Part shown: positions 1-64,000 of the stretch, piece by piece
Layout of the letters: the number at the start of each line of letters is the position of its first letter
Numbering within the stretch: the stretch's first letter is position 1
NCBI GenBank assembly: GCA_024690825.1
Contig: JAILOK010000097.1
Location: 1-64,000, forward strand
DNA length: 64,000 bases
Reading direction: 5' to 3'
Source: Lachnospiraceae bacterium
GTDB lineage: Bacteria; Bacillota; Clostridia; Lachnospirales; Lachnospiraceae
Made by a program: the position numbers and the translations under genes
Notes under the pieces: generated by a model
Database searches by the model: none
What the model saw: the letters and a program-made list of their open reading frames with translations, nothing else
Told to the model about the DNA's origin: nothing

Positions 1-77
1 TCATATGATCCCTCTCCATTTAGATATGCCTTTGCTACTTCAATCTTTAATTCTGATGAGTATTTTGGTTTAGCCAT
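1..77 (-). CDS. IS3-family transposase OrfA N-terminus (partial)
   Basis: Reverse complement of 1-77 reads MAKPKYSSELKIEVAKAYLNGEGSY, an IS3 OrfA helix-turn-helix style start. Open at the window edge. Confidence 0.6.
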   Translation of the reverse strand, partial: MAKPKYSSELKIEVAKAYLNGEGSY

Positions 78-139
78 AAAAAATCCCCCTAAAGAGACTT
101 TGTATATTTACATTGTCTACTTTAGGGGAATCATATCAG
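1..139 (-). mobile_element. IS3-family-like (IS150-group-like) insertion sequence, terminal part, truncated by window edge
   Basis: Minus strand begins TGATATGATTCCCCTAAAGTAGACA, resembling IS3-family ends (..CCCCTAAAGT..GACA), followed by an orfA-like start. The outer boundary is approximate. Confidence 0.6.
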
Positions 140-298
140 ACCGTTCCTCTGACAACTTCTTGAGACCAACCACAAAATATGGTATGATGTCATGGTCAAA
201 AGGTGCAAATCCGATTTCGCTTGCGAAAAGAGGATTTGAGATTTGTGACATCAGTTGGGAACATAACGACAGACACGGAAGGGAATGGGACATAAAGA

Positions 299-874
299 AT
301 GGAAGATGTGACGAAAAACATAATGATAGTCGGCGTCGGCGGGCAGGGAACACTGCTTACCAGCAGGATACTCGGCGGACTTATGTCCGATGCCGGATAT
401 GATGTGAAAATATCCGAGGTTCACGGCATGGCGCAGAGAGGCGGATCGGTCGTGACTTATGTGCGCTACGGCAAAACAGTGTACGAACCGATAGTCGAAG
501 AGGGCACGGCTGATGTGCTCATAGCCTTCGAAAGACTGGAAGCGGCGCGTTATGCGCATTTCCTGAAAAAAGACGGAGTTCTGATACTCAATGATGAACG
601 GATAGATCCGATGCCGGTGGTTACGGGAGCTGCGAAATACCCCGAAAACATAAAGGAAGAGCTTGAAAAGGAATATACGGTCTATTCCGTGGATGCCATG
701 GCTGAGGCAAAAAAACTCGGCAACCCGAAGACCTTCAATCTTGTTGTATTGGGCATGGCTGCCAGACATATGGATTTCTCGAAGGAACAGTGGATGAAAG
801 TAATAGAGACCAAGGTTCCTCCGAAAACGATAGAAATCAACAAAAAGGCATTCGAGGCAGGATATCAGGGTTAA
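299..874 (+). CDS. iorB: indolepyruvate ferredoxin oxidoreductase subunit beta
   Basis: MIVGVGGQGTLLTSRILGG and EVHGMAQRGGSVVTYVRYG are typical of the 2-oxoacid oxidoreductase gamma/IorB family. Confidence 0.88.
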   Translation: MEDVTKNIMIVGVGGQGTLLTSRILGGLMSDAGYDVKISEVHGMAQRGGSVVTYVRYGKTVYEPIVEEGTADVLIAFERLEAARYAHFLKKDGVLILNDERIDPMPVVTGAAKYPENIKEELEKEYTVYSVDAMAEAKKLGNPKTFNLVVLGMAARHMDFSKEQWMKVIETKVPPKTIEINKKAFEAGYQG

Positions 875-899
875 AAAGAAAAGGAAGGAGTAAAGACCA

Positions 900-2198
900 A
901 TGATATGGAATGAGACCAAAGAATGCATGAGTCGTGACGAGATAAGCAATCTGCAGGGAAAGAGACTGCATGCGCTTGTAAGCAGGGTGTATCACAATGT
1001 GGAATTTTACAGGAAGAAGATGCAGGAACTCGGGGTGGAGCCCGGCGATATCCAGACAATAGAGGATATCGAAAAGCTTCCCTTCACAACATACGAGGAT
1101 CTTCGCAATGCCTATCCATACGGACTTCTGGCTGTGCCTAAAAGCGAGATAGTGCGTGTCCAGGCATCGTCAGGCACGACCGGGAAACCGAAGCTTCTGT
1201 GCTACACCAGACATGATATCGACATATGGTCGGAATGCGTGGCAAGAGCCATGACCATGGCGGGGATCACCAAAAATGACATAATCCAGGTGGGCTACGG
1301 ATACGGACTTTTCACAGGAGGCCTCGGGGCGCACTACGGCGCTGAAAACCTGGGAGCCGTCGTCATACCGATGTCGACCGGAAATACAAAAAAACTCATC
1401 GACATGATGATCGACTGCGAGGTTACGGCCATCGCCTGTACGCCGTCCTACCTGCTTCATGTGGCGGAAACTCTGGAACAGCAGGGACTTGTGGACAAGA
1501 TAAAGCTGAAGACGGCTATCTGCGGCGCAGAGCCCTGGACCGACGAGATGAGAAAGCAGATCGAGAAAAGGCTTAACATCAAAGCTTTTGATATCTACGG
1601 ACTTACGGAGATCATGGGACCCGGAGTTGCCTGCGACTGCGAGTGCAGGAAGGGTCTTCACATCTACGAGGATCATTTCTTCCCGGAGATCATAGATCCG
1701 GATACATTAAAGAGCAGGGCTCACGGCGAGCTCGGAGAACTGTGCATCACGACGCTCACAAAGGAAGGCATGCCGCTTCTGCGCTACAGGACCAGAGATC
1801 TGACAAGCCTTGAATACGAAAAATGCGGCTGCGGCAGGACCATGGCGCGTATCCAGCGTTTCAAGGGAAGATCCGATGACATGCTCGTTATCCGCGGCGT
1901 GAATGTATTCCCTTCTCAGGTAGAGCATGCGCTTCTTACGGTGGCAGGCACGACACCGAACTATTTCATCACTGTTGACAGGGTAAATAATAATGACACC
2001 TTTGATGTTGCCATTGAGGTAGAGGAGAGATTCTTCTCGGACGAGATAAAGAAGCTTGAAAAACTCAGGAGCGATGTCGAGGATGCCATACATCAGGTTG
2101 TCGGCATAAAGGCAAAGGTCAAGCTTGTCGAGCCCAATGCGCTGCCTCATTCGGAAGGCAAGACAAAGCATGTGGAAGACAGGCGTAAACTCATCTGA
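900..2198 (+). CDS. paaK: phenylacetate-CoA ligase
   Basis: VQASSGTTGKPKLLCYTRHD, FDIYGLTEIMGPGVACDCE, YRTRDLT and GRSDDMLVIRGVNVFPSQVE motifs; directly follows iorB. Confidence 0.92.
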   Translation: MIWNETKECMSRDEISNLQGKRLHALVSRVYHNVEFYRKKMQELGVEPGDIQTIEDIEKLPFTTYEDLRNAYPYGLLAVPKSEIVRVQASSGTTGKPKLLCYTRHDIDIWSECVARAMTMAGITKNDIIQVGYGYGLFTGGLGAHYGAENLGAVVIPMSTGNTKKLIDMMIDCEVTAIACTPSYLLHVAETLEQQGLVDKIKLKTAICGAEPWTDEMRKQIEKRLNIKAFDIYGLTEIMGPGVACDCECRKGLHIYEDHFFPEIIDPDTLKSRAHGELGELCITTLTKEGMPLLRYRTRDLTSLEYEKCGCGRTMARIQRFKGRSDDMLVIRGVNVFPSQVEHALLTVAGTTPNYFITVDRVNNNDTFDVAIEVEERFFSDEIKKLEKLRSDVEDAIHQVVGIKAKVKLVEPNALPHSEGKTKHVEDRRKLI

Positions 2199-2234
2199 AA
2201 AAGATCACGGCTTACAAAACGGGAGGTACTTATT

Positions 2235-2618
2235 ATGATAATAAAACAGCTTTCGATATTTCTTGAAAACAGGCCCGGCACATTGAACGAGGCGCTTGCG
2301 ATACTCAAGGGCGCAGGCATAAACATAAGCGCACTGTCGCTTGCGGACACATCGGAATTCGGACTTCTGCGCCTTATCGTGGATGATCCCGAAAAAGCGA
2401 AGGCGGCGATCAGACAGGCGGGCTACACCTCATCGGTAAACGAGGTTGTCTCCATGGAGCTTAAGCAGGAGGTCGGATATCTGTCCGGTATAATAAAAAA
2501 GATATCCGAGGCCGGGATCAATGTAGAATATATGTATGCTTCATCAAATTCGGCATCGGGAGCGTCCATGATAATAAAGACGGACGATCTTGAAAAAACA
2601 TCAAAGGTTGTGGGATGA
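2235..2618 (+). CDS. ACT domain-containing protein (tandem ACT)
   Basis: IKQLSIFLENRPGTLNEALAILKGAGINISALSLADTSEFGLLRLIVDDP is an ACT fold; same order as other ior-paaK-ACT operons. Confidence 0.85.
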   Translation: MIIKQLSIFLENRPGTLNEALAILKGAGINISALSLADTSEFGLLRLIVDDPEKAKAAIRQAGYTSSVNEVVSMELKQEVGYLSGIIKKISEAGINVEYMYASSNSASGASMIIKTDDLEKTSKVVG

Positions 2619-2631
2619 ACGGAGGATCGAA

Positions 2632-3237
2632 ATGAGGAGACAGTTGTATATTTCCGGGAAAATGATAGGATCGATCATTTTCGAGATACTGGGTATAGCT
2701 ATCCTGGTATTCGGCGTGATAAGCACAAAAAACTATGACAATGCCGAATATGTTTCTTCGGCGGCCGATCTTGCCGGAAAGCAGTTTGTAAAAGTGCAGA
2801 TCACGGAGTATCTTGCCAAACCCAAAAGTGAAGTCAATCAGGAATTCACGGAGGGCGTGTGCCAGACCTATGTGGGATTATTCGGAAAGGAATACAGCAC
2901 CTACAACGCAAAACTTGAAAACGGCGATTACTTAAGAGTGCAGGTTGGTGATACGGAAAAAAACATAACGCTCGGATCCTATAATAAGGGCGTCGGAGAC
3001 GGAGTAGATATCACGGCCAAGGTTATTCCGTCAAAAAAGGTCGACTATTCCTGGTATAACGGCATACAGGGCTTTGACATGAATACGCTCATACGAGACC
3101 AGTCCGTGCGCGAGGCCGGAAGAGGTCTTTACAAAAACAGCATCTATATCGGAGTATATCTGGCTGCCGTGGCTCTCTACGGTATAATAAGCGAGGCCCT
3201 GGTCGCCAGGAGTTTCAGAAGAAAAGAGGATGAGTGA
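2632..3237 (+). CDS. hypothetical membrane protein with N- and C-terminal TM segments
   Basis: GSIIFEILGIAILVFGVIS near the start and IYIGVYLAAVALYGIISEALV near the end. RBS-like ggagg upstream of ATG 2632. Confidence 0.6.
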   Translation: MRRQLYISGKMIGSIIFEILGIAILVFGVISTKNYDNAEYVSSAADLAGKQFVKVQITEYLAKPKSEVNQEFTEGVCQTYVGLFGKEYSTYNAKLENGDYLRVQVGDTEKNITLGSYNKGVGDGVDITAKVIPSKKVDYSWYNGIQGFDMNTLIRDQSVREAGRGLYKNSIYIGVYLAAVALYGIISEALVARSFRRKEDE

Positions 3238-3239
3238 TA

Positions 3240-3722
3240 ATGGGAAATCTAAAAGTAACGATAACCATGAAGGACGGGGGAGTGATGAAGGGTGAGCTTT
3301 ATCCCGATATAGCGCCCGTCACGGTGGAGAATTTCAAAAAACTTGCCAATGACAGATTTTACGACGGTCTCATATTTCACAGGGTCATAAAGGGATTCAT
3401 GATCCAGGGCGGAGATCCGGAAGGAAACGGCACGGGCGGCCCGGGATATTCCATTAAGGGTGAATTTACCACAAACGGTTTTAAGAACGACCTGCTGCAC
3501 AAAAGAGGAGTGCTTTCAATGGCACGTTCCGCCGACCCGGATTCTGCGGGATCACAGTTTTTTATAATGCACCACGATGCCCCGCACCTTGACGGATCGT
3601 ATGCTGCTTTCGGACTTATCACCGAAGGACTTGATGTGCTCGATGCCATAGCCGAGACGGAAACTGACTGGAACGATATGCCCAAGACCCCTCAGAAGAT
3701 CGCATCGATAACAGTTGAATGA
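3240..3722 (+). CDS. peptidyl-prolyl cis-trans isomerase, cyclophilin type
   Basis: FHRVIKGFMIQGGDPEGNGTGGPGYSIKGEF and SAGSQFFIMHHDAPHLDGSYAAFG. Confidence 0.95.
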   Translation: MGNLKVTITMKDGGVMKGELYPDIAPVTVENFKKLANDRFYDGLIFHRVIKGFMIQGGDPEGNGTGGPGYSIKGEFTTNGFKNDLLHKRGVLSMARSADPDSAGSQFFIMHHDAPHLDGSYAAFGLITEGLDVLDAIAETETDWNDMPKTPQKIASITVE

Positions 3723-4285
3723 TTGATCTTGACAACATATATCTGAAACGGAGCAGCAGAAAGACCGTATCCATGGAGATACTGCCTGACGGAAAGGTTC
3801 TGGTCAGGGCTCCCTTAAGGATGCCGGCTGCGGAGATAAAACGGTTTGTCTTTGAACATAAAGGGTGGCTTGAAAAGCACCTTCAAAAGCAGAAGGACGC
3901 GGCAGAACAGGCGTCCGGGCCCGAAGACCGGCTTACCATGGAAGAACTTAAGGAACTTGCTTCAAAAGCGGCAGAAGTGATACCAAAGAGAGTTTCTTAT
4001 TATGCTGAAAAGATCGGTGTCACCTACGGCAGGATAACCATCAGGAATCAGAAGACCCGATGGGGAAGCTGCAGCAGCAGGGGAAATCTGAATTTCAATG
4101 TGCTTCTGATGCTGACACCTCCCGAGGTCATTGACAGTGTGATAGTTCATGAGCTCTGTCACAGGAAGCAGATGAACCATTCAAAAAGATTCTATGATGA
4201 GGTGCTGCGGGTTTATCCGGAATATCACAAGTGGAATAAATGGCTTAAGGAAAACGAGAGCGCCATATTTAAGAGAATGATATAA
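3719..4285 (+). CDS. YgjP-like (DUF45) zinc metallopeptidase
   Basis: RITIRNQKTRWGSCSSRGNLNFN and VIVHELCHRKQMNHSKRFY. Confidence 0.9.
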   Translation: MIDLDNIYLKRSSRKTVSMEILPDGKVLVRAPLRMPAAEIKRFVFEHKGWLEKHLQKQKDAAEQASGPEDRLTMEELKELASKAAEVIPKRVSYYAEKIGVTYGRITIRNQKTRWGSCSSRGNLNFNVLLMLTPPEVIDSVIVHELCHRKQMNHSKRFYDEVLRVYPEYHKWNKWLKENESAIFKRMI

Positions 4286-4302
4286 AAAGCGGCTTAAAGA
4301 TC

Positions 4303-5541
4303 ATGGAGGACATGGAGATGACGCACCGGGAAGCTTTGGAAAAACTTAAAAAATACGGACAGGAGCATGTCTTGAGGTTTTTTGATGAACTCAGTGAAAG
4401 CGGACAGGCAGAACTTCTGGCCCAGATAGAGGAAACGGATTTCTCCGTGCTTTCAGAGGATACGGATGGGGGAAAAAAGGATGAAAGAGTCATCACCCCG
4501 ATAAAGGTTCTGCAGCTTCCGCAGATAGAAGAAAAAAAAGAGGAATACAGGGCAAAGGGTCTTGAAGCCATCAGAACCGGGAAACTCGGTGCGGTCCTTC
4601 TTGCCGGAGGCATGGGGACAAGGCTTGGATCATCGGATCCGAAGGGCATGTATGATATCGGGCTGACAAAGCATGTATATATTTTCCAGAGACTTATAGA
4701 AAACCTGCAGGATGTTGTTAAGACCGCAGGATGTCCGATCCATCTCTTTGTCATGACAAGCGAAAAAAATCATGAAGCCACGGTATCCTTTTTTAAGGAA
4801 AAAGAGTATTTCGGATACCCGGCGGACCATGTTCATTTCTTCAGGCAGGAGATGGTTCCGGCCACCGACTATGACGGAAAGGTCTATATGGAATCAAAGA
4901 GCAGGATAGCCACCTCGCCCAACGGCAACGGGGGGTGGTTTACATCACTGCAGTCCGCAGGGCTTACGGATATAGTTGATAAAGAGGGGATCGAATATAT
5001 AAATATCTTTGCTGTGGACAATGTACTTCAGAGAATAGCGGATCCCGTATTTTTCGGCGCGGTGCTTGAGAGCGGATCTGAATGCGGCTCCAAGGTGGTA
5101 AAAAAGAACGCTCCCGATGAAGGCGTTGGAGTGATGTGCTTAAAGGACGGGCACCCCTCCATAGTGGAGTATTATGAGCTTACCGAGGAACTTATGGAGG
5201 CAAAAGATGAAAACGGGGAACCGGCCTACAATTTCGGTGTCATCTTAAACTATCTTTTCTCGGTTAAGGCGTTAAAGAGGATAGTAAACGACAGGATGCC
5301 CCTTCACATAGTTGAAAAGAAGATCCCGCATATCGATGAAAACGGAGATCTCATCAAACCGGAGGAGCCCAACGGCCATAAATATGAAAAACTGGTGCTC
5401 GACATGGTGGAGATGATGGACAGCGGCGTTCCCTTCGAGGTGGTCAGGGAAAAGGAATTTGCTCCGATCAAGAACAAGACGGGAAAAGATTCGGTTGAAA
5501 GCGCGAGAGAGCTGTTAAAGCAGAACGGCTTTGAGTTATAG
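4303..5541 (+). CDS. UDPGP-family uridylyltransferase (UDP-sugar pyrophosphorylase)
   Basis: GAVLLAGGMGTRLGSSDPKGMYDIGL and EYINIFAVDNVLQRIADPVFFG. Confidence 0.88.
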   Translation: MEDMEMTHREALEKLKKYGQEHVLRFFDELSESGQAELLAQIEETDFSVLSEDTDGGKKDERVITPIKVLQLPQIEEKKEEYRAKGLEAIRTGKLGAVLLAGGMGTRLGSSDPKGMYDIGLTKHVYIFQRLIENLQDVVKTAGCPIHLFVMTSEKNHEATVSFFKEKEYFGYPADHVHFFRQEMVPATDYDGKVYMESKSRIATSPNGNGGWFTSLQSAGLTDIVDKEGIEYINIFAVDNVLQRIADPVFFGAVLESGSECGSKVVKKNAPDEGVGVMCLKDGHPSIVEYYELTEELMEAKDENGEPAYNFGVILNYLFSVKALKRIVNDRMPLHIVEKKIPHIDENGDLIKPEEPNGHKYEKLVLDMVEMMDSGVPFEVVREKEFAPIKNKTGKDSVESARELLKQNGFEL

Positions 5542-5559
5542 GATATCGCAGGTACAGGT

Positions 5560-6045
5560 ATGGAACATCCCGGATACGAGGAAATTTATACCAGATTTCA
5601 CGACAAAGTCCTTTATTATATAAGGGCTAAGGTTAGTGTTCCTGAGGATGCCGAGGATATCTGCAGCGATGTTTTCACAAAGATCTACCAGAATTTCGAA
5701 AAATATGATGAAAACCAGGCAGAAATATCAACCTGGATATACAGGATAGCCCACAATGCGGTGATCGATCATTACAGGAAGCAGAAACCTTCCGAGGAAC
5801 TGACTGAGGAGATCGCTTCTTTCGAGGATATCGAAGAGGGAATCTTAAACAGGGAAAAGCTTGAAAAACTCGGAGAGGCCTTAAAGAGACTTTCCGAAAA
5901 GGACAGATCGATCATAGTATACCGGTACTATGACGGGCTTTCACTGAAGGAAGTGGCTGAAAAGCTTGATATTTCCTACAGCGGCTGTAAGCTGCGCCAC
6001 ACAAACGCTCTTAATTCTCTTAAGGGTTATCTGGAATTGTCTTAA
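5560..6045 (+). CDS. RNA polymerase sigma factor, sigma-70/ECF family
   Basis: Region 2 EDAEDICSDVFTKIYQNFEKYDENQAEISTWIYRIAHNAVIDHYRK; region 4 LSEKDRSIIVYRYYDGLSLKEVAEKLDISYSGCKLRHTNAL. Confidence 0.88.
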   Translation: MEHPGYEEIYTRFHDKVLYYIRAKVSVPEDAEDICSDVFTKIYQNFEKYDENQAEISTWIYRIAHNAVIDHYRKQKPSEELTEEIASFEDIEEGILNREKLEKLGEALKRLSEKDRSIIVYRYYDGLSLKEVAEKLDISYSGCKLRHTNALNSLKGYLELS

Positions 6046-6056
6046 GGAGCTTTGCA

Positions 6057-7229
6057 ATGATCTCCGATAAAACCGTACGCGAAATAATAAAAAAATATGA
6101 CACGCCTCTGTTTGTTTTTGACGAAGCCGAGCTTATGAGCCGCGCTCTTTCGATAAAGTCCATTCTCGGACCGGACATAAAGCTTACCTTTTCCGTTAAG
6201 GCAAATGCCTTTCTTGTTTCCGCGCTGAAAAGTACGGTAGATTATTTTGAGATATGTTCCCCGGGAGAGTTTTTTCTGTGCAAAAATGTGGGGGTGCCTC
6301 CCGAAAAAATGCTCTATTCCGGCGTTCACAAGGATTTCTGGGATATAAGGGAGGCTGTATCATACGGCGCCGCAGTCATTACGGCAGAATCAAAACAGCA
6401 TTTTGAAAATATCTGCAGGGCGGCGGCCGAAACGGGCAGAAAACCCGATGTCATCCTGCGCCTTACTTCCGGGAACCAGTTCGGTATGTCAAGGGAGGAT
6501 ATTGAGGAAATCCTTGCCGGTGACAGCAGTGATGTCAATATCGCAGGCATTCATTATTTTGTCGGAACCGGAAGGAATAAGTTGAAAAAACAGAGGGAAG
6601 AGCTTGAAATGCTGGACGGTCTTATTTCGGATCTTAAAGGCAGATATGCTCATGAGCTTTCTTTTTTTGAATACGGTCCCGGGCTGCCTGTTCCGTATTT
6701 CATTGATGAGGATTTCACGGATACACTGGCTCCGTTAAAGGAACTGTCTGATGTATTGCACGATCTTTCGGGAAAGTATACGCTTTCCGTGGAGATGGGA
6801 CGATTCCTTGCAGCCAGCTGTGGATATTATGCCACATCGGTCTGTGACATCAAAACCTCAAAGGGCATAAAATGGTGCATAGTTGACGGCGGGATCAATC
6901 ATGTGAATTATCTGGGACAGATGCTCGGTATGAAGATACCGGTGATCAGGCATTATTCCAAAGACGAGCGCGTTGATGACGAGGGAGGAGAAAGCACGAC
7001 CGTCTGCGGGTCTTTATGTACGGTAAATGATGTGCTCATCCGATCGCTTCCGCTTAAAGATCCCTGCGTGAATGATGTGCTTGTTTTTGAAAATATCGGT
7101 GCTTATTCGGTGACCGAGGCGCCGGCGCTTTTCCTTTCAAGACCGCTTCCCAAAGTGGTGATGCTCCGGGACGGACTGTCTGTACCTGTAAGGGACAAAA
7201 AGGAAACCTGGGAATTAAATACTCCCTGA
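6057..7229 (+). CDS. PLP-dependent decarboxylase (DAP/ornithine decarboxylase-like, fold type III)
   Basis: TPLFVFDEAEL, KLTFSVKANAFLVSAL, VDYFEICSPGEFFL, EMGRFLAASCGYYATSV, VCGSLCTVNDVL and FENIGAYSVTEA. Confidence 0.85.
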   Translation: MISDKTVREIIKKYDTPLFVFDEAELMSRALSIKSILGPDIKLTFSVKANAFLVSALKSTVDYFEICSPGEFFLCKNVGVPPEKMLYSGVHKDFWDIREAVSYGAAVITAESKQHFENICRAAAETGRKPDVILRLTSGNQFGMSREDIEEILAGDSSDVNIAGIHYFVGTGRNKLKKQREELEMLDGLISDLKGRYAHELSFFEYGPGLPVPYFIDEDFTDTLAPLKELSDVLHDLSGKYTLSVEMGRFLAASCGYYATSVCDIKTSKGIKWCIVDGGINHVNYLGQMLGMKIPVIRHYSKDERVDDEGGESTTVCGSLCTVNDVLIRSLPLKDPCVNDVLVFENIGAYSVTEAPALFLSRPLPKVVMLRDGLSVPVRDKKETWELNTP

Positions 7230-7246
7230 AGCATATATACTTAGAA

Positions 7247-7275
7247 AACCGGGCATGAAAAGCCCGGTTTTTTAG
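7247..7275 (+). terminator. rho-independent terminator
   Basis: AACCGGGC atgaaaa GCCCGGTT followed by TTTT. Confidence 0.85.
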
Positions 7276-7361
7276 CCTGCAAAGGTGTATTTTTCGGGGA
7301 AAGTATGGTAAAATCAAGCGGCGTATGCACTGATCAGCAAAGATAATGATGGGAGATAAAA

Positions 7362-7827
7362 ATGACCTACCGGATAGCAGTGGTGGATGACGAGGCTTTA
7401 AGCCTTACAAATGCGAAAAATATGCTTGAAAGCGAGGATATGCGGGTAAGCTGTCTGCGCTCCGGATCGGATCTTATGAAGTTTGTTTTGAAGAACACAC
7501 CGGATCTGATCCTCCTTGATATACTCATGCCCGATATGGACGGCTTTGAAACCTTTGACCGTCTGAGGGAATTTGAAGACAATGCCGGACGGCCGCATAT
7601 TCCGGTTATTTTTCTCACGGGTGAAAATGACAGTGAGACCGAGATGAAAGGCTTAAAGCTCGGAGCATCCGATTATATCCGGAAGCCCTTTGACAGGGAT
7701 ATACTGATCCGGCGTATCGAAAATACGATAAATAACAACAAGACCATAGAAACCCTTACAGAGGAGGCAAAGGTCGATAAACTGACAGGGTTTTTAAATA
7801 AGTCAAGAGGAACCGAAAGGATAGTAT
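7362..7827 (+). pseudogene. response regulator (REC)-GGDEF protein, 3' part lost at insertion element
   Basis: REC domain (AVVDDEALSL, PDLILLDILMPDMDGFE, IPVIFLTG, KLGASDYIRKPF) then the start of a GGDEF domain (VDKLTGFLNKSRGTER). The frame enters the IS end at 7828 and uses a stop codon inside the IS (7836-7838). Confidence 0.85.
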
Positions 7828-9526
7828 GTGTCAACTGATCGTTGGCAAATGTATCTTTTTTAGATTCCTCTAAAATCTTGCGATCCGCCTTGTAAAAAAG
7901 GAAACCTTGCGTTCGCTTCACTCCCGCAAGCTCTTAAATCAAATTTGGCTGCCTGCAGCAACCTGATCCGTAATCAGCTTACAAATGCATGACAAAACGC
8001 TTTCATTGATGCCGTCTGCATTGCATCAAGTAATGGCATATGTGCATTCCATCGATCCAGATATGAGCTGCCTTTACCATCTTTTTTGGGAACCTTTGCT
8101 GAACTTATTTCCTCTATGATCTCACCAAGGTACACTGTTGTTATCAGCCCATCTGTATACCTTTCTATTGTGTCAATCAGTTCCCTGTTTTCCTTGCGGT
8201 ACATGACCTTTGCAAGGTTATTCGCTCCCCTTCCCCATCGCATCCTGCGATGTTTCATCCGCATAGTTATCAGGGTACAGTTCTGATTCTCCTGAACTCC
8301 CATTTCTTTATGCAGCATACCCTTCTGTGGCTCGGGTATATCTATTCCGCGTTTATGATACGGCAGAAGACCGTCTTTGTTATTATTCAGGTACTTATAC
8401 AGCTCTCTTGCATTTTTTGCCGCTTTACCATTATCTTCATCGCTTTCTACACTGTCTGCATAGATAAGGATGTATTCCAGCATTTTATCTATCTTTTCTT
8501 CCGCAAAAAGCGTTGCTACATCCTGTTGTGCCTTTTTATCCCTTATCAGTTTTTTGATTCCTTTTTGTATGTGAAAGCGATCCAGCTGAAATATCGCATC
8601 CGGGTCGTATTCTTCTTTTATCCAGCCTCCTCCATCTCCATTCAGGATTCGCTGTTGTATCTCATCTGCATCATACTTACTCCTGATAAACGCTTCCCGT
8701 TTTTCGTGAAATTCTCTGCTGTCCTCCATCCCGGCCAACATTCTTTTCTCAACAAGACGGCTCTGTTTTAACTTGGCTGCTTCTTCGTCCCATCCTTCGT
8801 ACATGGTAAAGATTTTCATTTCTTTCTTGGGTATCTTCTTATGGTCGGGACCCTGCATTTTTAACCAGACGCCATCCATTTCTTCGAAAAGTACTGGTAT
8901 CTCTTTTTGACCTGCGGTTTTACCGGCCTTCATTCTGACTACATCCGCCTGTTCTTCTTCACTTATCCGTTCTCCCAGCCGCTGTATAAACCCCCAGACT
9001 CCGGTATGGCTTATGTTTTGTCCACATGTGCTGCTTATCATTTCTGCTGTATCTCGATATGTGGCTCCTGTTATAGTCATCGCTATCTTTTCTGCAAGAT
9101 TGCTTGATATGAGGCCTATCTTGTTCATCTTCATAGCCTCATCCAACAGATATATCGTTGCAATACTGCCGTCATCTTGTTTTACTCTGTAAACTCTTCT
9201 TTGATATACGATCGTTCCGAACAGTGTCTTTATTGAGGTCTTTCTTAAGCCTTTATTCCTGTATACTCTGCTGTCTCTCTGATCAGAGAGTTCCTTGTCA
9301 TATCTTTCAAGAAGGATCTGTGCCATCTCTCTTCCAAGTGCACATATATAGTCGTAGATTCTCTGCTCAAACTCCTTGAAAGACATCAGTCCTTCATTTA
9401 CAATAGATTCCATCAGATGCTCCTCCATTAATGTTTTTTTGGACAACTAACATCTTAGAGGAAATCTGTATGATAGGGAAGGGGATGTTCCTCTTCCCTA
9501 TTTTTTTGCCAACGAATATTTTACAC
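7828..9526 (-). mobile_element. ISLre2-family-like insertion sequence
   Basis: Terminal inverted repeats GTGTCAACTGATCGTTGGCAAA (7828-7849) and reverse complement of 9505-9526, GTGTAAAATATTCGTTGGCAAA, 18/22 identical, enclosing one transposase gene. Confidence 0.88.
7974..9446 (-). CDS. ISLre2-family (UPF0236) transposase
   Basis: GLRKTSIKTLFGTIVYQRRVYRVKQDDGS, VFEEMDGVWLKMQGPD..KEMKIFTMYEGW, WIKEEYDPDAIFQLDRFHIQKGI, GANNLAKVMYRKENREL. Confidence 0.88.
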   Translation of the reverse strand: MSKKTLMEEHLMESIVNEGLMSFKEFEQRIYDYICALGREMAQILLERYDKELSDQRDSRVYRNKGLRKTSIKTLFGTIVYQRRVYRVKQDDGSIATIYLLDEAMKMNKIGLISSNLAEKIAMTITGATYRDTAEMISSTCGQNISHTGVWGFIQRLGERISEEEQADVVRMKAGKTAGQKEIPVLFEEMDGVWLKMQGPDHKKIPKKEMKIFTMYEGWDEEAAKLKQSRLVEKRMLAGMEDSREFHEKREAFIRSKYDADEIQQRILNGDGGGWIKEEYDPDAIFQLDRFHIQKGIKKLIRDKKAQQDVATLFAEEKIDKMLEYILIYADSVESDEDNGKAAKNARELYKYLNNNKDGLLPYHKRGIDIPEPQKGMLHKEMGVQENQNCTLITMRMKHRRMRWGRGANNLAKVMYRKENRELIDTIERYTDGLITTVYLGEIIEEISSAKVPKKDGKGSSYLDRWNAHMPLLDAMQTASMKAFCHAFVS

Positions 9527-9529
9527 TAA

Positions 9530-10339
9530 CGGCACTGTATTTCGGTACATGATGCCACAAGCGTCTTTTCTTCTGTCAGCAGGATTTTTGCCGCCACCAT
9601 TCTTGTTGTCATAGGAATCGTGGTCACTTCAGGTGTCATGCTTGCCGTTTCCGGAAGAAGAGCCGTCATGGCAAGACAGGCCCTTGCCGCAAATGAAGCC
9701 AGGGCGGAATTTCTGGCAAACATGTCCCATGAGATCAGGACACCGATCAATGCGGTGCTCGGAATGAACGAGATGATCTTAAGGGAGAGCAAAGAAGGCC
9801 ATATCCTTGATTATTCAAAGAAAATAAAGACAGCGGGACAAAGGCTCCTGGATCTTGTCAATGAGCTCCTTGATTATTCGTCCTCCGACCCGGACAGAAG
9901 CATCACAAGGACAGAAAAAAGCTTTATAGCTCCCGAGGCGCATATCCTTGTTGTCGACGATGAGCCGATGAACCTGGAGGTGTTCAAAAGTCTGCTTAAG
10001 CACACGCGCATAAAGATCGATCAGGCAGGCAGCGGAAAAGAAGCCGTAAAGAAGGCCCGTGACAACGATTACGATGTGGTATTCATGGATCATATGATGC
10101 CGGAAATGGACGGAGTCGAGGCCATGAAGAAGATCAGGGCCGTGACCTCTGATGTGGGCAGGTCTGTAATCATTGTCGCGCTTACGGCAAATGCCGTATC
10201 GGGAGCGAGAGAGATGTTCATAAAGGAAGGCTTTGACGGATTCATCGCCAAGCCTATAAATACGGCGGATTTTGAAAGAGTGATGCTTCGGGAACTTCCG
10301 GAGGGAAAAATTTCATTTGACGGGAGGGCGAGAGAATGA
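9530..10339 (+). pseudogene. hybrid histidine kinase remnant: TM + HisKA + REC, lacking N-terminal sensor and HATPase domain
   Basis: Frame is open from 9530 at the IS edge (..SVSRIFAATILVVIGIVVTSGVML..). HisKA ARAEFLANMSHEIRTPINAVLGMNEMI runs through LLDYSSSDPDRS directly into FIAPEAHILVVDDEPMNLEVF. Confidence 0.83.
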
Positions 10340-13300
10340 AGCTGATAAAAAAAGCGCTTGGCAGACTGAGCGACTTCACTCTCAGTTACGAAGAACGTAC
10401 CTTTATCATGCTGGCCCTGACCGGAGTTACGGCAATGATCATTGCCCTGATCTTTGATATACTTGGCGGGGAGAGCATGGTTGAGAATGTGACTATTATC
10501 ATTTCGATAATACTTGTTCCGGTCATAGTGACTATAAGCGTCCGGACTAAGAAGATCTGGCTCGGGTCGATCCTGTGCGTATCCGCTCTTGTTTTTGGCA
10601 TCATCCCGGTTACCTTCTTTTTCGGCGGTGGAATGAACGGAGGAGGCGTATACTGGATAATATTTGCCTACATGTTCATAGGAATGTCCCTTACCGGAAA
10701 GCTGAGAGTTACGATGATGGTGATCCTTACAGGTGTCGGATTATTTGAATTGTGGGCTTCTTTCAGACATCCGGAATGGATATACCGCCATACCAGAGAG
10801 ATGGCTTGTGTTGATTCCGCTGTGTCCATTATACTTGTGGGCATCTGCATCTATCTGATGCATACCTACCAGAAATGGATATTTATTGAAGAAAGCAACC
10901 GGGCTTATGCGGAAGCAAAAAGGGCAGAGGAACTGAACCGCTCCCAGAACCGCTTTTTCTCCAGCATGAGCCATGAGATCCGAACCCCCATAAACTCGAT
11001 ACTGGGTCTAAACGAGCTCATACTCAGAGACGAATATGCATCGGATGATATTATAAGGGATGCATCAGGCATACAGGGCGCGGGAAAAATGCTCCTTGCT
11101 CTTATTAATGACATTCTGGATTTTTCAAAGATAGAAGCGGGAAGCATGGATATAGTTCCCGTGGATTACCGTATCGGGGATATGCTTTCCGAGATCGTCA
11201 ATATGATATGGCTTCGGGCACATGATAAGGGACTGGGGCTTGAAGTCAGCGTGGACCCGGAGGTTCCCGTGGTGCTTTACGGTGATGAGGTCCGCATCAA
11301 GCAGGTGATCATAAACCTTCTCAATAACGCGGTAAAGTACACAAAAGAAGGCCATGTGGAGCTGAATGTCGAAAGCAGGGATATAGATGATAATACGGTT
11401 GAACTGCTGATATCCGTTTCAGATACGGGAATGGGAATAAAAAAGGAGGACCTGCCATTCCTGTTCGATGCTTTCAAGAGGGTCGATGAGGGAAAGAACA
11501 GGCATATCGAGGGAACAGGTCTCGGACTTTCCATCGTAAAACAGCTTGTTGAACTCATGGACGGAAATATCACGGTAAACAGCGTCTACGGTGAAGGATC
11601 CACCTTCACTGTCATGGTGAAACAGACCGTGACCGATCATAATAAGGTCGGCGAGCTCAATATCCATAACCAGCAGATGGTGAGGAGAAGCTCATACGAG
11701 AGCAGATTCTGGGCACCCGAGGTCAGGATCCTCATAGTGGATGACAATGAAATGAACCTTGAGGTCGAAAAAAGGCTTCTTGTTGATACCGATATGGGCA
11801 TAGACACGGCCTTAAGCGGAAAGGAAGCTCTCGAAAAGAGCCAGCAGATCCATTATGATGCCATCTTTATGGATCATCTCATGCCCGGAATGGACGGAAT
11901 AGAGTGCCTGGAGGCCTTAAGGAATCAGGCGGGAGGGTTAAACCGTGCCACCCCGGTGATCATCCTTACCGCCAATGCCGGAAGCGGGAACAGGGAACTT
12001 TACAACAGAGCCGGATTTGACGGATATCTTGTCAAACCGGTTTCGGGTGAAGCCATGGAGGATATGCTCATACGGCATATTCCGGCTGAAAAGCTGATCT
12101 TAAGGTCTGTGATGATGGGCGAAGATGAGGAGATAAATACCTCGGATAATTATGCCGAAAAGCTTCCCGTCATTATCACATCCTCCAGCATGTGCGATCT
12201 TCCCGAATCGATGATAAGAAAGCTTCATATCCCCATTCTGCCGTTTATGATCAAAACAGATGAGGGAGAGTTTGAAGACGGGGTCAATATGGACGCCGAT
12301 GAGCTTATCAGGCACATGAATCAGGGGAAAGAAGCTGTTTCGTCACCGCCGGATGAGGCTGAATATACGGGATTCTTTGCAAATGTTTTAAGAAGGGCGC
12401 ATCACATCATACATATATCGATCACGACCAGCATGAGCCGGGATTACAGCTCGGCCTCTGAAGCGGCTAAGTCCTTTGACAACGTATCGGTAATAAATTC
12501 GGAATGCATATCGAGCGCCACCGGAATACTCGTGCTGATCGCCTGCAAGCTGGTGCAGCAGGGATTGTCGGCGGAGGATATCGTAGCTGAACTTGAGACG
12601 GCAAAGAAACGCTTAAAGTGCAGTTTTATAATAAATACGACCGATTATATGGCAAAAAAGGGTCTGGTGAGCAAAAGGCTTAACAGGATCGCCGACGCGC
12701 TGAACCTGCATCCTGCTTTAAGGATAAAGGACGACAGGGCAGGCATCGGAGGAGTCTGGTTCGGAAGGACGAAGAGGGCCTACAAAAAATATATCGCAAA
12801 CGCCTTGCCGCCGGATACCATACCGGATTCCGATATGGTGTTTGTCACTTATGTGGATGTGCCGGGAGAAATGCTTGAATGGATCGAAGCGGAGATCAGA
12901 AAGACGGCCTATTTCGAGCATGTGGTATTTCAGCAGGCATCGGCCGCAATATCCTCAAACTGCGGTCCGGGAACCTTTGGAATACTGTATTTCCTCAAAT
13001 CGAATAAATCCTATAATCTGGCATCGTTCATAGATCCCGTGACGGAGCGCGGGAGAGTTGAGGATGAAGAGGATATGACCGATGATATGGATGCCGAAGA
13101 TGCGGAAACGGATATCCCTGCCGAAGATATGGCAGAGGAGGTTTCCGTTGAGGAAACTCATGTGCCCGAGCCTGCCGCCGGGAAAAAATGGTACGACGGG
13201 ATAGACTGCATAGATGCAGCGGCTGCCATAAAGAACAGCGGGTCCGAGGAGGCATTTAAGAGTGTATTAAAGATCTTCTTTGATTCCATAGAAGAAAAGC

Positions 13301-13770
13301 ACGGGGATCTGGAAAAATTCTACTCTTCAGAGGATTGGGACAATTATACGATCAAGATCCACGCTCTGAAAAGCTCAGCAAGGCTTGTGGGAGCCACGGA
13401 TCTGGGCGAAAAGGCCGAGCGTCTGGAGATGGCGGGCAAGGAAAAGGATCTTGATTATATCAGGGATAATCATGTGCCGGTAATGGGAGAGTATCTCTCC
13501 TTTGGTGAGAAGCTTAAATCCGTATTTAACGAAGATGCCGTTAAAGACGGAAAAGCAGGCGGCAAACCCGTGGCGGATGATTTTATGATGGAAAGCATAT
13601 ATGAGGAGCTTAAAAGCGCGGCAGATGACATGGACTGCGAAAGGGTCGAGGCCATCATGAAGGAGGCCGGGGAATATGCCATACCCGATGCCGAGCAGGA
13701 AAGATTCAACGCTGTCAGTGAAAAAGCAAGGATGCTCGATTATGAAGGAATACTTGAAGCGCTTAAATAA
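10336..13770 (+). CDS. hybrid histidine kinase: multi-TM, HisKA, HATPase_c, REC, DegV-like domain, Hpt
   Basis: FFSSMSHEIRTPINSILGLNELI; IEGTGLGLSIVKQLVELMDG; ILIVDDNEMNLEV..DAIFMDHLMPGMDGIE; DegV-like IITSSSMCDLPESMIRKLHIPILPFMIKTDEGEFEDGV..HISITTSMSRDYSSASEAA..INSECISSATGILVLIACKLVQQG; Hpt KIHALKSSARLVGATDLGEKAERLE. Confidence 0.85.
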   Translation: MKLIKKALGRLSDFTLSYEERTFIMLALTGVTAMIIALIFDILGGESMVENVTIIISIILVPVIVTISVRTKKIWLGSILCVSALVFGIIPVTFFFGGGMNGGGVYWIIFAYMFIGMSLTGKLRVTMMVILTGVGLFELWASFRHPEWIYRHTREMACVDSAVSIILVGICIYLMHTYQKWIFIEESNRAYAEAKRAEELNRSQNRFFSSMSHEIRTPINSILGLNELILRDEYASDDIIRDASGIQGAGKMLLALINDILDFSKIEAGSMDIVPVDYRIGDMLSEIVNMIWLRAHDKGLGLEVSVDPEVPVVLYGDEVRIKQVIINLLNNAVKYTKEGHVELNVESRDIDDNTVELLISVSDTGMGIKKEDLPFLFDAFKRVDEGKNRHIEGTGLGLSIVKQLVELMDGNITVNSVYGEGSTFTVMVKQTVTDHNKVGELNIHNQQMVRRSSYESRFWAPEVRILIVDDNEMNLEVEKRLLVDTDMGIDTALSGKEALEKSQQIHYDAIFMDHLMPGMDGIECLEALRNQAGGLNRATPVIILTANAGSGNRELYNRAGFDGYLVKPVSGEAMEDMLIRHIPAEKLILRSVMMGEDEEINTSDNYAEKLPVIITSSSMCDLPESMIRKLHIPILPFMIKTDEGEFEDGVNMDADELIRHMNQGKEAVSSPPDEAEYTGFFANVLRRAHHIIHISITTSMSRDYSSASEAAKSFDNVSVINSECISSATGILVLIACKLVQQGLSAEDIVAELETAKKRLKCSFIINTTDYMAKKGLVSKRLNRIADALNLHPALRIKDDRAGIGGVWFGRTKRAYKKYIANALPPDTIPDSDMVFVTYVDVPGEMLEWIEAEIRKTAYFEHVVFQQASAAISSNCGPGTFGILYFLKSNKSYNLASFIDPVTERGRVEDEEDMTDDMDAEDAETDIPAEDMAEEVSVEETHVPEPAAGKKWYDGIDCIDAAAAIKNSGSEEAFKSVLKIFFDSIEEKHGDLEKFYSSEDWDNYTIKIHALKSSARLVGATDLGEKAERLEMAGKEKDLDYIRDNHVPVMGEYLSFGEKLKSVFNEDAVKDGKAGGKPVADDFMMESIYEELKSAADDMDCERVEAIMKEAGEYAIPDAEQERFNAVSEKARMLDYEGILEALK

Positions 13771-13818
13771 CTGTGTAAGTTTTTTATGAATGACCTGAAT
13801 AAATAAAAGGATGATCAT

Positions 13819-15342
13819 ATGGATACTGTTGTAAGAATAAATGATGCGGTGAATTCCTTTGCGTGGGGAACTTTCGGTCTTGTTCTTCTTTTGGGAACAG
13901 GGCTGATATGCACTGTTGTCACAGGTTTCTTTCAGATAACCCATATCAGGCACTGGTTTAAGGAAACCTTCGGGATAATGAGAAACAGAGGCCGCATAAT
14001 AAACGATGCCGGAGCTCTTTCGCAGTTCCGTTCCTTTTGTACGGCTTTATGCGCAACGATAGGCACGGGAAATATCGCCGGCGTGTCCACGGCGATCTGT
14101 GTCGGAGGACCGGGAGCCGTATTCTGGATGTGGGTCGCGGCTTTTTTCGGTATGATGGTCAAGTATTCCGAAAATGTCCTGGGCGTCTACTACAGACGTA
14201 GGAATTCGGAAGGAGCATGGTCGGGCGGACCTATGTATTATCTCGAGGACGGGCTCGGATCCATAAAACACTGCAGGAAGCCGGGAAGAGTATTGGGTAT
14301 TCTCTTCTGCATATTTACCGTACTGGCTTCCTTTGGCATAGGCAATATGGGTCAGATAAACAAGATCACGATCAATTTCGGTGAAACATTTCTTTCGGGT
14401 GTGAATAAGGGAATGTTTCTCGGAGCGCCAAATGTTGACTGGATGATAGGATTCGTCCTTATGATCGCCGTTGCATGTATTATCATGGGCGGCTTCAGGA
14501 GACTGGCGGCGGTTTCCGAAAAACTGATCCCTTTTATGTCATGTATGTATATTCTGGGATGCCTCATAGTGATACTGCTTCATATCACAATGATCCCGGC
14601 AGTATTTTCAGCCATATTCAGGTTTGCTCTGGGAACGAAGGCGTTTGCCGGAGGAACGGCAGGTACGGCAGTGCAGCTGGCTTTTAATACTATCAAGAAC
14701 GGATGCAAGAGAGGCGTCTTTTCAAATGAGGCAGGCCTCGGTTCTTCCGTCATGGTTCACAGCAACACCTGTGCAAGGGAACCCGTAAAGCAGGGAATGT
14801 GGGGGATCGCGGAGGTTTTCCTTGATACGATCGTGATCTGCTCCATGACCGCGATCGTTGTTTTAAGCTCGGGAGCCATTGATCTTGGCACAGGTCTTGT
14901 CGTGGAAGGAACGAATGATGCCACTCTGGTCGCAAAGTCCTTCGGAGCCGTGCTTGGAAAGCCGGGAGAGTGGTTTGTGGTGCTTGCGATCACGCTCTTT
15001 GCCTTTACAACTGTCATGGGATGGTCTTATTATGGAGCAAAGGTCACGGAATATCTATTTGGCGTGACATGGGCAAAGGTATACCGGATGTTCTTCATCC
15101 TGCTCATCATCCTGGGCGCAGTGATGGAGTCGAATCTGGCCTGGGATATATCGGATACCTTTAACGGACTGATGATGATACCGAACCTGATCGGGCTTCT
15201 GACGCAGATCCCGTTGATAATAAAGCTTACGAAAAACTATGTCGACAGGAGACTTAAAAACAGGGATGTGAAGCCGCTGCTCTCATATGATCCCGATATA
15301 CAGAAGGATGCCGAAAAAGCAGTGGATAAGGGACTGGATTAA
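13819..15342 (+). CDS. sodium:alanine/amino acid symporter (AGCS family)
   Basis: LSQFRSFCTALCATIGTGNIAGVSTAICVGGPGAVFWMWVAAFFGMMVKYSENVLGVYYRRRN and GCKRGVFSNEAGLGSSVMVHSNT. Confidence 0.93.
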   Translation: MDTVVRINDAVNSFAWGTFGLVLLLGTGLICTVVTGFFQITHIRHWFKETFGIMRNRGRIINDAGALSQFRSFCTALCATIGTGNIAGVSTAICVGGPGAVFWMWVAAFFGMMVKYSENVLGVYYRRRNSEGAWSGGPMYYLEDGLGSIKHCRKPGRVLGILFCIFTVLASFGIGNMGQINKITINFGETFLSGVNKGMFLGAPNVDWMIGFVLMIAVACIIMGGFRRLAAVSEKLIPFMSCMYILGCLIVILLHITMIPAVFSAIFRFALGTKAFAGGTAGTAVQLAFNTIKNGCKRGVFSNEAGLGSSVMVHSNTCAREPVKQGMWGIAEVFLDTIVICSMTAIVVLSSGAIDLGTGLVVEGTNDATLVAKSFGAVLGKPGEWFVVLAITLFAFTTVMGWSYYGAKVTEYLFGVTWAKVYRMFFILLIILGAVMESNLAWDISDTFNGLMMIPNLIGLLTQIPLIIKLTKNYVDRRLKNRDVKPLLSYDPDIQKDAEKAVDKGLD

Positions 15343-15365
15343 GAAATAATATTTTTGGAGGTTTT

Positions 15366-16133
15366 TTGATGAGTGAGTTAAAGAAAAATGTCGTTCTGGT
15401 AGTCTTTCAGTACAGCGTTGTGGTGAAGGGCTTTGAGAAGAAACTCAGGGATCTGGCATACGGCGTGGATGTATTGTCCGAAGGATATAACAGTATAAGC
15501 GGACGCGTGGACTGGGCAGGACTTGTTGTGTTTTATCTGCCCAAAGATATCGTAAGCGATCTGACGATACAGGATAACTTCAAAAAGATGCTTGCTGTAG
15601 TCCAGGAGAAGGGACGAAATATTATAATTGTAGGAGAACCGGACTTTCACGGCAAGCTTTTAAGTGATGTTCCGTCGGTCAGAGACTGCAAATGGTTTGA
15701 CCGTCCGGTCGATATGGATGCGTTTGCGCAGGCGGTGGAAAAGGGTCTGCAGGCCCCTGCAAAAAAAACCGGTGAAAAAAAGATACTAATCGTTGATGAT
15801 GATCCATCCTACGCCGGCATGGTCAGGGAATGGATCAAGGACACCTATCATACAGATATAGTGACTGCCGGAATGCAGGCCATAACATTTCTGTTAAAAA
15901 AGCCCGTAGACCTGATACTGCTTGATTATGAGATGCCGGTTGTGGACGGCCCGCAGGTGCTCCAGATGCTCAGACAGGAAGAAGCGACCGCGCATATCCC
16001 TGTGATCTTTCTGACGGGAAACGGCACAAAGGAAGCAGTGGGAAGGGTCATGGCATTAAAGCCCGACGGATATATACTGAAATCCACATCCAGGGATAAA
16101 CTGCTTGAGCTGCTGAAGAATAAACTGGGTTGA
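15366..16133 (+). CDS. response regulator with a degenerate N-terminal module and a C-terminal receiver domain
   Basis: C-terminal REC KILIVDDDPSYAGMVREWI..VDLILLDYEMPVVDGPQVLQML..IPVIFLTGNGTKEAVGRVMALKPDGYILKS. The start codon may be 3 nt downstream. Confidence 0.8.
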   Translation: MMSELKKNVVLVVFQYSVVVKGFEKKLRDLAYGVDVLSEGYNSISGRVDWAGLVVFYLPKDIVSDLTIQDNFKKMLAVVQEKGRNIIIVGEPDFHGKLLSDVPSVRDCKWFDRPVDMDAFAQAVEKGLQAPAKKTGEKKILIVDDDPSYAGMVREWIKDTYHTDIVTAGMQAITFLLKKPVDLILLDYEMPVVDGPQVLQMLRQEEATAHIPVIFLTGNGTKEAVGRVMALKPDGYILKSTSRDKLLELLKNKLG

Positions 16134-16154
16134 GTTTTTTATTATATGTGAAAA

Positions 16155-16182
16155 AAGAAGGAGCCCTTACGGGCTCCTTCTT
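16155..16182. terminator. bidirectional terminator hairpin between convergent genes
   Basis: AAGAAGGAGCCC ttac GGGCTCCTTCTT, perfect 12-bp stem. Confidence 0.85.
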
Positions 16183-16194
16183 ACATGAGTAAGA

Positions 16195-18312
16195 TTACGG
16201 TTCTATTATATTGAAATTACCTCTCTGTCCACCGGAAGCTTTGCTTAAGTTTTCGATCAGGTCATTAAATACTTCCTCATCACCGGAAACTTCCGACTTG
16301 TCAAGTATCTCTTCGGGGTCACTGAGCATCAGGGCCAGCGCCTTTGAAGGACATTCAACTGTTGCATCGGGCTTTTCGCCGATGGTTCCCTTCGCATAGA
16401 GGAGAGCGCCGTATCTGAGGCACAGAGTGTAGGTTTCCTTTGTGTCTTTGAGGTACATCTCTATGGTGTAGCTGTCATCGGAAGCCTTGTCCTTGTCAAG
16501 AAGTATGCCCATGTAATCAAAGGCCATCTCCGGAGTGAGATTCTGCATGAGATCGGATGCGAAATTTGATTTTCCGCCGATGTTTCCTGTCTGATTTCCC
16601 TTCCGAAGCTCTAAAGCTGCAGTCAGATAGCAGTTTCTCCAGGTTCCCGATTCGGCCTGGTAGCCAAGCTGTTCGAGGGCGTCTGCACAGAGATTTCTGG
16701 CATCTTCATCATCGGGATCCGCAAATACCATCATATTGGTGAATTCTGCAACCCATTGATATTCGCCTTCATCAAACTCTTCCAAAGCCTTCTTCATGGC
16801 CGCATCTTTTCCGCCAAGCTCCAGATATTCAGCCCATTTTTTGGCTGTTTCCTCAGGCGTGAGTTTGCCCAGGTTAATGGGATTGGCATCATACCAGCCC
16901 ATGTATTTCTGGTAAACAGCCTTGGAATCGTGAGCAACAGTGCCGTAATACTGGCGTGTATACCAGTTCTTTGCAAGCTCTTTGGGGAGCTTGATAGTAT
17001 TTGCGATCTCCGTGGAGGTTTCTCCGCTGTTGATCCTTGAAAGAGTCTCATCATTGATGTATTTGTATACGGCCGCGGTATTTATCATGTAGTCCTTTAC
17101 CACATCTTTTCCCCAGTGAGGCCAGTTGTGTGCCTGGAAGGTTACCTCGGTCTTGTCTCCGAACAGGGCAACGGCTTCCATTATGTATTCAGCCCAGGCA
17201 TTACCGTCACGTACCTCGGCGCCTCTTAAGGTATAAAGATTATGAAGGGTTCCGGTACAGTTTTCAGCAAGCCACAGTGCTTTCTTCTGAGGCAGATATG
17301 CGTTCATTTCCGCAGGAGCCTCCGTCCCGGGTGTCATCTGGAATTCGATGTCTATGCCGTCGATGGTGACCTTTTCTCCGGTTTCCTTTACTTCATAGGT
17401 CGGAACGATGAAGGTGATGTTTCCTCTTGACTGTCCCTGACCTATTCCTATTGAAAGTGCGCCTTTTTCTCCCTTGTCAAGCATCACACCGTACTGGTAC
17501 TGTGCTCTCCTTGACATAGCAGTTCCGGCATAGAGATTTTCCTCCATTGCATGCTCCGTAAAGCCTTCGGGAACGATCACGGGAATCTTTCCGCTGTCCG
17601 CCTGCTCCTGCAGATCGAGATCACTGTCAGCCTTTTCGGAATCAGACATAAAGGCTTTTATTCCGCCAAAGTGATCAACATGCGGATGTGACATGATGAC
17701 GGCCTTTATGGGCTTTTTGCCGAGATTTTTGTCAACAAGATCCTTTGCTGCCGATGCAACATTCTCGGTCATGGCGGTATCAAAGATGATCCAGCCGGTA
17801 TCGCCCTCTACGAAGGTTACATTTGCCATATCGTATCCACGGACCTGGTAAATGCCGTCTGTGACCTCAAAAAGACCATAGGCGTGGTTATTAACACAGT
17901 TCTGCCAGAGACTGGGATTTGCTGAATCGGGAATTTCATCCGCATCATCGAGAAAATCGTAGGCTTTCTGGCTCCACATCACCAATCCGTCTTCGTTTGT
18001 GATCTCGAGCTCCTCAGGGGCGTCTATCAGTCCCTTTGTGGCGAATTCATATTCCTGTTTGTCATCAAAATCAAGAATGTCGTACATCTCCTTGTTCTTT
18101 TTGGCGGTGATGTCCGTTGCGGCCTTTGTCCTGTTCGTGGTTTTGACGGCCGGTTCTTTGGCTTCTTCGGTGTCATCGGTTTCTTCAGTTTCTTTGTCCA
18201 ATGTTTTCTTTGGTGACGAAGCTGCTTCTGTTACTGCGATCCCGACGCTGCCGGCAAATAAAAATGTGGATACTGCCACAGCCAGGATCTTTGTGATCAA
18301 ACCTCTTTGCAT
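16195..18312 (-). CDS. exported alkyl/aryl-sulfatase (SdsA1/BDS1-like, MBL fold + SCP2-like C-terminus)
   Basis: Signal-like N-terminus MQRGLITKILAVAVSTFLFAGSVGIAVTEA; NNHAYGLFEVTDGIYQVRGYDMANVTFVEGDTGWIIFDT; VIMSHPHVDHFGGIKAF; TPGTEAPAEMNAYLPQKKALWLAENCTGTLHNLYTLRGAEVRD. Confidence 0.9.
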   Translation of the reverse strand: MQRGLITKILAVAVSTFLFAGSVGIAVTEAASSPKKTLDKETEETDDTEEAKEPAVKTTNRTKAATDITAKKNKEMYDILDFDDKQEYEFATKGLIDAPEELEITNEDGLVMWSQKAYDFLDDADEIPDSANPSLWQNCVNNHAYGLFEVTDGIYQVRGYDMANVTFVEGDTGWIIFDTAMTENVASAAKDLVDKNLGKKPIKAVIMSHPHVDHFGGIKAFMSDSEKADSDLDLQEQADSGKIPVIVPEGFTEHAMEENLYAGTAMSRRAQYQYGVMLDKGEKGALSIGIGQGQSRGNITFIVPTYEVKETGEKVTIDGIDIEFQMTPGTEAPAEMNAYLPQKKALWLAENCTGTLHNLYTLRGAEVRDGNAWAEYIMEAVALFGDKTEVTFQAHNWPHWGKDVVKDYMINTAAVYKYINDETLSRINSGETSTEIANTIKLPKELAKNWYTRQYYGTVAHDSKAVYQKYMGWYDANPINLGKLTPEETAKKWAEYLELGGKDAAMKKALEEFDEGEYQWVAEFTNMMVFADPDDEDARNLCADALEQLGYQAESGTWRNCYLTAALELRKGNQTGNIGGKSNFASDLMQNLTPEMAFDYMGILLDKDKASDDSYTIEMYLKDTKETYTLCLRYGALLYAKGTIGEKPDATVECPSKALALMLSDPEEILDKSEVSGDEEVFNDLIENLSKASGGQRGNFNIIEP

Positions 18313-18375
18313 TATTACCTCCTCCTTTTTGTAAATTATTCTGTTAATGACGCATGTTTGAATAATACCATGTTT

Positions 18376-19206
18376 TTACTTCTTTTCATACATCGGATTT
18401 GTATTTTCCGACAGAAAGAAATCCAGTACTCTGTTTTTGTAATCGGGGGCCGTATCAAAGGCAGCATGTCCGTAACCTTTGTACATATACAGGAGGAAAT
18501 CGGGCTTTTTGTCGAGATTTACGGCTATTTCCATGGTCGCGTCAGAGTCAAGCACCGGATCTTCGTAAACCCCCAAAGCCAGCACGGGACAGGCTATCTT
18601 TTCAAGTTCGCCCGAGACATCAAAATCCTTTATGGAGCGCGCAAGGATTATGAATTTCTTCAATTCTTCATCCGTGACTCTTTTTGCGGTCTCCTTGAAA
18701 TAATCCGTATACTGTGCATAAACTTCGGGAGGAAATATCTGCTTGCCGTATTCCAGGTAAAGCCCCTCCCTGTCGCCTTTTTCGGCCAGTTCTATCCACC
18801 TGTCTATGACAGCCCTCTGCCCGGGGTGTACATGGGGAGAGGTGGATCCCAGAGCGATTTTTTTTACAAGAGCCGGATATCTTATCGCCAGGACCTGGGC
18901 GATCATGCCTCCCTGGGAAGCCCCGAAAACATAAGCATCCTTAAGTCCCAGTTCCTTCATGACAGCTGCCGTATCATCAGCCATGTCATAAATGGAATAA
19001 TCATCGGGGATGTTTTTTCTGCGCTCGAAAACATAGGCGGTAAAATCCTCTGACACCAGACTGTAGGCTTTTTCAACGATCTCTTTTGAGGGAGAGATGC
19101 GCTGGATGCTTAAACCCGGTATGATGACGAAGGTTTTTCCGCCCTTACCGAACTTAAAGTATTCCATTTCAAATCCGTTCACACTTACAACACCTGTATC
19201 TGCCAT
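18376..19206 (-). CDS. alpha/beta hydrolase
   Basis: KTFVIIPGLSIQRISPS and nucleophile elbow AYVFGASQGGMIAQVLAIRYP; catalytic His region GYGHAAFDTAP. Confidence 0.87.
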   Translation of the reverse strand: MADTGVVSVNGFEMEYFKFGKGGKTFVIIPGLSIQRISPSKEIVEKAYSLVSEDFTAYVFERRKNIPDDYSIYDMADDTAAVMKELGLKDAYVFGASQGGMIAQVLAIRYPALVKKIALGSTSPHVHPGQRAVIDRWIELAEKGDREGLYLEYGKQIFPPEVYAQYTDYFKETAKRVTDEELKKFIILARSIKDFDVSGELEKIACPVLALGVYEDPVLDSDATMEIAVNLDKKPDFLLYMYKGYGHAAFDTAPDYKNRVLDFFLSENTNPMYEKK

Positions 19207-19275
19207 TGCTTCTTCCTTTCATATAATAAGAACATTCAACTGCTGTTTATCAAACCATAAGGGCTCCTCTCCGTA

Positions 19276-19313
19276 AAAAAACAGGGAAGGGTATTGGCTC
19301 TTCCCTGTTTTTT
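19276..19313 (-). terminator. terminator downstream of tRNA-Ala
   Basis: AAAAAACAGGGAAG / CTTCCCTGTTTTTT inverted repeat with 10-nt loop. Confidence 0.8.
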
Positions 19314-19314
19314 A

Positions 19315-19387
19315 TGGAGCCGAAGGGGATCGAACCCTCGACCTCAGCGTTGCGAACGCTGCGCTCTCCCAACTGAGCTACGACCCC
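19315..19387 (-). tRNA. tRNA-Ala (anticodon CGC)
   Basis: Minus strand GGGGTCGTAGCTCAGTTGGGAGAGCGCAGCGTTCGCAACGCTGAGGTCGAGGGTTCGATCCCCTTCGGCTCCA folds as a cloverleaf. Anticodon loop TTCGCAA. Confidence 0.93.
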
Positions 19388-19498
19388 GGATCATTAAAAA
19401 CATCATATCTTATTTGATTATTTTTATCAATGGGGGAGTAAAAACACAAAATATAGTGTATAATGGTAATGATAACCACAACAAATCGGAGGTTTTTT

Positions 19499-21673
19499 AT
19501 GATACAAAGGTTCTTTAGGATTTTGAATGCGCCGCTGGCGGTACTGTTATCGTCTGTTCTTCTTCTTTCGGGCTGTACGGCAGAAATTCCGGAGATAAAG
19601 GCGGATGAAGATGTGCCCGAACCTGAGGAGGAGATCGTCGAATATGACGGTACGCTCCGGATAGAGAACGGCGCGGCGCAGCCGATGCTGAATTATTCTC
19701 CCTCTGATTCGGGAAATGAAGGCAGCGATATCTTAAGATTCTGTGTCTATGTTGAGACTGATCATGATACCGACGCGGATGGCAAAAATGATCTGGTCAA
19801 GGCTTTTGTTCAAGTACCGAGAAGTGCTGCCGAGGGGAAATACAAGGCTGCGGTGATATACGATCCCACTCCCTACAGCGCCGGAATAACGAATAATGAC
19901 CTTGGACATGAGATGTTCCCGTATTCGGATGATGATTTTGATTATGATGATCTTTACAATACGGGAGACAGCCGGGTGGCCGAGACACAGGAAGACACCC
20001 TGACGGCTGCGGAAAATGCTGACCCTTATGGTTGGACCTATACATTTCCGGGATCTGATGGCAATACCGGTTTCTATGATGCTTCCCTGTACGATTATTA
20101 TCTCATCCGGGGATTTGCCGTTGTCGAGGCCTGCGGGATAGGTACCTACGGTTCCGAAGGCTATGAACTGTGCGGAATGGATCTGGAAAGAGATTCCCAT
20201 AAATGCATTGTGGAATGGCTGACGGGAGATCGTGCGGCATTTTCCGACAAAGAGGGGAAAAAGGAGATCTGCGCTGACTGGTGTAATAAAAATGTTGCGA
20301 TGACCGGCTGCTCATACGGCGGAACACTTCCGTTTGAAGTTGCAACAACGGGTGTTAAGGGGCTGAAGACCATAATACCTTTTGCGGGGATCGCAAACTG
20401 GTATGACTATTCCAATTCACAGGGCATCAGCATTTGCGGGAGCGCTGATTATACGGATAATCTTGCGGCCTTTAATTCCGGGGGGCTGTATCTTGACGCT
20501 GAATGGAGAGTCATGAATGACCGCTACTGCGCGTTCCTGAACAGGATAGCAGAGGATGAAAAAGAAGCCGCCGGACTCTTTGCGCCGGTATGGCAGAAAA
20601 TGGATTATTCCGGAAGTTATGAAGATATCGGGTGCACTGCTCTGATAATTCACGGACTCAATGATTTTAATGTTCAGACAAAGCATGCAGAAGCGATGTA
20701 CAACGCGTTCAAAAAAGCCGGAAAGAATGTGAAGCTCATCCTGCATCAGGACGGACATAATAATATTTTTGGACAGATGGTCCGCAAAGAACTGTTTGAC
20801 GAGCTGGTGAATAAATGGCTCTGTCATTATCTGTATGATGTGGACAACGGTATTGAAGATATGCCGGAAATAACTGTCCAGAGCAATATTGACGGGACTT
20901 ATGAAGCCTACGACGTTTTTCCCGACACAGATACCCTGAAGCTGGGATCAGACAGGAGTGGAGATGAGACGCTGATAAGATCGGATGATCTAAAAGGCTT
21001 TTATGAGGAATATGTGGACAGCCGGAAAGTAGTTGACAGGTATTATCTGGAACAGGACGAGGAATATGCAAAAGTATTCGATCTGAAGCCTGAAAACGAA
21101 GAACCTCTTACATTCATAGGAACTCCCGAAGTAAAGATCAGACTTAAGCCTTCGGATATCACAAAGGATAACATGATGGTGACAGCCGTTCTGCTTGATA
21201 CAGATGAAAACAATAAGGTTTTTAATGCTTTTATTACCGGAAACTCTGTTTCCGATATCCTTCCGTTCAGGTATACGGATCCCTATGAATTTGGGGGAGG
21301 ACATGGAGATGGTTATATAAGAGAATTTGTTCAGTCTCCGACAGATGTGAAGGCTGTTTCATACGGATGGACAAATCTCCTGACGCCCGACAGGGGCAAT
21401 TCTGCTTCCGAATACACGGAAAAATCCGTGCTTGAGGAGGATGAATATTATACCTATAACATATATCTTCAGCCGACGGTATACACCCTGCGTCCGGGAC
21501 ACACCTTAAAGCTTGCCATTCTTGCCCAGGATCCGCAGAGGGTTCTCGCCGATGAGACAGAAAATGACAATACGCCGTATTTTATCGACGATTACAGCAA
21601 TCCGGACTATTCCTTTACGATCGACGAGGCTTCTCTTGAAGTGAAACTGGATGTGATCGATATGCAGGAATGA
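19499..21673 (+). CDS. lipoprotein Xaa-Pro dipeptidyl-peptidase-like (S15/CocE family)
   Basis: Lipobox LLLSGC; AAVIYDPTPYS; NVAMTGCSYGGTLPFEVATTGVKGLKTIIPFAGIANWYDYSNSQG; ALIIHGLNDFNVQTKHAEAMYNAFK; C-terminal jelly-roll. Confidence 0.87.
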   Translation: MIQRFFRILNAPLAVLLSSVLLLSGCTAEIPEIKADEDVPEPEEEIVEYDGTLRIENGAAQPMLNYSPSDSGNEGSDILRFCVYVETDHDTDADGKNDLVKAFVQVPRSAAEGKYKAAVIYDPTPYSAGITNNDLGHEMFPYSDDDFDYDDLYNTGDSRVAETQEDTLTAAENADPYGWTYTFPGSDGNTGFYDASLYDYYLIRGFAVVEACGIGTYGSEGYELCGMDLERDSHKCIVEWLTGDRAAFSDKEGKKEICADWCNKNVAMTGCSYGGTLPFEVATTGVKGLKTIIPFAGIANWYDYSNSQGISICGSADYTDNLAAFNSGGLYLDAEWRVMNDRYCAFLNRIAEDEKEAAGLFAPVWQKMDYSGSYEDIGCTALIIHGLNDFNVQTKHAEAMYNAFKKAGKNVKLILHQDGHNNIFGQMVRKELFDELVNKWLCHYLYDVDNGIEDMPEITVQSNIDGTYEAYDVFPDTDTLKLGSDRSGDETLIRSDDLKGFYEEYVDSRKVVDRYYLEQDEEYAKVFDLKPENEEPLTFIGTPEVKIRLKPSDITKDNMMVTAVLLDTDENNKVFNAFITGNSVSDILPFRYTDPYEFGGGHGDGYIREFVQSPTDVKAVSYGWTNLLTPDRGNSASEYTEKSVLEEDEYYTYNIYLQPTVYTLRPGHTLKLAILAQDPQRVLADETENDNTPYFIDDYSNPDYSFTIDEASLEVKLDVIDMQE

Positions 21674-21718
21674 TCCGGACACATCAGGCGTTACGGCATA
21701 ATAAAAAGTGAGGTGAAG

Positions 21719-22630
21719 ATGATCCGGGAACTTATTAAAAAATACAGATATTCATATAATATGGTATGCCTGACAGCGGCGCTGATAATGGCGGTTAATA
21801 TATTTTTTCCGATAACCCTGTTCGTTATGGCGCTGACGATAGTTACGGTCATAGATTTCGGCTTGTGCGTTTCAAGCATTACGCTTGTAAGACGGGAAGG
21901 CGTAAAGAAAAAGAATTTTTTCGGAAATGCCTTTGCTGCTTCATTTACGGCTGCTCTTTTCCTCTGTCTCTTTTTTGAAAACCACGATAAGTTCGCCGGA
22001 TATCCCGGAAAAGTCTTTCTTGTGATATTTGATTATGTTCTTGCCATGTTCACGGCCTGTTCAATTGTGGGATATGCAGCCACAAAACACATGCCTTCAT
22101 TTGACAAGGATTTTGTCATGATACTGGGCTGTTCCATAGACAAGCGGGGAGGACTGCTCCCGCTGATCCGCAGCAGAACCGACAGAGCGATCAAATTTGC
22201 CTGGCAGCAGGAGATGGCCACCGGAAAGCAGGCAAAATATATACCTACGGGCGGTCAGGGGAAGAATGAGATCATGAGCGAAGGTTCGGCCATGGAAATG
22301 TACCTTATCTCGCACGGGGCGGAAGATTACGAAGTGATCGCTGAAAAAAAGTCGGCAAATACCTGGGAAAATATGGTTTTTTCAAAAAAGATCGCCGATG
22401 ACTTAAAACCCGGAAATAAAGTGGTTTTTGTGACCACAAATTATCATGTATTAAGATCCTGGATGCTTGCAAGGAGGGCGGGACTTGATGCAGAGGGACT
22501 TTCGAGCACGACCAAATGGTATTTCTGGCCTAACGGATTTATCAGAGAATTCATCGGAATTTTGTCGATGTTTAAGATTTTCAATATCATAGCTGTAATA
22601 TTATGTGTTTTAATTTCTTTTTTGGTCTGA
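21719..22630 (+). CDS. YdcF/ElyC-family (DUF218) membrane protein
   Basis: DFVMILGCSIDKRGGLLPLIRSRTDRAIKFA, YIPTGGQGKNEIMSEGSAMEMYLISHG, KSANTWENMVFSKKI, VVFVTTNYHVLRSWMLARRAGL. Confidence 0.88.
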   Translation: MIRELIKKYRYSYNMVCLTAALIMAVNIFFPITLFVMALTIVTVIDFGLCVSSITLVRREGVKKKNFFGNAFAASFTAALFLCLFFENHDKFAGYPGKVFLVIFDYVLAMFTACSIVGYAATKHMPSFDKDFVMILGCSIDKRGGLLPLIRSRTDRAIKFAWQQEMATGKQAKYIPTGGQGKNEIMSEGSAMEMYLISHGAEDYEVIAEKKSANTWENMVFSKKIADDLKPGNKVVFVTTNYHVLRSWMLARRAGLDAEGLSSTTKWYFWPNGFIREFIGILSMFKIFNIIAVILCVLISFLV

Positions 22631-23234
22631 TTTTTTTCACTTGCCGGCAGCTTTTTTGAATCACTATTCAGATATCTTATTAAAATTGTATGAAATACGG
22701 TCCGAAAATCTCTCTGAAGTGACGGAGGATCATCCGAAAACAGAAAAAATAACGGTATAAACGATACCTTTTGATAATTAAAAAATAAAATATTTAATTC
22801 GGAAAAGCTGTAATATCAGGCTGCAGAATATCATTTTCGGTCATATTGCAATCCGGACAGCAAATCCAGTGTTTTGACATGTTTCACGAAAAAAACACCC
22901 TGAAATCATTTTTTGCTGCTATTTCCTACGGAGGTAACCCTACCCGTTTTCGCATCCCTGGCCGGCATACGGAAAGCTATCCCTTGCAGCCCGGCCCGGA
23001 CCCCGATTTTATGAAAAATTGCCCACTATTCATAAAATGAATTAACAAATTTGAAGAAATTGTATATTTTTATCCGGACAGTTTTACCTGTATATTCCTT
23101 GAGTCAGTTTAAGCTGTATCAAAAAACTAAGCTCTGTGATATACTTAAACGCGAAAAAGTGCGTGAAAATTTAAAATATAATAAAAAATGAAATTAAAAA
23201 TGAAATAATACGGATAGTCAGAAAGGAGAAAAAA

Positions 23235-24248
23235 ATGTCAATTCTTGTTACCGGCGGTACGGGCTTTATAGGAAGCCATACATCAGTGGAACTGATAAAT
23301 GCCGGCTATGAACCTGTGATAGCCGATAATCTCTTTAATTCAAAGGAACTGGTCGTTGACAGGATCGAAAAGATCGCCGGCAAACGGCCGAAGTTCTATA
23401 AGGCCGATATCCTGGATGAGGAAGCGCTTGAAAATATCTTTGAAAAAGAAAATATAGAGGCTGTGATCCATTTTGCCGGTTATAAGGCTGTGGGAGAATC
23501 GACCGAGAAGCCGATAGAGTATTATCACAACAATATTGAGAGCACTTTGACCCTGTGTAAGGTCATGAGACGACACGGAGTTAAAAAAATAGTGTTTTCT
23601 TCTTCGGCGACTGTATATGGAGAACCGGCCTTTATTCCCATAACCGAGGAATGTCCCCTTGGCGAGACCACAAATCCCTACGGGGCCACAAAATCGATGC
23701 AGGAGAGGATCCTGACCGATATCTGGAAAAGCGATAACGAGTGGAGGGTGATGTTGCTTCGCTACTTTAATCCGATAGGCGCCCATGAAAGCGGTCTTAT
23801 CGGCGAGGATCCGAAAGGAATTCCGAATAATCTGATCCCTTATGTTGCCAGGGTTGCCGCGGGAAAACTTGAAAAGATACATGTATTCGGCAATGATTAC
23901 GATACAGAGGACGGAACGGGCATCAGAGACTATATTCATGTTGTTGATCTGGCAAAGGGTCATGTGAAGGCAATAGAGGGCATGAATAAGTATGACGGAG
24001 TCAGAATATACAATCTGGGGACCGGAAGAGGCGTGAGCGTCCTTGAGATAATAAAGGCTTTCGGCAAAGCCTGCGGAAAAGAACTTCCGTATATTATCGA
24101 TCCCAGAAGACCGGGAGATGTAGCCGTAAATTATGCCGATCCTTCAAAAGCAAAAAAAGAGCTGGGATGGGAAGCTGAAAAGACATTGGAGGACATGTGT
24201 AAGGATTCCTGGAACTGGCAGAAAAACAATCCGGACGGATATTGCTGA
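23235..24248 (+). CDS. galE: UDP-glucose 4-epimerase
   Basis: SILVTGGTGFIGSHTSVELINAGYEPVIADN, VIHFAGYKAVGES, SSSATVYGEP and NPYGATKSMQERIL. Confidence 0.96.
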   Translation: MSILVTGGTGFIGSHTSVELINAGYEPVIADNLFNSKELVVDRIEKIAGKRPKFYKADILDEEALENIFEKENIEAVIHFAGYKAVGESTEKPIEYYHNNIESTLTLCKVMRRHGVKKIVFSSSATVYGEPAFIPITEECPLGETTNPYGATKSMQERILTDIWKSDNEWRVMLLRYFNPIGAHESGLIGEDPKGIPNNLIPYVARVAAGKLEKIHVFGNDYDTEDGTGIRDYIHVVDLAKGHVKAIEGMNKYDGVRIYNLGTGRGVSVLEIIKAFGKACGKELPYIIDPRRPGDVAVNYADPSKAKKELGWEAEKTLEDMCKDSWNWQKNNPDGYC

Positions 24249-24253
24249 TCATA

Positions 24254-24330
24254 AAAGATGACAGAGGGACGGTTCTGCTGACAACCTTTTACCGAAAAGT
24301 TGTCAGCAGAACCGTCCCTCTGTCATCTTT
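24254..24330. repeat. REP-like palindromic pair (inverted) between convergent galE and blaI-like genes
   Basis: AAAGATGACAGAGGGACGGTTCTGCTGACAA (24254-24284) and its exact reverse complement (24300-24330). Confidence 0.95.
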
Positions 24331-24337
24331 GTCACTT

Positions 24338-24793
24338 TTATTTCTTCAAAAAACCGAATAATCCTTTTTTGACGGGAGCTGATGCTGTATCAGGTGTTTC
24401 GGCCTTTGATGCCCCCGAATCCCTGTAGGATAAAAGAGCTTTTAACTGTGAGATATCGTTCTGCGAAAGAGAACCGCTCTCGATAAAGTTTGAAAGAAGA
24501 GCGGTAATATTACCTCCGTAAAATCTCTTCAGAAAATTATTGCTCTCGTATCTGATATATTCCTTCTGATCGATCTCGGGAGTATAGACGAAGACGCGCC
24601 CGCTCTTTTCATACGACAGCGCACCCTTGTTTACGAGGCGCTTGATGAGAGTCTGAACGGTTTTCGGGCTCCAGTCACTGTTTTTCAGGACTTCCTCGGT
24701 TATTTCATTTGTATTGATGGGAGCCATTTCCCATACAACCTTCATTATCAGAAATTCAGCTTCGGAAATCTGCGGCATTTGGGACATTTGCAT
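24338..24793 (-). CDS. BlaI/MecI/CopY-family transcriptional repressor
   Basis: QISEAEFLIMKVVWEMAPINTNEITEEVLKNSDWSPKTVQTLIKRLVNKGALSYEKSGRVFVYTP. Confidence 0.92.
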   Translation of the reverse strand: MQMSQMPQISEAEFLIMKVVWEMAPINTNEITEEVLKNSDWSPKTVQTLIKRLVNKGALSYEKSGRVFVYTPEIDQKEYIRYESNNFLKRFYGGNITALLSNFIESGSLSQNDISQLKALLSYRDSGASKAETPDTASAPVKKGLFGFLKK

Positions 24794-24926
24794 CCACCTC
24801 CCTTAATTTTTCCAAATAATTAAAAAGACAACCTTACAGGCGTAGTATACAATTACAAAAATAAAGTGTCAAGACGCTTTAAAGACTGTATTGACGATAT
24901 CTGACCTTTAAGAGTAATCTATTTGC

Positions 24927-25748
24927 ATGAGTGATATTATCCTGATGAAAAACAGAAGATTCAGGGAAAAACTGTTTTCCCGGTTTACAAAGGCTGTTGT
25001 GACCTATGATCTGGTCAAAGAGAATGATCATATCGCAGTCTGCATTTCGGGCGGCAAGGATTCCATGCTTATGGCAAAACTTTTTCAGGAACTGGATAAC
25101 TGCCGCAAATTCCCTTTTAAGCTGACCTTTCTTTCAATGGATCCTGGTTATTCGGATAATAACAGGAAAAGGATAGAAGAAAATGCAAAAAGGCTTGATA
25201 TACCCCTGCAGATATTTGAAACACCCATTTTTAACGCGGTTGAACATATCGAAAAATCACCCTGCTATCTCTGTGCGAGAATGAGAAGGGGATACCTGTA
25301 TAAAAAAGCGCAGGAGCTTGGATGCAACAAAATCGCTCTGGGACATCACTATGATGATGTCATAGAAACAATACTTATGGGAATGCTTTGGGGCGGACAG
25401 GTGCAGACCATGATGCCGCGCCTTAAAAGCGTAAATTTTCCCGGCATGCAGCTGATCCGGCCCATGTATCTTGTAAGGGAAGATGATATAAAGGCCTGGA
25501 GAGATGCAAACGGACTGGAATTCCTAAGATGCGCCTGCCGCTTTACCGAAAAACTCGAAGCCGAAGGTCTGGAAGATGTAAGCGATTCAAAAAGGCTTGA
25601 GACAAAACGTATAATAAGCGAATTAAAGAAAGATAATCCCTTTGTGGAAGCAAATATATTCAAGAGCGTTTCAAATATAAATCTTGCCACCGTTCTGGCG
25701 TACAAAAAGGATGGAAAAACATACAGCATCCTTGACGAGAATCCTTAA
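24927..25748 (+). CDS. TtcA-family tRNA thiolation / PP-loop ATPase
   Basis: HIAVCISGGKDSMLMAKLFQEL PP-loop; CYLCARMRRGYLYKKAQELGCNKIALGHHYDDVIETILM. Confidence 0.9.
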   Translation: MSDIILMKNRRFREKLFSRFTKAVVTYDLVKENDHIAVCISGGKDSMLMAKLFQELDNCRKFPFKLTFLSMDPGYSDNNRKRIEENAKRLDIPLQIFETPIFNAVEHIEKSPCYLCARMRRGYLYKKAQELGCNKIALGHHYDDVIETILMGMLWGGQVQTMMPRLKSVNFPGMQLIRPMYLVREDDIKAWRDANGLEFLRCACRFTEKLEAEGLEDVSDSKRLETKRIISELKKDNPFVEANIFKSVSNINLATVLAYKKDGKTYSILDENP

Positions 25749-26373
25749 ACCATAAACATGTCAAAAAATCATTTTTCAAAAATACCCTTCTGATTCTTAT
25801 CTCTGTAATAAAGACCGTTTTAAATAATTTCATAAAATCACGCCCGGGATCAATAGTTGCCAAGGAAGGTCAAAAATGCCCCAAAACACCCTTCCGAAAG
25901 GCTGATTTAACCCCCAAAATAATACAAAATATGAATACTGACTAAAGAAAATGAAAAAATACAGACTTCCCTTATTCCAAAAGAAAAACCCGGAGCAGGA
26001 TCTCAAAAATAACAAAAAATAATTAAAAATACTTCTTCCTATTTTTGTAGGAGGAAAACCTGTACATACAGATAGCGGTCCGAAAAATCCAAAATACCTG
26101 TATTTCAAAAAAACAAAAATAAAAATCCCGACACAAAAAACATCTCCGCACAGCCCGCCGCAGATCAGCCTGAAAATAGAAAAAAATACGGGAATAACAC
26201 CTGTCATACCCCCGACATTCTATACTTGCGGACGATTTTTCACACATCAGAAACCACATAAAACCGTTAATAAAACTCGCCAAAATCATTAAATTTTTAT
26301 ACAAAATATGTATAGCTGTGCATCGTATATTTTTGTTTTTTTGGGGGGCAGGAGTCAGAATCCGACAAAAAAA

Positions 26374-26395
26374 GACCGCAGACAAAGCTGCGGTC
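26374..26395 (-). terminator. terminator downstream of STAS gene
   Basis: GACCGCAG acaaag CTGCGGTC, with A-tract (T on minus strand) at 26366-26373. Confidence 0.75.
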
Positions 26396-26423
26396 CAAAA
26401 AACCCAAAGTTTCTTATTATATA

Positions 26424-26723
26424 TTACTCGATCGTAAGTATATCCACAAACGCCGTAACCTCAAAGATCTCCATGATCTCCTCGCTGACATGAGTAACCT
26501 TCATCCTTCCGTCCTGCTTATTGATCATCTTCTGTGCGGAAAGCAGTATACGCAGACCTGCGGAAGAGATATATTCAAGTTTGGAAAAATCGAATTCAAG
26601 TTCCTTTATACCGTCAAGCGCTCCCTTGAGCTCTTCTTCAAGTTGAGGAGAAGTGGTGGTGTCAAGCCTTCCCTCAAGTCCGATAGTCATTTTTTCGCCG
26701 TTTGTCTCTTTGTTGATATTCAT
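26424..26723 (-). CDS. STAS-domain anti-sigma factor antagonist
   Basis: MTIGLEGRLDTTTSPQLEEELKGALDGIKELEFDFSKLEYISSAGLRILLSAQK. Confidence 0.92.
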   Translation of the reverse strand: MNINKETNGEKMTIGLEGRLDTTTSPQLEEELKGALDGIKELEFDFSKLEYISSAGLRILLSAQKMINKQDGRMKVTHVSEEIMEIFEVTAFVDILTIE

Positions 26724-26744
26724 TTTGTTCCCTCCTGATAAAAA

Positions 26745-27365
26745 TTAAAATTGTTTGAATATTTCCATATGAACCTTGTGATCTCTGATACCAATGCGCA
26801 CATCGTCTGCCAGATTTGCGATGATGGATTTTTCAAGCTCGTCCCATTCGGCCTCGTAAGCTTCCTTCTTCTCCCTGACAAGATCTTTGTACTGCATCAA
26901 AGACCAGATCTGATAACCGGCCATGGGATTTGTGACATCCACGGGATCCATGGCGGCATTGTTCATGCCCATCATTAAAATGTCATAATCGGTCAGATTG
27001 TCGCTTAAGTCATCTTCCATAAAGGAAAGCGATATGACATCCCTGATCTTACCCATTATGCCTTTTGCAAATTCATTTTTTCCCGTGCTTGAAACAGATA
27101 AGAGCTTGCACCTTTTTTCCTTATCCATTTCTGTCTGAAGTTCAAGGCGGAGGTGAGTGGCTTTGTTTTCTCCCTCAACCCAGAAGATGGCACTGTATTC
27201 GCCGGTAAGTTCACGCAGCATGCCGACTGTCTCTTCGCACATGAGACGCAGGCGTGTGCTCTGCTTTTTATCAAAGCCCTCGTAGCCGGAATACTTTTCG
27301 GCCTGGATCAGAACTTCCGACAGACCTTCGCCACGGTTGTTTATCCGGATTTTGTCTGTCTGCAT
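26745..27365 (-). CDS. RsbW-like ATP-binding anti-sigma/histidine kinase-like protein
   Basis: STRLRLMCEETVGMLRELTGEYSAIFWVEGE resembles the N-box. Adjacent to a STAS gene, as in RsbV/RsbW-type pairs. Divergent in its C-terminal half. Confidence 0.65.
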   Translation of the reverse strand: MQTDKIRINNRGEGLSEVLIQAEKYSGYEGFDKKQSTRLRLMCEETVGMLRELTGEYSAIFWVEGENKATHLRLELQTEMDKEKRCKLLSVSSTGKNEFAKGIMGKIRDVISLSFMEDDLSDNLTDYDILMMGMNNAAMDPVDVTNPMAGYQIWSLMQYKDLVREKKEAYEAEWDELEKSIIANLADDVRIGIRDHKVHMEIFKQF

Positions 27366-27424
27366 TTGTTATCCTCCAATTAATACTGCGAGGACACCCC
27401 GTTTTTTATGGGGGTTCCCGACCA

Positions 27425-27463
27425 TTACCGTAACAGTATACTGTATTTTTACGGTAAACGCAA
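27425..27463 (-). promoter_or_regulatory. candidate sigma-A promoter with overlapping inverted repeat
   Basis: Minus strand TTGCGT (27458-27463), 17-nt spacer, TATACT (27435-27440). Arms TTACCGTAA (27425-27433) and TTACGGTAA (27449-27457) lie either side of the -10, with CAGTATACTG (27434-27443) between. Confidence 0.55.
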
Positions 27464-27586
27464 CAAAGAGGCTGAACAAACGCGAAAAATAAATAAATTT
27501 AAATTTTTTTGGCCTTTTTTTCCGGAAAATCGTATAAAGTCATGAAGAGAGGTATTATCATCAATCATCGAGAGGCGGGATTGAAT

Positions 27587-27802
27587 ATGAGTATGAAAAT
27601 GGAAAAGATATTGAGAGTGCTTTTTGATTATCAGAAATATGAAAGGGAACCGGAGCTTTCGTCTGTGATCGAGGAGACCCGTAAAAAGAATAATAAGAGC
27701 AGACCGGGTTTTTTAAGACTTGGAGATGACGATCTGAATCTTGTTAATGCCGCGGGAGAGCTGATACCCAGACCGGATGACAAAGACGATATGAACACCT
27801 GA
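27587..27802 (+). CDS. small hypothetical protein (~71 aa)
   Basis: MSMKMEKILRVLFDYQKYEREPELSSVIEETRKKNNKSRPGFLRLGDDDLNLVNAAGELIPRPDDKDDMNT, with an RBS-like gaggcgg and a downstream hairpin. Confidence 0.55.
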   Translation: MSMKMEKILRVLFDYQKYEREPELSSVIEETRKKNNKSRPGFLRLGDDDLNLVNAAGELIPRPDDKDDMNT

Positions 27803-27879
27803 CCCAAAAAGGTGTCAGGTTTTATATGTGGAAATAATAAAACAGGGTACAGATATGCCCGATTTTTCAGGAGGATAAA

Positions 27880-30744
27880 ATGAGGAGAAAAACAGCAAGA
27901 CTGATCAGGAGAATAGAGGTCATTATTATTTCGATCATGCTTCTGATGGCAAACTTAAGCATTACGGCGGTAGTGTACGCCGATGAAGATTCCGGCCGCG
28001 TCATGGAGGAGGGTGACGACTATGTACCCGACACTGACGATGGCTTTGATCCTGACCATGCCGGCGGCTTTGACCCGGAGCCGGCACCTGACCCCGATCC
28101 GGATCCGGATCCGGATCCGGATCCTGATCCTGCGCCCGGACCCGATCCCGCACCTGATCCTGATCCGACACCCGGACCTGACCCTGCACCCGCGCCTGAT
28201 CCTTCACCCGACCCGGCGCCGGCTTCAAGGCTTACAATAGATGCGAATCCTTCCGTTATAAGTTATGGAACGGTTACAAGATCGGATTCATCCGATACGA
28301 GAAATGTGACCGTTAAGAATACCGGAAATATTTCTGCATATATTTCGGCATCCTTTTCCGATGCCAATTCTGCTTACAGGGCGACCGGAAACGGAATACC
28401 CGACGGAAGCGGACGGTTTGTACTGGACGCCGGATCCACGATGACCTTTACCGTATATCCCGCAGACGGCCTCGATCCCGGAGATTATGATTCGGACTTT
28501 ATCATATCCGCAGTCAACGGAAGCGAGTACAGTGACCGGGAAGTCGTTGATATATCAATGAAGGTAAAGGGCCCGGACAAGGGCATAGTCGATTCGGTTG
28601 AAGTAAGCCCCGGAAAGACGGACCAGACACCGGGGTCGACAGTTTCCTTCACGGCGCAGGTAAAGGGCAGCAACCTTACGGATACATCGGTAAAATGGTC
28701 ACTTGACGGAAATAAGAGTTCGGATACGACCCTCGATTCCGACGGCACATTAAGGATCGCGGGCAGTGAATCGGCCACCGGCGTGATGGTGACCGCGGCC
28801 GCAAACGCCGATCCCTCGAAAAAAGATACGGCGATCGTAAACATCATCCAGACCGGTTATTCATTGAATCTGGCATCCGACCCCAAATCCGGCGGCAAGG
28901 TCGCCGGAGGCGGCGTTTATACGAGCGGACAGTCGCCTACAGTTACTGCTGTGGCAAACAACGGATACAAATTTGCCGGATGGTATGACATGGCCGGAAC
29001 AAAGGTATGTGAAAAGAGCAGCTACCAGGTGCCTCCGATCAAGGACGATGTCAAATATGTGGCGAAATTCAAGAAGACCAGCTGCTATGTCAATGTGGAT
29101 GTGAACAATTCCGACGGAGGCTCTGTCGACGGGGGCGGAAAGGTGGCTTACGGCGGCAGCATGACCTTAAAGGCGAATAAAAATGACGGATACTCCTTTA
29201 CCGGCTGGTCCGAAAACGGAGATATCTTCAGCAGGGATGAAAAGGTAACCCTCGATAATATCAAGTATGACCGCAATATCAGGGCAAACTTCAAAAAGTA
29301 TGATTTCACTGTCTGCGTACAGTCCTATCCGGATAACGGAGGAAAGACCGACGGCGGCGGGAAATATAATAACGGCGATACCGTAAAGATCAACGCTTCA
29401 GCTGCACCCGGATACACATTCAGAGGCTGGATGTATAATAATCAGTTCGTCAGCAGCTGTATGAGTTATGAAATATCAAACCTTGACAGGGATGCAACCT
29501 TCACCGCCATATTTGACAAGACAGGCGGTACGGTCTACACCATCGAGGCGGGAGTTGCCAATAAAGGCGGAATCATATCCCCTACGGGAAAAACTCCGGT
29601 AGCCGAGGGGTCAACCATTACCTATACAATGGCACCCGCAAACGGCTACAAGATCTATGCGGTAGCTGTGGACAACAAGCAGGTCGGACCGGTCTCAAGC
29701 TTTACATTTGAAAGCGTGAGGGAGAACCACACCATAGCGGTGGCATTTGCGCCGAAGGAAGATGCGGTCGTGCCTGCGAAGATGGACAGGATCATAACAA
29801 CCGAAGAAGCTGCCGCCATCGCCTCCTTAAAGCTTGAAAAAGCGACGGACGACACTGAAAAGAAGAGCACCGGTATCGTGGAGATCGACGGTGTGAGCGT
29901 TGAACCTCAGACCGAAAAGGCGACCATCGAAGAAGTGGAAAAGATCCCGGAGCAGAATCTGGTGGGAATGGACGATACCGACAACATTGTGGAGGAAAAC
30001 GAGTACGACTACAGCAGGGCAACGGGTCTTTACCAGGTGCTTGACATCACTCCCGATGAAGCCGAACAGATGGTGCGTTCCGGGGATGATACCCGTATAA
30101 TAAAAGCAGCCTACGAGCACGGATATCTTAAAATAGCTGTAAACAACGAGTACTCCACGGGCGGAGTGATGCAGGAACTGTCGGATGCAAAGCTCCTTGA
30201 AAACAACGCATCGATCGAAAATCTCATGGATTTTGTGGACGGACTTCTGACCGATGACGAAAAACTCGACCTGATGGAGGGATATACGATATCACTTAAT
30301 TTCTCGGCAATGGGAGCGGATGAAAATGCCATCGGAGACACCGAGAAACAGGCGATGAACTCAATAGACGGAGTTGTCATCGGTGATTACTTTGACATGG
30401 TTCTCATAAAGACCGTGGACGAGGTCGCAAATGTTGTTACAAAGACGCCTGTAAAGGCCAGGATAACCCTTATGATACCTGAAAACATGAGACAGGAAGG
30501 CAGGGAATACTGCGTGGTCGAGGATCACGAGGGAAATATCTCGGTGCTTGACAATATAGGGACCGGTTCCGATTCCGTCACCATAGAAGTCGGAGAGTTC
30601 TCAACCTTTGCCTTTGCCTACCGTGACAACGCCGAAGCGGCAAAGAAGGGACCCGGAATGCTCGTTGTATGGCTTGTGATAATCATAGGAGTGCTTGCGA
30701 CAGCCCTCGGAGTGATGTTCATAATGCGCAGGCGCAGAGTGTAA
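27880..30744 (+). CDS. large surface protein: signal peptide, PD-rich linker, Ig-like and InlB B-repeat-like domains, C-terminal TM anchor
   Basis: EPAPDPDPDPDPDPDPDPAPGPDPAPDPDP linker; repeated GGGxYxxGxxVxxxAxxxxGYxFxGWxxxG modules; C-terminal GMLVVWLVIIIGVLATALGVMFIMRRRRV. Confidence 0.83.
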   Translation: MRRKTARLIRRIEVIIISIMLLMANLSITAVVYADEDSGRVMEEGDDYVPDTDDGFDPDHAGGFDPEPAPDPDPDPDPDPDPDPAPGPDPAPDPDPTPGPDPAPAPDPSPDPAPASRLTIDANPSVISYGTVTRSDSSDTRNVTVKNTGNISAYISASFSDANSAYRATGNGIPDGSGRFVLDAGSTMTFTVYPADGLDPGDYDSDFIISAVNGSEYSDREVVDISMKVKGPDKGIVDSVEVSPGKTDQTPGSTVSFTAQVKGSNLTDTSVKWSLDGNKSSDTTLDSDGTLRIAGSESATGVMVTAAANADPSKKDTAIVNIIQTGYSLNLASDPKSGGKVAGGGVYTSGQSPTVTAVANNGYKFAGWYDMAGTKVCEKSSYQVPPIKDDVKYVAKFKKTSCYVNVDVNNSDGGSVDGGGKVAYGGSMTLKANKNDGYSFTGWSENGDIFSRDEKVTLDNIKYDRNIRANFKKYDFTVCVQSYPDNGGKTDGGGKYNNGDTVKINASAAPGYTFRGWMYNNQFVSSCMSYEISNLDRDATFTAIFDKTGGTVYTIEAGVANKGGIISPTGKTPVAEGSTITYTMAPANGYKIYAVAVDNKQVGPVSSFTFESVRENHTIAVAFAPKEDAVVPAKMDRIITTEEAAAIASLKLEKATDDTEKKSTGIVEIDGVSVEPQTEKATIEEVEKIPEQNLVGMDDTDNIVEENEYDYSRATGLYQVLDITPDEAEQMVRSGDDTRIIKAAYEHGYLKIAVNNEYSTGGVMQELSDAKLLENNASIENLMDFVDGLLTDDEKLDLMEGYTISLNFSAMGADENAIGDTEKQAMNSIDGVVIGDYFDMVLIKTVDEVANVVTKTPVKARITLMIPENMRQEGREYCVVEDHEGNISVLDNIGTGSDSVTIEVGEFSTFAFAYRDNAEAAKKGPGMLVVWLVIIIGVLATALGVMFIMRRRRV
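28075..28230 (+). repeat. low-complexity PD/PA-coding tandem repeat
   Basis: Tandem CCGGATCCGGATCC hexamer-like units encoding PDPDPDPDP. Confidence 0.9.
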
Positions 30745-30782
30745 AACAGGCTGAATTTTCCTCAAAGAAAGGATGGTGGAAT

Positions 30783-31109
30783 ATGGATTACAATACTGAA
30801 GAATTAAGAAAAATAGGAAAGACGCTTGAAAAGAAGGCCGGAATAATTTCCGATGAAGATATGAAAAATGTGGTCGGAGGTTTCATGGAGACCAATAAGA
30901 ATCTTTACACACACGGACTTAATATCATCTGTCCTACATGCAGGGCGAGCGATGCAGAATGCTTTGAGGACTCGGCTCAGGTTGATACAAAGCAGCAGCT
31001 TGTCAGATATACCTGCAAAAATTGCGGCCCGTTCGTGGTAGTTAAGGGATATGCCATAACACAGGATGCCTGGAATGACTGGATGGCGGGGAAAAAAATA
31101 AAGAAATGA
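30783..31109 (+). CDS. double-glycine-leader small protein with CxxC/CxxC zinc-ribbon-like core
   Basis: MDYNTEELRKIGKTLEKKAGIISDEDMKNVVGG leader-like segment followed by IICPTCRASDAEC..RYTCKNCGPF. Confidence 0.7.
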   Translation: MDYNTEELRKIGKTLEKKAGIISDEDMKNVVGGFMETNKNLYTHGLNIICPTCRASDAECFEDSAQVDTKQQLVRYTCKNCGPFVVVKGYAITQDAWNDWMAGKKIKK

Positions 31110-31131
31110 TTCATAAAAGTATAATAATAAC

Positions 31132-31161
31132 GGAGGGTGTGCATTTTTAAGCGCACCCTCT
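31132..31161 (+). terminator. hairpin downstream of the GG-leader gene
   Basis: GGAGGGTGTGC..GCGCACCCTC inverted repeat followed by T/A-rich sequence. Confidence 0.5.
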
Positions 31162-31237
31162 TACTATTATAAAACATATGGTGTATAATAAGAAATGTTT
31201 TCGCGTATTTTTTGAGTTTTTTTCAAGGAGGCAGGTT

Positions 31238-31549
31238 ATGGATGAAAAAAGCAGGTCAAGTCTGATCGAACAGCTTGCCATGAGCATGGGAGCGGTCACG
31301 GAGCAGCAGGTAAAACTTGATCAGACCAGATACGATTCATCAACCGGGACTTTATACTGCAACGGAGTAAAATTTTCAAAAAATGTTGTGGATGATGCCG
31401 TTAATTATTTCAGGAGGCTTCAGGCGCAGGCTAATGCATCCGGCTCGAGAGAGATGCAGAATATAGGGGTTTATTATCAGATAGCGGTTGAGTGTATTCT
31501 GATGATGGAAAACGGAGGATCGGGCAGCGGAGGAGAAAAGAAACAGTAA
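31238..31549 (+). CDS. hypothetical protein
   Basis: MDEKSRSSLIEQLAMSMGAVTEQQVKLDQTRYDSSTGTLYCNGVKFSKNVV with upstream aaggagg. Confidence 0.6.
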   Translation: MDEKSRSSLIEQLAMSMGAVTEQQVKLDQTRYDSSTGTLYCNGVKFSKNVVDDAVNYFRRLQAQANASGSREMQNIGVYYQIAVECILMMENGGSGSGGEKKQ

Positions 31550-31600
31550 CAATGCTTCGCTGAGCGGTTGGATGCGGTACTTTAAGGGGAGGTGCCACGC

Positions 31601-33274
31601 ATGGAAGACCGGATTATACACAGTTACTATGAACTGGCTAAAGAAGGGGTCAGGACACGGATGGATATAAGCAGTACCGTCGAAGAAGACGGTACTGTAT
31701 CTTACAGTGCCGCGGTTTCGGCAGGCGGCTACTCTTTTATTATGGAATACAGCGCCTCTGAGAGAAAGGATATCACAGGACTCAGGATACGCTGTCATAT
31801 CAAAGGAACGCCTGAAGGGAAGCTGCGGGATAAAAGCGGCGGGATCATGTTCTGTCTGGCAATTCCGTTCGATGCTCCGGCCGGCTGCAAATGGAGATTC
31901 TGCACGCCGTCGATCGATCTTTCAAAACCTAAACGCTTTTCGCACATAAAGAGGGCTCTCGGGCAGGATTCCGAGGCTTTGGGCAACATTTTCGGCATGT
32001 ACAACTGCGACAAACAGGTGATGTACAGCATTTACAGGAGCAGTACATTAAATGACGGGATCGAAGTACCCCGGACCATGGTGCCGAAAAAACATGACGA
32101 CAGCCAGATGGCGGCGCTGGGCTACGAAGTGTTTGAAAAGGACAGGTTTAACCTGATGCTGAGCTGGCCCAGGACCACGGCATATTACCCGCTTGACGGC
32201 AAAAATATCGATATAGTCCTTGATTATTCCGCATATAAAACAAAGGCGGCATCCTATGCCGACGGGATATTTGATACCTACAGGCATCTGGTGGACGAGG
32301 TGCTCGATATAAGCGAAGGGTCAATGCGCAGCGAGAGGATCGAACTTTTAAAAAAGACCCAGGAAAAATACGGCGCGCTCTACCGCAGTTATGAAGGGAT
32401 GCCCGAAGGCTTCTGCGGTGATAATGACATCATGGGATTCGGGATGAGGGAAAGAAATGTGAAGATCGCATCCTTCATGGCCGTGACCGCGGGTGGAAAC
32501 TGGGTCGGGGTGCTTGACAGGATGGCCTCATTCTACGCCGGAAACTGCGTGACTTCCTCCGGCTTTGCCTACACAAAATATGACAGGTCACAGCATCAAC
32601 CCGTAAAGGACTTTGATGGCTGCTATCTTCTGGCAATGTGCCAGGGTGTTTTCGATATCTTTACCGCGTACAAGATCCTGAAAAAGATGGGTATAAGCAG
32701 ACCGGCGCTTCTGGAGCAGACCAGGAAATTTGCGGATTATCTCATAAGGATCCAGAACAGCGACGGATCGTGGTATCATGCCTACGATGAATACGGAAAT
32801 GACACCGAGGCACCGGTCCATGAAAAACTCAGTCTCGAAATGCTGCAGGGAACGAAGAAATCCGGCTCCGAGACACCGCTGTGCTTTATGGCAAGGCTTG
32901 CCATCTATCTTGAAAGCATCGGGCTTCATGCCGACGAATACAGGAAAAGCGCCTTGAAATGCGCCGAATATGTCCTGAAAAACATCATCAGGTTTGAGAT
33001 GTATCTGGGCGGCGACCCTGCCTGCCCGTCAGCGCCCCAGAGGGATGCGGCGAAGTTTGCCCTCATGGGTCTGTATAATACATACGAGCTGACACACGAA
33101 AAAAAATATCTTGACGGCGCGGTGAAAGCCGCGAAGCTCTTTGTGGTATGGAATACAAAATATACACCCTGTGACTGCATAGAACTGTATAAACTGGGAA
33201 ATGCCACGGGAGAAAAATACTTTACATATGCCACGGTGTTTGCGTACATGGATGTGGATCTGGATGTGATCTGA
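31601..33274 (+). CDS. hypothetical protein, C-terminal six-hairpin glycosidase-like helical barrel (tentative)
   Basis: Helical-repeat features: FADYLIRIQNSDGSWYHAYDEYGND, ETPLCFMARLAIYLESIGLHADEYRKSALKCAEYVLKN, AAKFALMGLYNTYELTHEKKYLDGAVKAAKLF. Confidence 0.5.
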   Translation: MEDRIIHSYYELAKEGVRTRMDISSTVEEDGTVSYSAAVSAGGYSFIMEYSASERKDITGLRIRCHIKGTPEGKLRDKSGGIMFCLAIPFDAPAGCKWRFCTPSIDLSKPKRFSHIKRALGQDSEALGNIFGMYNCDKQVMYSIYRSSTLNDGIEVPRTMVPKKHDDSQMAALGYEVFEKDRFNLMLSWPRTTAYYPLDGKNIDIVLDYSAYKTKAASYADGIFDTYRHLVDEVLDISEGSMRSERIELLKKTQEKYGALYRSYEGMPEGFCGDNDIMGFGMRERNVKIASFMAVTAGGNWVGVLDRMASFYAGNCVTSSGFAYTKYDRSQHQPVKDFDGCYLLAMCQGVFDIFTAYKILKKMGISRPALLEQTRKFADYLIRIQNSDGSWYHAYDEYGNDTEAPVHEKLSLEMLQGTKKSGSETPLCFMARLAIYLESIGLHADEYRKSALKCAEYVLKNIIRFEMYLGGDPACPSAPQRDAAKFALMGLYNTYELTHEKKYLDGAVKAAKLFVVWNTKYTPCDCIELYKLGNATGEKYFTYATVFAYMDVDLDVI

Positions 33275-34147
33275 ATGGAGAACGAAAACGAAAAGAAAGG
33301 CCGCGCAGGGCGGATCATCACGGCTGTAAGCATGCTTTTGTCGGCGTGTTCGCTGGTCCTTGCCGTTCTGCTGTTTTTAAGGCTTAATGACCTGGAGGAG
33401 AGGCTGAAATCAGTATCCTTCAACAGTTATGTGGAACAGACGGTCGTATCAAACAACTATATAGTGACGGAAGAGAACGATCCCGGCCAAGTGACAGTAT
33501 CTTTTACGGATGACAGGCAGAAAAAGGCATATCTTACCTTTGATGACGGTCCGAGCGTCAATACGCCGAAGATACTCGATATTCTCAAGGAGTATAATGT
33601 CAGGGCGACCTTTTTTGTCTGCGGCACGGTCGATGGCAACGAATCCTTAAGAAAGCTTTATAAAAGGATAGTTGACGAGGGGCATACCATAGCGATGCAC
33701 TCCTATTCTCACAGATACGGAACACTCTATGCCTCGCCGAAAAGCTTTGAAGATGACCTTGATAAAATACACAGCCTAATTTATAATGAAACAGGTGTTG
33801 ACGCAAAGCTTTACCGTTTCCCCGGAGGCTCCGGAAATACAGTATCGAAGCACGATATGAACGACTTTATCGGGATCCTCCATAGTAAGGGATACGAGTA
33901 TCAGGACTGGAATGTCTATCCCGGAAATCCGGAGGGGACCAGTATCCCGGCAGACATGATAGTTTCGGGCATACTTGACAAGGTCGGCGATAATGAAAGC
34001 TCCATCATCCTTCTTCATGATACAGGTGCAAAGAATACCACGGTTGAGGCATTGCCGAAGGTTATCGAGGGCATACGGGAAAAGGATATCGTGCTTTTGC
34101 CCATGAGCGAAAATACACCGCTGGTTCAGCAGAAAACGGCTGAATGA
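33275..34147 (+). CDS. polysaccharide deacetylase family protein
   Basis: KKAYLTFDDGPSVNTPKILDILKEYNVRATFFVCG, AMHSYSHRY, LYRFPGGS, IILLHDTGAKNTTVEALP. Confidence 0.95.
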   Translation: MENENEKKGRAGRIITAVSMLLSACSLVLAVLLFLRLNDLEERLKSVSFNSYVEQTVVSNNYIVTEENDPGQVTVSFTDDRQKKAYLTFDDGPSVNTPKILDILKEYNVRATFFVCGTVDGNESLRKLYKRIVDEGHTIAMHSYSHRYGTLYASPKSFEDDLDKIHSLIYNETGVDAKLYRFPGGSGNTVSKHDMNDFIGILHSKGYEYQDWNVYPGNPEGTSIPADMIVSGILDKVGDNESSIILLHDTGAKNTTVEALPKVIEGIREKDIVLLPMSENTPLVQQKTAE

Positions 34148-34223
34148 CAGGACAGGCTGCAGGATCCGGCAGTATTTTTAACAGATACAAAATTAATTAT
34201 TACATAGGAGGAAATACAGGTAT

Positions 34224-35636
34224 ATGGGTTTTTTCAAGGACTTCAAAGATGATCTGTCCCAGGCAGTGGACGAGATCTCAGAATCAGCCGCTAAGGCGCC
34301 GGGAAGCTCCTCTCCCGCAAAAGGCAGGGATGATATGGATGCCTTTGAGGACGGGATGGGATTTATCTCATTTGATGACAGACCGCCGGTAGAAGAGGAG
34401 GGTTCACCTTTAACGGAAGCTGATCTTACACCGTTTTTGAAACCCGAGGAGGTATCCGCCCAGAAATCCGCGGCAGAATTCGTGGAAGGCGCTGTACCGG
34501 TGCAGCCCGAGCCTGAGATACAGCCCGTGGTGTCCGAACCGGCAGCAGAGCCTGTGGGCATGGACATACCTATGGACATCCCGACGGATATACCTGCGGA
34601 CATACCTATGGACATCCCGGCAGATATCCCTGCGGATATACCTATGGACATCCCAACGGATATCCCTGCGGACATACCGATGGATATTCCCGTAGACATC
34701 CCTGCGGACATACCGATGGACATTCCGGCAGATATCCCTGCAGATATCCCGATGGACATCCCTGCGGATATGCCTGCTGAAGCCGCTTCGGCTGTCTCCA
34801 TAGACATACCTGAAGATATTTCGATAGAGATTCCCGAGATGCCGGATATTCCGATAGACATGCCGGCACCCGAACCGGCGCCCGAACCGGTACCCGAGCC
34901 GATACCCGAGCCGGTACCTGAGCCCGAACCGGCACCCGAGCCGATACCTGAGCCCGAACCGGTACCCGAGCCGATACCCGAGCCGATACCCGAGCCCGAA
35001 CCGGTACCCGAGCCGATACCTGAGCCCGAACCGGCACCCGAGCCGGTACCCGAGCCCGAACCGATACCCGAGCCGGTTCCCGGACCTGCAGCAATAGCGG
35101 AGGAAATATTCAAAACGGAGGAGAATCCTGAAATGAGCGAAGTTGAAACAGAGAACATAGTATTTGATGACGGAACACCGGCATCTGACGAATCTGCAGT
35201 GATCACCTCAGGAATGGTGATCGACGGAAATATCACATCTGACGGTTCCCTTGAGGTACTCGGATCAGTAACCGGAAATATTACGATCAAGGGCAAGCTT
35301 ACCATATCCGGCATGATCAAGGGAGATTCCAAGGCTGCTGAGATATTCGCTGATTCCGCAAAGATCACGGGACAGGTTATAAGCTCCGGATCCGTAAAGG
35401 TTGGACAGGCATCAGTGATACTCGGAAACATAATTGCCAAGTCTGCCGTGATAGCAGGAGCCGTAAAGGGAGATATCGATGTGCAGGGTCCCGTTGTGCT
35501 TGATACATCAGCGATCGTCATGGGCAACATCAAGTCCAAGACCGTGCAGATAAACAACGGCGCCGTAGTTGAGGGCCACTGCTCACAGACCTACGCGGAA
35601 GTCAACCCGACATCGTTCTTTGAGGAAATGAAGTAA
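34224..35636 (+). CDS. bactofilin-family protein with long DIPxDIP and PEP repeat N-terminal region
   Basis: C-terminal bactofilin fold [72 protein letters not shown]. Confidence 0.85.
34558..35085 (+). repeat. tandem coding repeats: ([12 protein letters not shown])n then ([16 protein letters not shown])n
   Basis: Direct reading of translation and nucleotide periodicity. Confidence 0.93.
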
Positions 35637-35647
35637 GAGGACATTTA

Positions 35648-36343
35648 ATGAAGCGAATACTGTTAAAGCTTTCCGGCGAAGCGCTTGCGGGAGGCAAGAG
35701 AAGCGGTTTTGATGAAGGTTTCATAGAAGGAGTGGCCGTACAGGTAAAAAAACTTATCGAAGACGGCTACGAAGTAGGAATTGTTACCGGCGGCGGCAAT
35801 TTCTGGAGGGGCAGGACCTCGGAAAATATTGACCGTGTGAAAGCCGATCAGATAGGAATGCTTGCCACCGTCATGAACTGCATCTATGTTTCCGAGATCT
35901 TCAGGTCGAAGGGCATGAAGACAGCAGTGCTGACCCCGTTTGAATGCGGTTCCTTTACGAAACTGTTTTCAAAGGACCGCGCTTCAAAGTATTTCGACAA
36001 GGGGATGGTCGTATTTTTTGCCGGAGGCACCGGACATCCCTACTTTTCGACCGACACCGGAGCAGTGCTCATGGCAGTTGAGACCGACTGCGACATGATC
36101 CTGCTTGCGAAGGCGGTTGACGGGGTTTACGACAGCGATCCCAAAAAGAATCCCAATGCCAGAAAGTTTGACAAGCTTTCGATCAGGGAGGTCATAGACA
36201 GGAAACTGCTGGTGGTCGATCTGACCGCGTCCATCATGGCGATGGAAAACAAGATGCCTATGATGGTATTCGGACTGGACGGTAAGGACAGCATAATAAA
36301 CGCGGTGAACGGCACCTCAAACGGAACCATGATAACAGTGTAG
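35648..36343 (+). CDS. pyrH: UMP kinase
   Basis: MKRILLKLSGEALAGGKRSGFDEGF, GIVTGGGNFWRGRT, AVDGVYDSDPKKNPNARKFD. Confidence 0.97.
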   Translation: MKRILLKLSGEALAGGKRSGFDEGFIEGVAVQVKKLIEDGYEVGIVTGGGNFWRGRTSENIDRVKADQIGMLATVMNCIYVSEIFRSKGMKTAVLTPFECGSFTKLFSKDRASKYFDKGMVVFFAGGTGHPYFSTDTGAVLMAVETDCDMILLAKAVDGVYDSDPKKNPNARKFDKLSIREVIDRKLLVVDLTASIMAMENKMPMMVFGLDGKDSIINAVNGTSNGTMITV

Positions 36344-36356
36344 ATGGAGGATCTGT

Positions 36357-36908
36357 ATGGACGAGAGAATTTCGGTATACGAAACAAAAATGCAGAAATC
36401 ACTTGACAATCTGGACGGAGAATACGCAGGGATCAGGGCCGGCAGGGCGAATCCCCACATCCTTGACAAGTTAAGAGTTGATTATTACGGGACTCCCACG
36501 CCCATCCAGCAGGTAGGCAATGTTGCCGTGCCCGAAGCAAGGGTCATAACCATCACTCCGTGGGAAAAGACGATGCTCAAGGAGATAATAAGAGCCATCG
36601 AGACCTCTGACATAGGCATCAATCCCGGAAACGACGGAAATACCATAAGGCTTGTATTCCCCGAACTTACAGAGGAGCGCAGAAAGGAACTGTGCAAGGA
36701 AGTAAAGAAGAAGGGCGAGGAGTGCAAGGTCGCGATCAGAAATATCAGACGCGACGGAAATGACGCATTTAAGAAGCTTTCAAAGAGCGAGATCTCAGAA
36801 GATGAGATCAAGGATCTGCAGGATGAGCTGCAGAAGCTTACAGACAAGTATGTAAAGAAAGTGGACGAGATGGCGGCCACAAAGGAAAAGGAAATAGTCA
36901 CGATCTGA
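36357..36908 (+). CDS. frr: ribosome recycling factor
   Basis: GIRAGRANPHILDKLRVDYYGTPTPIQQVGNVAVPEARVITITPWEK. Confidence 0.98.
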   Translation: MDERISVYETKMQKSLDNLDGEYAGIRAGRANPHILDKLRVDYYGTPTPIQQVGNVAVPEARVITITPWEKTMLKEIIRAIETSDIGINPGNDGNTIRLVFPELTEERRKELCKEVKKKGEECKVAIRNIRRDGNDAFKKLSKSEISEDEIKDLQDELQKLTDKYVKKVDEMAATKEKEIVTI

Positions 36909-37603
36909 TGAATGTACCCGAGCATATAGCCATAATACTTGACGGTAACGGCAGATGGGCGAGATCAAAGGGAATGCCGAGAAACTACGGGCATACCATG
37001 GGAGCCAAAAATGTGGAAAATATCTGCCGGGCCTGTCATGACATAGGCGTAAAATACCTGACGGTATATGCCTTTTCGACGGAGAACTGGAAAAGATCCG
37101 ATGATGAGGTCTCAGCCATAATGAAACTTCTGCGGGGATACTTGAGGACCTGTTTTAAGCTGGCTGACGACAACGATATGTGCGTCAGGGTTTTGGGCGA
37201 TCTGACACGGCTTGAAAGCGACATGCAGACGACCATAGCAAGGCTTGAGGAACATACGAAGGACCACAGCGGCCTGTATTTTCAGATAGCGTTAAATTAC
37301 GGTTCGAGAGACGAGATCACGCGCGCCGTGAACAGGATAGCCGAAGACATAAGAAGCGGGACAGTAAGCGGAGAGATAACCGAAGAGATGATCGGTTCAT
37401 ATCTTGATACCCGCGGCATACCGGATCCGGATCTTCTGATCAGGACTTCCGGGGAGGAGAGGCTGTCCAATTTCCTGCTGTGGCAGTGTGCTTATACGGA
37501 ATTTTATTTTACGGACGTCCACTGGCCTGCTTTTGACAAAGAGGAACTGCTAAAGGCAGTGGAGTCGTTTGGTGAAAGGAACAGACGCTATGGCGGGGTT
37601 TAA
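36908..37603 (+). CDS. uppS: undecaprenyl diphosphate synthase
   Basis: HIAIILDGNGRWARSKGMPRNYGHTMGAKNV, YGSRDEI, LIRTSGEERLSNFLLWQCAYTEFYFTDVHWPAF. Confidence 0.97.
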   Translation: MNVPEHIAIILDGNGRWARSKGMPRNYGHTMGAKNVENICRACHDIGVKYLTVYAFSTENWKRSDDEVSAIMKLLRGYLRTCFKLADDNDMCVRVLGDLTRLESDMQTTIARLEEHTKDHSGLYFQIALNYGSRDEITRAVNRIAEDIRSGTVSGEITEEMIGSYLDTRGIPDPDLLIRTSGEERLSNFLLWQCAYTEFYFTDVHWPAFDKEELLKAVESFGERNRRYGGV

Positions 37604-38402
37604 GGCAAGAGTTTTAAGCGGTGCAGTTCTGCTCCTGGTGGCGGGAAGTGCATTGTATTTCGGAGGAGCTTATCTTTGGGCTCTTCTGTTGTTTTTAGCC
37701 CTTGTCGGACTCTTCGAATTCTACAGGGCTTTACGGCCGGAAAACGAAAGGGGCGGCTTTAAGCCGGGCGTGCTTGAGGTCGTCGGATACACCGGCTGTA
37801 TCTGTTATTATATGGTGATCTTTTTTACATCTTCCGAAAGATTCGGCTTTTTTACCGTCATCGGGACACTTCTCGTGATGATGCTTTTTTTTGTAATAAA
37901 ATACCCACGCTATGACAGCAGCCGTTTTATGGGAAGCTTTTTCGGGTTTATTTATGTGTGCGTGACACTGTCATTTGTATATATGCAGAGAATGACTCCC
38001 GACGGCAGGAAAACGGTATGGATCATTCTGATCAGCTCATCGGTTTGCGATATCTTCGCATATCTTATCGGCATGGCCATCGGAAAGCACAAACTCGTGC
38101 CGAAGCTGTCCCCGAAAAAATCAATAGAAGGAGCAGTCGCGGGCGTTGTCGGAGCAGCAGCGGCGGGATATCTCTTCGGATTCTTTACAGGCTCCGACGG
38201 TCTGCTGTTCATGCTTATCACAGCCGTGGGGGCTGTCATATCCCAGTTCGGCGACCTGACCGCTTCGGTATTCAAAAGAAACCACAATATCAAGGATTTC
38301 GGAAAGCTGATACCCGGACACGGCGGTGTGCTTGACCGCATAGATTCGATCATCATCACCGCTCCGGTAGTATATATTCTGTACAGCATAACAGTACGCT
38401 GA
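37590..38402 (+). CDS. cdsA: phosphatidate cytidylyltransferase
   Basis: KLSPKKSIEGAVAGVVGAAAAGYLFG and QFGDLTASVFKRNHNIKDFGKLIPGHGGVLDRIDSIIITAPVVY. Confidence 0.96.
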   Translation: MAGFKARVLSGAVLLLVAGSALYFGGAYLWALLLFLALVGLFEFYRALRPENERGGFKPGVLEVVGYTGCICYYMVIFFTSSERFGFFTVIGTLLVMMLFFVIKYPRYDSSRFMGSFFGFIYVCVTLSFVYMQRMTPDGRKTVWIILISSSVCDIFAYLIGMAIGKHKLVPKLSPKKSIEGAVAGVVGAAAAGYLFGFFTGSDGLLFMLITAVGAVISQFGDLTASVFKRNHNIKDFGKLIPGHGGVLDRIDSIIITAPVVYILYSITVR

Positions 38403-38410
38403 CGAGAGAA

Positions 38411-39571
38411 ATGAGTTTGAAAATGAAAAACATAACAATCTTAGGCTCCACGGGCTCGATCGGGGAGCAGACCCTGGACATAATAAGAAATAATAAGGAC
38501 AGATTCAAAGTCCGCGCCGTTGCCGCAAATACCAATGCAAAAAGGACAGAGGAACAGATAAGGGAATTTGAACCCGAGCTTGCCGTGCTCTATGACGGCG
38601 ATGCTGCTGCATCCTTAAGGGAGAGCATAAAAGATACCTCCTGCAGGGTCCTTTCCGGAATGGACGGACTTAAGGAAGCCGTACACCTTGAAAAAACCGA
38701 TATCGTCGTCGGCGCCATGGTTGGGATGATAGGCATAGAACCCACGATAGAAGCGATAAAGGCCGGCTGCGACATAGCCCTTGCAAACAAGGAAACACTC
38801 GTCTGCGCAGGTCACATCATAATGGACCTTGCAAAGGAAAACAAAGTTAAGATCATACCGGTCGACAGCGAACATTCGGCCATCTACCAGTCCCTTCGCG
38901 GAGGTCAGGACGGAGAACTTGAAAAGATCCTTTTAACGGCATCCGGCGGTCCTTTTTTCGGGAAAAGCAGGCAGGAGCTTGAAAAGATCACGGTAAAGGA
39001 AGCCCTGAAGCACCCCAACTGGGATATGGGAGTAAAGGTCACCATAGATTCCGCGTCTTTGGTCAATAAAGGCCTTGAAGTCATGGAGGCGCACTGGCTT
39101 TTTGATGTGGACATAGATGATATAGAAGTGGTCGTGCATCCCCAGAGCATCATCCATTCCATGGTACAGTTTAAGGACGGAGCCGTGATAGCCCAGCTTG
39201 GACTTCCCGACATGCATCTTCCCATCCAGTATGCTCTGACAGAGCCTTCCCGCATTGAACTTCCCGGGAAGAGGCTTGATTTCTTTGAACTTGGGAAGCT
39301 GACATTTTTTAAGCCCGATACCGAAACCTTTAAGGGTCTCGCCCTTGCGATGAAGGCTGCAAAGAAAGGTGGACTCGTCCCCACGGTCTTTAACGCGGCA
39401 AACGAGATTGCTGTCAGGGCCTTTGCAGAGGAAAAAACAGGATTTCTGCAGATTCCGGAGCTTATAGAGGATGCAATGGAAAATGTAAAGGTGCCTTCCG
39501 GAACCGGGATTGACGATATAATGGATGCAAGGGACGCGGTATCCCTTTACCTTAAAGGAAAGATATCATGA
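38411..39571 (+). CDS. dxr: 1-deoxy-D-xylulose 5-phosphate reductoisomerase
   Basis: ITILGSTGSIGEQTLDIIRNNKD, IALANKETLVCAGHIIM, IIPVDSEHSAIYQSL, LTASGGPFFG. Confidence 0.97.
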   Translation: MSLKMKNITILGSTGSIGEQTLDIIRNNKDRFKVRAVAANTNAKRTEEQIREFEPELAVLYDGDAAASLRESIKDTSCRVLSGMDGLKEAVHLEKTDIVVGAMVGMIGIEPTIEAIKAGCDIALANKETLVCAGHIIMDLAKENKVKIIPVDSEHSAIYQSLRGGQDGELEKILLTASGGPFFGKSRQELEKITVKEALKHPNWDMGVKVTIDSASLVNKGLEVMEAHWLFDVDIDDIEVVVHPQSIIHSMVQFKDGAVIAQLGLPDMHLPIQYALTEPSRIELPGKRLDFFELGKLTFFKPDTETFKGLALAMKAAKKGGLVPTVFNAANEIAVRAFAEEKTGFLQIPELIEDAMENVKVPSGTGIDDIMDARDAVSLYLKGKIS

Positions 39572-40608
39572 TAATAAAGCTTGTGATCTTTTTTCTCATA
39601 TTTTCAGTCATAGTGATAGTTCACGAAGGCGGACACTGCATCATAGGAAAAGCCAACGGGATTGGTGTAAAGGAGTTTGCCATCGGACTTGGTCCTACTG
39701 TTGTAGGATTTAATAAGAACGGCACGAAATATTCGATCAAAGCCCTGCCTTTCGGCGGAGTATGCATATTTGAGGGCGATGACGGGGACGAGACCTCCCC
39801 GGCTTCCTTCAGGAATGCAAATGTCTGGGCGCGCATGGCGACTGTATTTGCGGGGCCTTTGATGAACTTTGTCCTGGCTTTTGTATTTGCTCTGATGGTA
39901 ATTTCGGCTCAGGGTTATGATGCTCCCGTACTCTACAATGTGATCGAAGGATATCCCGCCGAAGAGGCGGGTCTTCTTGCGGGAGACGAGATATTAAAAA
40001 TAAACGGAAAGAAGGTTGATATCTACCGTGATATCACCCTCTGGACCACATTTAACGGAGGAAAAAGCGCAAAGATCACTTACAGGCGCGGCGGTCAGGT
40101 GTATGAGACCGTTCTGACGCCCAGGTACAGCGATGAAGACGGAAGATATCTTTTTGGTTTCAGGGGTCCGGCCGAATATGTGAAAGGCAGTTCCTTTGCA
40201 GTAATAAAATACAGCGCCGTCGAAGTCAGATACTGGCTTGAGGCTTCGATAAAAAGCGTCGGCATGCTGCTTCGCGGAAAATTTAAGATCAATGATCTTT
40301 CGGGACCTGTCGGAGTGGCGAAGGTTGTGGGAGATGTTTACGATGAATCCGTGCATGACGGATATTATTATGTGTGGCTGAACCTCTTAAGCCTTTCCAC
40401 CCTTCTGACAGCTAATTTAGGTGTGATGAACCTGCTTCCTTTCCCTGCTCTTGACGGCGGCAGGCTGCTTTTTCTGATTATTGAGGCTGTCACAAAAAAG
40501 AAGCCCTCCGCGAAGGTGGAAGGCATGATCAATCTCATCGGAATGTCATTTCTCATGCTTCTCATGATCTTTGTGATGGTAAATGACATTACAAAAATAG
40601 TAAGATAG
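39568..40608 (+). CDS. rseP: site-2 protease, RseP family (M50)
   Basis: FLIFSVIVIVHEGGHCIIGKANGIGVKEFAIGLGPTVVGF and NLGVMNLLPFPALDGGRLLFLIIEAVTKK with PDZ domain. Confidence 0.95.
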   Translation: MIIKLVIFFLIFSVIVIVHEGGHCIIGKANGIGVKEFAIGLGPTVVGFNKNGTKYSIKALPFGGVCIFEGDDGDETSPASFRNANVWARMATVFAGPLMNFVLAFVFALMVISAQGYDAPVLYNVIEGYPAEEAGLLAGDEILKINGKKVDIYRDITLWTTFNGGKSAKITYRRGGQVYETVLTPRYSDEDGRYLFGFRGPAEYVKGSSFAVIKYSAVEVRYWLEASIKSVGMLLRGKFKINDLSGPVGVAKVVGDVYDESVHDGYYYVWLNLLSLSTLLTANLGVMNLLPFPALDGGRLLFLIIEAVTKKKPSAKVEGMINLIGMSFLMLLMIFVMVNDITKIVR

Positions 40609-40774
40609 ACCGCTCTTGACATTGCAGGCCTTATATGATATTTTTTATTCCATCCTTTTGATGCGGCGTCCGCCGTATCCATTCCCCAACAGTTATGAGA
40701 GTTGCCCCGGCAACGAAGCGATTCGTAACATCAAAATTATCAGACAATATAAAGACGGGAGGTGATCAGAAACG

Positions 40775-42346
40775 ATACTCGCGAACCGGTACCGCGTTAT
40801 CAGAAAGCTCGGGTCCGGCGGGATGGGAAACGTATTTCTTGCAAAAGACAATAAGCTGGGCATGCTCTGGGCCGTAAAGGAACTGGGAGATTCCGGAGAA
40901 TTTGCCTCTTACACCAGAAAATCCGAAGTCAGTGTCTTGAGGCGTGTTTCGCATCCGAATCTGCCCAGAGTGACGGACATATTCGATGAGAACAAAAAGA
41001 CCTATATGGTCATGGATTACATCGAAGGAAGGACCTTAAAGGAAATACTGGCCTCACAGAAAAAGATCCCGCCCGGACGATTCTACAGGTGGTCTCTTGA
41101 GATCACATCAGCTCTTTTCTATCTTCATTCCATGAAACCCCCGGTGATCTACCGGGACTTAAAACCCTCGAATATCATAATAAAACCCTCGGGACATGCG
41201 GTCCTCATCGATTTCGGAACAGCGAAAGGATCCGGTGAGAATCTTGACGAATATGCTTTCGGAACAAAAAAATACGCAGCGCCCGAGCAGTTTGAAGGCA
41301 TATCCGACAAAAGAAGCGATATCTACGCTTTGGGAAAAGTCCTTTCCGATATGGCAGGGAACAATGCCACGATCTTTCTGAAACGGATAATAAAAAAGTG
41401 CACCAACAGGGACCCTGATGCCCGCTACGGGAGCGTCGACAGTGTGAGACGCGCGCTTATTTTTTCAAGGGATATCTATAAGTATGCCGCTGTTCTTACA
41501 GCTGTGATAATACTTGCCCTGGCGGGTGCATATGAGAGCGGAGAAAATGCAAAGGACTCCGTAAAGAAGATCGAGGAGATAAATACAAACGAAAGAATGA
41601 ACGCTTCCTACGAAAACGGACTGATGTGCTTTTACGAGCTTAAGGATTATCCGGCAGCCCTTTCCTATTTTGAAAAAGTCGATGAAGCCCGGATCCCGGA
41701 AAAAGCGTACTATGTCCGTCTGTGCAATGTATTGCTAAACCCGGATACGGACAGGAGAGATCTTTTTTCGGTGGCGGAGGAATTTGAGGATTTCAATGAA
41801 AGAGAGATCTCACTGACAGATCCCGAAAGAAAGGCGAGAAACGATCTTAAGATAGCAAGGCTCTATCTTGCCTTTTGTGACGGTGATGCCGCAAAGCTTG
41901 AAGAGGCGGAAAGGATCCTTATTTCTGTTTACCGGGATCATCCGCGGTCGGCAGGCGATGCGCTTATCCTGCTCGAGGCAGTATACAGGGAGATGGGCAG
42001 ACTTGAAAACGGCGGAGAGTGGTACTTAAAGGCAGTAAGATGCAACGATGAACTTATTGAGATTAATGAGGGGGATGAGGAATTTCTAATCAGGAGATAT
42101 TTAAATAACGCGAGATTCTATGAGGAACTGGAAATGTACAAGAAGGCCGATGAGACATACAGGGCCTGCAAGAAAAGATTCCCTTTTAAGAACAGTGATA
42201 TCTATATCGGACACTTAAGACTGCTGCTTTCAAGACAGGCTCCGGATGAAATGATAAGACAGGCATACAGTGAGGCGCTTTCGATAAAGGGAATAACGGA
42301 AAATAAGGAGTTTTTGAAATTAAAAGAAAGGATGGAAAATGAATAG
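40775..42346 (+). CDS. Ser/Thr protein kinase with C-terminal TM and TPR-like region; start codon non-canonical or uncertain
   Basis: Frame upstream of ATG 40823 encodes ILANRYRVIRKLGSGG(M)GNVFLAKD. Catalytic loop PPVIYRDLKPSNIII and DFGTAKG; TM YAAVLTAVIILALAGAY. In-frame stop TGA at 40763. Confidence 0.8.
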   Translation: MLANRYRVIRKLGSGGMGNVFLAKDNKLGMLWAVKELGDSGEFASYTRKSEVSVLRRVSHPNLPRVTDIFDENKKTYMVMDYIEGRTLKEILASQKKIPPGRFYRWSLEITSALFYLHSMKPPVIYRDLKPSNIIIKPSGHAVLIDFGTAKGSGENLDEYAFGTKKYAAPEQFEGISDKRSDIYALGKVLSDMAGNNATIFLKRIIKKCTNRDPDARYGSVDSVRRALIFSRDIYKYAAVLTAVIILALAGAYESGENAKDSVKKIEEINTNERMNASYENGLMCFYELKDYPAALSYFEKVDEARIPEKAYYVRLCNVLLNPDTDRRDLFSVAEEFEDFNEREISLTDPERKARNDLKIARLYLAFCDGDAAKLEEAERILISVYRDHPRSAGDALILLEAVYREMGRLENGGEWYLKAVRCNDELIEINEGDEEFLIRRYLNNARFYEELEMYKKADETYRACKKRFPFKNSDIYIGHLRLLLSRQAPDEMIRQAYSEALSIKGITENKEFLKLKERMENE

Positions 42347-44342
42347 AAGATCATTATTTAATCTTACAGCTGTCATAGTATTTTTGTTCACGATTCTTTA
42401 TTCCTGCCTCGATGCGTTCGCGGCTGAACCGGCAGTAAGGGCGTATGATGAAAGTGATAATGAGATCGTGTTTAATGACAACAATTATGCGCTGAATGCC
42501 GGGAATGCGGTCTTTGTCCTCGACAGGGATGCGCTTCTTCCCGGAGAGATATATGTATACGAGGACGGCGGACTGATAACGGCCGTCCGGGATTATACCT
42601 ACATCATGGAGGCGGGAGAAGACGGAGAACTGAAATTTGTAAATTTCTATATCAGAAAGGGGGATGAGCTTACAAATATAAGCGGCAGTCCCTACTTTGT
42701 TGAGTTTGCGGATTCGATAAAAATCGCGCCGGATGTGGTTTACACGGGAGGAACAGACGGAAATGCGCCTTCCGTTACGGTCGGCACAAGGCCCTGGGTA
42801 CAGACATATCTGTGCGTCGATGACGGAAAACTCAAGACCGAAAAACATATAACCGGGAAGACGGAGGTGCGTTTTGCGGATGACGGGGTTTATAAGGTTT
42901 CCGTCTATACCGAGGACGGACTGGGCAACAGGACTTATTCCAAAAAACTGCCGGAAAAGATCACAGTCGACAAAAAGCCGCCGGTCATCACCTCTCTTGA
43001 AACGGACATTGAAAGCGTGGACGAAGAAGGGCTCATATATGACAAAACCCTGACGCTGTCCGCAAAAGCCTGGGATGAAAGATCGGAGGTTGCGGGGATC
43101 TACTGGGAAGTAGAGGGTGAGACGGTAAAAGCGGACAATCTCAAACTGAAACCTCCCTTTAAGGGAAGTGTCCTTGTTTACGCCCGTGACAGTGCCGGAA
43201 ATGTTTCGGAAAAGACGGAATTTTTCAAATCTCTTACAATCGATGACGAAGCTCCTGCAATTACCGTTTCGCAAAAGGCGGACGGGAAAAGCGGGATCCT
43301 GAAGGTTGGAATAAATGCGCAGGATAAGCTTTCCGGGATGTGGAAGATCGAAACGATGCTTGACGGAAAGCTCCTTTCAAAAAAGACGGGCGCAAAGGAT
43401 GAGATAAGCCTTGATCTTTCCGCGGCTGATTACGGAGAAAAGAAGCTTGTCATCCATGCCTTCGACAGGGCGGGAAATAAGTCGCTGGGAACGGTCATAA
43501 TAAAAAAGAGCGATGTGACGCCTCCGGTCATTGATATCTACGGAGCGTTGGACCGCGGGATCTACGGCAGTGACGTGGACATCACCGTGGATGTAAAGGA
43601 TGACCTTGATACCGAAGTCTCCTACAGCGCAAATATCCTGGTAAGGGATGCTTCGGGGAAGATGATATACAGCAGGACGACAGACTCAAAAAAACTGCGC
43701 ATAACGGAATCCGGGATCGTCACGGTTACTGTCACGGCTGCGGATCAGAGCGGGAACAAGGCATCATCGGCGGTCACATTTCTTGTTGACAGGGATGCGC
43801 CAAAGATAAACGGCCTTGAAAACTACGACGGAAAGATCTTTGAGAAGTTTTTCCTGAAAGAAGAACCGGAAGACATGATAGATGACTTAAGCTGCGTCAC
43901 CTATGATGTATATTTGAACGGTCTTGAATATGACGGAAGGGAAGTGGTGCAGGACGGAAACTACATATTAAAGATAACGGCAACAGATGAATTCGGAAGG
44001 AAAAGCGAAAAAAGGGCCGGTTTTACGATAAAAAAAGATGAAACTGCGGATGTCCCGCATGAAAAGGAGGCCGTTTCCGCAAATGCAGCGGCGCAAACGC
44101 CTGTATTATCAAAAAACGCCGTATCGGGAAATACTGTGAAAAAAAAGAAGGAAGCCTCAAAAAAAACGCTGTCGGAAGATCGGCTTAAGGCCGGCCGGAC
44201 GCCGGAGGGATCCCTGTCAGGGAATGCTCTGTCAGTAAATGCGGTATCCGTTGAGGCTTCTGCAAAGGAAGGGTTTTTGGATCGGATAAGATATGGTATA
44301 TTAAAGCTGTTCGGTTTGAAAAACCGGTTACAGAAAAGCTGA
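42339..44342 (+). CDS. surface/secreted protein with signal peptide and Ig-like repeats, low-complexity C-terminus
   Basis: N-terminal FNLTAVIVFLFTILYSCLDAFAAE; repeated YARDSAGNVSEKT, HAFDRAGNKSLGT, TAADQSGNKASSA modules; SGNAVSxNAVS-like tail. Confidence 0.75.
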   Translation: MNRRSLFNLTAVIVFLFTILYSCLDAFAAEPAVRAYDESDNEIVFNDNNYALNAGNAVFVLDRDALLPGEIYVYEDGGLITAVRDYTYIMEAGEDGELKFVNFYIRKGDELTNISGSPYFVEFADSIKIAPDVVYTGGTDGNAPSVTVGTRPWVQTYLCVDDGKLKTEKHITGKTEVRFADDGVYKVSVYTEDGLGNRTYSKKLPEKITVDKKPPVITSLETDIESVDEEGLIYDKTLTLSAKAWDERSEVAGIYWEVEGETVKADNLKLKPPFKGSVLVYARDSAGNVSEKTEFFKSLTIDDEAPAITVSQKADGKSGILKVGINAQDKLSGMWKIETMLDGKLLSKKTGAKDEISLDLSAADYGEKKLVIHAFDRAGNKSLGTVIIKKSDVTPPVIDIYGALDRGIYGSDVDITVDVKDDLDTEVSYSANILVRDASGKMIYSRTTDSKKLRITESGIVTVTVTAADQSGNKASSAVTFLVDRDAPKINGLENYDGKIFEKFFLKEEPEDMIDDLSCVTYDVYLNGLEYDGREVVQDGNYILKITATDEFGRKSEKRAGFTIKKDETADVPHEKEAVSANAAAQTPVLSKNAVSGNTVKKKKEASKKTLSEDRLKAGRTPEGSLSGNALSVNAVSVEASAKEGFLDRIRYGILKLFGLKNRLQKS

Positions 44343-44344
44343 CA

Positions 44345-45418
44345 ATGAAAGGAACCGTAATGCACAGAGACAGTACAAAGGTAATTAATATCGGGGATAA
44401 GGTCATAGGCGGAGGAAATCCCATCCTCATACAGTCGATGACGAACACGCCGACCCAGGATGTGGAAAAGACAGTTACCCAGATCCTCGCCCTGGAGGAA
44501 AGAGGCTGTGACATAATAAGATGCACGGTGCCGGATGAAGAGGCGGCATCCGCGATAGCAGAAATAAAGAAAAGGATACACATACCGCTTGTCGCGGATA
44601 TCCATTTCGATCACAGAATGGCCCTAATGGCGATGGAAAACGGAGCAGACAAGATCCGGATCAATCCCGGAAACATCGGAGGAAGGGAAAAACTTACACT
44701 CGTGGTAAAAAAGGCAAAGGAGAGAAACATCCCGATCAGAGTCGGAGTAAACTCCGGATCGCTTGAAAAGGAGATCCTTGAAAAATACGGTTCCGTTACG
44801 GCAGAGGGCATAGTCGAGTCCGCGCTTGACAAGGTAAGGATGATAGAAGAATGTGAGTACGACAACATTGTGATCTCCATCAAATCCTCGGATGTACTCA
44901 TGTGCGTGAAAGCCCATGAACTGATCGCCGGGCAGACCCGCTATCCGCTTCATGTGGGGATCACGGAGTCCGGAACGGTAAAAAGCGGAAATATCAGATC
45001 CTCGGTGGGACTTGGCATCATACTTCATGAGGGGATCGGGGATACCGTAAGGGTAAGTCTTACTGGAGATCCCGCAGAAGAGATCGACAGTGCAAAGCTT
45101 ATACTTAAAACCCTTGGATTAAGGAAGTCAGGCATAGAACTTGTATCCTGTCCGACCTGCGGCAGGACGAAGATCGATCTCATACCGCTTGCAGACAAAG
45201 TCGAGAAGATGATCTCAAAATATGATGATCTTGACATCAAAGTCGCGGTGATGGGCTGCGCGGTAAACGGCCCGGGAGAGGCAAAGGAAGCGGACATCGG
45301 CATCGCGGGCGGTGTCGGGGAGGCCATCCTGTTCTCTAAGGGACAGATAATAAAAAAGATACCTGAGGCCGATATTTTAGGTGCTCTGGAGGAAGAGATA
45401 ATAAAGTTTAACAGTTGA
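44345..45418 (+). CDS. ispG: 4-hydroxy-3-methylbut-2-en-1-yl diphosphate synthase
   Basis: IQSMTNTPTQDVEKTVTQI, IPLVADIHFDHRMAL, INPGNIGG, SCPTCGRTKIDL and AVMGCAVNGPGEAKEADIGIAGG. Confidence 0.97.
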   Translation: MKGTVMHRDSTKVINIGDKVIGGGNPILIQSMTNTPTQDVEKTVTQILALEERGCDIIRCTVPDEEAASAIAEIKKRIHIPLVADIHFDHRMALMAMENGADKIRINPGNIGGREKLTLVVKKAKERNIPIRVGVNSGSLEKEILEKYGSVTAEGIVESALDKVRMIEECEYDNIVISIKSSDVLMCVKAHELIAGQTRYPLHVGITESGTVKSGNIRSSVGLGIILHEGIGDTVRVSLTGDPAEEIDSAKLILKTLGLRKSGIELVSCPTCGRTKIDLIPLADKVEKMISKYDDLDIKVAVMGCAVNGPGEAKEADIGIAGGVGEAILFSKGQIIKKIPEADILGALEEEIIKFNS

Positions 45419-45479
45419 AACAGCGGGGGAAAAGTCTTATACTGTTGTATAAGATTTTTCTTTTTTAAAGGGGCTTGGG

Positions 45480-46193
45480 GTGATGCTTCGTTTCTGCTGG
45501 GTCATTTTTATTTCGCTGCCTTTTGTTATTTATTATATATGTAAGGCAGAATATGTCTGCAGACACAAGGACATATATTCGGAAAAATACAGGTTCAATG
45601 TGGCAAAGCATATGATAAAGGTCGTCAAGACAAACGCCTTTATCCGCACGAAGGCATACGGACTGGAAAATCTCCCCAAAAAGGGCGGATATGTGATGTA
45701 TCCGAATCATCAGGGCAAATATGATGTCCTCGGGATGCTTGATGAATTTGACAGGCCCGTATCTGTCATGATAGATGAAAAACGCTCAAAGATGCTGCTT
45801 ACCGACCAGTTCATCAAGCTTGTGAACGGAGTGAGGCTTAACAGAGACGATTTCAGGGCACAGGTGGGGGTGTTCAACAGAGTGAGGGAAGGCCTTACAA
45901 AGGGAAAGCGATATATCATCTTCCCGGAAGGCGGATATCACGGAAACAGAAACAGAGTGCTCGATTTTCTGCCGGGCGCGTTCAAATATGCCGTCAAGGC
46001 AAAAAGTCCCATAGTTCCGGTGGCGCTCATCGATTCCTATAAACCGTTTGAGATCCCGTCGCTTAAACCGGTGACGACGCAGGTTCATTTCCTTGAACCT
46101 CTTTATTATGAAGATTACAAGGATATGAATACAAAAGAGATAGCCGAAGCGGTCCGCACCAGGATCGTGGATGCCATAGATGCCTATACCTGA
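45480..46193 (+). CDS. plsC: 1-acyl-sn-glycerol-3-phosphate acyltransferase
   Basis: [18 protein letters not shown] (NHxxxxD) and [16 protein letters not shown]. Confidence 0.92.
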
Positions 46194-46270
46194 TCTTTAG
46201 GGTTTTCCCGAAACAGGGAGAAGGATCATATTATAATAAGGAAATAATCAAGGGGAAAGGAGATTTGCGA

Positions 46271-47410
46271 ATGAAACAAAACAGTATGCTTGCCATGGTG
46301 CTTGCAGGCGGAAGAGGCAGCAGGCTCAAGGATCTGACCAACAAGGTGGCAAAGCCGGCAGTGTCCTTCGGAGGAAAATACCGTATCATTGATTTTCCTT
46401 TAAGCAACTGCGCAAACAGCGGTATCGACATAGTGGGGGTGTTGACCCAGTATGAATCGGTCTTATTAAACAGCTATGCGGCAGCGGGCCGTATCTGGGG
46501 ACTTGACAGCAAGGATTCCGGCGTATTCATTCTGCCGCCCCGTGAGAAAGCGGATGCAAACCTTGATGTATACAGGGGAACAGCCGACGCGATCTCGCAG
46601 AATATCGATTTCATCGACACCTACAATCCCGAATATCTCCTCATCCTTTCGGGCGACCACATCTACAAGATGAACTATTCAAAGATGCTCGCCTTCCATA
46701 AGGAGCACAAGGCAGATGCCACGATAGCGGTCATAGGAGTGCCCAAAAAAGAGGCAAGCCGTTTCGGCATCATGGCGACCAACGAGGACGACAGGATAGT
46801 GGAATTCCAGGAAAAGCCAAAGGCTCCGAAGAGCAATCTGGCATCCATGGGAATCTACATATTTAACTGGAAGCTCCTTCGCAAGCTTCTCCTTGCCGAC
46901 ATGAAAAACAATGATTCCCATCATGATTTCGGAAAAGACATAATCCCGACACTCTTAAACGACGGAAGGCTCATCTATGCCTACAGGTTTAAGGGCTACT
47001 GGAAGGATGTGGGAACCATAGATTCGCTCTGGGAAGCCAATATGGACCTGCTTGAAAAGAGCAATGAGCTCGATCTTTCCGATCCCTCATGGAAGATATA
47101 TACGGAGGATGCCACGGAGCTGCCCCAGTACATAGGGTGCGATGCCGTGGTCAAAAATTCCTACATCACACAGGGATGCATCGTCGAAGGAAAGGTGGAA
47201 AACAGCGTTCTGTTCACCGGAACCGAGGTCGGAAAGGACGCAGTGGTGAAGGATGCCGTGCTGATGCCGTCATCCATAGTTGAGGACGGCGCAAAGGTCA
47301 CAAGAGCCCTTGTGGCAAACGGAGTGAAGATAGGAAAGGGCGCAGTCGTCGGAAATGCTAAAAGCGAAGAGATCCTCCTTGTAGCAGAGGATGTAGAGGG
47401 GGTGAAGTGA
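46271..47410 (+). CDS. glgC: glucose-1-phosphate adenylyltransferase
   Basis: [47 protein letters not shown] and [15 protein letters not shown]. Confidence 0.96.
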
Positions 47411-47411
47411 T

Positions 47412-48527
47412 ATGGCAAAAGCATATGGTATAGTTACGATGGCGGGAGCGCACATCAATATAGAAGGAATGATGGATTTCAGGCCGGTCAGCGCTTTCTC
47501 GTTTTTGGGACGTTATCGCATCATAGATTTCCCGGTATCGTCCTTAAGCAACAGCGACATAGAAAACATCCATGTGTATGTGAGCCAGAACCCGAGGTCT
47601 CTTGCCGAACACTTAGGTTCCGGGCGTATCTACAACATAAACTCAAAGCGCGGGACGCTGCAGCTTCTGTTTAATCAGGACAGCCGCGTGAATGATATCT
47701 ATAATACGGACATCCAGGCATATTATGATAATATGGACGTTATCAGCCGGATGCAACAGCAGTATGTCATCATCACGCCGGGACACATGATATTCAAACA
47801 GGATTACAAAAGACTCCTCGAGGACCATGTGGCATCCGGAGCGGACATTACCGTGCTCTATCACAAGGTGAATAATGCCAAGACGGAATTCCGCAACTGC
47901 ACCGTCGTGAACCTGAACCGTCAGAAGGGCGTAAAGTCCATAGAAAAGAACGAGGGCAATGTGGATGAAAAGAACATTTTCATGGAAACCTATGTCATGA
48001 AGAACGATCTTTTCATGGAGCTGATAAACAAATCAAAGAGAACATCCTCGATCTTAAGGCTGGTGGATATCATAAACATCGCAAACGAAGAGCTTGATAT
48101 CAGAGGTATCCAGCACAAGGGATATTTCAGCGTGGTAACGGATTTTAAGAGCTATTTTGACAGCAACCTGGCTCTCCTTGACCGCAATGCCCAAAAGGAG
48201 CTTTTCTCCGACGACTGGCCGATCTATACGCAGACCACCGACGCCTGCCCCGTGCACTACTTTGACGGGTCATCCGTTAAAAACTCAATGGTGGCAAACG
48301 GCTGCCGCATCGAGGGAACGATAGAAAACAGCGTTGTGGGCAGAAATGTTGAGATCGGCAGCAAGGTCGTGATCAGAAACTGCATCATCATGAGCCACGC
48401 AAAGATCGATGACAATGTGTGTCTTGAGAATCAGGTCGTGGACAAATATGCGCACATCACAAGCGACAAGACTATAGTGACCACCCCGGACAAACCGGGA
48501 TATATCAGAAGAAACGACATTCTTTAG
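47412..48527 (+). CDS. glgD: glucose-1-phosphate adenylyltransferase subunit GlgD
   Basis: RPVSAFSFLGRYRIIDFPVSSLSNSDIENIHVYV; directly follows glgC; degenerate N-terminal catalytic motif. Confidence 0.94.
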   Translation: MAKAYGIVTMAGAHINIEGMMDFRPVSAFSFLGRYRIIDFPVSSLSNSDIENIHVYVSQNPRSLAEHLGSGRIYNINSKRGTLQLLFNQDSRVNDIYNTDIQAYYDNMDVISRMQQQYVIITPGHMIFKQDYKRLLEDHVASGADITVLYHKVNNAKTEFRNCTVVNLNRQKGVKSIEKNEGNVDEKNIFMETYVMKNDLFMELINKSKRTSSILRLVDIINIANEELDIRGIQHKGYFSVVTDFKSYFDSNLALLDRNAQKELFSDDWPIYTQTTDACPVHYFDGSSVKNSMVANGCRIEGTIENSVVGRNVEIGSKVVIRNCIIMSHAKIDDNVCLENQVVDKYAHITSDKTIVTTPDKPGYIRRNDIL

Positions 48528-48539
48528 GAGGAAAAAACA

Positions 48540-49523
48540 GTGTTTGGTTTTGGAGCCATGATACAAAAGCTCAAAAAGGATCCGAAGACCATAGTCTTCA
48601 CGGAGGGAGCGGATCCCCGGATCCTTGAGGCGGCAAGCCGGCTGCTTGCGAGCAGCTTCTTAAAGCCGGTACTGCTCGGCGATCCCGACGAGATCTACCT
48701 GGCGGCCGAGGAAGCGGGCTTTAACATCAGGGGAGCCGAGATCGTAGATCCGAAAAGCTACGACAGGTTCAGGGAGATGGCCGAAAATTTCTACGAGCTT
48801 CGCAAAAATAAGGGAATGACCTATGAAATGGCTGAAAAGACCATATCACAGACCAACTATTTCGGCACGATGTTAGTCAAAATGGGTGTTGCGGACTGCC
48901 TTTTGGGCGGAGCCACCTATTCGACTGCAGACACCGTGCGTCCTGCTCTTCAGATAATAAAGACGAAGCCGGGCAATAACATAGTTTCATCATGCTTTAT
49001 CCTTGTCAGGCCTTCCGCGACCGGTGAGAACGAGGTGCTGGCCATGGCTGACTGCGCCATAAACATCAAACCCTCGGAAGACGATCTGGTGGAGATCTGC
49101 AAAGAGACCGTGGAATGCGGCAGACTCTTCGGCATCGATCCGAAGGTAGCCTTTTTAAGCTACTCGACCTTCGGATCCGGCAAGGGGGATGACCTTGACA
49201 AGATGAAAAATGCCGCCGAAAAGGCACGCGCGGTCTGTCCGGGCGTACTTATCGACGGTGAACTGCAGTTTGACGCTGCGGTCTCGCCCAGGGTCGCCAA
49301 ACAGAAAAGTCCGGATTCGCCCGTGGCGGGATACGCGAATGTATTCATCTTCCCGGATATCAATTCCGGGAACATCGGCTATAAGATAGCCCAGAGACTC
49401 GGCAATTTCGAAGCCTACGGCCCCATCCTGCTCGGACTTAACGCGCAGGTAAACGACCTGTCCAGGGGCTGCAATGCGCTGGAAGTGTATTCGATGGCGA
49501 TAATAACAGCAGCATTATCATAA
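48540..49523 (+). CDS. pta: phosphate acetyltransferase
   Basis: KTIVFTEGADPRILEAASRLL, DCLLGGATYSTADTVRPALQIIKTKPGNNIVSSCFIL, LDGELQFDAA-like LIDGELQFDAAVSPRVA and NVFIFPDINSGNIGYKIAQRLG. Confidence 0.96.
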   Translation: MFGFGAMIQKLKKDPKTIVFTEGADPRILEAASRLLASSFLKPVLLGDPDEIYLAAEEAGFNIRGAEIVDPKSYDRFREMAENFYELRKNKGMTYEMAEKTISQTNYFGTMLVKMGVADCLLGGATYSTADTVRPALQIIKTKPGNNIVSSCFILVRPSATGENEVLAMADCAINIKPSEDDLVEICKETVECGRLFGIDPKVAFLSYSTFGSGKGDDLDKMKNAAEKARAVCPGVLIDGELQFDAAVSPRVAKQKSPDSPVAGYANVFIFPDINSGNIGYKIAQRLGNFEAYGPILLGLNAQVNDLSRGCNALEVYSMAIITAALS

Positions 49524-49577
49524 TAAGATCCGGGGTTATTTTAATCTTTTTAAAAATTTTTTATTACAACCCCGTTT

Positions 49578-50417
49578 TTGGAGGAGACCGTTTCGAATGA
49601 TGTAACGGTCGGAAGGTTCATGGCTGACAAAGAGAACGATGTATATAAGGAAAAAAGAAGAGCCGACTCTGCCAGAGCAGTTGAAGCAAAGAACGATCCG
49701 GCAGGAAAGGATGCGTTTCTTGCGGAGGAACAGGTCCACATACTGAAGCTTGCGTCGGTGATACTGAAAAAAGGCATTACGATGAGTGATGACGAGTATT
49801 CGGTAGCGCTGATAGCGACATCTGAGGCGATAGATACCTACGACCCCGAAAAGAACAGCGATTTCTGGTCATATGCCGCTCTGGTCATCAGAAACAGGCT
49901 GGCGGACCTCTACAGGAGAGAATCGAGATCCCTTGAGTTTTCGGTTTCGCCCCATGCATTTGAGGGAAATACCGATGCGGACGATCCGGAATTCGGAATA
50001 TCCGTTGAGATCAAGGAAAAGATCACGGTAAGGAGCCTTGGCGTAAATACGGCGCTTGCCGATGAGATGAAGGCACTCGGGGATGAACTTAAGGCCTTCG
50101 GCATATCGTTTTCGGATCTGGTATCCTGCAGTCCGAAATCAAAAAAGACAAAGGCCGGCTGCGCGGATGTGATAAAACTGATATTTCTTCCGCCGCCGCT
50201 CTACGAGACGGTAAAGCGCACAGGAAAGCTTCCGGCAGCCGAGATAAGACAGAGAGGCAAGGCGGACAAAAAACTTATGGAAAGGCACAGGAAATACCTG
50301 ATAGCCGCCACGGTGATACTGTCGGGAGATTATCCCAGGCTTGCCGAATACTTAAAGGATTTAAAGCCCTATGTGGCAAATATAATAAATTTCGAAGAAA
50401 GGAGGATTGGATCGTGA
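49578..50417 (+). CDS. sigI: SigI-like RNA polymerase sigma factor (start uncertain; ATG at 49620 possible)
   Basis: YSVALIATSEAIDTYDPEKNSDFWSYAALVIRNRLADLYRRE; overlaps an RsgI-like gene. Confidence 0.83.
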   Translation: MEETVSNDVTVGRFMADKENDVYKEKRRADSARAVEAKNDPAGKDAFLAEEQVHILKLASVILKKGITMSDDEYSVALIATSEAIDTYDPEKNSDFWSYAALVIRNRLADLYRRESRSLEFSVSPHAFEGNTDADDPEFGISVEIKEKITVRSLGVNTALADEMKALGDELKAFGISFSDLVSCSPKSKKTKAGCADVIKLIFLPPPLYETVKRTGKLPAAEIRQRGKADKKLMERHRKYLIAATVILSGDYPRLAEYLKDLKPYVANIINFEERRIGS

Positions 50418-51667
50418 AAGCAGCAGTAATGAGCATCGAAGGAAATAAAGCCTGCATCATCAACGACGAAGGCATCATAAGCTACATTGACGACAAGGGC
50501 TACTCTGTCGGGGAAGAACTTGAGATCGAAGTCAAGGCGCAGCCTGTTTCCGAAAAGATCATGGTCTTTGCAAAAAAGAACATGCCGGTCATCGCTGCGG
50601 CTGCCGCGTTTGTGATCATGCTTTCGGGCGGTGTGGGCTATGCCAACTGCCATACATACAGCACGGTCACGCTCGATATCAATCCCTCATTGAGATATTC
50701 GCTGAATCTGTTTGACAAGGTCATAGATGTAGACGCGTATAATAACGACGGAGAAGAGATAGTTTCAAAGATAGAAAAGAATGCAAAAGGAAAGAATCTT
50801 GACAATGTTGTTTCGCTTACCCTTGATGAGCTTGACAGGACGGGATATGTCAGAGAGGACACATCGATAGTCGTTACGCTCGGCAGCAGGGTCGACAGCG
50901 AGGACAAACTTGAAAACGAGGTCGTGGACAGTGTTTCAAAGTGGAACGATGTGAAGGTTTCTGAAGGAGAAGCAAAGAGCATCAATGTTGAAACGGTGAG
51001 GGTAACGCCGCAGATGGCTGACATGGCAATTGAAAAGGGTGTCAGCCCGGGCAAGATATATATTGTTGGCAAGCTGAAGGAACAGGTGCTTGAGGATGCC
51101 GAGTTCGACGAGGACGAGTGGCTTACGAAGTCAGTGAATGAGATCACGGAAGCAAAGAATACCGTGTCTGATCAGTCACAGAAGGCTTCGGCAGTCAGCG
51201 CGGACAAGCCGGCAGAAAAGCAGACGAAGGCAGCTGAAGAAACTTCGGCGGGGTCAACGGGAAGTGAGAATTCGGAAAATCCTGAAGCTTCTTCGGAACC
51301 CAAAAAGAAGAGTTCAAAGAAGAAGGACAAGGACAAAAAGAAAACTGCTTCCGGTAATGAATCTTTGTCAGACGACGAAGTTGGTGAGACGGTTTCCGGC
51401 GACGGCACGGGAGGAGCTGCAGTGTCGGAAAACCAGGCAGTAATATCGGAAAATATCATTCCGGAAGAGCTGATACCGTTGATCCAACCCACAGTATCGT
51501 CTCAGCCCGAACCGGAATCGACGGCGGTTCCCGAACAAACCGAGACCGGAATCTCGGATGACGTAGAAGTGCCGCTTATGGACCAGTCCGGTCCGACCAG
51601 CTCGTACCTGGACGGATCAGTGATTCAGGATACGACGTGTGATAGTATCCCAGGGGAAAGTGAGTGA
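50414..51667 (+). CDS. rsgI: RsgI-like anti-sigma factor with low-complexity extracellular region
   Basis: N-terminal cytosolic domain, TM KNMPVIAAAAAFVIMLSGGVGYANC, then STVTLDINPSLRYSLNLFDKVIDVDAYNNDG, typical of the RsgI middle domain. Confidence 0.88.
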   Translation: MKAAVMSIEGNKACIINDEGIISYIDDKGYSVGEELEIEVKAQPVSEKIMVFAKKNMPVIAAAAAFVIMLSGGVGYANCHTYSTVTLDINPSLRYSLNLFDKVIDVDAYNNDGEEIVSKIEKNAKGKNLDNVVSLTLDELDRTGYVREDTSIVVTLGSRVDSEDKLENEVVDSVSKWNDVKVSEGEAKSINVETVRVTPQMADMAIEKGVSPGKIYIVGKLKEQVLEDAEFDEDEWLTKSVNEITEAKNTVSDQSQKASAVSADKPAEKQTKAAEETSAGSTGSENSENPEASSEPKKKSSKKKDKDKKKTASGNESLSDDEVGETVSGDGTGGAAVSENQAVISENIIPEELIPLIQPTVSSQPEPESTAVPEQTETGISDDVEVPLMDQSGPTSSYLDGSVIQDTTCDSIPGESE

Positions 51668-51867
51668 CCGCTGAAACCATCTGAAGAGAGCACCGGCGGA
51701 AACAGGTGCATGATGAAAAAATTGAACAACCCGTTATACGCACGATGACGATATGATCCTCCTCCCACGGCTTTTTAAGTAATATGATCATATATACATC
51801 GAAAGCCGGATGAATCGTATTGTCAGGTGCGTAAAGGGTTTGTCAAAAGGATGCGAAGCATCACGCG

Positions 51868-51896
51868 GACTCCGGATGACCCGGGGTCTTTTATTT
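51868..51896 (+). terminator. terminator downstream of rsgI region
   Basis: GACTCCGG atgac CCGGGGTC followed by TTTTATTTT. Confidence 0.7.
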
Positions 51897-51960
51897 TGAA
51901 AAAACATCTTGAAAATATGACCGGTATCTGTTAAAATCTGATTTGTTCGTTATTTGTCAA

Positions 51961-52032
51961 GGCCCGTTGGTCAAGCGGTTAAGACGCCGCCCTCTCACGG
52001 CGGAAACAGCGGTTCGATTCCGCTACGGGCTA
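51961..52032 (+). tRNA. tRNA-Glu (anticodon CTC)
   Basis: GGCCCGTTGGTCAAGCGGTTAAGACGCCGCCCTCTCACGGCGGAAACAGCGGTTCGATTCCGCTACGGGCTA cloverleaf. Anticodon loop CCTCTCA/CTCTCAC gives CTC. Confidence 0.92.
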
Positions 52033-52042
52033 TGAATTCCTG

Positions 52043-52068
52043 AAAAATGCCCTGAACAGGGCATTTTT
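52043..52068 (+). terminator. terminator of tRNA-Glu
   Basis: AAAAATGCCCT gaac AGGGCATTTTT. Confidence 0.88.
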
Positions 52069-52201
52069 TGTTGCAAAAGGGTTTACAACCCTTATTTTTT
52101 CTACTATAATAAGCGTGTTGGTTGATGGTGGACAGTTTCAGGGCTGTCCACTTTCGTTTACCTTATGTATTTTTCGTAACTGAAACAGGAGACACAATCA
52201 T

Positions 52202-52465
52202 ATGAATACATCGGAGATCGAAAAGCGTTTTGCAGATATTCTTGCTCCGGTGGCCGAAGAAAACGGCTGCAGGCTGGTCAAAACGGAGTATGTGAAAGAA
52301 TCGGGGAACTGGTTCCTTCGGGGCTATATTGAAAAGCCGGAAGGAGATGTTTCAATAAACGACTGCACGATGATAAGCAGGATCATAAGCAAAAAACTGG
52401 ACAAGGAAGATTTCATAGACGAAGCATATACGATGGAGATATGCTCGCCGGGATTTATGGAGTAG
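52202..52465 (+). pseudogene. rimP: ribosome maturation factor RimP, N-terminal domain only (C-terminal domain missing)
   Basis: FADILAPVAEENGCRLVKTEYVKESGNWFLRGYIEKPEGDVSINDCTMISRIISKKLDKEDFIDEAYTMEICSPGFME* aligns with RimP up to the SPG motif and then stops. Confidence 0.83.
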
Positions 52466-52469
52466 AAAC

Positions 52470-52529
52470 GTGACAGAGGGACGGTCCTGCTGTCAACTTT
52501 TGTGACAGAGGGACGGTTCTGCTGACACA
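52470..52529 (+). repeat. two tandem direct REP-like copies
   Basis: GTGACAGAGGGACGGTCCTGCTGTCAAC then GTGACAGAGGGACGGTTCTGCTGACAC. Confidence 0.95.
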
Positions 52530-52560
52530 CATGTAAACAATATAGGAGGATAACGAAAAA

Positions 52561-53802
52561 ATGAACACGGAACTGAAGGAGGCACTGGATATTCTTGAGA
52601 AGGAAAAGGATATAAGCAGGGATACGCTCTTTGAGGCGATCGAAAATTCCCTTATTACCGCCTGCAGGAACAATTACGGCAGATCGGAAAATATCCATGT
52701 GACGATCGACCGCGAAACCTGCGACTACATAGTCTATGTCGAAAAAACAGTGGTGGAAGAGGTCCTGGACAAAAACACGGAGATCACTCTGGAGGAAGCA
52801 AAAAAGATCGACGAAAACGCTGAACTTGGCGGAACGGTGAGGATCGATGTGGATTCAAAGGATTTCGGCCGTATAGCCACCCAGAATGCCAAAAACGTTA
52901 TCCTTCAAAAGATAAGGGAGGAAGAAAGAAACTCCGTATATAACAAATTTGCCGGAAAGGCAAGAGATGTTGTCACCGGCGTGGTGCAGCGCATCAACGG
53001 AAGAAACATCAGCATAAATCTCGGCAAGGCAGACGCCCTGCTTTCCGAAAACGAGCAGGTTAAGGGCGAGATCTTAAGACCTACCGAAAGAGTAAAGGTA
53101 TATATACTCGAGGTCAAGAATACACCCAGGGGACCGAGGATCCTCGTATCAAGGACTCATCCCGAGCTGGTAAAAAGACTCTTTGAGTCTGAGGTTACCG
53201 AAGTGGCCGACGGAACAGTCGAGATCAAGAGCATATCAAGGGAGGCCGGAAGCCGTACCAAGATCGCGGTATACAGCAACAATTCGGATGTTGATGCCGT
53301 GGGCGCCTGCGTCGGAATGAACGGCACCAGGGTAAATGCCATAGTAGACGAGCTCAAGGGCGAAAAGATAGATATCGTAAACTGGGACGAGAATGCTGCC
53401 ATCTTTATCGAAAACGCGCTCTCACCCGCAAAGGTCGTTTCGGTCATCGTAGACCCCGATGAAAAGACGGCAAAGGTCGTCGTGCCCGATTACCAGCTGT
53501 CGCTGGCCATAGGCAAGGAAGGACAGAATGCCAGACTTGCGGCACGCCTTACAGGCTACAAGATCGACATCAAGAACGAGACCCAGGCCAAGGATGCACC
53601 CGGCTTCAGGATGGAGGATTATCTGACCGACGATTACGAAGAGGGTGAATACGAAGAAGGCGAGTATGAGGAAGACGGGTACGGGTACGAAGAAGGAGAG
53701 TATGAGGAAGGCGGATACGAAGAGGATCCCGAAATGACAGAAGGCGGTGAGGCTTCAGACGAAGAGCCTTCGGAGGAAGAGGTACCGGTTGAGACTGAAT
53801 GA
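52561..53802 (+). CDS. nusA: transcription termination/antitermination factor NusA with acidic Tyr-rich tail
   Basis: S1/KH signatures GVVQRINGRNISINLGKADALL, VGACVGMNGTRVNAIVDELKGEKIDIVNWDEN, LAIGKEGQNARLAARLTGYKIDIK. Confidence 0.97.
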   Translation: MNTELKEALDILEKEKDISRDTLFEAIENSLITACRNNYGRSENIHVTIDRETCDYIVYVEKTVVEEVLDKNTEITLEEAKKIDENAELGGTVRIDVDSKDFGRIATQNAKNVILQKIREEERNSVYNKFAGKARDVVTGVVQRINGRNISINLGKADALLSENEQVKGEILRPTERVKVYILEVKNTPRGPRILVSRTHPELVKRLFESEVTEVADGTVEIKSISREAGSRTKIAVYSNNSDVDAVGACVGMNGTRVNAIVDELKGEKIDIVNWDENAAIFIENALSPAKVVSVIVDPDEKTAKVVVPDYQLSLAIGKEGQNARLAARLTGYKIDIKNETQAKDAPGFRMEDYLTDDYEEGEYEEGEYEEDGYGYEEGEYEEGGYEEDPEMTEGGEASDEEPSEEEVPVETE

Positions 53803-54124
53803 GACCGAATTCCTGCTTTCCCTTGCGGCAAAGGCCGGCAAAACGGTCAGCGGGGAAACAGCAGTATTAAATGCCGTAAGATCCGGGAATGCGAGTTTGG
53901 TCATAATAAGTACGGACGCTTCGGATAATACGAAAAAGAAATTCAGCGATAAATGTTCTTATTATGGGATACCGCATTACGAATACGGAACAAAGACAGG
54001 CATAGCGCATGTCATAGGAAAGGAAGTCAGATCGACTGTCGCGGTGACTGACCCGAATCTGGGCGGCAGGATCAGGATGAAGTTAGAGGAGATGAGCGTA
54101 GATGGCAAAGATCAGGATAAATGA
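53789..54124 (+). CDS. ylxQ: YlxQ-like L7Ae/L30e-family RNA-binding protein (probable TTG start)
   Basis: [80 protein letters not shown]; between nusA and infB. Confidence 0.82.
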
Positions 54125-56864
54125 GATAACAAAAGAACTGGTTGGAGAAGGGATAGATGTTGATAACAAAAAGGTTATCGGATTCCTTGAAAGCCAGGGC
54201 ATAACCGGCAAGACACACAGTTCGTCGGTGGAAGAGGAAGAAGCTGAAATGATCAGAAAGCATTTCAACGCTTCAAAGGCGAAGGCTGCGCCGAAAGAGG
54301 AGGAGAAGCCCAAGGCAAAGGCACCGGCAAAACCTGCGGCAGCTCCTGCACCGGCAAAGCCTGCGGCCGTAAAACCCGTGGAAGAAAAACCTGTGGCTGC
54401 AAAGCCGGCAGGGGAAGCGCAGACAGCAGCAAAACCTGCACCGGCAAAGCCGGCAGGCGACAGACCGCCGTTAAAAAAGAAAAAATCAAACATTATCTTT
54501 TCAATTAACACGGGCAATAAAGGCGGAGCAAGACAGGTGGGACAGATCAGCCGCGGAAGGATAGATGATCCGGGACAGCCCGGACGCGGTCTTATTAAAC
54601 CCAAGGTAAAGCCCTCGCCGGCGCCTGAGGTCAATATAATAAGACCCAATGCCCAGCCGCACGCGCCGCAGAAGCCGAAGGCTGATGCAGTTTCAAGACC
54701 GGCAGAAACCACGCCGGTAAATCCGGTTCAGACACCGGCACCCGCAAATATAAGGAGTACAGATCGTGTCAGCAGACAAAGCGCCGAAAAAACGCACATT
54801 AATGCACCTAATACACCGTACAGGAAAGAAGATCCGGGCGTTTCTCGTCATCCTGGCGCTGTTCCAAATAACCGCGGAGGTTTTGCAGGCCCTCAAAGGC
54901 CGGGTGGTAAAGCGTCAAATCAGGGAAAAGGTAAAGACTTTGATGAACAGAAACGCAGATCCGAAGGCGAAAGAAGAAGAGTTCCCGATCAGAGACGCAG
55001 AAGAGATAAGGGAATCTTAGTAACCGACGAGGAGAAGGAGAGAAAGAGAGCCAATCCTCACGGCTTCAAGAAGCCGGCACCGGTGGCAAAGCCTGTTGAG
55101 GAGGAGATCAAGGTAATAACGATCCCCGATACCCTTACGATAAAGGAACTTGCCGATCACATGAGGATGCAGCCCTCGGTGATCATCAAAAAGCTTTTCC
55201 TGACGGGACAGATCGTGACGGTCAATTCCGAGATATCATATGAAGAGGCCGAAAATATCGCGATAGATTACGATATCATCTGCGAGCATGAAAAGACCGT
55301 GGATGTTATTGCAGAGCTCCTCAAAGAGGATGAGGAGGATGAGGCTTCCATGGACAAGCGTCCTCCGGTAGTCTGCGTCATGGGACATGTAGACCACGGC
55401 AAGACCTCGCTTCTTGACACCATCAGAAAGAGCCATGTCACCGAAAAGGAGGCAGGCGGCATCACACAGGCCATAGGAGCTTATACCGTAAGCATCAAGG
55501 GAAGAAAGATAACCTTCCTTGATACTCCCGGACATGAAGCTTTCACTGCCATGCGTATGAGAGGCGCCAATGCCACGGATATCGTTGTGCTTGTGGTCGC
55601 TGCCGACGACGGCGTCATGCCCCAGACAGTTGAGGCCATAAACCACGCAAAGGCGGCAAATGTAGAGATAGTCGTTGCAATAAACAAGATAGACAAGCCC
55701 TCGGCAAATCCCGACCGCGTGAAGCAGGAGCTTTCGGAATACGAGCTCATTCCCGAAGAATGGGGTGGAAGCACCGTATTTGTTCCGGTTTCGGCAAAGG
55801 CCGGCACCGGAGTGGACGACCTGCTTGAAATGATCACGCTTACGGCTGATGTCATGGAACTTAAGGCAAATGCCCACAGAAAGGCCAGAGGAATGGTCAT
55901 AGAGGCAGAGCTTGACAAGGGACGCGGTCCCGTTGCGACGGTGCTCGTACAGAAGGGCACGCTTCATGTCGGAGATTTCATAGCCTGCGGACCCTGCCAC
56001 GGCAAGGTCAGGGCAATGATAGACGACAAGGGCAAGAGGGTAAAGGAAGCAGGACCTTCCATCCCGGTTGAGATACTCGGTCTTGATGATGTTCCGCAGG
56101 CGGGAGAGATCTTCGTATCCCCGGATTCGGAAAAGGAAGCACAGAATTTCGCAAATACCTACAAGGAACAGCACAAGAAGGAACTGCTTTCCGAGACAAA
56201 GAAGAAATCCATGACTTTGGACGATCTCTATTCACAGATCCAGGAAGGAGACCTAAAGGAGTTCAATGTCATAATAAAGGCAGATGTGCAGGGTTCGGTA
56301 GAGGCCTTGAAGACTTCGCTCCTAAAGCTTTCAAACGACGAAGTGGCCGTAAAGGTCATCCACGGAGGAGTAGGAGCGATAAGCGAATCCGATATCACGC
56401 TGGCATCGGCATCAAATGCGATCATCATCGGATTTAATGTCCGCCCGGACAGCACGGCGAAAGCTATAGCCGAATCGGAAAATGTGGATATCCACCTTTA
56501 CAAGGTCATTTACCAGGCGATAGAGGATGTGGAATCCGCCATGAAGGGAATGCTGGCGCCTGTTTACGAGGAAAAGATCATAGGACACGGCGAGATCCGC
56601 CAGGTGTTCAAGGCTTCCGGCATCGGAAATATCGCAGGTTCATATGTGACGGACGGTATAGTCGAAAGAGGATGCTCCGTGAAGATCACGAGAGGAGACG
56701 AGGAGCTCTTCGACGGACCTCTCTCATCACTCAAGCGTTTCAAGGATGATGTGAAGGAAGTGAAGGAAGGCTACGAGTGCGGTCTTACATTTGAAGGATT
56801 TGACAGCGTTGCCGAGGGAGACCTTCTGGAGTTCCACAAGCAGGTTGAGGTTGAAAGAAAGTGA
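54102..56864 (+). CDS. infB: translation initiation factor IF-2
   Basis: [73 protein letters not shown]; Ala/Pro/Lys-rich N-terminus. Confidence 0.98.
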
Positions 56865-57244
56865 AAAAGAACAGCACAAAAAATAACCGTATCAACGGTG
56901 AGGTGAGGCGCTCCTTAAGCGAGATCATCCGCGATGTCAAGGACCCCAGGGTCGATCCCTTCTGTTCCGTCACGGAGGTGCGCGTGGCTCCGGATTTAAA
57001 GACATGCAAGGTTTTTGTAAGCGTTCTCGGGGACGAAGAAAAGGAAGCGAGCACTCTTGAGGGATTAAAAAGCGCCGAGGGCTTCATCAGGAGGGAGCTT
57101 GCGGCCCGGGTGAACTTGAGAAACACGCCGGAGCTTACCTTTATAATGGATGATTCCATCAGATACGGCATGGAAATGTCAAAAAAGATAGACGAAGTTA
57201 TGGGAAACATGGAAAAGCGGGAGAGTGAGGCAGACAGTGATTAA
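56861..57244 (+). CDS. rbfA: ribosome-binding factor A
   Basis: [47 protein letters not shown]. Confidence 0.96.
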
Positions 57245-58208
57245 TATTAAAGAATTATGCGAAAATGCTGATACGATAGCCATAAGCGGGCATGTCAGAC
57301 CTGACGGGGACTGCATAGGCTCTGCGCTGGGACTGTCAAACTACTTAAAGAAACTGTATCCGGGAAAAAGGATAACGGTATATCTGATCGATCCGAATCC
57401 GCTGTTTTCATTCCTGAAGGGTTTTGACGATATAGTGAAGGTTCCGGCCTCTGATGTCAACGACCTGTTCATCGCGCTCGATTTGTCCGAAAAACAGAGG
57501 CTCGGGGACAATTACATGCTGTTTGAAAATTCAAAGACTTCGGCATGCATCGATCATCATGTAAATGAGACCGGCTTTACGAAAAATGACTATATCGAGC
57601 CTGACTGCAGTTCGACCGCAGAGCTTGTTTACGGACTGATGGAGGAGGAACTCATCGACAGAGATATAGCCCAGTGCATCTATATGGGACTGGTGCATGA
57701 TACGGGCGTGTTCCAGTACAGCTGCACTCACAGATCCACGATGGAGATAGCGGGAAAACTCATAGAGTATGATTTTGATCATTACAAGATCATTGAGAAG
57801 ACCTTTTTCCAGAAAAGCTATATCCAGAACCAGATCCTGGGACGGGCGCTGCTTGAGAGCATTCTCTTTATGGACGGAAAATGCATAGTATCCATGATAG
57901 ACAGAAAGACCATGGAGTTTTACGGGGCCACATCAAAGGACCTCGAGGGAATAGCAAACCAGCTCCGCTACACCAGAGGAGTGGAATGCGCGATCTTCAT
58001 GTATGAGATAGGCACGCAGGAATTCAAGATATCCCTGCGCTCAAGTGAAAAGATAAACGTCGCGACAGTCGCAAAAACCTTTGGCGGCGGCGGACATGAG
58101 AGGGCGGCGGGACTTACCATGGCCGGTTCCTTCCATGATGTGGTGAACAACCTTTCAAAGATAATAGAAAAGCTCTACAGGGAAAGCGAAGCTGATGCAA
58201 AAGGCTGA
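57237..58208 (+). CDS. nrnA: DHH/DHHA1 phosphoesterase (NrnA-like)
   Basis: ISGHVRPDGDCIGSALGLSNYL, CIDHHVNETGFT, GLVHDTGVFQYSCT, FGGGGHERAAGL. Confidence 0.93.
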   Translation: MINIKELCENADTIAISGHVRPDGDCIGSALGLSNYLKKLYPGKRITVYLIDPNPLFSFLKGFDDIVKVPASDVNDLFIALDLSEKQRLGDNYMLFENSKTSACIDHHVNETGFTKNDYIEPDCSSTAELVYGLMEEELIDRDIAQCIYMGLVHDTGVFQYSCTHRSTMEIAGKLIEYDFDHYKIIEKTFFQKSYIQNQILGRALLESILFMDGKCIVSMIDRKTMEFYGATSKDLEGIANQLRYTRGVECAIFMYEIGTQEFKISLRSSEKINVATVAKTFGGGGHERAAGLTMAGSFHDVVNNLSKIIEKLYRESEADAKG

Positions 58209-59115
58209 ATCTTCATATAACGGGATGCTTGCGGTATTTAAGGAAGAAGGCTTTACATCAAATGATGTCGTGGCAAAGCTTCGCGGTATCCTTCACATGA
58301 AGAAGATCGGACATACGGGAACCCTGGACCCTGCGGCAACGGGAGTGCTTCCGGTGTGTCTGGGAAAAGGCACAAAGATGATCAGCCTCCTTGAGGATAC
58401 GGACAAAACCTACAGGTGTAAGTGTAAACTTGGCGTGCTTACCGATACCGAAGACATGACCGGGAATGTGGTTGAAACAGGAAGCACGGAAGGGATCACA
58501 AAGGATCGCATAATAAAAGAGCTGGAGAGCTTCAAAGGCCGGTATATGCAGGTTCCGCCGATGTATTCGGCAAAAAAGGTAAACGGCAGAAAGCTCTATG
58601 AACTTGCGCGTGAAGGGGTAGAGATAGAAAGAAAACCCTGCGAGGTTTTTATTAAAAGCATATCGGCGGATTCCTTTGATCTTTCGGATGATATATTTGA
58701 ATTTACGGTCGAATGTTCAAAGGGCACCTATATCAGGTCGCTGTGCCGTGATCTGGGTGAAAGACTCGGTACAAAAGCAAGCATGTTAAAGCTTGTCAGG
58801 ACAAAGGCCTGCGGCATATCGATATCGGATGCACTTAAGCTTTCCGAAATAGAGGAGCTTGCAAAGTCCGGTGAGATATCAAAACGCATGATAAGCATCG
58901 ATAAGGTATTTTCGGAGTATGATGAAATAAGGGCAGGAAACGCAGAAGAGGACAAAAGTGTCAGAAACGGGAATGTGTTAAGGGTTTCACTTCCCGACGG
59001 AAGATACAGGGTATATCTTTCGGACGGCACCTTTGCCGCCATTTACGAGGTGAGGAACAAAAAGGCGCAGTTATGCGGATATTTTCTGACGCAGACGAAT
59101 TTGATAAAAGCGTAA
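58195..59115 (+). CDS. truB: tRNA pseudouridine(55) synthase
   Basis: KKIGHTGTLDPAATGVLPVCLGKGTKM, PPMYSAKKVNGRKLYELAREG, CSKGTYIRSLCRDLGERLGTKASMLKLVRT. Confidence 0.97.
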   Translation: MQKAESSYNGMLAVFKEEGFTSNDVVAKLRGILHMKKIGHTGTLDPAATGVLPVCLGKGTKMISLLEDTDKTYRCKCKLGVLTDTEDMTGNVVETGSTEGITKDRIIKELESFKGRYMQVPPMYSAKKVNGRKLYELAREGVEIERKPCEVFIKSISADSFDLSDDIFEFTVECSKGTYIRSLCRDLGERLGTKASMLKLVRTKACGISISDALKLSEIEELAKSGEISKRMISIDKVFSEYDEIRAGNAEEDKSVRNGNVLRVSLPDGRYRVYLSDGTFAAIYEVRNKKAQLCGYFLTQTNLIKA

Positions 59116-59993
59116 ATGATGCCACGGCGGCGGCCTTCGGTAAATTTGACGGTCTGCACAAAGGACATTTTAAACTCCTTGAAAATGTCCTGAAGCAGAA
59201 GAAATCCGGGCTTTCATCCCTGGTATTGACTTTTGACGGGTCGTTTGCGGATTATTTTTCCGGTGAGAAAAGCGGTGTCCTTTCCACAAATACGGAAAAA
59301 GAAGACCTTCTGCGCGACATGGGAGTGGATCATGAGTTCGTCATGCCGATAAATGAGGAAACAGTCGCCATGGAGCCGGAAGATTTCGTGGAACTGCTTG
59401 TAAAAAAGCTGCATGTCAGATACATAGCGGCAGGACCCGATGTTTCCTTCGGGGCAAAGGGAAGGGGAGACATAAACCTCTTAAAGAAGCTTGCGGAAGA
59501 ATATTCCGTTGAAGTTGAGATAATCGAAAAAGTAAAGCTGGGGGATGATGTGATAAGCTCTTCCCTGATCAAAAATCTCATAGCCGGTGGAAAGATGGAA
59601 CTGGCGCAGGCGGTACTGGGCCGCCCCTACAGCCTTGAGGGAATGGTAACAAGGGGACGGATGCTTGGAAGGAAGCTTGAGATGCCTACGGTGAATCTTT
59701 CGGTTGAGCCCGAAAAGATGCTTCCTCCCTACGGTGTTTATTTTTCACACATATTCCTGGGCACGGGCGTATTTTTGGGTATCACAAATGTAGGAGTTCG
59801 TCCCACAGTAAGCGAAGAAAAAAAGGTTTCCGTCGAAACCTACATATACGATTTTGATGACGATGTTTACGGAGAGACCTTAAGAGTTGAACTGCTTCAT
59901 TTCCTGCGTGGAGAGAAGAAGTTTGAGAATATAGAGGAACTGAAAAGTCAGATGCGTACGGACATGCTTAGGGGAAGGATTTATTTTTCATGA
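59073..59993 (+). CDS. ribF: bifunctional riboflavin kinase/FAD synthetase
   Basis: AAFGKFDGLHKGHFKLLENV, SSLIKNLIAGGKMELAQAVLGRPYSLEGMVTRGRMLGRKLEMPTVNL. Confidence 0.95.
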   Translation: MRIFSDADEFDKSVNDATAAAFGKFDGLHKGHFKLLENVLKQKKSGLSSLVLTFDGSFADYFSGEKSGVLSTNTEKEDLLRDMGVDHEFVMPINEETVAMEPEDFVELLVKKLHVRYIAAGPDVSFGAKGRGDINLLKKLAEEYSVEVEIIEKVKLGDDVISSSLIKNLIAGGKMELAQAVLGRPYSLEGMVTRGRMLGRKLEMPTVNLSVEPEKMLPPYGVYFSHIFLGTGVFLGITNVGVRPTVSEEKKVSVETYIYDFDDDVYGETLRVELLHFLRGEKKFENIEELKSQMRTDMLRGRIYFS

Positions 59994-61660
59994 ATGCGAC
60001 CGTATTATTTACCATGATGGGCGGACTCGGGCTTTTCCTTTACGGGATGAAGCTCATGGGAGACAGTATCGAAAATGCCGCCGGCGCGAAACTGAGAAGC
60101 ATACTTGAGACTTTGACTACCAACAAGTTTATGGGCATGATAGTCGGTATATTCTTTACTGCCGCTATCCAGTCCTCGAGCGCCTGTACGGTCATGGTCG
60201 TATCCTTCGTAAATTCGGGCTTGATGGATCTGTATCAGGCCGCCGGCGTTATCTTCGGAGCCAACATCGGTACCACGGTCACTTCCCAGCTCGTTTCCTT
60301 CAATCTTTCAAAATATGCGCCGCTTTTCCTGCTGCCCTCAGTCCTTTTTGCAATGTTCTCAAAACGCTCCATGGTCAGGAAATGCGCAAGCATAGTCGTC
60401 GGATTCGGAATCCTGTTTTTGGGTTTGTCCTCGATGAGCAGCGCCATGTCGGGCATGGCGGATTCACCCCAGCTCATGAGTGTGCTCGGATCATTGAAAT
60501 CCCCGCTTGCGGCCATAATCGTCGGCACGGTCATCACGGGTATAATACAAAGCTCGTCCGTCACCGTCTCGATCATGCTTCTCATGTGCAGGGAAGGACT
60601 TTTGGATATCAATATCTGTCTTTATATCATCCTTGGCTGTAATATAGGCGCCTGCGTTCCGGCCCTTCTTACCGGACTTGCGGGAAAGAAAAACGCCCTC
60701 CGCGCAGCATTGATCCATCTTTTCTTCAATATAATAGGAACGGTCATCATGACAGTGATCCTCATATTTGCGGAGGACGGTGTAGTGGCGATGCTTGAGG
60801 CCGTATCCTCGGGCGACAAGGGAAGGATGATAGCAAATGCCCACTCAATCTTCAAGATCTTCCAGGTTGTGCTCTTATTACCCGTATCCTCACTCATAGT
60901 GAAGCTTACTTATCTTGTCACGCCCGGTGAGGAACACGGCGTCGGCTACAGGGAACAGTTCACTCTCATGTATATAGGAGAGAAGGTTGTTTTCTCACCG
61001 GCTACAGCTGTAATAGATGCAACCCGCGAGCTTGAGCGAATGGGCACTCTTGCAAGCGAAAATATAAACAGGGCGATGAACGCCCTTATTACACTGGATG
61101 AAGACGACATCAGAGAGGTCTACGAGGTCGAAAAGAATATCAATTATCTTAACCATGCGATAGTAAACTATCTGGTCAAGGTGGGCCAGATGAACCTGCC
61201 TGTGGATGACAGCAGACAGATAGGTGCTCTTTTCCATGTTGTGAACGATATCGAGCGCATAGGCGATCATGCCGAGAATGTTGCGGATGCGGCCAAACAG
61301 AGGATAGAAAGCGATATAAGCTTCTCGCTTGAGGCCAGAAACGAGATGGGACGCCTGCTTGAGATGGTAAATACCATAATAAGGTACGCCATGGAGGTAT
61401 TTGCGGGAAATCCCGATATGGAAGAAAAACTGAAGATGGTCGAGGAACTTGAGGACCGGATCGATATCGAGGAGAGAAGCATCCAGGATCATCATGTGGA
61501 GAGGCTTGCGAAGAATGAATGTACTCCGGAGGCGGGAATGCTGTTTTCGGATATCATATCAGGACTTGAAAGGGTTGCGGATCATGCCACCAATATCGCT
61601 TTCGCGATCAGGGATTCCGAAAGAGAGGATCTAAGCGTGAGGCAGGTGGCTGTGAAGTAG
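59990..61660 (+). CDS. Na/Pi cotransporter family protein with PhoU-like C-terminal domain
   Basis: GGLGLFLYGMKLMGDSIENAAGAKLRSILETLTTNKFMGMIVGIFFTAAIQSSSACTVMVVSFVNSGLM and QSSSVTVSIMLLM. Confidence 0.95.
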   Translation: MNATVLFTMMGGLGLFLYGMKLMGDSIENAAGAKLRSILETLTTNKFMGMIVGIFFTAAIQSSSACTVMVVSFVNSGLMDLYQAAGVIFGANIGTTVTSQLVSFNLSKYAPLFLLPSVLFAMFSKRSMVRKCASIVVGFGILFLGLSSMSSAMSGMADSPQLMSVLGSLKSPLAAIIVGTVITGIIQSSSVTVSIMLLMCREGLLDINICLYIILGCNIGACVPALLTGLAGKKNALRAALIHLFFNIIGTVIMTVILIFAEDGVVAMLEAVSSGDKGRMIANAHSIFKIFQVVLLLPVSSLIVKLTYLVTPGEEHGVGYREQFTLMYIGEKVVFSPATAVIDATRELERMGTLASENINRAMNALITLDEDDIREVYEVEKNINYLNHAIVNYLVKVGQMNLPVDDSRQIGALFHVVNDIERIGDHAENVADAAKQRIESDISFSLEARNEMGRLLEMVNTIIRYAMEVFAGNPDMEEKLKMVEELEDRIDIEERSIQDHHVERLAKNECTPEAGMLFSDIISGLERVADHATNIAFAIRDSEREDLSVRQVAVK

Positions 61661-61673
61661 CAAGAGGAAGGCG

Positions 61674-62765
61674 ATGAAGGGTATCTCTTTTGAAAAAGCC
61701 CTTTGTTTTTCCGGGCTCATAACGGCTTTAGTCTTTATCCGGACCGTCTGTGTTTTTGCCGGGGGATCCGGTGTGCTTCTTACTGCCGGAGCCGCCACAA
61801 AGCTTGAGATGGGGACCTTTGACACCATCGCTTCAACCGAGGTCATGAGCCAGGCCCAGGCCGGTGCTTCCGCCGGCATAGATGAACAGGCCATCAGAGA
61901 AGGGCAGATCGAAGAGACCATAGCCGGCTACAAAAATCTGGGCATAGCCGTTGTTGAAAATCACTTAAATGTCAGGGAAGCTGCCAACGAGGATTCAAAT
62001 CTCGTCGGCAAGATGACGAGAAATGCGGGATGTGAGATCCTTTCCGTCGATGACGGATGGGCGCATATAAAATCCGGGAAGGTGGATGGTTATGTAAACC
62101 TTGAATATCTTCTTACGGGCGAAGAAGCAAAGCAGAGGGCAAGGCAGGTCATCACATTGATGGCAACCGTTACGACCACCACGCTTTTTGTCCGTGACCA
62201 GCCTACCACCGAATCTGCCGTTATCACCATGGTTCCCATGGACGAGGAACTTGAGGTTCTTTCCGGGGAAATCAATGATCCCTGGGTAAAGATCGCGATC
62301 GACGATGATGAAGGGTATGTGAGCACCGAATTCGTTACCCTGTCAGAGCAGCTCGACAAGGCCGTGACCATGACCGAGCTCCGCTACGGCATGGGTGTAT
62401 CCGATCTTCGCATCAATCTGGTCAATTACGCCAAGCAGTTTTTGGGCAACCGTTATGTATGGGGAGGAACTTCCCTTACAAAGGGCGCGGACTGCTCGGG
62501 CTATGTCATGCAGATATACAAAAAATACGGCATAGGGCTGCCGCGTACCTCCAGAGAGCAGGCGCGCTGCGGCACCAAGGTCGCTTCAGGCGATGCAAAG
62601 CCCGGAGATCTTTTCTTCTACGGCAAGGGCGGTGTTGTAAACCATGTCGCCATCTACATAGGCGGAGGCCAGATCATCCATGCATCAAACCCCCGAAGCG
62701 GCATCAAAATCTCAAATGCCTACTACCGTACACCCTACGCGATCCGCCGCGTGATCAAAGAGTGA
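61674..62765 (+). CDS. exported SH3b + NlpC/P60 cell wall hydrolase
   Basis: Two SH3-like domains (VVENHLNVREAANEDSNLVGKM; TTTLFVRDQPTTESAVITMV) and FLGNRYVWGGTSLTKGADCSGYVMQIYKKYGIGLPRTSREQ..DLFFYGKGGVVNHVAIYIGGGQIIHA. Confidence 0.95.
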   Translation: MKGISFEKALCFSGLITALVFIRTVCVFAGGSGVLLTAGAATKLEMGTFDTIASTEVMSQAQAGASAGIDEQAIREGQIEETIAGYKNLGIAVVENHLNVREAANEDSNLVGKMTRNAGCEILSVDDGWAHIKSGKVDGYVNLEYLLTGEEAKQRARQVITLMATVTTTTLFVRDQPTTESAVITMVPMDEELEVLSGEINDPWVKIAIDDDEGYVSTEFVTLSEQLDKAVTMTELRYGMGVSDLRINLVNYAKQFLGNRYVWGGTSLTKGADCSGYVMQIYKKYGIGLPRTSREQARCGTKVASGDAKPGDLFFYGKGGVVNHVAIYIGGGQIIHASNPRSGIKISNAYYRTPYAIRRVIKE

Positions 62766-62839
62766 CAGGGGGTGCTGAACAGGCAGTGCCTGTTCGTCTA
62801 GCACCGACCGGAGCGGAGCGGAGACCGGTTCTGCTGTCA
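62762..62839 (+). repeat. degenerate/split REP-like copy with internal hairpin insert
   Basis: GTGACAGG then GGTGCT-GAACAGGC-agt-GCCTGTTC-gtct-AGCACC hairpin, then ACCGGTTCTGCTGTCAT. Confidence 0.65.
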
Positions 62840-62855
62840 TCTTTTTGTTTTTCGT

Positions 62856-63165
62856 GTGTCAGAGGGACGGTTCTTCTGTCATTTTTTTGTTTTTCGGATG
62901 ATGCGCATATATTACCGTGCAGTTGTTCGGACGCTTTATTATCTAAGCTCATGATACAGTCTATGGCCCGTCACGCAACCGGGGCAACCCAACATCCGTG
63001 TTTGGCTCCGCTTCGCTCCGCATTTGCCCCTATTTGCGCATCCTTGCGCAAATTTGCTGCATACAGAACATTCGCTAAGATAATAACAGCATCCTCACAG
63101 GGCACGATAATATATGCGCATCATTCTGGTCCACATGTATGACAGCAGAACCGTCCCTCTGTCAA
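62856..63165. repeat. ~310-bp foldback (MITE-like) element capped by inverted REP-like repeats
   Basis: Ends GTGTCAGAGGGACGGTTCTTCTGTCAT (62856-62882) and TGACAGCAGAACCGTCCCTCTGTCAAC (inverted, 63140-63165). Internal arms ATGATGCGCATATATTA at 62899-62915 and its exact reverse complement at 63108-63124. Confidence 0.8.
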
Positions 63166-63215
63166 CTCCCCTGTCAACTTTGTCAACCGGGTCAACAATC
63201 GGATCCGTATCATGG

Positions 63216-63245
63216 TTGACGTAAGGCATGCGGATATGTTAGAAT
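63216..63245 (+). promoter_or_regulatory. candidate sigma-A promoter of rpsO
   Basis: TTGACG (63216-63221), 18-nt spacer, TAGAAT (63240-63245). Confidence 0.6.
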
Positions 63246-63339
63246 ACATGGGTTGTGATCCGGCTGCCCAGTTCATGGCATCTCAAAGCCTGTGCTTAGC
63301 AGTTCGGTAAAACAGTAAAAATACAAAGGAGACAAAGAA

Positions 63340-63606
63340 ATGATCACAAAAGAAAAGAAGACAGAGATTATCGAAAAGTATGCAAAGAAGCCCGGAGATA
63401 CCGGCTCGCCCGAGGTTCAGATCGCAATTCTCACAGAGCGCATCAGAGAGCTTACCGAGCACTTAAAGGAAAACAACAACGACCACCACTCAAGACGCGG
63501 ACTTTTGAAGATGGTCGGACAGCGCCGCGGACTTCTTGATTACTTAAAGAAGAAAGACATCGAGAGATACAGAAGCATAATCGAGAAACTCGGAATCAGG
63601 AAATAA
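63340..63606 (+). CDS. rpsO: 30S ribosomal protein S15
   Basis: [64 protein letters not shown]. Confidence 0.98.
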
Positions 63607-63616
63607 AGATTTATCC

Positions 63617-63643
63617 AAGGTGGAACATCATGCGTTCCACCTT
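63617..63643 (+). terminator. hairpin between rpsO and pnp
   Basis: AAGGTGGAAC atcatgc GTTCCACCTT. Confidence 0.7.
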
Positions 63644-63713
63644 GTTTAAGTAGATAACAGATTTTTTTAATGCCTCGTTGGAAGGCGGAAGAAGAGAAGG
63701 AAGGAAAAGAAAA

Positions 63714-64000
63714 ATGGCAGACTACAGAACTTATTCAATGGAACTTGCAGGAAAGACCCTTTCGGTCGACATCGGAAGAGTCGGAAAACAGGCAAACGGC
63801 TGCGCATTCATGCATTACGGAGAGACTACGGTCCTCTGTACCGCAACTGCGTCAAAGCAGCCCAGGGAAGGCATAGATTTCTTCCCGCTTTCGGTAGAAT
63901 ATGAAGAGAAATTCTATTCAGCCGGAAAAATGCCCGGAGGATTCAATAAAAGAGAGGGAAAGGCTTCGGAAAACGCCGTACTGACATCCAGAGTCATCGA
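63714..64000 (+). CDS. pnp: polyribonucleotide nucleotidyltransferase (partial, runs off window)
   Basis: MADYRTYSMELAGKTLSVDIGRVGKQANGCAFMHYGETTVLCTATASKQPREGIDFFPLSVEYEEKFYSAGKMPGGFNKREGKASENAVLTSRVI; downstream of rpsO. Confidence 0.95.
   Translation, partial: MADYRTYSMELAGKTLSVDIGRVGKQANGCAFMHYGETTVLCTATASKQPREGIDFFPLSVEYEEKFYSAGKMPGGFNKREGKASENAVLTSRVI

Follow-up and report, generated by a model that had tools for sequence, protein, structure and literature searches.

What is the structured block that lies between a putative cell-wall hydrolase gene and rpsO in the 64,000 nt stretch of Lachnospiraceae DNA analysed here (hereafter the window), and is it a mobile unit, a regulator of rpsO or something else? 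Examination of the letters alone had suggested a MITE or REP-derived composite that no gene in the window explains, and which might influence rpsO-pnp expression. Our analysis indicates that the minus strand of the block instead carries a TwoAYGGAY RNA copy, extended by an outer stem of approximately 23 bp and set between two inward-facing REP repeats of a separate family.

Structure of the foldback block

A near-continuous hairpin of ~230 nt occupies positions 62898–63124, with inverted REP-like repeats capping both sides (Table 1). The foldback seen in the sequence-only reading is real, with both pairing and folding lying far beyond chance: region 62840–63180 folds with −136.2 kcal/mol (z = −10.2), a value that no shuffled sequence equals, and the minus strand without the caps has a folding z of −7.2. 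Pairing of the inner arms was also correctly recognised, although the coordinate originally given for it is off by one.

Table 1. Features of the foldback block and its surroundings
Feature	Position	Strand	Basis or remarks
SH3/NlpC-P60 cell-wall hydrolase	61674..62765	+	NCBIfam NlpC/P60 matches, all under curated cut-offs
Degenerate extra REP copy, 3 mismatches	62822..62839	+	inside 93 % direct repeat with 62868–62896
REP-like repeat GGGACGGTTCTTCTGTCA, then T-run	62857..62882	+	terminator-like on +
Outer stem 3′ arm, copy-specific	62898..62920	−	complementarity, own-partner pairing, compensatory changes
TwoAYGGAY RNA core (RF01731)	62922..63101	−	cmscan, 57.3 bits
Hairpin 2, GGGGCAA/TTGCCCC stem	62981..63030	−	ACA-CGGA-TGT loop (putative CsrA site); subtype-specific GGAGCGAAGCGGAGCC insertion
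Hairpin 1, GCGCA-AGGA-TGCGC	63032..63053	−	loop GGA a putative CsrA site; perfect 9-bp inverted repeat; compensatory changes between copies
Outer stem 5′ arm, copy-specific, beyond Rfam model	63102..63124	−	96 % complementary to 62898–62920
Inverted REP-like repeat GGGACGGTTCTGCTGTCA	63139..63164	−	
Probable rpsO promoter, TTGACG-N18-TAGAAT	63216..63245	+	outside element
rpsO (ribosomal protein S15)	63340..63606	+	TIGR00952, 134 bits
Pairing: caps	62857–62882 / 63139–63164	inverted	26 nt, 92 % complementary
Pairing: inner arms	62898–62920 / 63102–63124	inverted	23 nt, 96 % complementary
Pairing: third stem	62936–62953 / 63069–63086		paired segments
Pairing: perfect hairpin	63032–63040 / 63045–63053		9-bp inverted repeat

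Identity of the core

It is near certain that the core is a TwoAYGGAY RNA. The minus strand matches Rfam family RF01731 above the gathering cut-off of 43 bits (E-value 3.8 × 10−8), with the alignment spanning the full covariance model (positions 1–168 of 168). Thus, what had been described as an unexplained foldback is indeed a foldback, but one whose core belongs to a known RNA family that the initial inspection overlooked. Beyond the full-length match, the window copy shares with this family two apical GGA loops, a Clostridial host and the lack of a fixed gene partner. It differs in that hairpin 2 holds a further GGAGCGAAGCGGAGCC hairpin, which is characteristic of its subtype, in that an outer stem continues beyond the Rfam model, and in the loop of hairpin 1, which reads AAGGAU and so deviates from AYGGAY at the Y, whilst the ACGGAU of hairpin 2 fits. 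Loops of sister copies read AYGGAY or AGGGAU, and the window copy was counted as carrying the two AYGGAY terminal loops that define RF01731. It is therefore an additional member of a known RNA family, found in an unusual nested setting.

A copy-specific outer stem

Of the 62 copies whose flanks could be used, nearly all have a stem that runs 20–40 bp past the Rfam model. The outer arms differ from copy to copy yet pair mutually within each one: mean pairing energies are −41 kcal/mol with the arm's own partner, −20 with partners from the same genome and −15 with partners from other genomes, and the own partner is the best in 53 of the 62 copies. Compensatory changes, whose lack between the arms had been named as part of a refuting outcome, are present at 10 pairs of the whole structure among four sister copies of subtype A; columns 15/233, for example, are occupied by U-A, G-C or C-G. 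Sister copies display cores that are 97–98 % identical, with outer arms of just 80–87 % identity. In genome G408, copies L164 and L177 have cores that are 97 % identical and outer arms of about 80 % identity that are still almost fully paired. With regard to the strand on which the pairing is maintained, G-U and A-C mismatches number 107 and 78 in the outer arms, a weak surplus of G-U for the RNA strand, and 52 and 51 in the core basal stem, where there is no surplus, as compared with 55 and 30 in terminators of the same group, which served as calibration. These counts give no clear sign that selection on the long stem acts at the level of RNA rather than of a DNA palindrome.

The caps belong to a separate repeat family

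The caps are short, palindromic, intergenic and high in copy number, frequently occurring as inverted pairs, and in these respects correspond to REP/BIME repeats. Their motif, GGGACGGTTCTNNTGTC, is found in 57 exact copies in the genome, with none for the reversed control; when as many as 3 mismatches are allowed, the window contains 7 matches, where 0.1 would be expected. They differ from REP/BIME repeats in that they are distinct from the RNA core they surround, and in that the draft genome encodes no RAYT above cut-off. The trans-acting RAYT that the sequence-only reading proposed to look for was not found in this assembly: the genome's only Y1 transposase, considered as a candidate, was rejected as it scores as an IS200/IS605 TnpA (136 bits) and reaches 28.9 bits with the REP_Tyr_transpos model against a cut-off of 80. 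Literature searches on the REP sequence, and on RAYTs in Firmicutes, returned nothing relevant.

The same earlier inspection likened the complete 310-bp stretch, with its REP caps, to one composite transposable unit. Consistent with this, inward-facing inverted caps occur in the window, at copies L003 and L009 and around a relic (L232), and a different foldback (L233) likewise lies between REPs. However, the window copy, L003 and L009 are the only 3 of the genome's 13 RNA copies with REP matches nearby; no match is present in the examined flanks of the remaining ten, two of which start at contig ends. REPs are moreover far more numerous than the RNA and often form simple pairs. In the close relative G405, which has an identical S15 protein, the interval from the P60 stop codon to the rpsO promoter holds an inverted REP pair of similar sequence but no RNA element. 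The RNA is therefore nested between REPs rather than forming one MITE with them; a single REP–RNA–REP transposon was rejected on these grounds and is scarcely credible. From the individual cases examined, REPs and foldbacks repeatedly share sites, yet they are separable repeats.

Several further REP arrangements were observed. In L232 (G000:C128:25450-26150, positions 235–475) an inverted REP pair surrounds a TwoAYGGAY relic that is not detected by Rfam, in which the arms are kept and both GGA hairpins are deleted. In L233 (G000:C128:36400-37200, positions 240–525) such a pair encloses a different foldback of ~210 bp that has no Rfam match. Within the window, a simple inverted pair at 24259–24331 makes a hairpin of ~31 bp that has T-runs on either strand and may be a bidirectional terminator, and two REPs stand in tandem at 52470–52530. 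At 62800–62842, CCGACCGGAGCGGAGCGGAGACCGGTTCT lies beside the degenerate REP, within a 62-bp stretch that is 95 % identical to the flank of L003.

Copies in the genome and its relatives

The proposal of a multi-copy, intergenic element is borne out for the RNA, with 13 copies of RF01731 in the host genome (a 2.95-Mb draft, 99 % complete). These form two sequence subtypes, with L005, L008, L010, L011, L013 and the window copy in A and the other seven in B. Contig ends coincide exactly with the start of two copies, as is expected where a repeat breaks the assembly. Inside the host's genus, copy number ranges from 0 to 13 per genome, and copies have been gained and lost between close relatives. 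Sites without the RNA, which the sequence-only reading proposed to look for, were indeed found: the rpsO site lacks it in both G405 and G393, G405 has no copy at the L001 site, and the L006 site is apparently empty in both relatives. Conversely, the L002 site is also occupied in G393, by a copy (L174) in the same place, and the L007 site is occupied there by a copy in opposite orientation. Relative to neighbouring genes, based on simple ORF calls, 22 copies are in sense with both, 19 are antisense to both, 11 lie between convergent genes and 5 between divergent ones; this lack of orientation bias argues against a role in one particular mRNA. No plasmid homologues of the region were found.

Such a distribution would suit a mobile, REP- or MITE-like DNA element, that is, a giant palindrome spreading between intergenic sites for which CsrA binding is incidental or self-serving. 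The variable copy number, the sites without the element at rpsO, L001 and probably L006 in G405, the near-equal counts of sense and antisense copies, the inward REP pairs at three copies together with the internally deleted relic, and the near strand symmetry of the stem mismatches all agree with it. As with MITEs, the copies are small, multiple, non-coding foldbacks. Against this, no target-site duplication is seen, the flanks of the relatives' element-less sites being too diverged to place junctions; no associated or related transposase was found, and no RAYT above cut-off; and the outer arms are copy-specific, so that there is no common terminal inverted repeat of the kind that MITEs share with a transposon. 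The contrast between near-identical cores and diverged arms in sister copies leaves no clean transposition unit, G000 and G393 each carry a copy at the L002 site, and a mobile element does not predict the co-occurrence with CsrA described below. We therefore regard mobility as the sole explanation as rather unlikely, and the earlier reading of a single MITE or REP-derived composite is not upheld: caps and core are separable, and neither a target-site duplication nor a RAYT was found.

Relation to rpsO and the flanking genes

An orthologue of the NlpC-P60 gene adjoins rpsO in relatives, and the named rpsO matches nearest to that of the window are almost all from Lachnospiraceae. Just 3′ of rpsO, at 63596–63669, there is a weak ROSE_2 match (23.8 bits versus a cut-off of 65). 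The block's position after the hydrolase stop codon and ahead of the rpsO promoter, and the terminator-like REP and T-run on the plus strand, might indicate a cis-acting role for rpsO-pnp or for the preceding gene, as terminator, insulator or leader. Such a role appears improbable, as the RNA is antisense to both flanking genes, about 90 bp separate the element from the rpsO promoter, and other copies adjoin different genes. Furthermore, the element is absent from the nearest relatives, with loci L183 and L184 retaining a similar rpsO promoter and leader without it. The effect on rpsO-pnp that had been suggested is accordingly unlikely, since the element includes neither the rpsO promoter nor its leader, the RNA is read from the opposite strand and the two nearest relatives do without it.

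Association with CsrA

The host genome has one csrA (TIGR00202, above cut-off, with PDB relatives), which adjoins a FliW-like gene and is located among flagellar genes. The antagonist of CsrA known from Firmicutes is a protein, FliW, and CsrA there usually targets translation of flagellin (hag/fliC). In 2014, Gardner and Eldai proposed from motif matches that TwoAYGGAY binds CsrA (PMC4333381), a proposal for which no validation was found in the literature searched. Several features of the RNA agree with it. Each apical loop of the window copy leaves its GGA unpaired, a trait of CsrA sites and of CsrA-sequestering sRNAs, and the GGA of hairpin 1 has an unpaired probability of 1.0. Subtype-B copies carry GUACA(U/G)GGAUGUAC, which is near to the CsrA SELEX consensus RUACARGGAUGU (PMC4347634). 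On the RNA strand, every one of the 70 cores contains A.GGA; on the opposite strand it is mostly missing. RF01731 additionally belongs to Rfam clan CL00106, the same clan that was returned for CsrB upon scanning E. coli csrB.

Across Clostridia, TwoAYGGAY occurs almost only in CsrA-bearing genomes. Amongst 393 Clostridia genomes, CsrA is present in 33 of 35 RF01731 carriers and 102 of 358 non-carriers (p = 8 × 10−15), and amongst 346 genomes of the bacterium's own family in 51 of 54 and 122 of 292, respectively (p = 3 × 10−14). The pattern holds for genera, at 25/25 with the RNA and 57/195 without in Clostridia, and 47/49 and 95/231 within the family, with all of these comparisons treating genomes or genera as independent and leaving CsrA and motility unseparated. 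In a post hoc hand count of family genomes, the RNA is also commoner where there are multiple CsrA genes (12/24 versus 39/149, p = 0.03). Over half of the genomes that have CsrA do not carry the RNA. In Clostridia CsrA goes together with flagella, and the association of the RNA could thus be with motility rather than with CsrA itself. Three genomes with RF01731 and no detected CsrA (G155, G279 and G720) have genus mates that possess it, making assembly gaps possible; two others (G571 and G690) have no such mates. G690 is a single-contig genome of 3.5 Mb with one RF01731 copy in which CsrA was not detected, an observation that counts against a CsrA model.

The best explanation for these data is, in our estimation, a dispersed, CsrB-like RNA that binds CsrA, to which we assign a probability of about 0.6. 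The two apical GGA hairpins of a long, rigid stem would bind a CsrA dimer, and the dispersed copies, if transcribed, would jointly titrate CsrA in the manner of CsrB or RsmZ; no promoter-like site for the RNA was found on the minus strand at the window copy. Titration of CsrA is the best-supported function, albeit a putative one. The resemblance to CsrB/CsrC and RsmX/Y/Z lies in the loop GGAs, the clan shared with CsrB and the co-occurrence with CsrA. The differences are in architecture, with a single long rod that bears two main sites as opposed to many short hairpins, and in the existence of many dispersed copies, which are known here from sequence alone.

Wider implications

A more speculative extension, offered tentatively, is that TwoAYGGAY is a dispersing repeat with a CsrA-binding RNA as its cargo, such that lineages adjust their free CsrA through gain and loss of copies, from 0 to 13 inside one genus, whilst the private outer stem of each evolves rapidly yet stays paired. 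CsrA-sequestering RNAs had been identified only in Gammaproteobacteria (PMC4333381). The near-exclusive co-occurrence with csrA at the class, family and genus levels provides new and independent support for the 2014 proposal (PMC4333381). If this proves true, many motile gut Clostridia would possess an RNA brake on CsrA that is present in multiple copies and changes rapidly.
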